From the IMG/VR virus record IMGVR_UViG_3300027712_000136, positions 1-25,360 of that record: a stretch of 25,360 nt of DNA; one strand, given 5' to 3'. The notes beneath the pieces are model-generated. The model had not been told where the DNA came from and searched no databases. It was given only the letters and a program-made list of their open reading frames with translations. Shown one piece after another: positions 1 to 25,360 of the stretch; the first letter of the stretch is position 1; each line of letters begins with the position of its first letter. Position numbers and translations under genes: made by a program. Source of the stretch: a virus.

Positions 1-11
1 AAATAGCGTAA

Positions 12-404
12 GCAGCGGCAAGAGCCAAGTTTGCTGATTACGATACTGTCATCGAAGGCATCATATCAGATCCAAGATTAGCGCAGAATCCTACTATCCG
101 ACAAGCTCTACTGGGCTTAGATAATGGTCCAGAGATTGCCTATATGCTTGGCCGCAATCTAGATGTCGCGTATGAAATTGCTGGGCTTGACAATCCTATC
201 GCTGCTGGCATGAAGTTAGCGGAAATCATTAACCGCGCTCCAAGGGCTAAGTCTAACGCTCCAACTCCGATCAAGCCACTCAATGGTGCTGCTGGAGGAG
301 TTCCAAGGAACGTTAAGAACTATGCTGAGATGACAACTGTTGAATATATCGCCGCTAGAAACGCTGAAGATCTAGCTAAAAAACAAGCAATGATGAGGCG
401 ATAA
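12..404 (+). CDS. Scaffold-like protein, C-terminal part (5' end missing or frame-broken)
   Basis: The first ATG is at 144, but the same frame reads convincingly as protein from 12 onward (AAARAKFADYDTVIEG..., ...NPTIRQALLGLDNGPEIAYMLG), so the ATG at 144 is probably internal. The chain is helical and charged, with a Pro-rich linker (SNAPTPIKPL) near residue 80 and a basic C-terminus. Position directly before a P22-gp5-type coat gene, plus this helix, 'APxPIKP' linker and basic tail pattern, fits the capsid scaffolding proteins found upstream of coat genes in podoviruses; scaffolds guide procapsid assembly and are then lost. An in-frame TAA lies at 9-11, so the upstream part must be in another frame (frame 2 is open from base 2) or a base is wrong. 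The scaffold role rests on position and sequence character, not on catalytic residues. Confidence 0.6.
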   Translation, partial: AAARAKFADYDTVIEGIISDPRLAQNPTIRQALLGLDNGPEIAYMLGRNLDVAYEIAGLDNPIAAGMKLAEIINRAPRAKSNAPTPIKPLNGAAGGVPRNVKNYAEMTTVEYIAARNAEDLAKKQAMMRR

Positions 405-421
405 TATGATATAGGTATTTG

Positions 422-441
422 GTGCTAGAGATAGCACTTTT
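422..441 (+). terminator. Hairpin terminator 1 after the scaffold gene
   Basis: A perfect 6-bp stem, GTGCTA (422-427) and TAGCAC (432-437), with a GAGA tetraloop, is followed by TTTT. It lies 18 nt after the stop of the scaffold-like gene. The T-run is short, so it may be weak or act with the second hairpin just downstream. Confidence 0.55.
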
Positions 442-455
442 CATACTCCTCTCTT

Positions 456-485
456 GCCAGAACTTAAAACACTCTGGCTTTTTTT
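456..485 (+). terminator. Rho-independent terminator 2 before the coat promoter
   Basis: GCCAGA (456-461) pairs with TCTGGC (473-478) around an 11-nt loop and is followed by seven T residues (479-485). This is a classical intrinsic terminator. With the hairpin at 422-441 it separates the upstream packaging/scaffold transcript from the coat transcript. Confidence 0.7.
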
Positions 486-489
486 ATGC

Positions 490-516
490 TTGACATTTAT
501 TTATTTGTGATACAAT
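490..516 (+). promoter_or_regulatory. Sigma70-like promoter for the coat gene
   Basis: A consensus -35 box TTGACA (490-495) is followed after 15 bp by TACAAT (511-516), preceded by TG at 508-509 to give an extended -10 (TGATACAAT). The spacer is 2 bp shorter than ideal, which the extended -10 could offset. It lies immediately downstream of two terminators and upstream of the coat gene, with a predicted start near 523. Confidence 0.5.
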
Positions 517-522
517 TGACCT

Positions 523-646
523 TACCAGTAACGTAGCATGGCCCTGTGCGTTATTGCGGCAAATCAGATTATTCGAGGGATCGGCTCCTATCTGAGAAAC
601 TGAATGGGCATAAAACCTTTTCCTTTCTCTATTTGGAGTAAATGCT
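523..646 (+). promoter_or_regulatory. Long, possibly structured 5' leader of the coat gene
   Basis: The predicted transcript has about 124 nt before the coat ATG. Possible pairings, found by eye: ATGGCCC (538-544) with GGGCAT (606-611), with one bulged G; CAGAT (565-569) with ATCTG (590-594); and AGGG (576-579) with TCCT (586-589) stacked inside. The leader also holds a 21-codon open frame (538-603, MALCVIAANQIIRG...) that has no visible Shine-Dalgarno. The coat ribosome site TTTGGAG (631-637) lies outside the structure. It may tune expression or be a leader-peptide element. No known RNA family is claimed. Confidence 0.35.
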
Positions 647-1900
647 ATGAGCAATCAATTGCTTACTATTAGCATGATCACCAACGAAGCTCTTCGTATT
701 CTTACGAACCAGTTGGTTTTCACGCGTGCAGTATCTCGTCAGTATGACGATAAGTTTGCTATCGAAGGCGCAAAGATCGGTACTACGATCAATCTGCGTA
801 AACCACCAAGATATGTTGGCCGTACTGGTCCAGCACTTCAGATTGAATCTGCTGTTGAAACGTATGTTCCTCTGACCCTGGGAACCCAGTTCGGTGTGGA
901 CATGGCGTTTACCACGCAGGATCTTTCAATGAACATCAGTGATTTCTCTGATCGTTTCATTAAACCTGCTGTTGCAGCAGTTGCTAACAAGATCGACTAT
1001 GATGGTCTTCAGCAGTTCTACAACATTTACAACCTTGTTGGCACTCCAGGTCAGCTTACTGGCACTCCTACTCAGGCACAGTCTACGGCTGCAATCCTTG
1101 GTGCTCGTGCTCGTCTTAACCAGGAAGCCGCTCCAGTTGATGAAGAGCGTCACTTCGTTGTTGATCCTACGGTCGAAGTAGGTATCGTCTCTGGTCTGAC
1201 CAATCTGTTTAACCCATCTGGAACCATCTCTAGCATCTTCAAGAAAGGCGCTCTTGGTGACTCTACCCTGGGCTTTAACTTTGCAATGGATCAGAACGTA
1301 GGCAACTTCACTTCTGGTACGTTTGTAGTTGGCACTGACACGATGGCCGTAGCAGCACAGGCTGGCGGTTCAGTTCAGACCAATGCACAGACCACGTTCG
1401 CACTGTCTGCAACTGTCAGCAATGGCAAGACTCTGACTGCTGGTACTGTATTCACCATTCCTGGTGTATATGCAGTTAACCCACAGAATCGTCAGTCTAC
1501 TGGCTCACTGCGTAACTTTGTTATCACCAGCGCTGTAACTGGAACGGGTTCTTCACAGAGCATTTCTGTGTTCCCTAACCCAGTGTTCTCTGGTCAGTTC
1601 CAGAACGTAACCAGCACTACCGGCTCTATTCCAAGCGGTAATGCTAGTGTTATCTCTGGCTCTAACGGCGCAAGCTATCCTAACGCTATTGCATTCCATC
1701 GTGATGCTTTCGCGTTCGGTACTGCTGATCTTCTCCTTCCACAAGGTGTAGATATGGCCGGTCGTGCATCTGCTGATGGCGTTTCTATTCGTCTGGTTCG
1801 CCAGTACGATATTAACTCTGACCAGTTGCCTTGTCGTTTGGACGTTCTGTATGGCTGGTCAACGGTTTATCCAGAACTTGCCGTTCGCGTCACTGGTTAA
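647..1900 (+). CDS. Major capsid (coat) protein, P22 gp5-like
   Basis: Builds the icosahedral shell. At 417 aa it is close to the 430 aa of P22 coat. The N-terminus (SNQLLTISMITNEALRIL, then 'GTTINLRKPPRY') and the C-terminus ('YPNAIAFHRDAFAFGTADLLLP', 'GVSIRLVRQYDINSDQLPCR', 'DVLYGWSTVYPELAVRV') match the pattern of the P22-coat family, an HK97-type fold. Residues about 225-345 are Ser/Thr/Gly-rich and beta-like, consistent with an inserted surface domain such as the P22 I-domain. The start is supported by GGAG about 8 nt upstream (TTTGGAGTAAATGCT). It has its own promoter and leader and shares its transcript with the decoration-like gene 12 nt downstream. It sits in the order scaffold-coat, as in P22. 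Confidence 0.9.
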   Translation: MSNQLLTISMITNEALRILTNQLVFTRAVSRQYDDKFAIEGAKIGTTINLRKPPRYVGRTGPALQIESAVETYVPLTLGTQFGVDMAFTTQDLSMNISDFSDRFIKPAVAAVANKIDYDGLQQFYNIYNLVGTPGQLTGTPTQAQSTAAILGARARLNQEAAPVDEERHFVVDPTVEVGIVSGLTNLFNPSGTISSIFKKGALGDSTLGFNFAMDQNVGNFTSGTFVVGTDTMAVAAQAGGSVQTNAQTTFALSATVSNGKTLTAGTVFTIPGVYAVNPQNRQSTGSLRNFVITSAVTGTGSSQSISVFPNPVFSGQFQNVTSTTGSIPSGNASVISGSNGASYPNAIAFHRDAFAFGTADLLLPQGVDMAGRASADGVSIRLVRQYDINSDQLPCRLDVLYGWSTVYPELAVRVTG

Positions 1901-1912
1901 TAGGAGATTATT

Positions 1913-2287
1913 ATGTCTAATCCAGGTCCAAATATTGTTCAACCTAGCATTCAGCGCGGGTCTGCCATTGTCTCTCTTGCGGTTACTCCTGCAAGTGTTG
2001 GCGCGGCAACCTCTGCTGAACAGACCTTTACGCTTTCTGGCGTAGCGGTCGGCGATTGGGTTGGTGTTTCAACCACTGCGTCTACTGGCAATGCAACTGC
2101 AATCGCTAGTGCTCGCGTATCTGCTGCGAATACCATTGCAATTCGATATGTTAATCCTACTGCTGGCTCTCTCACTCCAGCTGCGGACACTTATCTTGTC
2201 AATGTTGTACGTTCTTACCCTGTCTACACTGACTTTGGCGTAACGAACTTTAACAACTACGGCATTGTTGCAGGGTCTAACCCGTAA
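1913..2287 (+). CDS. Small virion protein, probable head decoration/Ig-like
   Basis: A 124-aa beta-rich, Ala/Thr/Val-rich protein without signal peptide or membrane segment. It opens SNPGPNIVQPSIQRGSAIVS, then shows alternating hydrophobic strands (FTLSGVAVGDWVGVSTTAS; NATAIASARVSAANTIAIRYV), the pattern of small phage head-decoration or Ig-like virion proteins that commonly follow P22-type coat genes. It has a strong Shine-Dalgarno (AGGAGATTATT) before the ATG, lies 12 nt after the coat stop, and is closed by a strong terminator, so it is co-expressed with coat at high level. The structural role is inferred from position, composition and expression. No catalytic motif is visible. Confidence 0.6.
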   Translation: MSNPGPNIVQPSIQRGSAIVSLAVTPASVGAATSAEQTFTLSGVAVGDWVGVSTTASTGNATAIASARVSAANTIAIRYVNPTAGSLTPAADTYLVNVVRSYPVYTDFGVTNFNNYGIVAGSNP

Positions 2288-2300
2288 GCAAAACTGAAAT

Positions 2301-2324
2301 AAGGGGGTTTCGGCCCCCTTTTTT
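2301..2324 (+). terminator. Strong rho-independent terminator after the capsid genes
   Basis: GGGGG (2303-2307) and CCCCC (2314-2318) close on a TTTCGG loop; flanking AA (2301-2302) can extend the stem into the first T residues. Six T residues follow (2319-2324). There is no recognisable promoter in the 20 nt before the next start, so downstream fibre and neck genes probably depend on read-through or antitermination. Confidence 0.85.
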
Positions 2325-2344
2325 CTTATCTTTTGGAGTAAACA

Positions 2345-2539
2345 ATGGACTTTCCATGCTCGGTTCATAAAGAAACCTACGATAATTGTAGAATTGCTCT
2401 TGATGAAGCCGATTTAAAGGTTTTACATGCGGATGGTTGGCTAACCAGCGCAGAATGGTACGTGAATGTACTAGGGATTGAAGGTAAAATCATCGAGGAA
2501 GCGCCGAAAAGAGGCCGCAGACCTAAGATTGAAGAGTAA
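2345..2539 (+). CDS. Small protein with basic RGRRPK tail
   Basis: A 64-aa protein of unknown function. The ATG has a good ribosome site (TTTTGGAGTAAACA), nearly identical to that of the coat gene. The N-terminal half contains two Cys (residues 5 and 15), a His, and predicted helix (NCRIALDEADLKVLHADG). The chain ends in a basic patch, KRGRRPKIEE, resembling an AT-hook-like nucleic-acid-binding tail common on small phage proteins. It follows the capsid terminator and precedes the first long fibre gene by 22 nt. Whether it is structural or regulatory cannot be told. Confidence 0.6.
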   Translation: MDFPCSVHKETYDNCRIALDEADLKVLHADGWLTSAEWYVNVLGIEGKIIEEAPKRGRRPKIEE

Positions 2540-2561
2540 TTAACGAAACTCAGGAAAAAAC

Positions 2562-5500
2562 ATGGCAAATATTAAGATCACGGCTTTACCGGCTAACACA
2601 TCAGTAACGCCAGGGTCTGATGTTCTGCCATTAGTCTCTGCTGGTGTAACCACTAAGGCTACGCCAAGTCAAATTGTTAATGCAACACTGTTAGCGCCTG
2701 GGCCAATTGGTTCAACAACCCCAGGATCAGCTAATTTCACTACTTTAAATGTAGCAAACACTATATCTGGCGCTGGATTCAGTAATTATCTAGCTTCTCC
2801 ACCGCCAATCGGCTCTAGTTCGGCTAATTCTGGGCGTTTCACTACGCTAACGGTTAATGGTTCAACTACGTTAAATGTTGGTTTAAATGGCCTACTTCTA
2901 TCAACATCTGGCGTAGTTTCTGCTGCTACTGCTGGCGTCAATTACGCTCCAGCAACGTCAGGCACAAGCATTCTCTCTGGCAATGGTTCTGGTGGTTTTT
3001 CTGGAGTCACTATCGGTTCTGGTCTTACGTTCTCATCTGGCACTCTATCAGCAACGGGTGGTGGCGGTGGATCTGGTACGGTCACTAGCGTTGGTCTGTC
3101 TCTTCCAAACATATTTAATGTCACAAATTCTCCAGTAACAACAACTGGAACTTTAACTGGAGCGCTTGCAACTCAGACTGCTAACTATGTTTTTGCTGGT
3201 CCTACTACGGGATCTGCTGCTGTTCCTACGTTTAGATCATTAGTTTCTAGTGATATTCCTGCGCTCAGTTATGCTCCTGCAACTACTGGATCATCTATTC
3301 TTTATGCCAATGGATCTGGCGGTTTTAGCAGTGTAACCGTAGGCACTGGATTGTCATTCTCTGCTGGAACTTTAGCGTCAACCTCTAGCGGTGGATCTGT
3401 AACAACCGTTTCTGTAGTCAGTGCTAATGGTCTTGCTGGTACGGTAGCAAACGCTTCAAGCACTCCAGCAATTACGCTATCTACGACTATCACTGGATTG
3501 CTAAAAGGCAATGGCACGGCAATTAGTGCTGCAACCGCGGGGACTGACTATGCGGCAGCAACATCCGGCAGTTCTATCCTATACGGTAACGGATCTGGTG
3601 GATTCAGCAACGTAACTATTGGCTCAAATCTTACATTTGCTTCTGGCACATTAAGCGCAACTGGCGGCGGTGGAATGACCTATCCTGGTGCTGGTATTCC
3701 AAACAGCACAGGATCAGCCTGGGGTACATCCTATGGAACGTCTGGTGCAACTTCTGTTGTCTTGCGCGATGCTAATGTAAACATCAGTACAAATAACATT
3801 TTTGTCGGATACACTGTACTTGCTTCTAGTGGAACAACGACAACTTTAACGGCTGCATCTGTCTTTGACTGGTCTGTAACAGGATCTAGCGGTCAAACAT
3901 TCCAATTACCAAATGCAACTACGCTTCCTGTTGGCGCGGTTTATACGTTTAACAACAATCAAAGCAGCGGAGTTATAACGCTTAATAACAACTCTGGAAG
4001 TTCACTTATTTCTGGTGGTGTTGGATCTGGTGGCTATGTTGAACTAATTCTTCAAGACAACAGTAGTGCAGCAGGAACCTGGGATTATCATTTTCAAATT
4101 CCGGCCAATGTAAGCTGGACTACAAATACGTTAAACTATCCAGGCTCTTTTACGGGTGGAACTTGGAACGGATCAACTGTTGCTGTTAATCGCGGTGGTA
4201 CTGGCGCAACCACGCTAACTGGAATAGTAAAAGGCAACGGAACTAGCGCGTTTACTGCTGCTACGTCTGGAACTGATTATTCTGCTGGTACGTCTGCTCT
4301 TACAACTGGTCTTTTAAAGTCAACAACAACAACTGGCGCATTATCAATTGCGGTTGCCGGGACTGACTATGCGGCGGCTACAACGGGGACTAATGCTCAG
4401 CTACTAGCTAATAACGGGTCGGGCGGGTTCTCAAATGTAACGGTTGGTTCTGGTCTGAATCTAACTACGGGTACTTTAACTGCCACTGCGGCGGCTCAGG
4501 TTTACCCCGGTGCAGGTATTGCAAACTCTACGGGTACTGCATGGGGGACTAGCTACACAACAACTGGTTCTGGCACTGTCTTAGCGCTTGCGACTAGTCC
4601 AACTCTTGTAACTCCTATCCTTGGAACCCCACAGAGCGGAACACTAACTTCTTGTACTGGCTTGCCGATTAGCACTGGCATATCTGGTCTTGGAACGAAT
4701 GTAGCAACATTTCTAGCAACGCCATCATCAGCTAATTTAGCTTCTGCTCTTACGGACGAAACAGGATCAGGTTCTGCTGTTTTTGCTACCTCTCCTACGC
4801 TTGTAACGCCTACGCTTGGTATTGCATCAGCTACTACGATTAATAAAGTCACTCTGACTGCTCCTGCTACGGGCTCAACACTAACGATTGCGGACGGAAA
4901 GACATTAACTGCTAGTAACACGCTTACTTTTACTGGTACGGATGCAAGTTCTGTTGCATTTGGTACGGGCGGTACTGTTTTTTACACAAGCGGCTTAGGA
5001 ACTAACGTAGCTACTTTCTTAGCAACGCCATCGAGTGCAAATCTTGCGAGTGCTTTGACGGATGAGACTGGTTCTGGGTCAGCAGTTTTTGCGACAAGTC
5101 CTACTTTAGTAACACCAACTTTAGGTGTAGCTTCAGTCACTACGGTTAACAAGGTTACTTTAACTGCGCCAGCCACAGGATCAACCTTAACTATTGCTGA
5201 TGGCAAGACTTTAACTTCTAGTAACAGCATTACTTTAGCTGGTACAGATTCAACAACAATGACGTTCCCTTCAGCGTCTGCAAGTGTTGGATATTTAAAC
5301 ATTCCGCAAAACGCACAAACAACTGCATACACTTTAGTATTGGCAGATTCCGGAAAGCATATTTATATGGCTGCTGCTCAGGCGGCTACGACGATGACAA
5401 TCCCGGCTAATGGCTCAGTTGCGTTCCCGATTGGCACTGCGGTTACGTTCGTAAATATGTCTGCAAATGCAATGACGATTGCCATTACCACAGATACAAT

Positions 5501-5615
5501 GTACTTAGGCGGGACTGGAACGACTGGTAGTAGAACATTGGCGCAATATGGCACAGCGACGGCACTTAAAATGACATCAACAACGTGGATCATTTCTGGA
5601 TCGGGGTTGACCTAA
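2562..5615 (+). CDS. Large repetitive tail fibre protein 1
   Basis: A 1017-aa protein almost wholly of Gly, Ser, Thr, Ala, Val and Leu, with the look of a trimeric beta-structured phage fibre. The N-terminus (ANIKITALPANTSVTPGSDV) resembles the virion-attachment start of such fibres. Repeats: four copies of a unit of about 35 residues (ATSGSSILYGNGSGGFSNV... type, DNA near 2950, 3275, 3551 and 4373); two 'YPGAGIxNSTGxAWGTSY' units (3679, 4501); RGGTGATTLTGIVKGNGTS near residue 545; and a 79-residue tandem duplication at residues 708-786 and 810-888. The ribosome site is CAGGAAAAAAC. Its stop overlaps the next ATG by one base, so it is translationally linked to the glycine-rich protein. Its likely role is adsorption; the receptor is unknown. 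Confidence 0.8.
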   Translation: MANIKITALPANTSVTPGSDVLPLVSAGVTTKATPSQIVNATLLAPGPIGSTTPGSANFTTLNVANTISGAGFSNYLASPPPIGSSSANSGRFTTLTVNGSTTLNVGLNGLLLSTSGVVSAATAGVNYAPATSGTSILSGNGSGGFSGVTIGSGLTFSSGTLSATGGGGGSGTVTSVGLSLPNIFNVTNSPVTTTGTLTGALATQTANYVFAGPTTGSAAVPTFRSLVSSDIPALSYAPATTGSSILYANGSGGFSSVTVGTGLSFSAGTLASTSSGGSVTTVSVVSANGLAGTVANASSTPAITLSTTITGLLKGNGTAISAATAGTDYAAATSGSSILYGNGSGGFSNVTIGSNLTFASGTLSATGGGGMTYPGAGIPNSTGSAWGTSYGTSGATSVVLRDANVNISTNNIFVGYTVLASSGTTTTLTAASVFDWSVTGSSGQTFQLPNATTLPVGAVYTFNNNQSSGVITLNNNSGSSLISGGVGSGGYVELILQDNSSAAGTWDYHFQIPANVSWTTNTLNYPGSFTGGTWNGSTVAVNRGGTGATTLTGIVKGNGTSAFTAATSGTDYSAGTSALTTGLLKSTTTTGALSIAVAGTDYAAATTGTNAQLLANNGSGGFSNVTVGSGLNLTTGTLTATAAAQVYPGAGIANSTGTAWGTSYTTTGSGTVLALATSPTLVTPILGTPQSGTLTSCTGLPISTGISGLGTNVATFLATPSSANLASALTDETGSGSAVFATSPTLVTPTLGIASATTINKVTLTAPATGSTLTIADGKTLTASNTLTFTGTDASSVAFGTGGTVFYTSGLGTNVATFLATPSSANLASALTDETGSGSAVFATSPTLVTPTLGVASVTTVNKVTLTAPATGSTLTIADGKTLTSSNSITLAGTDSTTMTFPSASASVGYLNIPQNAQTTAYTLVLADSGKHIYMAAAQAATTMTIPANGSVAFPIGTAVTFVNMSANAMTIAITTDTMYLGGTGTTGSRTLAQYGTATALKMTSTTWIISGSGLT
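4683..5225 (+). repeat. Tandem 79-residue protein repeat with heavily diverged codons
   Basis: Copy 1 is at 4683-4919 and copy 2 at 4989-5225, both in the fibre 1 frame. Hand alignment gives 75 of 79 identical residues (differences I/V, A/V, I/V and A/S), yet only about 25 of the 75 shared residues use the same codon. Examples are TCT/AGC for Ser, CTT/TTA for Leu, and GAC-GAA/GAT-GAG for Asp-Glu. The repeat is therefore conserved as protein but not as DNA. Confidence 0.85.
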
Positions 5616-6451
5616 TGTCTGGGATACTTCAAATGTTTTTGGTGAAAGGCGCTATAGCGCCATATACACTTAACTATCTTGTTGTCGCTGGTGGTGGGGG
5701 GGCGTCAGGCGGTGCTAATGGCGGAGGTGCGGGGGGTGCTGGCGGGTTATTAACTGGTACTTCAGCAACACTAACGATAGGAACAACGTATACAGTCACC
5801 GTTGGTTCTGGTGGTGCTGGAACAGCGTTTTCATCACCAAACAATGGTACAAATTCGTCTGTTGTGACGATAATTTCTTCTGGGGGCGGCGCTGGCGGGT
5901 TCGCAGGTAATGGTAGTTCAGGCGGATCAGGCGGCGGTGCTGCTGCTTCTTCTAATCAGTATTATGGTGGCTCAGGAATATCCGGCCAAGGTTACGCTGG
6001 AGGAAATTGTAATATTACTTCGCCGTATCCGGGGGCTGGTGGGGGGGGATCATCCGCAGTTGGTGGTTCGGGGACAGGTACTGTTTCTGGAAGCGGCGGT
6101 GCTGGCACAAGTTCTTCAATTACGGGGACCGCTGTAGCCTATGCGGGTGGTGGCGGAGGTGGTGGTACTTTGCAAGGAGCATCTGCGGGGTCTGGCGGAT
6201 CTGGTGGCGGCGGAGCAGGCGGTGGAGCTTCTGCGAGCGGTACAGCAGGCACAGCAAATACTGGCGGTGGCGGTGGCGGCGGCGGAAACATTAGTAATTT
6301 GCTATCTGGGGGCAATGGCGGCTCAGGCGTAGTCATTCTTTCAATCCCAGCAGCTAGTTATTCAGGAACCACGACCGGATCACCGACCGTTACGACTTCT
6401 GGATCTAACACCATCCTCACATTCACTGGCTCTGGCAGCTATACGGCATAG
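5615..6451 (+). CDS. Glycine-rich tail adhesin
   Basis: A 278-aa protein. The ATG at 5615 overlaps the TAA of fibre 1 (TAATG), and I prefer it to non-ATG starts within the upstream gene. After a short hydrophobic start (MSGILQMFLVKGAIAPY) comes LNYLVVAGGGGASGG, then about 170 residues dominated by Gly runs separated by short Ser/Ala loops, ending with SGVVILSIPAASYSGTTTG and a beta-like tail. This is the glycine-rich domain pattern of phage receptor-binding tips, as in the polyglycine-II sandwiches of T-even-type gp38 adhesins. The role is probably tip adhesin or host-range determinant carried by the upstream fibre. Base composition is locally G-rich because of Gly codons. Confidence 0.75.
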   Translation: MSGILQMFLVKGAIAPYTLNYLVVAGGGGASGGANGGGAGGAGGLLTGTSATLTIGTTYTVTVGSGGAGTAFSSPNNGTNSSVVTIISSGGGAGGFAGNGSSGGSGGGAAASSNQYYGGSGISGQGYAGGNCNITSPYPGAGGGGSSAVGGSGTGTVSGSGGAGTSSSITGTAVAYAGGGGGGGTLQGASAGSGGSGGGGAGGGASASGTAGTANTGGGGGGGGNISNLLSGGNGGSGVVILSIPAASYSGTTTGSPTVTTSGSNTILTFTGSGSYTA

Positions 6452-6464
6452 GAAATAATTAACT

Positions 6465-6842
6465 ATGGCTAATTTTGCACAACTCAACGAAGAAAGCATC
6501 GTAATCCAAGTGATTGTCGTTAATAACGCGACAATTGATAACCTTCCTTTTCCTGAATCCGAGCCTGTAGGTATCGCTTTTTGCCAGTCGCTTTATGGCC
6601 CCGACACAATATGGGCGCAGACTTCATACAACGCCTCTTTCAGATACAACTATGCGGGGATTGGCTATACTTTCGATGCTACTGAGCAAGCCTTTATTCC
6701 CCCAAAACCATATCCAAGCTGGTTATTGAACACGACCATTTATCAATGGGAGCCTCCAGTTCCTTACCCTGATGACGGAAAAATGTATTATTGGGATGAA
6801 GCTACTCTTTCTTGGGTTCTAGTTCCTGATCTACCGCTATAG
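6465..6842 (+). CDS. Conserved phage protein, probable fibre partner
   Basis: A 125-aa aromatic-rich protein. It opens ANFAQLNEESIVIQVIVVNN, has a central GIAFCQSLYGPDTIWAQTSY and YNYAGIGYTFDATEQAFIPP segment, and ends 'YPDDGKMYYWDEATLSWVLV'. From memory, this Trp/Tyr/Pro pattern is widespread next to fibre genes in aquatic phages, but it has no assigned biochemical role. The last third resembles the 'W(D/N)xxTxxWV' end motif seen in fibre-associated proteins, including the small protein at 16403 (YWNGSTWVHW). The ribosome site AGGAAATAATTAACT is 11 nt before the ATG. It sits between the glycine-rich adhesin and the acidic small protein. Fibre assembly or accessory function is inferred from position only. 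Confidence 0.7.
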   Translation: MANFAQLNEESIVIQVIVVNNATIDNLPFPESEPVGIAFCQSLYGPDTIWAQTSYNASFRYNYAGIGYTFDATEQAFIPPKPYPSWLLNTTIYQWEPPVPYPDDGKMYYWDEATLSWVLVPDLPL

Positions 6843-6930
6843 AGATAAATTATGATTGACTAATTTACCTCAAACTATTGCGCCAGTAGTGTAAAATAAA
6901 GCCTCCAATAACTTTATACATGAGGATAGT

Positions 6931-7116
6931 ATGATTCATCTCGAACTTGAACTAGCTGAAGTAAACGGTGTTCTTTCCGCGCTCGGCAAATTCCCATTTG
7001 AGCAAGTTGCTGATTTAGTTGCAAAAATTCGCGATCAAGCAATTCCACAAGTGCCAGAAGAACCAGAAGAAGATGCTGGCGAACTTCTGGAAGAACTTGA
7101 CGAAACTCAAGAGTAA
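6931..7116 (+). CDS. Small acidic conserved phage protein
   Basis: A 61-aa protein. Helical first half (IHLELELAEVNGVLSALGKF, FEQVADLVAKIRDQA) and a very acidic Pro/Glu tail (PQVPEEPEEDAGELLEELDE). Proteins of this form (starting MIH(I/L)ELELAEVN) recur beside tail-fibre genes of many phages and have no known function; the helices could form a small coiled coil. The ATG has GAGG 6-9 nt upstream (CATGAGGATAGT). The 88-nt gap before it is the largest between 2345 and 12787 and contains a weak promoter-like pair (CTCAAA, 17 nt, TAAAAT ending near 6898), too poor to call. It is 5 nt from the next fibre gene. Confidence 0.65.
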   Translation: MIHLELELAEVNGVLSALGKFPFEQVADLVAKIRDQAIPQVPEEPEEDAGELLEELDETQE

Positions 7117-7121
7117 AATCT

Positions 7122-9644
7122 ATGGCAAATCTAGGCCCGCAATATCAAAACCTTACTTACGGTAGTTTGCTCCAGATTCCTGGCGGCGTAACTGATCAGC
7201 TTCAAGTTGTAACTGACGGTAACGGTAATAACACTGGTCTGCTCATTAGCAGCACTGGCATTAGTATTCCGGGCCTAGTAACCACTAACGCACAGAATCT
7301 TAACGGCGGGTCTATCGGATCTTTGCCATATCAGAGTGGCGTTAGCACGACTTCTTTTGTATCTGCCGGCACTCCAGGACAGGTCTTACTGTCATCAGGA
7401 ACGAGTGCGCCATTCTGGGCTAATAGTGTTCCAACCGCGCTATTGAAAGCTGGCGATACGATGACCGGCACTCTAAGCATGGGTGCAAACAACATCACTA
7501 ATCTAGCTACTCCAGTGCTGGCTACGGATGCTGCGACTAAGAATTATGTTGATTCTGTCGCTGTTGGCATCAATGTAAAAACATCTTGTGCGGCTGCAAC
7601 AACGGCAAATATCACACTCTCTGGCGCTCAGACTATCGACGGCGTATCTGTAGTTGCCGGTAATCGAGTCCTGGTGAAGAACCAATCCGCTGCGGCTGAC
7701 AATGGCATTTATGTAGCATCTGCAAGTGCTTGGTCTAGAGCAACTGACGCAGACACTTGGGCTGAATTGATCGGCGCAATGGTGTTCATATCTGCTGGCA
7801 CTATCAACGGCTTAACTAGCTGGATCAGCAACACAACTTCTGGCGGTACGATTGGTGTAACAGCGGTCACGTTTGTACAGTTCGGCGCATCTCAAAGCTA
7901 CACTGCTGGCACTGGCATAACCTTGTCCGGTAATCAGTTTTCCTTGACCACTCCAGTCACTGTTAGCTCTGGTGGTACTGGCGTTAGCTCTCTCACTGGC
8001 GTTCCATGGGGCAATGGCGGGTCTGCAATGACTGTTGCAACTGGCGCTCAAATATCTGGGCAAATGGCTGGTGTTGGTGCTGCTAATCAGCTTTTACAGT
8101 CTAATGGTGCATCTGCTCCGACTTGGACATCTACGCCAAGAGGGACAAGTTTTCAGTTCAATGGGTCTGTAGCTAATTCAGTGACAATCAATGCTGGAAC
8201 TAGTCCTGCTAGTCAGACTTATTCTCTACCAGCAGCTTATCCAGGTTCAACAGGTCAAGTATTATCTAGCACTACTGGTGGAGCAATGTCTTGGGCATCT
8301 ATTGCAACGACATCAGGTCAAAGTATTCTTGCCGGTAACAATTCCGGTGGCTTTCAGAATGTAACTTTGTCAGGGCTTTCTTATAATACTGGAACTAGCA
8401 CTTTGAGTGTTACTAGTAGTGCATCTTCTACTGTTATCAACGTAGCGGATTATGGTGCTTCTCCAAGTGCTTCTGCATCCACAAACACAGCGGCAATTCA
8501 GGCGGCTATTAATGCGGCTCCGTCACAAGGTGCAACTATTGTTTTTCCTCCAGCAAGCGGATATTACAATATAAATGGCACAATAAATTTAAACAAACAA
8601 AAAATAATTATAGATGGGCAAGGAGCAACTATAGGATGCACAACAAATGCGTCTGCTTTTTATGTAACAGCCTGGAATTGTTTTATAAGAAACATAACAA
8701 TTGATGGCACTGGAACTACTTTTACAGCAACGACATATGCTATTGATACTGGATATTTAACGCCAGCAAATCAAGCTGCTCAGTATTTAACAATATCTTA
8801 TGTAAATATAAATAAATGTGGAAGTGGTATTAGACTTCGTTCTGCATATTTTTGGGTTATAAGTTGTCAAATTTCAGGATGCCTTGTAAACACAGGAATA
8901 GGCATAAACATCAATGCTGTAACAAGCACTGGTATAACATATGCTGATATTATTGGTTTTATAACAGATACGCTTATTGATGGAAACACTACTGGAGGTA
9001 GAGCGCTTTCTGGAATAAAATGGACATCTGGTTTTGCGCCTCAAATAACAAGCTGTGAACTTGTTGGATCTCAATACGCATTAGACATTAGTCCTGTTGT
9101 TGGGGCTGTTGAAAACATAAATAGTGGTGTCTTAAGTCTTAAATGCGTTAATACTTTTTTTGATAGCCCCGGCGCATCTGCTGTAATATTTAGATCGGTT
9201 AATAACTCTACCAGTACTGGAACATTGCCAATCAGCTTTGTTAGCTTTGTTGGCTGTTGGTTTGGTAATGCAAATTATCAATACGGTATTTATTTTGAAC
9301 CAGGGACAACTGTTTATGGTTTAGTTATTTCAGGATGTGAAGTTTACGGAGCGATCAGTGGATTTGTGTTTGGAAATAATTGCGTGTTAAAAGCAATAAA
9401 CATTTCAGGGTGTAATATTAGCTGTACAACAACTGGTATAGATGTTGGAAATAATTGCTCAAACATAAATATAAACTCAAATTATATAGGTACTTCTAAT
9501 CCTGGTTCTGGCGCTCCGACATATCCTGTGTATTTTAATCCCGGCGCTAACAACATTGTCATGACTGGAAATAGGTTAAATGCAAACTATGGCGGTGGCG
9601 CTCCAACAAATTCCGTACTAGCTAACAATCTTGTAGCTGCTTAA
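7122..9644 (+). CDS. Tailspike with pectate-lyase-type beta-helix (fibre 2)
   Basis: An 840-aa protein in two parts. Residues 1-435 are fibre-like: N-terminal anchor (ANLGPQYQNLTYGSLLQIPG), the fibre motif AGDTMTGTLSMGANNITNLA with DAATKNYVD near residues 107-145, a module RVLVKNQS...NGIYVASA near 185-205, and one 'SGQSILAGNNSGGFQNV' repeat also found in fibre 1. Residues about 438-840 start VINVADYGA, then NTAAIQAAINAAP and ATIVFPPASGYYNINGTINL, the entry of a pectate-lyase-superfamily right-handed beta-helix, followed by repeated short turns (IDGQGATIGC, ISGCEVYGA, ISGCNIS). Such domains often degrade capsule or O-antigen. Active-site residues cannot be assigned by eye. From about 8540 the DNA becomes clearly more A+T-rich, suggesting module exchange. 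Confidence 0.8.
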   Translation: MANLGPQYQNLTYGSLLQIPGGVTDQLQVVTDGNGNNTGLLISSTGISIPGLVTTNAQNLNGGSIGSLPYQSGVSTTSFVSAGTPGQVLLSSGTSAPFWANSVPTALLKAGDTMTGTLSMGANNITNLATPVLATDAATKNYVDSVAVGINVKTSCAAATTANITLSGAQTIDGVSVVAGNRVLVKNQSAAADNGIYVASASAWSRATDADTWAELIGAMVFISAGTINGLTSWISNTTSGGTIGVTAVTFVQFGASQSYTAGTGITLSGNQFSLTTPVTVSSGGTGVSSLTGVPWGNGGSAMTVATGAQISGQMAGVGAANQLLQSNGASAPTWTSTPRGTSFQFNGSVANSVTINAGTSPASQTYSLPAAYPGSTGQVLSSTTGGAMSWASIATTSGQSILAGNNSGGFQNVTLSGLSYNTGTSTLSVTSSASSTVINVADYGASPSASASTNTAAIQAAINAAPSQGATIVFPPASGYYNINGTINLNKQKIIIDGQGATIGCTTNASAFYVTAWNCFIRNITIDGTGTTFTATTYAIDTGYLTPANQAAQYLTISYVNINKCGSGIRLRSAYFWVISCQISGCLVNTGIGININAVTSTGITYADIIGFITDTLIDGNTTGGRALSGIKWTSGFAPQITSCELVGSQYALDISPVVGAVENINSGVLSLKCVNTFFDSPGASAVIFRSVNNSTSTGTLPISFVSFVGCWFGNANYQYGIYFEPGTTVYGLVISGCEVYGAISGFVFGNNCVLKAINISGCNISCTTTGIDVGNNCSNININSNYIGTSNPGSGAPTYPVYFNPGANNIVMTGNRLNANYGGGAPTNSVLANNLVAA

Positions 9645-9658
9645 TTCAGGAAAACACT

Positions 9659-12600
9659 ATGTCGAACCTAGGCCCAAATGCTATAAACACAACCTATCCT
9701 GGATTGCTCCAAGTAGATGGTGGTGTATCTGATGTTCTTAAACCAGTAACAGACGGTCTAGGCAATCCTACTGGGCTTAGTTTAAGCAGCACTGGTGTAA
9801 GCATCTCTGGCGTAGTGTCAGCTAATGCTCAGAACATTGTTGGTGGGACTGCCGGATCTGTCCTCTATCAAGCTGGCGTAGGATCTACTGGCTTTGTTGT
9901 TCCTGGGACTTCTGGTCAATTCCTACAATCTAACGGCACTAACGCTCCGACTTGGACAACATTCAACGCAGGAAGCATTGGAGCTTTGCCATTGACTGGC
10001 GGTACGCTTACTGGTCAATTGTCTCTTAGCAATTACACTATCGCTAATGTCGGTAATCCAGTTAATGCCTATGATGCGGCTAACAAGTCCTATGTTGATT
10101 CAAAAGCATCTGGCCTTAATGTTAAATCATCATGCGTAGTAGCTACCACTGTAAACATCACTCTTTCTGGAACCCAGACCATTGATGGCGTTGCTGTAAC
10201 TGCTGGTCAAAGAGTGCTGGTTAAAAATCAGTCAACTCAATCACAGAACGGAATTTATGTTGTCGCCGCAAGCTCTTGGTCAAGATCATCAGATGCTGCT
10301 ACTTGGGCTGATCTCATTGGCGCGACTGTGTTCATTACATCAGGATCAACGCAAGCAGCAAGCACCTGGACCTGTAATGCTACTGCTGGTGGAACCATTG
10401 GCGTAACTGCTGTTGTATTTGTTCAGTTTGCTGCTAGTCAGTCTTACACTGCGTCTGGCGGCATTACCTTAACGGGAAATAATTTCACGCTAACTTCTCC
10501 GGTTCCTCAGTCTCTTGGCGGTACTGGATCAACAAGTATCGGCACTGGTGTAGTTTATTCAGATGGAACAAGCCTTACTCCAGCGACCGGCGGTCAAATT
10601 GCATCATCTATCGGTACTGCAACTGTTGTAAATTCAACAAACTCCACCAATTCAACCTATGCTAACAATTTGACTGGCGGTGCAGTTGGAGATCTTTTAT
10701 ATCAATCAGCATCTGGAGTTACTTCAAAGCTAAATATTTCATCTGCTGGTTTTATTCTGACCTCAACAGGAACAGGACCAGAATGGGGATTAGTTGCTCC
10801 ATATGCTACTAGATTACAAAATGGAGCTGCTGGATCTATTCCATATCAGACCGGCTCAAGTACAACTTCTTTTCTTGTTGGTGGGTCTGATGGGCAAGTT
10901 CTAACATATAACGCAACAACAAATGCTCCATATTGGAATAATCCTACTGGCGGTGGCGGTGGTCGTGTAGGTAACTATGTAGCTGCTGGTTACAATTCAC
11001 AAGGATTTACTGGGGGAACTGGCGGTGTCCTTGTTGGCGGTGGATACTCAACACAGCCGAATGGAATGTTTCTTTCTATGGATGGGGCGGCTAACTGGCT
11101 TGCTCATCAAGTATCAAAAGATCAAAACCCAACAGAATCAATTCTTTATAGTTCATCTGTACAAGGATATGCCACATCTGTTTCAGGAACAAATGTAATT
11201 AATCAAAACTGGGGATCTTATTTTGATCAAGCAGTTTCTTCTGGTTTATTAGTTGGACAACTATATACAATTACATCAGTAGGAAGCACTAATTTTGTTT
11301 CTGTTGGAGCATCATCAAATTCAGTTGGTGTAAGTTTTTATGCAAACACAAATGCAGGAACAGCCTCTGGAACAGGAAGAATTACTACGTTTGTTGGTAA
11401 TAATTTTTATTTTTTAAACAAAATATTTAAAGTTCTTAATGTAAATAGTTCTACTCAATTAACTGTTACAGAATTAGATAATTCATCAGTTTCTTTTACT
11501 GGATATTACACTGAAGCATTTAATTACTTTTACACAACAGGTACTGGAGTATGTAGCACTTCATGGAATGGATCATATACAACAATAACATTTGTATCTG
11601 GAGATCCATTTATCCCTGTTGTTGGCTCTAATTTTTTTGCTGCTGTTAATAATACAGTTATAACAAGCAATATATCTTTTGTTAATACATATACATACAC
11701 AACAACATATAACCTTGGAAACAATAGCAATGTTCCGTTTCTTTGGCGAACAAACATTAACAATCAACTTACCTCCGTGCGCGTCCAAGCAATTCAGGGC
11801 GCATATGAAGAAAACGTAAACATTTTAAGTCTTGCTAGTGAAGCAAATGGCGAAGGAAGATGTTACACATTTGAGTCTGGTGGATCTTGGCTTTACATCA
11901 ACAGTAACACTTCTTTTTCAATTGGAACTGGAGTAAAAACATTTGCAACCGGAGCAACTGCCGGAACAATTTTTGCAACAAATCAAACAGTTAGAGTTTA
12001 TAGTGCGGTACTTGCACAATATAATACTATCTACATGGATGGTACTATTACATCAGTTGGTGCAAATTCAATAACAGTTAATGTTACCAGCACAAGCGGA
12101 TCAGGCACCCATTCAGATTGGATTATTATTGTAAAGGACATGACTCAAGCCAGACCTATTTTTATAGGCGCTGGAGAATATGGCCCTGGACAAAAGAAAT
12201 ATCAAGTTGGTGTTTTTCCCCCAAGTCTTACAACAGGAAGCTCTGGATATGTTTCTCTTGGTGGAATCAATAACAAAGAATCTCTTAGATGCTATGCTCC
12301 TTTAACCAGCACTCCATATCAATCTTGGCTTGTTGCAAGAGGGGATTCTGGATCTTCTCCAACTTTGACTGTTGAAGGATCTGCTTCTGATGTTTTTTTA
12401 AATCTTTCTGCAAAAGGAGCTGGTGGAATAAGATTCGGATCACAACAAGCAAATTACGTTACTGCTTATTCAAGCTCTGCACTTACGCCTGGATTTGCTG
12501 CGGAAGGATCTGGAACAAATGTTGACATTGTCATGTATCCAAAAGGATCTGGTGCATTAAATTTATATACTCCAAGTAATAGTCAATATGTAGTCAAAAC

Positions 12601-12778
12601 AACTGGTGGTGCAACAGATGTCGGAATTTTGTTTCAAACAAAAGGTGCTGGTTTTGTAGAGTTTGATAACAACATATCTCTAGGTTATTATACCGCTACA
12701 TCGGATGTTCCAATTTCTGGTTACATTCAAATAAGATATCCTGGCGGTGGATATATTAAAATACCAACAATTGGATAA
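9659..12778 (+). CDS. Large tail fibre protein 3, N-terminal paralogue of the tailspike
   Basis: A 1039-aa protein. Residues 1 to about 280 align by eye with the preceding tailspike: start SNLGPNAINTTYPGLLQVDG, LTGQLSLSNYTIANVG, DAANKSYVD, RVLVKNQSTQSQNGIYVVAA, GGTIGVTAVVFVQFAASQSY. The rest differs: a 'GGGGGRVGNY' hinge near residue 435, a long Asn/Thr/Ser-rich beta region, a module at about 529-574 (LLVGQLYTITSVGSTNFVSVG) shared with the gp10-like protein, and C-terminal repeats of KGAG/KGSG type (SAKGAGGIRF, YPKGSGALNL, TKGAGFVEF), a common fibre-tip arrangement. DNA from about 11100 is markedly A+T-richer than the 5' third. The ribosome site is TTCAGGAAAACACT. It is probably a second, alternative or co-assembled receptor-binding fibre. 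Confidence 0.8.
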   Translation: MSNLGPNAINTTYPGLLQVDGGVSDVLKPVTDGLGNPTGLSLSSTGVSISGVVSANAQNIVGGTAGSVLYQAGVGSTGFVVPGTSGQFLQSNGTNAPTWTTFNAGSIGALPLTGGTLTGQLSLSNYTIANVGNPVNAYDAANKSYVDSKASGLNVKSSCVVATTVNITLSGTQTIDGVAVTAGQRVLVKNQSTQSQNGIYVVAASSWSRSSDAATWADLIGATVFITSGSTQAASTWTCNATAGGTIGVTAVVFVQFAASQSYTASGGITLTGNNFTLTSPVPQSLGGTGSTSIGTGVVYSDGTSLTPATGGQIASSIGTATVVNSTNSTNSTYANNLTGGAVGDLLYQSASGVTSKLNISSAGFILTSTGTGPEWGLVAPYATRLQNGAAGSIPYQTGSSTTSFLVGGSDGQVLTYNATTNAPYWNNPTGGGGGRVGNYVAAGYNSQGFTGGTGGVLVGGGYSTQPNGMFLSMDGAANWLAHQVSKDQNPTESILYSSSVQGYATSVSGTNVINQNWGSYFDQAVSSGLLVGQLYTITSVGSTNFVSVGASSNSVGVSFYANTNAGTASGTGRITTFVGNNFYFLNKIFKVLNVNSSTQLTVTELDNSSVSFTGYYTEAFNYFYTTGTGVCSTSWNGSYTTITFVSGDPFIPVVGSNFFAAVNNTVITSNISFVNTYTYTTTYNLGNNSNVPFLWRTNINNQLTSVRVQAIQGAYEENVNILSLASEANGEGRCYTFESGGSWLYINSNTSFSIGTGVKTFATGATAGTIFATNQTVRVYSAVLAQYNTIYMDGTITSVGANSITVNVTSTSGSGTHSDWIIIVKDMTQARPIFIGAGEYGPGQKKYQVGVFPPSLTTGSSGYVSLGGINNKESLRCYAPLTSTPYQSWLVARGDSGSSPTLTVEGSASDVFLNLSAKGAGGIRFGSQQANYVTAYSSSALTPGFAAEGSGTNVDIVMYPKGSGALNLYTPSNSQYVVKTTGGATDVGILFQTKGAGFVEFDNNISLGYYTATSDVPISGYIQIRYPGGGYIKIPTIG

Positions 12779-12786
12779 ATAAAAGT

Positions 12787-12972
12787 ATGGAACAAGAACA
12801 TAATAGTTACATTGGTGATGTAGTAAATGGTTTAGCCAAAGAAGCGGCGCATTATAAACACAAATGCTCTGTTTTAGAAGCCGAAAACATTGCTTTGAAA
12901 CAAAGACTTTCTAGCAATGAAACCGCAAATCCTGAAGAATACATTAACAAAGAACATTTTGCTTCCAAATAA
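12787..12972 (+). CDS. Small coiled-coil protein
   Basis: A 61-aa charged, helical protein (YIGDVVNGLAKEAAHYKHKC, VLEAENIALKQRLSSNE). The heptad-like Leu/Ile/Ala spacing in residues 10-42 suggests a short coiled coil. One Cys. The start is 8 nt after the fibre 3 stop; there is only a weak A-rich ribosome site (AATAAAAGT), so translation may depend on coupling. Function is unknown. The position between fibres and the neck protein makes a small structural or assembly role plausible. Confidence 0.5.
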   Translation: MEQEHNSYIGDVVNGLAKEAAHYKHKCSVLEAENIALKQRLSSNETANPEEYINKEHFASK

Positions 12973-12984
12973 TCTGGTGAAAAA

Positions 12985-14103
12985 ATGTCTAGATACTTTA
13001 CAGTTAAACTAATTCCTCCGCTTGGCGGCCAACTTGGTGACTGCAAGTATCAGGTCTTTCATCATGGCACTTTTGCGCCAGTAAATATTTACTCAGATCA
13101 GGCTTGCACTCAATCTATCTCATCGCCAGTTGATCTGGTTGATAACATGATTGAGTTCTTTGTTGTAGATGGCGCTATTGAATACGATATTCTTCTTGGC
13201 GGTGGAAATCTTATCCGTACGCCAGTCATTGAGAACATCTGGCAGATTGCCGGCAACATCTGGGAATTGTCTGCTGTCTACTGGCAAAATGACGACAATC
13301 TTTGGGCTTCAACCGCTCCATATGAGCTTCATACAAAGACCGTTGCCAACGTAGGTCAGCTATACACTGGCAATGATCTAGTGCGGGCAGCAATGCGATT
13401 GATCCAAGTGTCATCTGTTGATACGGATCTAACCGCGTCTGAATTGACTGACGGCCTGGAGTCTCTAAACAGAATGCTGGACTCTTGGTCGCTTGATGAG
13501 CTAATGCTCTATGAAGTCATCAGGGAAACCTTTCCGTTAGTTGCCAATCAGAATCCGTACACTATTGGTCTTGGCGGTAACTGGAACACAGTTCGGCCAA
13601 TGAAGATTGTTGGCGCTTATCTAACTTTAACCAATAGTTCCTTGCCGGTCGATTATCCGATGCAAGTTTTGAACTATGACGATTACAACGCAATTAGGCT
13701 CAAAACTCTTAGCACTAACTTTCCAGGGTACTTGTACTATCAGCCTAGCTTTCCGATTGCTGAAGCGTATATTTATCCGATTTATGCCCCAAACGCACAG
13801 TCCGGCACTTCTCCAGGAAGCATTACGATTACGTCTTGGAAGCCATTGCCAATTATTGCCGATCCTACGGCTTACATTGAACTTCCTCCAGGTTACTGGG
13901 AAGCGATTGTATTCAATCTTGCAGTCAGAATTGCTGAAGAATATCAGTTCGACATGCGGCAAACTACCGTACAGCTTGGCATTAGCGCATTGAAGCGTCT
14001 GAAAAGAATGAATCAGCGCACTGAAACATTGCGTACTGATGTAGCTCTCATGAATACGTCACAGTTGAGATACAATATCTACTCAGACGGCTACGGACGC
14101 TAA
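12985..14103 (+). CDS. P22 gp4-like head-completion/tail accessory protein with extra N-terminal domain
   Basis: A 372-aa protein. Residues about 118-372 carry the gp4-type pattern: GNDLVRAAMRLIQV, ELTDGLESLNRMLDSWSLDE, RETFPLVANQNPYTIGLGG, RPMKIVGAY, LYYQPSFPIAEAYIYPI, ITITSWKPLP and LPPGYWEAIVFNLAVRIAEE. In P22, gp4 joins the portal and forms the first tail ring after DNA packaging. P22 gp4 is only 166 aa. Here the family core is longer and is preceded by about 117 residues of beta-like sequence: FHHGTFAPVNIYSDQACT, SPVDLVDN and IEYDILLGGG, then a Trp-rich linker (NIWQIAGNIWELSAVYWQ). That N-terminal segment resembles the first domain of the fibre at 21375. The ribosome site is CTGGTGAAAAA. 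It lies directly before the gp10-like gene, as in P22. Confidence 0.75.
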   Translation: MSRYFTVKLIPPLGGQLGDCKYQVFHHGTFAPVNIYSDQACTQSISSPVDLVDNMIEFFVVDGAIEYDILLGGGNLIRTPVIENIWQIAGNIWELSAVYWQNDDNLWASTAPYELHTKTVANVGQLYTGNDLVRAAMRLIQVSSVDTDLTASELTDGLESLNRMLDSWSLDELMLYEVIRETFPLVANQNPYTIGLGGNWNTVRPMKIVGAYLTLTNSSLPVDYPMQVLNYDDYNAIRLKTLSTNFPGYLYYQPSFPIAEAYIYPIYAPNAQSGTSPGSITITSWKPLPIIADPTAYIELPPGYWEAIVFNLAVRIAEEYQFDMRQTTVQLGISALKRLKRMNQRTETLRTDVALMNTSQLRYNIYSDGYGR

Positions 14104-14105
14104 TC

Positions 14106-16403
14106 ATGCCAGAAAGCATACAACTATCGGTTTTAGGTCCAGGAGTAGAGGGTAGATCCAAATCTATCGTTGCTCAGAAGCGCCAGAATCTTTTTCTAGA
14201 AATTAAAGCGGAAAAAGATAAATCTAATCTTGTCGCGTATGGTACTCCAGGGCTAAAATTAATTTCCAGTCTTGGTAATGAACCTGTTCGAGGAATATGG
14301 TGGTGGGAAGCTAGAAACGCATTATTTGCGGTTGCTTATAATCAGTTGTATCAAGTTTATTCAAATGGAACTTTTGTATCAAAAGGAACATTAAAGACAA
14401 CAACAGGAAACGTATCCATAGCTGACAACGGTTTACAATTAATGATTGTAGATGGTCAAAATGGCTATATTTTTCAGCCAGAAACAGGCGAGTTAACTTA
14501 CAATTTTCCAGACTACATTCTTAGATCATATACAGTAGACGCTACAACCCATGTAGTTACTGTTGTTGAACCTCAAGGATATGTAAGTTTATATCGCTAT
14601 GTTGGTCAAAACATAACATTTATCACTGTTAGCGGTGATGTCCCAAGCGGAACTTATACAATTACATCTGTTCTTGGTAACACATGGACATTTGCTGCGG
14701 CAAGCGGCACTATTAACGGTACTGCTAACGTAAATAATGACAGAGCAATTTTGGTCAATGAAACTTTAACCAGCAGGAAAACGGGCCAGCAAGTAAAAGT
14801 ACAGCGCATAACTGGAGATCTTCCAGTAAATCCTATTCTTGGGACAGCAACTTATACGGTACAAGTTCCTGAGACAAGTGCGCCATATCTGATTAATGGC
14901 GTTCAATACGTTATTAAAGATGTTGCTAACTCTGACTTTACTCTTGTTGGAGCTTCATTAAATCAATCAGGAATTGTATTTACTGCAAACGTACCAACTG
15001 TAACCGCTGGTAATTTTGTTGTTGGAAAAACCTACACCATTGGATTTGTAGGGACAACAAACTTCACCACGATTGGATCATCATCTAACGTCATTGGAAC
15101 AACGTTTATAGCAACTGGTGTTGGCACTGGCACAGGATATGCCTATCAATCAGCAAGCGGGCTTGGCGTTGTAACTGATGCAGATGACTGGCTTATCAGC
15201 TATCAAGATCCTTGGCCCGCAACATCTGGCACACTAAAAGTTATAGATAACTTTAGATCTATAACAAGCTCTTACACTGGCGTGAATTTTCCAGGGGCTA
15301 ACACTGTAGTCTTTATTGATAGCTATTTTGTCATTAATGTTCCAAACACTAAGCAGTTTTGGCTATCTGGACAATACGATGGCTTTAACTGGGACCCATT
15401 ACAGTTTGCTAGTAAAGAGGCTTATACGGATGATCTTCAAGCGGTCTTTGTAGACAATGGAAATCTTGTTTTGCTTGGAACTATTTCTCAAGAATACTGG
15501 CAAAACACTGGATCATTTCCATTTCCTTTTCAAAGGATTGCTGGCTCACCTACTGACATTGGCCTTGCGGCTCGTTGGTCAGTTGCTAGATGTGCTGGTG
15601 AAATGTTTTATCTCGGTCGCACTAGGCGCGGTGGGATTTCTGTTATACGCATACAGAATTATCAGCCAGTTATAGTTTCTACTCCAGATTTAGATTATTT
15701 GTTTAGCCAATATCAAAATGTTGGCGATGCTATTGCTTTTGGTTATCGTCAAAACGGACATGAATTTTATCAAATCTCTTTCCAGAAAGAAGGTAAAACT
15801 TGGCTATTTGATGCAACAACTGATGCTTGGAGTGAGCTAGTTTCCGGTAGACAAACAAGGCATTACGCTAATTTTGGCGCTCAATACTTGAACCAAATTG
15901 CTGTTACTGACTATCGCAATGGAAACATTTATATTCTTGACCCACAAACTTACACTGACAATGGCGAGCTTATTGCTAGAGAATTAATAACTCCGCATTT
16001 GTTTGCAGATACTAGTTTTAACAAACTGCATGTTTATCGACTGAGATTGGATATGCAACAGGGTGTTGGCGTCATTGGTGGCAATGCTGGTGAAATCTAC
16101 ATCAATACTCAAAATAGTGAGATTATTGAATCACAATCAGAAAATCTTCTTATAACAGAAGAGTCTGGACTATTGCAGAAATCAATCCAGCCACAGATCA
16201 TGCTACAAGTCAGCAGAGATGGTGGGTACACATATGGTCGTGAAATGTGGACTAGCTTTGGCGCTATTGGTCAGTATTTACGCAGAGCGGAATGGCGGCG
16301 ATTGGGCGTAAGCCGGTCCTTTGTGTTCAAGTTCAGAGTGACTGATCCTGTAAAGGTAGTGATCATCTCAGCAGCGGCTTATGCAACAATGGCGGCTAAA
16401 TAA
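14106..16403 (+). CDS. P22 gp10-like packaged-DNA stabilisation (tail hub) protein
   Basis: A 765-aa protein. The start (LGPGVEGRSKSIVAQKRQNL) and 'NLVAYGTPGLKLI...RGIWWWEARNALFAVAYNQL' match gp10-family proteins, which seal the portal after packaging. The C-terminal half has the family's 'TVVFIDSYFVINVPNTKQFW', 'DDLQAVFVDNGNLVLLGT', 'EYWQNTGSFPFPFQRIAGS' and 'GMAARWS'-like (GLAARWSVARC) segments. P22 gp10 is 472 aa; the extra length lies mainly at residues about 140-380, a Thr/Gly-rich beta region with two related modules (258-298 and 301-346) of the type '(Y)TIGFVGTTNFTTIGSSSN'. The ATG is 2 nt after the gp4-like stop, and the TAA overlaps the next ATG by one base. Confidence 0.8.
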   Translation: MPESIQLSVLGPGVEGRSKSIVAQKRQNLFLEIKAEKDKSNLVAYGTPGLKLISSLGNEPVRGIWWWEARNALFAVAYNQLYQVYSNGTFVSKGTLKTTTGNVSIADNGLQLMIVDGQNGYIFQPETGELTYNFPDYILRSYTVDATTHVVTVVEPQGYVSLYRYVGQNITFITVSGDVPSGTYTITSVLGNTWTFAAASGTINGTANVNNDRAILVNETLTSRKTGQQVKVQRITGDLPVNPILGTATYTVQVPETSAPYLINGVQYVIKDVANSDFTLVGASLNQSGIVFTANVPTVTAGNFVVGKTYTIGFVGTTNFTTIGSSSNVIGTTFIATGVGTGTGYAYQSASGLGVVTDADDWLISYQDPWPATSGTLKVIDNFRSITSSYTGVNFPGANTVVFIDSYFVINVPNTKQFWLSGQYDGFNWDPLQFASKEAYTDDLQAVFVDNGNLVLLGTISQEYWQNTGSFPFPFQRIAGSPTDIGLAARWSVARCAGEMFYLGRTRRGGISVIRIQNYQPVIVSTPDLDYLFSQYQNVGDAIAFGYRQNGHEFYQISFQKEGKTWLFDATTDAWSELVSGRQTRHYANFGAQYLNQIAVTDYRNGNIYILDPQTYTDNGELIARELITPHLFADTSFNKLHVYRLRLDMQQGVGVIGGNAGEIYINTQNSEIIESQSENLLITEESGLLQKSIQPQIMLQVSRDGGYTYGREMWTSFGAIGQYLRRAEWRRLGVSRSFVFKFRVTDPVKVVIISAAAYATMAAK

Positions 16404-16633
16404 TGAGTTTTCCAAAAGCACCAAATCAATCAGCGGTTACTGATAGCAATAGCAAGGCTCATGGTGTTTGGTCGCAATGGTTTGACCGCGTTCAATTGAC
16501 GCTAAATGCTTCTACCAGCAGTGGCTCTACGGCCAATAGACCAAGCAAAAATCTTTATGTCGGCCAGCCTTATTTTGATACTGATCTTAATAAGCCTGTT
16601 TATTGGAATGGTTCAACCTGGGTACATTGGTGA
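16403..16633 (+). CDS. Small fibre-associated/structural protein
   Basis: A 76-aa protein. Features: SKAHGVWSQWFDRVQLTLNA, then RPSKNLYVGQPYFDTDLNKP and YWNGSTWVHW. The 'RPxxxLYVGQxYFDTxLxxPxxWNGxxWV' pattern recurs in phage fibre and fibre-associated proteins, where it may form a small beta-domain. The ATG shares its A with the gp10-like stop (TAATG), so translation is coupled. In P22 this position is occupied by the tail needle (gp26). This protein is far too short to be an equivalent, and no needle-like coiled coil is visible anywhere in the window. Confidence 0.65.
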   Translation: MSFPKAPNQSAVTDSNSKAHGVWSQWFDRVQLTLNASTSSGSTANRPSKNLYVGQPYFDTDLNKPVYWNGSTWVHW

Positions 16634-17109
16634 TTAATTTCATGGTGCTTGGTCTTCCAAGATCAGGCACTGCATGGCTGGCTAATCTGCTAACAACTGA
16701 TGATAGCTATTGTCGCCATGAAGCATTTTGGAAAAATACGCTAGTTCAGCTTGACTCTATAGATTATCCAGGAAAGTTTGGAATATCTGAAACGTCAGGC
16801 TATTGCATTCCAGATGTTTTAAATAATTATCCTGCAAAGAGGCTTATTGTTAATCGGCCAGTGCATGAGATCAATAAATCATTAAAGCTATTAAAGTTGC
16901 CGGAAATGACTAATGATCATGTTGATGCGCTAAATTCTATACAAGGATATAGAATTGATTTTAAGGACTTATTTGTGTTCAACAAGATGGCAAAAGCGTA
17001 TAATTTTTTACTAGACAAAGAATTATCTTTTTGCAGACATTCAATGTTGTGCAACATGAATATACAAAATAAGCCATTGATAAAAGAAATACAAAAACTA
17101 TTTATATGA
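16630..17109 (+). CDS. Minimal sulfotransferase-type P-loop protein
   Basis: A 159-aa protein from a GTG start at 16630, overlapping the upstream TGA (GTGA); an ATG at 16642 is the alternative but would trim strand beta-1. Residues 5-21 read MVLGLPRSGTAWLANLL, the 5'-phosphosulfate loop of PAPS-dependent sulfotransferases. LIVNRPVHEINKSL, with R76 and S84 spaced exactly as in the family's 3'-phosphate site (R-x7-S), is a second diagnostic match. A substrate-binding lid and the usual C-terminal helix are short; family members are typically 250-300 aa, so this is a compact phage version. Expected reaction: transfer of sulfate from PAPS to a hydroxyl or amine, substrate unknown. It overlaps the hydroxylase gene (ATGA) and sits inside the virion operon. 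Confidence 0.75.
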   Translation: MINFMVLGLPRSGTAWLANLLTTDDSYCRHEAFWKNTLVQLDSIDYPGKFGISETSGYCIPDVLNNYPAKRLIVNRPVHEINKSLKLLKLPEMTNDHVDALNSIQGYRIDFKDLFVFNKMAKAYNFLLDKELSFCRHSMLCNMNIQNKPLIKEIQKLFI

Positions 17110-17681
17110 ACAATTTCTTATCAATTGGACATGTAAATCCTATTCCTTCATTGCTTCAGATTAAGAGCAATCCAGATCTATGGGATATGTTCATTGAGCG
17201 AAAGAATACATACGCAGACAATATGCCGCATGAAAGCGTGTCTGACATTTGGGTAAGGACAAGAGATAGAGCCGAATTTAACGGTAGCTGGGATGATTTT
17301 CGAGGCCAGCATGATCCAGTCTGGTATCCGGCGGCTGATCTGTTGCCGGCGGTTAAGGACATTGCGTTTGAAATCATGCACATGGTTCGCGGAGAACGTC
17401 TTGGTGCAGTGCTTATCACTAAAATACCTGCTGGTGAACAAGTTAAGCCGCACATAGATAAATTTTGGAACGCTGAAACATTCAACACAAAGGTCATGGT
17501 TAGTTTAGAAAGTCATCCAGATCAAGCGCTTTGCTATGAAGAAGGTAGCTATTCTGCTATGCCTGGAGAATGTGTTTGGTTTAGAAACGATGTTATGCAC
17601 TGGGTTACTAATGATAGTCCAGTTGATAGAATTACTTTAATTGTTTGCACTCAGACTGATCGGAGGTCGATATGCCAATAG
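17106..17681 (+). CDS. Asp/Asn beta-hydroxylase-type 2OG-Fe(II) oxygenase
   Basis: A 191-aa protein. The iron-binding facial triad is visible as H116-x-D118 (VKPHIDKFW) and H165 (DVMHWVTND), with R175 (SPVDRITLIV), ten residues after the distal His, as the probable 2-oxoglutarate carboxylate ligand. The strand order around it (GAVLITKIPAG, KVMVSLES, AMPGECVWFRND) is the double-stranded beta-helix of the aspartyl/asparaginyl beta-hydroxylase family. Expected chemistry is hydroxylation of a protein side chain or small molecule using O2 and 2-oxoglutarate. Its ATG overlaps the sulfotransferase stop by 4 nt and its end overlaps the next ATG by 10 nt (ATGCCAATAG), so it is embedded in the late operon. 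The substrate is not visible. Confidence 0.8.
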   Translation: MNNFLSIGHVNPIPSLLQIKSNPDLWDMFIERKNTYADNMPHESVSDIWVRTRDRAEFNGSWDDFRGQHDPVWYPAADLLPAVKDIAFEIMHMVRGERLGAVLITKIPAGEQVKPHIDKFWNAETFNTKVMVSLESHPDQALCYEEGSYSAMPGECVWFRNDVMHWVTNDSPVDRITLIVCTQTDRRSICQ

Positions 17682-18442
17682 GTGCAGCCGCAGCAGTAGG
17701 TACAGTTGCTGGAGTAGCTAGTTCTGCCGCCGCAGGAAGTGCTGCCTCTTCAGCAAACAAGGCTAATCAAGAACTTGCCAAGGCTTTGTATTTTGACACA
17801 AAACAAGGCGTGAAGCCATATACGAAACTTGGCAAACAAGCTGCTGCTGGTTATCAAGCCGGTATGCCAGGATGGGCTGATACAAGTCAATACCAGCAAT
17901 ACATGCAGCCTTATACGCAAGAACAGTATCGACAATCGCCATTGTATACGCCAATGGTGAACAACTTGGCTGAGTTGCAAGCTACTCCAGGTTATCAGTT
18001 CCAATTGCAACAAGGCCAGCAGAATCTAGCTCAACAAGCTGCGGCTCGCGGTGGATTGCTATCTGGCGCACAGATGAAAGCGGCTCAAGGCTATGGGCAG
18101 CAACAAGCGGCCACTGGATTTCAGAAAGCATGGGAAAGAGCGCAAAATGCATATGGTAAAGCCTTTAGTCAGAATCTGTCGCAACAACAACAATATGGCA
18201 ACATGTTGTTAAGCGCAAATCAACAAGCTGGAAATATTTATAACAATGGCACACAGACTGGCCTTAATGCGTCTCTTGGGTTGGGTCAGATTGGTGCTGG
18301 TGCTCTTACTGGCGCTATGCAATCAAACACTTCTGCTGGTCAAGCACAGGGTCAGTCCTATCTTGGGATGGCTTCTAGTTTAGGACAAGGGCTTGGTCAA
18401 TTTAGTAAAACTCCTGCTGGTAGCGCGCCAATTTTCGGATAA
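17672..18442 (+). CDS. DNA transfer/ejection protein, gp7-type
   Basis: A 256-aa protein. The N-terminal Ala/Gly-rich hydrophobic helix (AAAAVGTVAGVASSAAAGSA) could insert into membrane, and a long Gln/Ala/Gly-rich helical region follows (YQFQLQQGQQNLAQQAAARG, GLLSGAQMKAAQGYGQQQAA). Low complexity, no Cys and position after gp4/gp10-type genes fit the first of the three P22-type ejection proteins (gp7, gp20, gp16), internal proteins that leave the head with the DNA and build a conduit across the envelope. A very strong Shine-Dalgarno (CGGAGG, about 6 nt before the ATG) lies within the end of the hydroxylase gene. Confidence 0.7.
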   Translation: MPIGAAAAVGTVAGVASSAAAGSAASSANKANQELAKALYFDTKQGVKPYTKLGKQAAAGYQAGMPGWADTSQYQQYMQPYTQEQYRQSPLYTPMVNNLAELQATPGYQFQLQQGQQNLAQQAAARGGLLSGAQMKAAQGYGQQQAATGFQKAWERAQNAYGKAFSQNLSQQQQYGNMLLSANQQAGNIYNNGTQTGLNASLGLGQIGAGALTGAMQSNTSAGQAQGQSYLGMASSLGQGLGQFSKTPAGSAPIFG

Positions 18443-18452
18443 GGTGAATTAA

Positions 18453-19850
18453 ATGACAGATCTATCATCAATGTATCAAATGATGCTGCAATCAACCAAT
18501 CCAGCTACCTGGGAAACCAACCGGCAGCGCGAGATGATGGGTGAAATGGAAATTTCCGAAAAGCAACGTCAAATGGAAGATGATCGCAAATTGCGTGAGC
18601 TTTTTGCCAAGAATCAACGGCCATCAGTTTCAGATATTGGCGCAATTAGTCCAGCATTTGCACAGAAGTATTCTACTGAGCAGTTCAATCTGATGAATCA
18701 ACAGCAACAGATGGAACAGCGCAATCAGCAAATGGAACTGGAGTACGGAAAAGTTCGCGCTCCAGTGTTCGGTAGAGTTGCTGAAGAATACATGCAGAAT
18801 GTTGATTCTGGTATGCCAGAAGCTCAAGCAAGAAACGTATACAATCAGCAAATGGGTCAAGCGGCTGCAATGCTTCAACAGCAGAATATTCCTCTTCCAA
18901 GGAATTTTAGTGCTGAAGAGCATGATCCTCAAATGGTTCTTAATAATGCTGCTGGTCTTGGATATCAGTCGCCATATATTAAGCAGAAAATGGATGTACA
19001 GGCTGAAGCTGCTAAAAGACAATTGCCGCCAGGAAGGACTCCTGAACAGCAATATGGTCGTGTAGAGATGGGTGCATATGGTCCAAAAGTTCAACCGCCA
19101 TTACCAAATGCGTCATTACCTAGCGGTGGGTATCGTCCAGGATATGCTGACTCTGTTCAACAGCAATATGGTCAGCCAGAGTCTAATATTCCAGCACAAG
19201 ATATTGATGCGTTTAGAGCGTATAAGGATTCTTTGCCAGCAAATAGTAAAGAGCGTCAAGCGGCTGAAAAGGCTTTAGCTAATGCTATTAAGCAGAGTCT
19301 TCCTGGATCTAGGTTTGTTACGCCAGAACAGGAAATGAATTTAAGAACTGAGGAAGAAAAGCAAAAAACTCTTGAGCGCGGTAGAGCAGAAAAGCAAATT
19401 GTTCAAGAAACTAAACAAGAAACGCTTGGAAACATTCCAGACAAGGCGGCCATTGAATCATTGATTGATGAATCAATTGGATCTGGCGCTGAACAGTTGG
19501 TTAAAGGCGTTGCTGGTCCTATGGTTGGCATGAGTTCTAAAGCTCTTGAAGCAACTAAACAACTTGAAGTTCTTTCGCCACAATTGAAAAGTTTAACCAA
19601 ATCAATGGCTGGTGCTGGATCTATTTCAGACGCAGAGCAAAAAATGATGTCTGATGCGGCTGGCGCTATTGCTGATCCTAAGATGCCTCCAGAAGCTAGA
19701 AAGGCTGCTTTCCGTACGTTTATGGATGTCATGGAAAAATCTACTGGCAAAGACAATGCAAGCACTGGTTTGCAAATAGGTCATGAAGAAAATGGCTATA
19801 TCTATAAAGGCGGAGATCCAGGCAAGCAATCATCCTGGGAGAAAAGATAA
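18453..19850 (+). CDS. Probable internal virion/ejection protein, gp20-position
   Basis: A 465-aa Gln/Met/Glu-rich helical protein without signal peptide. N-terminal coiled-coil-like stretches (REMMGEMEISEKQRQMEDDR; NLMNQQQQMEQRNQQMELEY), a Pro-rich middle (about 195-260), a charged coil (LRTEEEKQKTLERGRAEKQI), an Ala/Ser/Met amphipathic region, and a C-terminal end 'NGYIYKGGDPGKQSSWEKR' of a type seen at the end of phage virion proteins. By order and character it corresponds to the second ejection protein. The ribosome site is ATAAGGTGAATTAA; its stop overlaps the next ATG by one base. Function by position; no direct sequence homology is recognised. Confidence 0.6.
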   Translation: MTDLSSMYQMMLQSTNPATWETNRQREMMGEMEISEKQRQMEDDRKLRELFAKNQRPSVSDIGAISPAFAQKYSTEQFNLMNQQQQMEQRNQQMELEYGKVRAPVFGRVAEEYMQNVDSGMPEAQARNVYNQQMGQAAAMLQQQNIPLPRNFSAEEHDPQMVLNNAAGLGYQSPYIKQKMDVQAEAAKRQLPPGRTPEQQYGRVEMGAYGPKVQPPLPNASLPSGGYRPGYADSVQQQYGQPESNIPAQDIDAFRAYKDSLPANSKERQAAEKALANAIKQSLPGSRFVTPEQEMNLRTEEEKQKTLERGRAEKQIVQETKQETLGNIPDKAAIESLIDESIGSGAEQLVKGVAGPMVGMSSKALEATKQLEVLSPQLKSLTKSMAGAGSISDAEQKMMSDAAGAIADPKMPPEARKAAFRTFMDVMEKSTGKDNASTGLQIGHEENGYIYKGGDPGKQSSWEKR

Positions 19851-21370
19851 TGGCTGGTCCATGGGAAAAATACGCTACTGAAGAATCTGGTCCTTGGACT
19901 AAATATGCTGGCCCAGTAGATGAAATTATGCCAACTGGCGAAGCATTAAAGCGTGGCTTTGGCTATGAGATGAGCAAGGCTTATGCTGGCGTAGCTCCTA
20001 TGTTTGGCGGCAAAGGAAAATCTCCAGAAGAACTTGCGGCAGAAGAGGCTGCATTATCAGAACATGGCGGATTTCCTGCATCTGCTGGGCGGTTTGCGGG
20101 TGAAGCTGTCAAGATGGCTCCGACAATGCTTATCCCTGGAGCTGGTCCTGCTGCTGTTCTTGGTCGTGTAGCTGGATCTGCTGGATTATCTGCAATGATG
20201 GAACCAGGAGATAGAACAAAAGCCGCTATGATTGGCGGTGCTGGCGCACTTGGCGGTGAAGCTGTTGGTGCTGGTCTTAGCAAGCTAATTCGCGGTCCAG
20301 TTGCACAGCCTGGAGTTAAAGAATCCTATGAGGCTGGTTTGCGTCCATCATTTGCTCAAGCTGTTGGTGGTGGTGTAAAGCGTTTTGAAGAGACAATGGA
20401 ATCTAGTCCTTTAATTGGTCCGGCTATTACTGGTCAACAATTAAGATCAATGGAAAGTTTCAACACATCAACTGTTGGTAAGATTCTTGAAGACCTTAAC
20501 CGCGATTTGCCAGAAGCAAAGCAGATTAATGTTGGCGAGATACCAGCAGGTCGAGAAGGTTTCTTAAAAGCAGAGCAAGCGGCTAAAGAAGCCTATGGAA
20601 AATTGACTGAAAATACATCTGGATCTATGACGCCAGAGTTTGAATCAGGGCTGCAGGGAATTAGAGATCTTTCTAAGTCTATGCGTCCTGAGTATAGAGA
20701 TCAGATTGATTCTATCATCAAGCATAGCCTTGAAAGCAGATTTAAACCTGGTGAAAGAGTTGATGGCGTAACGATCAAAGAAATTGACTCAGAGCTTTCT
20801 AATCTTGCTGGTAAATATTCTAATAGCGCAATTGCGGATGAGCGCAGAGTTGGCGATGCAATTCTAGAAACTCAAAGTCAATTGCATAACATGATGGAGC
20901 TTCAGAATCCAGAATATGCAACTCAATTACGCAATGCAGATCGAGCTTATTTTGAAATTCGTCAACTCGGTAAGGCTATGACTTCATCCGTAAAAGATGA
21001 GCTTGCTACTCCAAGCCAGCTATTGCAAGCGCTTAGGGCAAAAGATAGGACTGGATTTTCTCGCGGCAATTTACCGTTGCAAGAATACGCTGAAACAGCA
21101 CAAAAACTTGTTGGCAATCGTTATCCTGAATCCGGTACTGCTGGCCGCTTACAAGCAAAAGATGTCATGGCGGCTGGAGCAACCGGCTTTATTCCTGGCT
21201 TTGCGGCTGCTTATGCGGCTAAAGGTTTATATGCACCAGCAATTCAAGATTTTCTTGTTAGGCAAACATTTAAAGAGCCAGGACTAATGAGGCTTATGGC
21301 TATGGACGCGGCTAAACGTACATCACCGGCACTGGGCGCGGCTGGCGCATCATCAACACTGAACAGGTAA
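19850..21370 (+). CDS. Probable membrane-active DNA ejection protein, gp16-position
   Basis: A 506-aa protein. It opens with a tandem motif GPWEKYA...GPWTKYAG (residues 3-19), then a Gly/Ala-rich hydrophobic region at about 85-150 (APTMLIPGAGPAAVLGRVAG; AAMIGGAGALGGEAVGAGLS) able to form membrane-inserting hairpins. A long charged helical region (about 160-430) follows, and then a second Gly/Ala hydrophobic stretch (VMAAGATGFIPGFAAAYAAK) near the C-terminus. Hydrophobic glycine-rich hairpins in a soluble helical protein are typical of ejected pore proteins. It is the third gene of the trio after gp4/gp10-type genes, as in P22. TAATG overlap with the upstream gene. No peptidoglycan-hydrolase motif is evident. 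Confidence 0.65.
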   Translation: MAGPWEKYATEESGPWTKYAGPVDEIMPTGEALKRGFGYEMSKAYAGVAPMFGGKGKSPEELAAEEAALSEHGGFPASAGRFAGEAVKMAPTMLIPGAGPAAVLGRVAGSAGLSAMMEPGDRTKAAMIGGAGALGGEAVGAGLSKLIRGPVAQPGVKESYEAGLRPSFAQAVGGGVKRFEETMESSPLIGPAITGQQLRSMESFNTSTVGKILEDLNRDLPEAKQINVGEIPAGREGFLKAEQAAKEAYGKLTENTSGSMTPEFESGLQGIRDLSKSMRPEYRDQIDSIIKHSLESRFKPGERVDGVTIKEIDSELSNLAGKYSNSAIADERRVGDAILETQSQLHNMMELQNPEYATQLRNADRAYFEIRQLGKAMTSSVKDELATPSQLLQALRAKDRTGFSRGNLPLQEYAETAQKLVGNRYPESGTAGRLQAKDVMAAGATGFIPGFAAAYAAKGLYAPAIQDFLVRQTFKEPGLMRLMAMDAAKRTSPALGAAGASSTLNR

Positions 21371-21374
21371 AATC

Positions 21375-22583
21375 ATGACAGCATATCTATCTCCAGTCCT
21401 GCAAGAAGCTCAATTCAATGGCGATGCAACCTTTTTAGTTGGCGGTCAGATCTGGTTTTACACCGCTGGCACTAGTACGCCAATCATTGCTTATCAAGAT
21501 GAAGCTGGCACTGTTCCTTGGCCTAATCCGATTCAGCTTAACTCTCGCGGTGAAACTGGCGGTACGATTTGGTTGGCATCGTATGCTGAAACCGGCGGTT
21601 ACAAGATTGTTCTAGAAGGCCCTCCTTTTTATGGCCAGACTCATGGAGTTGTTATCTCAAATTACGATGGCATAACTGGCGTTAACGACACAACAATAAA
21701 CTCTTTATCAAACGATTGGATTTCTTTTAATGGCCTTCCAAGTTACTTGTCTAGTGACACTTTTAGTGTTTCTGGTGATCAAATATCAATTTTTCAGCAA
21801 CATCGTAGAGTTAAAACGATAAACAACGCTGGCCCTATTACTGGAACTGTTGTGTCTTCTAGTTATGTAGCTGGCGTAACTAATGTCATTCTTGCAAATG
21901 ATACTGGTGGAGCTTTAGATTCCGGCATTTCTCAAGTTTACTATGGATTTATCCAAACAGATCCATCATCAATTCCAAATTGTGTTTTTTCTGGTACGGC
22001 ATCAATTGCGTCTGCAAATGATATTTATCTTAGCTATGATGGCAGCACGTTAAAATATTCAATTGATTCCGGAAGTCCACAGCCTATTCCAACAAGCGGA
22101 TCTGCTGGATCTACGTTCTTTACGGCAGCTACTTCATCAGAAGGTCAAATAGGAGCAGCATTTACTGGCGTAAACAATGCTTATGTATACAACAATGCAA
22201 CCGCCTGGGGTCTTGGTTCATCAACAAACAAGGCTGTAATATTTGATAGAGGAACAAGCACTTACAGTTATGGCGGGTTTGATTTGCCAACGCCAGCAGC
22301 TTCTGGATATATAACTTTGCCAAATGGTTTAGTTATTCAATGGGGTAGAACCACAGTAACTGGAATGAGTGGAACATCTGCTTCTGGAACTGCAAGCTAT
22401 CCTATTGCATTTCCATCAGGTGCTTATCAAGTATTTAATAGCATTGTCACTTACACGGCTGGTTCAACCAGTTCATTATTTGTAAGAACTCAGCCAGGAA
22501 ACGCATCTACTTTTAATTATAATTCTGATTTTTCAGCAGGAACAACTGGTGTAGTTTTTAGCTTTCTAGCTATAGGTCATTAA
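21375..22583 (+). CDS. Tail fibre with virion-attachment domain and gp53-like tip
   Basis: A 402-aa protein. Residues about 1-100 (SPVLQEAQFNGDATFLVGGQ, WFYTAGTSTPIIAYQDEAGT, NPIQLNSRGE, GYKIVLEGPP) look like a beta-sandwich attachment domain analogous to the P22 tailspike head-binding domain. A beta-rich middle (about 100-300) follows. The end (SGYITLPNGLVIQWGRTTVT, 'ASYPIAFPSGAYQVFNSIV', '...VVFSFLAIGH') matches the pattern of the gp53-like C-terminal tip of short fibres. It occupies the place of P22 gene 9 (tailspike), after the ejection genes. The ribosome site is CAGGTAAAATC. No hydrolase site is evident, so it is probably a receptor-binding fibre. Confidence 0.75.
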   Translation: MTAYLSPVLQEAQFNGDATFLVGGQIWFYTAGTSTPIIAYQDEAGTVPWPNPIQLNSRGETGGTIWLASYAETGGYKIVLEGPPFYGQTHGVVISNYDGITGVNDTTINSLSNDWISFNGLPSYLSSDTFSVSGDQISIFQQHRRVKTINNAGPITGTVVSSSYVAGVTNVILANDTGGALDSGISQVYYGFIQTDPSSIPNCVFSGTASIASANDIYLSYDGSTLKYSIDSGSPQPIPTSGSAGSTFFTAATSSEGQIGAAFTGVNNAYVYNNATAWGLGSSTNKAVIFDRGTSTYSYGGFDLPTPAASGYITLPNGLVIQWGRTTVTGMSGTSASGTASYPIAFPSGAYQVFNSIVTYTAGSTSSLFVRTQPGNASTFNYNSDFSAGTTGVVFSFLAIGH

Positions 22584-22584
22584 C

Positions 22585-23007
22585 ATGATCACTAGTAAAG
22601 ATTGTTTTGCTAAGTACGGTGACCCTAGTGCTAATGAACGTCGATTCATGATTGTCTGGGATGTCCCTACTGCGCTTGAACATGGTTCTATTCCAAAACG
22701 CATTTATTGCAACAAGGATCTTATTCCCCTGTTAGAAAAAGCGTTTAAGAACGTCAATGATCGAGGCATATCCGCTCAGATCAAAACCTGGGACGGATGT
22801 TTTAACATTCGCAAGAAGCGCGGTGCGGCATCTATGTCCTTGCACTCCTGGGGTCTGGCTATCGACATTAACGCAGCATGGAACGGATTTGGCAAAAAAC
22901 CAACAATGTCGCCAGAGCTAGTGAAGTGTTTTACTGATGCTGGATTAGACTGGGGTGGAGTTTGGAAACGCGCAGATGGCATGCACTTTCAAATAGCCAA
23001 GTTATGA
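22585..23007 (+). CDS. Endolysin, peptidase M15 (L,D/D,D-carboxy- or endopeptidase type)
   Basis: A 140-aa protein. Zinc ligands of the M15 family are visible: H87 and D94 in SLHSWGLAIDIN and H134 in DGMHFQIA. D131, three residues before the last His, is the likely catalytic acid/base. The 'LDWGGVW' stretch before it is also typical. It cleaves peptide bonds in peptidoglycan stems. The length matches phage M15C endolysins. No signal peptide, so it needs a holin for release. The ribosome site is ATAGGTCATTAAC, and the gene starts one base after the fibre stop. Its end overlaps the nuclease gene by 4 nt (ATGA). Confidence 0.9.
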   Translation: MITSKDCFAKYGDPSANERRFMIVWDVPTALEHGSIPKRIYCNKDLIPLLEKAFKNVNDRGISAQIKTWDGCFNIRKKRGAASMSLHSWGLAIDINAAWNGFGKKPTMSPELVKCFTDAGLDWGGVWKRADGMHFQIAKL

Positions 23008-23378
23008 CGCGAATCTGCAAGATATGCCTAGTTGAAAAGCCAATGGTGATGTTTGAGTTCACCGGCAAACAACAGCATAGGCGTAAAACTTGCAGAAAAT
23101 GTAGAGCAAAAAGGCCAAAAGATAAGGAAAAGATAAGATCTTATAAAGAAAAAGCCAAATATGGAATTACTAGAGAAAAAATTGGACCAAATGTTTGTAT
23201 GATTTGCGGGGCCACTAAGCATATTTGCATTGATCATTGTCATGAAACTAATCAAGTTCGCGGTTTATTATGTAGATCATGCAATCTGGGGCTTGGAATG
23301 TTAGGAGATAATATCTCTGGCTTACAACTTGCTGTAAAATACTTGGAAACCTTCTTGGAGAAATCTCATGGGCGATAA
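23004..23378 (+). CDS. Recombination endonuclease VII-type HNH nuclease
   Basis: A 124-aa protein from the ATG at 23004 that overlaps the endolysin stop (ATGA); an earlier in-frame start would only translate endolysin sequence out of frame. An N-terminal zinc-ribbon-like pair, C5xxC8 and C30xxC33, is followed by a basic Lys/Arg stretch. The endonuclease VII core is C65xxC68, IDHCHETNQVRGLLC (H78 and H80) and C90RSC93N94, ending GLGMLGDN. Family members resolve branched DNA (T4 gp49), helping packaging or recombination. An independent HNH nicking enzyme is the alternative. The location inside the lysis cassette is unusual but is compatible with late expression. Confidence 0.85.
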   Translation: MTRICKICLVEKPMVMFEFTGKQQHRRKTCRKCRAKRPKDKEKIRSYKEKAKYGITREKIGPNVCMICGATKHICIDHCHETNQVRGLLCRSCNLGLGMLGDNISGLQLAVKYLETFLEKSHGR

Positions 23379-23553
23379 ATTTGGAATTGCGATTAGTGAA
23401 GCCAGCACTTGGCGCGGTATTGTATATCTGATGATGGCTATTGGAATCAAAGTCTCACCAGAACTCCAGGGCGCTATTGTTTCAGCCGGCCTAGCGATCG
23501 CTTCAGCTATTGCTATTTTCACAAAGCAAAAGGCTCCAGAAAGTGCCAAATGA
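23368..23553 (+). CDS. Holin-like small membrane protein
   Basis: A 61-aa protein with one clear transmembrane segment (residues about 34-52, QGAIVSAGLAIASAIAIF), a second shorter hydrophobic stretch (15-27, WRGIVYLMMAIGI) separated by a turn with Pro (SPEL), and a charged C-terminal tail (KQKAPESAK). This two-hydrophobic-segment pattern is that of small class II holins. A strong ribosome site, TTGGAG, lies 8 nt before the ATG, which overlaps the nuclease end by 11 nt. Position with the endolysin supports a lysis role: pore formation in the inner membrane. Confidence 0.65.
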   Translation: MGDKFGIAISEASTWRGIVYLMMAIGIKVSPELQGAIVSAGLAIASAIAIFTKQKAPESAK

Positions 23554-23722
23554 TGATTTGAAAATCATTGACACTAGTCAGGGTCTGACAAGAGAAGAGC
23601 TTATTGAATTAAAAAAGCTGGCCGCTATGAGCAAGTCAGCTAAATTAATCATTGGCATTGTGTTTTCTTTGCTTCTTTTTGTTGGCTTTGATCACTTAGT
23701 GGAGTGGTTCCAGCACAAATGA
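23543..23722 (+). CDS. Small one-helix membrane protein of the lysis cassette
   Basis: A 59-aa protein from a GTG start at 23543 (AAAGG nine bases upstream), overlapping the holin end by 11 nt. The N-terminal half is soluble and charged (DDLKIIDTSQGLTREELIEL, then KKLAAMSKSAK). One transmembrane helix spans residues about 35-49 (LIIGIVFSLLLFVGF), and the C-terminus is short and aromatic (DHLVEWFQHK). The arrangement suggests a second holin, antiholin or pinholin-type modulator. It is not a typical Rz, since the periplasmic coil is missing. No other Rz/Rz1 pair is visible here. Confidence 0.55.
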   Translation: MPNDDLKIIDTSQGLTREELIELKKLAAMSKSAKLIIGIVFSLLLFVGFDHLVEWFQHK

Positions 23723-23983
23723 TTCTGTACTGATGTTGCTATTTGCGCTTGGAATTATAGGATTGATGGTTGCAGTGTTTGGACTGCTGATGTTAGTTAA
23801 ATTGCCATATCTGTAAACGGTCACTGGCTGTTGTCCTGGCGCATGAATGCTAGTGATCGTTGATCCGTATTGATAGGCTGTTACGCCATTGGTGCAGTTT
23901 GTGACTACGCCATAGTTGTAGCAATTAACATCTGCAAATGTTGCTGGTGCAAATAGAAATGGTATTAAGATTTTGTGTAGCAT
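23696..23983 (-). CDS. Small secreted Cys-pair protein
   Basis: A 95-aa protein with an apparent signal peptide (MLHKILIPFLFAPATFA, cleavage after residue 17). The mature start DVNCYNYGVVTNC carries C21 and C30, likely one disulfide. An imperfect repeat follows: YQYGSTITSIHAPGQQPVT and YRYGNLTNISSPNTATINP, Tyr-Gly-rich strands. The protein would act in the periplasm or outside the cell; its role is unknown. Its 3' end overlaps the late operon end (to 23722) tail-to-tail by 27 bp. There is only a weak ribosome site (GAGACACAAA). A 173-nt gap separates it from the other leftward genes. Confidence 0.55.
   Translation of the reverse strand: MLHKILIPFLFAPATFADVNCYNYGVVTNCTNGVTAYQYGSTITSIHAPGQQPVTVYRYGNLTNISSPNTATINPIIPSANSNISTESFVLEPLH
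23733..23816 (+). CDS. Candidate 27-aa membrane peptide (tentative)
   Basis: ATG at 23733, 10 nt after the stop of the last lysis-cassette gene, encodes MLLFALGIIGLMVAVFGLLM, then LVKLPYL and stop: one uninterrupted hydrophobic helix with a basic end. Such tiny membrane peptides occur in phage lysis regions. No good ribosome site is visible, so reinitiation would be needed, and it lies antisense to the end of the secreted-protein gene, so hydrophobicity could be a by-product. Tentative. Confidence 0.25.
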   Translation: MLLFALGIIGLMVAVFGLLMLVKLPYL

Positions 23984-24156
23984 TTTGTGTCTCAGATATT
24001 AGGCATTAAGCGGGTTTGTGCCTCATAAAATACGTTTTATCGTAGTTGGGCTATGATGCGTCTGGCTTTCCTAAATTTACGGGATCAGATTCCGAGATTT
24101 CCGCAAAAGCGGTTAGATATGACTTTTAAACGCTCTTATGCTTGCTATTTAGGCCA
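23984..24156 (-). promoter_or_regulatory. 173-nt gap with two short inverted repeats (possible operator region)
   Basis: I see no supportable gene here on either strand. Two symmetric elements stand out: ATAAAA (24025-24030), TACG, TTTTAT (24035-24040); and CCGC-AAAA-GCGG (24101-24112). A nearly symmetric GGGATC-A-GATTCC (about 24081-24093) lies beside the second. None is followed by a T-run in either direction, so I do not call terminators. They may be repressor sites or a promoter region for the secreted-protein gene. No convincing -35/-10 pair was found. Confidence 0.3.
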
Positions 24157-24321
24157 TTATTTTTCTTCGCCCAAAACGTCTGCTTTTAATTTTTCTACCA
24201 CATCACTGGTGGTTTCTAGTAAATAATCTGGATAGCTTTCTAAAGAATCTTTTGATAAACAAAAAGATTCAAGCGCAGAAATTAACATTAAAGTTTCAAG
24301 TTTGTCTTTTTTAGTCATCAT
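24157..24321 (-). CDS. Small protein, 54 aa, unknown
   Basis: Reads MMTKKDKLETLMLISALESF and ends ...VVEKLKADVLGEEK. Its ATG (24319-24321) directly abuts the TAA (24322-24324) of the upstream leftward gene (TAAATGATG); a second ATG follows at once. Charged and helical, with one Cys; no membrane segment. The sequence is coherent and the coupling is tight, which supports a real gene. Function is not recognised; it is the last member of the overlapped leftward small-gene cluster. Confidence 0.6.
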   Translation of the reverse strand: MMTKKDKLETLMLISALESFCLSKDSLESYPDYLLETTSDVVEKLKADVLGEEK

Positions 24322-24660
24322 TTATTCTTCCTCCAGTTTTTTAAGCGCGGCCTCTGTCATGTTTTCCACCTTCATAGTCGGCTTGAACCCACAGAAGTAG
24401 CTAGAGAGTATGGCCGCGTCATTAAGCTGATATAAGCATTGCAGATAGCTTTTTGCTTTAAATATCTCGTCGTTAATGTGCTGTCGCCATTGCTCGAAAA
24501 GCTCTTCATCAATAGTCTTCCTTGCTAGCTCGGGTCTATTAGAGTCAGTCGATTGATCTTGTTTCTTAAACCATTCTTCTATATCTTTTTTTGACGTACA
24601 AGTGTGGACATCTGCTGGATTTGTTTTGCCGCATCGTGGGCAGGGTGTGTTAGTTGTCAT
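24322..24660 (-). CDS. Cys-rich (zinc-ribbon-like) small protein
   Basis: A 112-aa protein. The N-terminus is MTTNTPCPRCGKTNPADVHT followed by C21, with C7, C10, H19 and C21 positioned to bind zinc. A hydrophilic linker (DQSTDSNRPEL) and a helical region (ELFEQWRQHINDEIFKAKSY; NDAAILSSYFCG) follow. I place the start at 24660 because the upstream gene's stop overlaps it by 11 nt (ATGACAACTAA); a longer reading would run out of frame through the neighbouring zinc-ribbon gene. Function is unknown. The 'CPRCGKTNPADVHTC' type head occurs, from memory, on small proteins of proteobacterial phages. Confidence 0.65.
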   Translation of the reverse strand: MTTNTPCPRCGKTNPADVHTCTSKKDIEEWFKKQDQSTDSNRPELARKTIDEELFEQWRQHINDEIFKAKSYLQCLYQLNDAAILSSYFCGFKPTMKVENMTEAALKKLEEE

Positions 24661-24778
24661 TAGGGTAGTTACATAGTTCGCAATGCCATGAGTGCTTGTG
24701 CCAAAACACAGCCGTGCCACAAACCGGACACTCTAATATGCGAATGTTTGGACCATCCAAATCATCATCATCGTTCAT
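24650..24778 (-). CDS. 42-aa zinc-ribbon protein
   Basis: Sequence: MNDDDDLDGPNIRILECPVC, then GTAVFWHKHS and WHCELCNYPNDN. C17xxC20 and C33xxC36 with His residues between them form a complete four-Cys zinc ribbon. An acidic Asp run precedes it. It is preceded by a purine-rich ribosome site (AAGAGAGATAAGAAAA) and overlaps neighbours on both sides by exactly 11 nt (24768-24778 and 24650-24660). It is easily missed because it is short. Likely a nucleic-acid- or protein-binding regulator; the specific role is unknown. Confidence 0.6.
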   Translation of the reverse strand: MNDDDDLDGPNIRILECPVCGTAVFWHKHSWHCELCNYPNDN

Positions 24779-24941
24779 TTTTTCTTATCTCTCTTGTTGA
24801 ATATGTTGGTTTTGTAATGCCATAAAACCTTTCGGCATCTTTTATTCCTTGCTCATAAACAGCGCGATAGAATGTATAGCCTTTGGCTTCAATGACCTTT
24901 CTGGCGTAAGCAGATAGCTTTTCTAAATCCTCAGTAGTCAT
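24768..24941 (-). CDS. Small basic/helical protein, 57 aa
   Basis: Reads MTTEDLEKLSAYARKVIEAK, GYTFYRAVYEQGIKDAERFY, GITKPTYSTREIRKNER. Charged, aromatic, mainly helical, no Cys, basic C-terminus. Its start overlaps the upstream stop by 11 nt (ATGACTACTGA) and its stop overlaps the downstream start by 11 nt (ATGAACGATGA). Function is not recognised; overlap structure and coherent amino-acid usage support a real gene. Confidence 0.55.
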   Translation of the reverse strand: MTTEDLEKLSAYARKVIEAKGYTFYRAVYEQGIKDAERFYGITKPTYSTREIRKNER

Positions 24942-25122
24942 CTTCTTCTCTGTGTCTTTCCCATGCTGCTAGGATAAAGTCATCAAGCTCTTTGATAGCG
25001 CGATCGTACTTGTGATCTTTGAACCAGAACAGAATCATGTCTAGTTCGTCACCATTTAGAATTTGATTAATTGGCGTTTCTTCTCGCCATTCTTCAAATG
25101 CAGCGTATTCGTTTTCGTCCAT
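24931..25122 (-). CDS. Small acidic protein, 63 aa
   Basis: An acidic, Trp-rich helical protein (DENEYAAFEEWREETPINQI; DMILFWFKDHKYDRAIKELD; FILAAWERHREEDDY). Strong ribosome site AACAGGAAAAAACA before the ATG, making it the probable entry gene for ribosomes of the four-gene overlapped cluster. No known motif. Acidic small early proteins of phages often bind host proteins or mimic DNA, but nothing here proves that. Confidence 0.6.
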   Translation of the reverse strand: MDENEYAAFEEWREETPINQILNGDELDMILFWFKDHKYDRAIKELDDFILAAWERHREEDDY

Positions 25123-25140
25123 TGTTTTTTCCTGTTTAAT

Positions 25141-25198
25141 AAAGTGTGCCAGTTAGGTTCCCACAACCCATCCATTAAGAATGTTTAACTGGCACTTT
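25141..25198 (-). repeat. Long inverted repeat between leftward genes
   Basis: AAAGTG(TG)CCAGTTA at 25141-25155 pairs with TAACTGGCACTTT at 25186-25198: 13 bp interrupted by a 2-nt bulge, with a 30-nt spacer. On the - strand, the spacer contains a further GGTT/AACC hairpin next to the second arm. The first arm (leftward reading) includes the stop codon of the upstream gene. It may act as a terminator without a T-run, as an RNA processing or stability element, or as an operator; the two ends are 18 bp upstream of the ATG at 25122. Confidence 0.55.
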
Positions 25199-25358
25199 CA
25201 TCTGATAAAGAACGCATAAAGTCTGTAAATTTCTTTGCGCTCATAGCTTTAATTTCAGTAGTTTTTATCGCAGTGCCTATTCCTTTCCAGCGCCGATATC
25301 TGTCCCTGAAAGTTCTATATGAGACGTCATTAGCAAGTTGCCTTAAAAGACCTTCTCT
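25185..25358 (-). CDS. C-terminal fragment of a probable HTH protein (partial at window edge)
   Basis: The last 57 codons of a leftward gene that continues beyond the window. It reads REGLLRQLANDVSYRTFRDR, YRRWKGIGTAIKTTEIKAMS, then AKKFTDFMRS and LSDESAS. The 'LA..VSYRTFRDRYRRWKG' segment has helix-turn-helix spacing and resembles the 'ISYxTLYxRIRRGWSVExAL' element often found in phage DNA-binding and HNH-associated proteins. A DNA-binding role is likely but the main domain is outside the window. Its stop codon lies in one arm of the inverted repeat. Confidence 0.55.
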   Translation of the reverse strand, partial: REGLLRQLANDVSYRTFRDRYRRWKGIGTAIKTTEIKAMSAKKFTDFMRSLSDESAS

Positions 25359-25360
25359 AG

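Follow-up and report, generated by a model that had tools for sequence, protein, structure and literature searches.

Short-tailed phages carry ejection proteins that traverse the portal and reassemble into a conduit spanning the host envelope. In P22, a small gene (gene 14) lies between the neck/needle genes and the first ejection gene, and GNAT genes hold the same place in Pam1 and PBR31. Gene 14 belongs to PF11039 (DUF2824) and the GNATs have another fold; the likeness of both to the two genes described here is positional, and homology is not claimed. Rac of LUZ19 and phiKMV likewise modifies proteins and has its gene next to those of structural proteins, but it is a GNAT that targets the host RNA polymerase and has a different operon position (PMC7552054).

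PAPS sulfotransferases (TPST1/2, Sulfotransfer_3) carry a 5'-loop PRSGT and an R-x7-S motif. Both are found in one of our two proteins (hereafter ST), which differs from these enzymes in having only 159 aa and in scoring below the Pfam cut-offs. Siphophages, including Nipunavirus, encode members of the same family (phrog_10855) near denV/nrdJ or before the endolysin gene, without the second protein (hereafter BH). BH resembles the Asp/Asn beta-hydroxylases of PF05118 (AspH, LpxO, L-proline cis-4-hydroxylase), since it passes the Pfam cut-off and has the HxD...H triad, the Arg and the double-stranded beta-helix (DSBH); unlike other members, it has ~190 aa, is phage-specific and is encoded in an ejection operon. 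Its predicted substrate, the N-terminal proline of a virion protein, also sets it apart from its PF05118 kin, which act on EGF-domain Asp/Asn, lipid A or free proline. In the open-licence literature, we found no paper on phage sulfotransferase-hydroxylase pairs or on N-terminal prolyl hydroxylation of ejection proteins.

The window, that is, the whole stretch of DNA analysed, is a viral record of 25.4 kb with a late operon of the P22-like type; a DNA-level search of isolated phages gave no match to it. The features of this operon used below are as follows:

14106–16403, + strand: head closure Hc3-like gene, upstream flank (phrog_578, E 2.8e-92)
16403–16633, + strand: 76-aa fibre-like remnant (phrog_20787, 7e-11)
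16630–17109, + strand: ST, 159 aa from a GTG start, a compact sulfotransferase-like protein of the PAPS type
16639–17810, + strand: block exchanged relative to the close relative L012 (blastn)
17106–17681, + strand: BH, 2OG-Fe(II) oxygenase of the PF05118 family, 191 aa
17662–17667, + strand: Shine-Dalgarno GGAGGT of EJ, within BH (from the sequence)
17672–18442, + strand: EJ, first DNA ejection protein (P22 gene 7 position), ATG at 17672 (phrog_598, 2.2e-8)
17675–17677, + strand: Pro2 codon (CCA) of EJ, the proposed target of BH
18453–19850, + strand: second ejection-set gene, assigned by position
19850–21370, + strand: third ejection-set gene, assigned by position

A first-pass annotation of this DNA had placed ST and BH as overlapping genes between neck and ejection genes. 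Re-reading the sequence confirmed their coordinates, the overlaps (GTGA at 16630–16633, ATGA at 17106–17109 and 10 nt between BH and EJ at 17672–17681) and the motifs assigned to them (GLPRSGTAW and R76/S84 in ST; H116/D118/H165/R175 in BH), and the profile matches of the flanking genes, Hc3 upstream and DNA ejection downstream, bore out the location. The 76-aa protein just upstream of ST resembles the N-terminal part of a longer fibre-like protein that has 230–1100 aa in relatives, and the remainder beyond the N-terminus is missing in the window.

At the position of the GTG start of ST, the aligned relatives have ATG. GLPRSGTAW spans residues 8–16 and includes the loop P10-R11-S12-G13-T14; in an alignment of 38 relatives, P10, R11, W16 and H30 were invariant and S12, T14, R76 and S84 nearly so, and thus both PAPS features, the 5'-PSB loop and the 3'-PB Arg/Ser, are present across the 38 sequences. 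Against PF13469, ST scored 17.9 with a cut-off of 27, below the gathering scores of the Pfam Sulfotransfer families, and 18/38 relatives matched this profile at E <= 0.01. It also matched phrog_10855 (2e-28; 48 phage records, ~30–35% identity), whose label 'hydrolase' probably reflects the P-loop; PaMx25 gp68 of Nipunavirus (L003:6013–6534), for example, carries the sulfotransferase-type PRSGT loop under the names 'hydrolase' and 'nucleotide triphosphate hydrolase'. The AlphaFold2 model of ST (pLDDT 95.8) had human TPST1 as its top Foldseek match (E 1.7e-4), and sulfotransferases ranked first by fold at Z ~10.5 (VIA, Z 10.6), with P-loop kinases close behind at Z 9.3.

In BH, H116, D118 and H165 (iron triad) and R175 (2OG-binding Arg) were all invariant among 36 relatives and the AlphaFold2 model (pLDDT 93.5) has the DSBH fold. 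BH scored 26.9 bits against PF05118 (cut-off 22.6), and 35/36 relatives matched at E <= 0.01. The folds nearest to it were 7v4m at Z 15.8, proline 3-hydroxylase at Z 15.4 and, by Foldseek at 3e-8, L-proline cis-4-hydroxylase, with a nucleoside-antibiotic beta-hydroxylase among the closest; other protein hydroxylases, AspH and PHD2, reached Z ~13.8, and the range from AspH through proline 3-hydroxylase and cis-4-hydroxylase to 7v4m was 13.8–15.8. The BH family is virtually confined to viruses, with 3 loci in 84,980 bacterial and archaeal genomes, at least one of which (L321, from Rhodanobacteraceae) lies in a prophage-like neck-ejection region, and it seldom occurs apart from EJ. Strong purifying selection was found among relatives for both BH (dN/dS 0.015–0.07) and ST (dN/dS 0.05–0.13), which indicates that both are real genes.

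We then collected IMG/VR relatives of the neck, ejection, ST and BH genes, and clustering at 90% gave 52 ST and 47 BH clusters. In 21 of the 52 ST clusters, ST was directly adjacent to BH (18 with ST first and 3 with BH first), and it was nearby in one more (L240); the pairing on which the first-pass annotation had remarked therefore recurs in many other phages and in both orders, beyond what chance would give. The slot before EJ was filled differently from phage to phage, by ST and BH, ST alone, cupin, BH and cupin, GNATs, ST-GNAT fusions or a cupin-SET fusion. In L110 (5959–6999) and L111 (5865–6932), ST and a GNAT domain form one ORF directly before EJ, and in L107 (5655–6467) the cupin-SET fusion (PF00856) has that place. 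Of 45 non-truncated BH clusters, 18 had ST, 21 cupin, 1 GNAT and 5 none of these; not one had both ST and cupin, an outcome with a chance of ~8e-8 if the two were independent, although relatedness weakens this figure. BH and the slot cupin showed no similarity in hhalign, and homology between them was rejected.

The exchange can be followed in L012, a close relative (92.6% DNA identity over 13017–16638) that has a cupin where the window has ST and BH. The replaced block takes in ST and BH and reaches ~46 codons into EJ; because the cassette and the start of EJ had been exchanged together, the EJ N-terminus was examined for a link with BH. We regard ST and BH as a cassette of modifying enzymes that is open to exchange and lies ahead of the first ejection gene of P22-type podophages.

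Pairs were also seen in other settings. An ST-BH pair exists outside the slot in L333 (3499–4558), where it lies beside terminase-like genes in an 8.5-kb locus with no ejection gene. L008 (PQ492659.1) is a phage record of 39 kb under the label Inoviridae, in which a GNAT (scoring above the PF00583 cut-off) comes after a distant BH. A Bacteroidetes contig (L323:5551–7597) carries a distant BH-like gene near a protein on the opposite strand that has the motif PPRTRST; the two may be a further hydroxylase-sulfotransferase pairing.

EJ starts with Met-Pro in 41/42 distinct loci with BH but in only 10/55 (18%) without it (Fisher 1.1e-16); this count omits three loci with unclear starts, two of which (L298 and L275), together with the unlisted L319, show MPWG or MPAG on inspection. 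Start codons were picked by Shine-Dalgarno match, except that those of ten added loci were assigned manually, mostly with Shine-Dalgarno support; 32 of 41 EJ genes checked match DNA-ejection PHROGs, and the others were identified by position. In-frame TAG codons occur within the EJ genes of L298 (five, from 5683) and L275 (one, from 5510), which suggests amber recoding or assembly errors. Pro2 accompanied BH with cupin in 20/20 loci and cupin without BH in 0/17, and EJs with ST only were mostly without it. Furthermore, on a tree built from the EJ core with the N-terminus excluded, 18 independent BH contrasts comprised 16 in which only the member with BH had Pro2, none of the reverse and 2 ties (p 1.5e-5); one tie is L018, in which BH was recently deleted and Pro2 is still there.

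Two other sources of this association were rejected. Other genes of the same loci had Pro2 at a background of 13%, whether BH was present or not, and thus Pro2 is not a general feature of these genomes. In addition, Pro2 was present in 19/20 loci with a BH-EJ gap of more than 30 nt, 15 of them with ST or cupin genes in between, and the link was maintained across separations of 300–960 nt; therefore, Pro2 is not an artefact of gene overlap. Among EJs with BH, Pro2 alone is nearly fixed and positions 3–12 vary, position 3 being W in 22, F in 13, I, A and L in 2 each and V in 1. BH relatives down to ~30% identity retain EJ Pro2.

A prediction of Pro2, specified beforehand for new loci, was borne out in 43/44 distinct loci by the automatic rule and in 18/18 of those recognised by the EJ profile. 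After inspection, the held-out set stood at 43/43 ejection contexts: the true EJ of L396, skipped by the rule, starts MPWA, and L333 has no EJ context. Because of kinship among these loci and with the search set, they do not represent 43 independent events; in total, ~85 distinct related viral loci lie behind the link. The single clear exception is PfAn1 of P. fluorescens (L007), which has BH and a GNAT and an EJ that starts MVAAA.

Taken together, these results suggest that the proline left at the N-terminus of EJ once its methionine is removed is the probable target of hydroxylation by BH. Methionine aminopeptidase removes Met1 where residue 2 is Pro. The host enzyme would thus strip Met1 from EJ and expose Pro2, a secondary amine that would resemble free proline, on which the nearest folds of BH act, and BH would hydroxylate it before EJ is packaged. 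The modification might then protect EJ against aminopeptidases, help its Ala/Gly-rich N-terminus into the membrane or serve in packaging. Sequence, fold and co-variation are the basis on which we infer catalysis by BH, the substrate and any consequence for ejection. An N-terminus of the EJ type can be processed, because P22 gp7 loses its N-terminal 20 residues to a host protease (record annotation). Counting against this reading are the PfAn1 exception, the Pro2 in 18% of EJs without BH, from which it follows that Pro2 has uses without BH, the absence of a nearby EJ in L333, and the likeness of the fold to AspH and PHD2 as well. The first-pass annotation had pointed to a virion protein or the host surface as the target; the Pro2 association makes a virion protein, EJ, the most likely target of BH, and we found no evidence for the host surface.

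The association could instead reflect co-inheritance only, with BH and the EJ N-terminus recombining as one block and the substrate of BH lying elsewhere, in another virion protein or in the W/F at position 3. EJ N-termini may indeed travel with BH as a linked block, as the block swapped between the window and L012 takes in part of EJ and L018 keeps Pro2 after losing BH, but passive linkage does not readily account for near-fixation of Pro2 alone among variable positions 3–12, for its persistence when 300–960 nt and other genes intervene, or for its retention in relatives as distant as ~30% identity, and we consider this explanation unlikely. That BH works on small molecules, hydroxylating lipid A as LpxO does or else free amino acids, is highly improbable; free-proline hydroxylases are among its closest folds, but this would leave the association with EJ Pro2 unexplained, and the match to the LpxO profile is weak (NCBIfam NF033391, 18.1 bits with a cut-off of 500), so that LpxO was rejected as an identity for BH. 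A broader alternative takes ST, BH, GNAT and cupin as late enzymes directed at the host (transcription, surface or defence), with the slot merely giving late expression. It has a precedent in Rac, the GNAT that phiKMV-like phages encode next to structural genes and that inactivates the host RNA polymerase (PMC7552054), and it is favoured by the siphophage relatives of ST, which sit off the ejection genes. Set against these are the linkage of BH to EJ and to its residue 2 and the lack of any PADLOC match, on which a role of ST or BH in defence or counter-defence was dismissed. We rate it as quite improbable, although ST by itself may be directed at the host.

The first-pass annotation had also suggested a two-step scheme in which BH supplies a new hydroxyl and ST then sulfates it; at the EJ N-terminus, the product could be hydroxyproline-O-sulfate. 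The recurring adjacency in both orders favours such a pathway, as does the co-occurrence of ST and BH in a comparison centred on EJ (odds ratio 31.5, p 1e-8), in which the loci had partly been found through ST and BH searches. As a coupled or obligate pathway, though, it did not survive comparison: BH with cupin and no ST is as common as BH with ST (21 vs 18 clusters), ST stands alone directly before EJ in L142, L150, L190 and L210, most EJs with ST only lack Pro2, and ST is still constrained after a clean BH deletion (L016/L018; dN/dS 0.14, two sequences). ST is thus separable from BH by these comparisons, and we judge the two-step scheme very unlikely; sulfation of hydroxyproline would be possible only within the subset with both genes. 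The target of ST is probably a part of the ejection machinery or some other late protein, modified independently of BH. EJ Tyr40 was considered as its acceptor (15/16 vs 5/34; Fisher 9.5e-8, uncorrected) and set aside, since phylogenetic pairing gave 3 vs 0 with 10 ties (p 0.125) and the site is a conserved aromatic position, with F, R or K in some EJs that accompany ST. A screen of the second and third ejection proteins for associated residues gave nothing strong.

For the P22-type podophages as a group, we tentatively propose, as a conjecture that may well prove too broad, a dedicated slot for EJ modification whose enzymes (N-terminal prolyl hydroxylase, sulfotransferase, cupin, GNAT and SET) can stand in for one another and chemically mature the ejection apparatus before packaging, with BH as the dedicated N-terminal prolyl hydroxylase. 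The reading of BH as acting on Pro2 is a prediction about one residue and is decidable by a single mass spectrum. If true, N-terminal hydroxylation of EJ would be a post-translational step in phage assembly that is undescribed in the open-licence literature searched, and it would suggest why a small gene without an assigned role, P22 gene 14 or what replaces it, precedes the first ejection gene.
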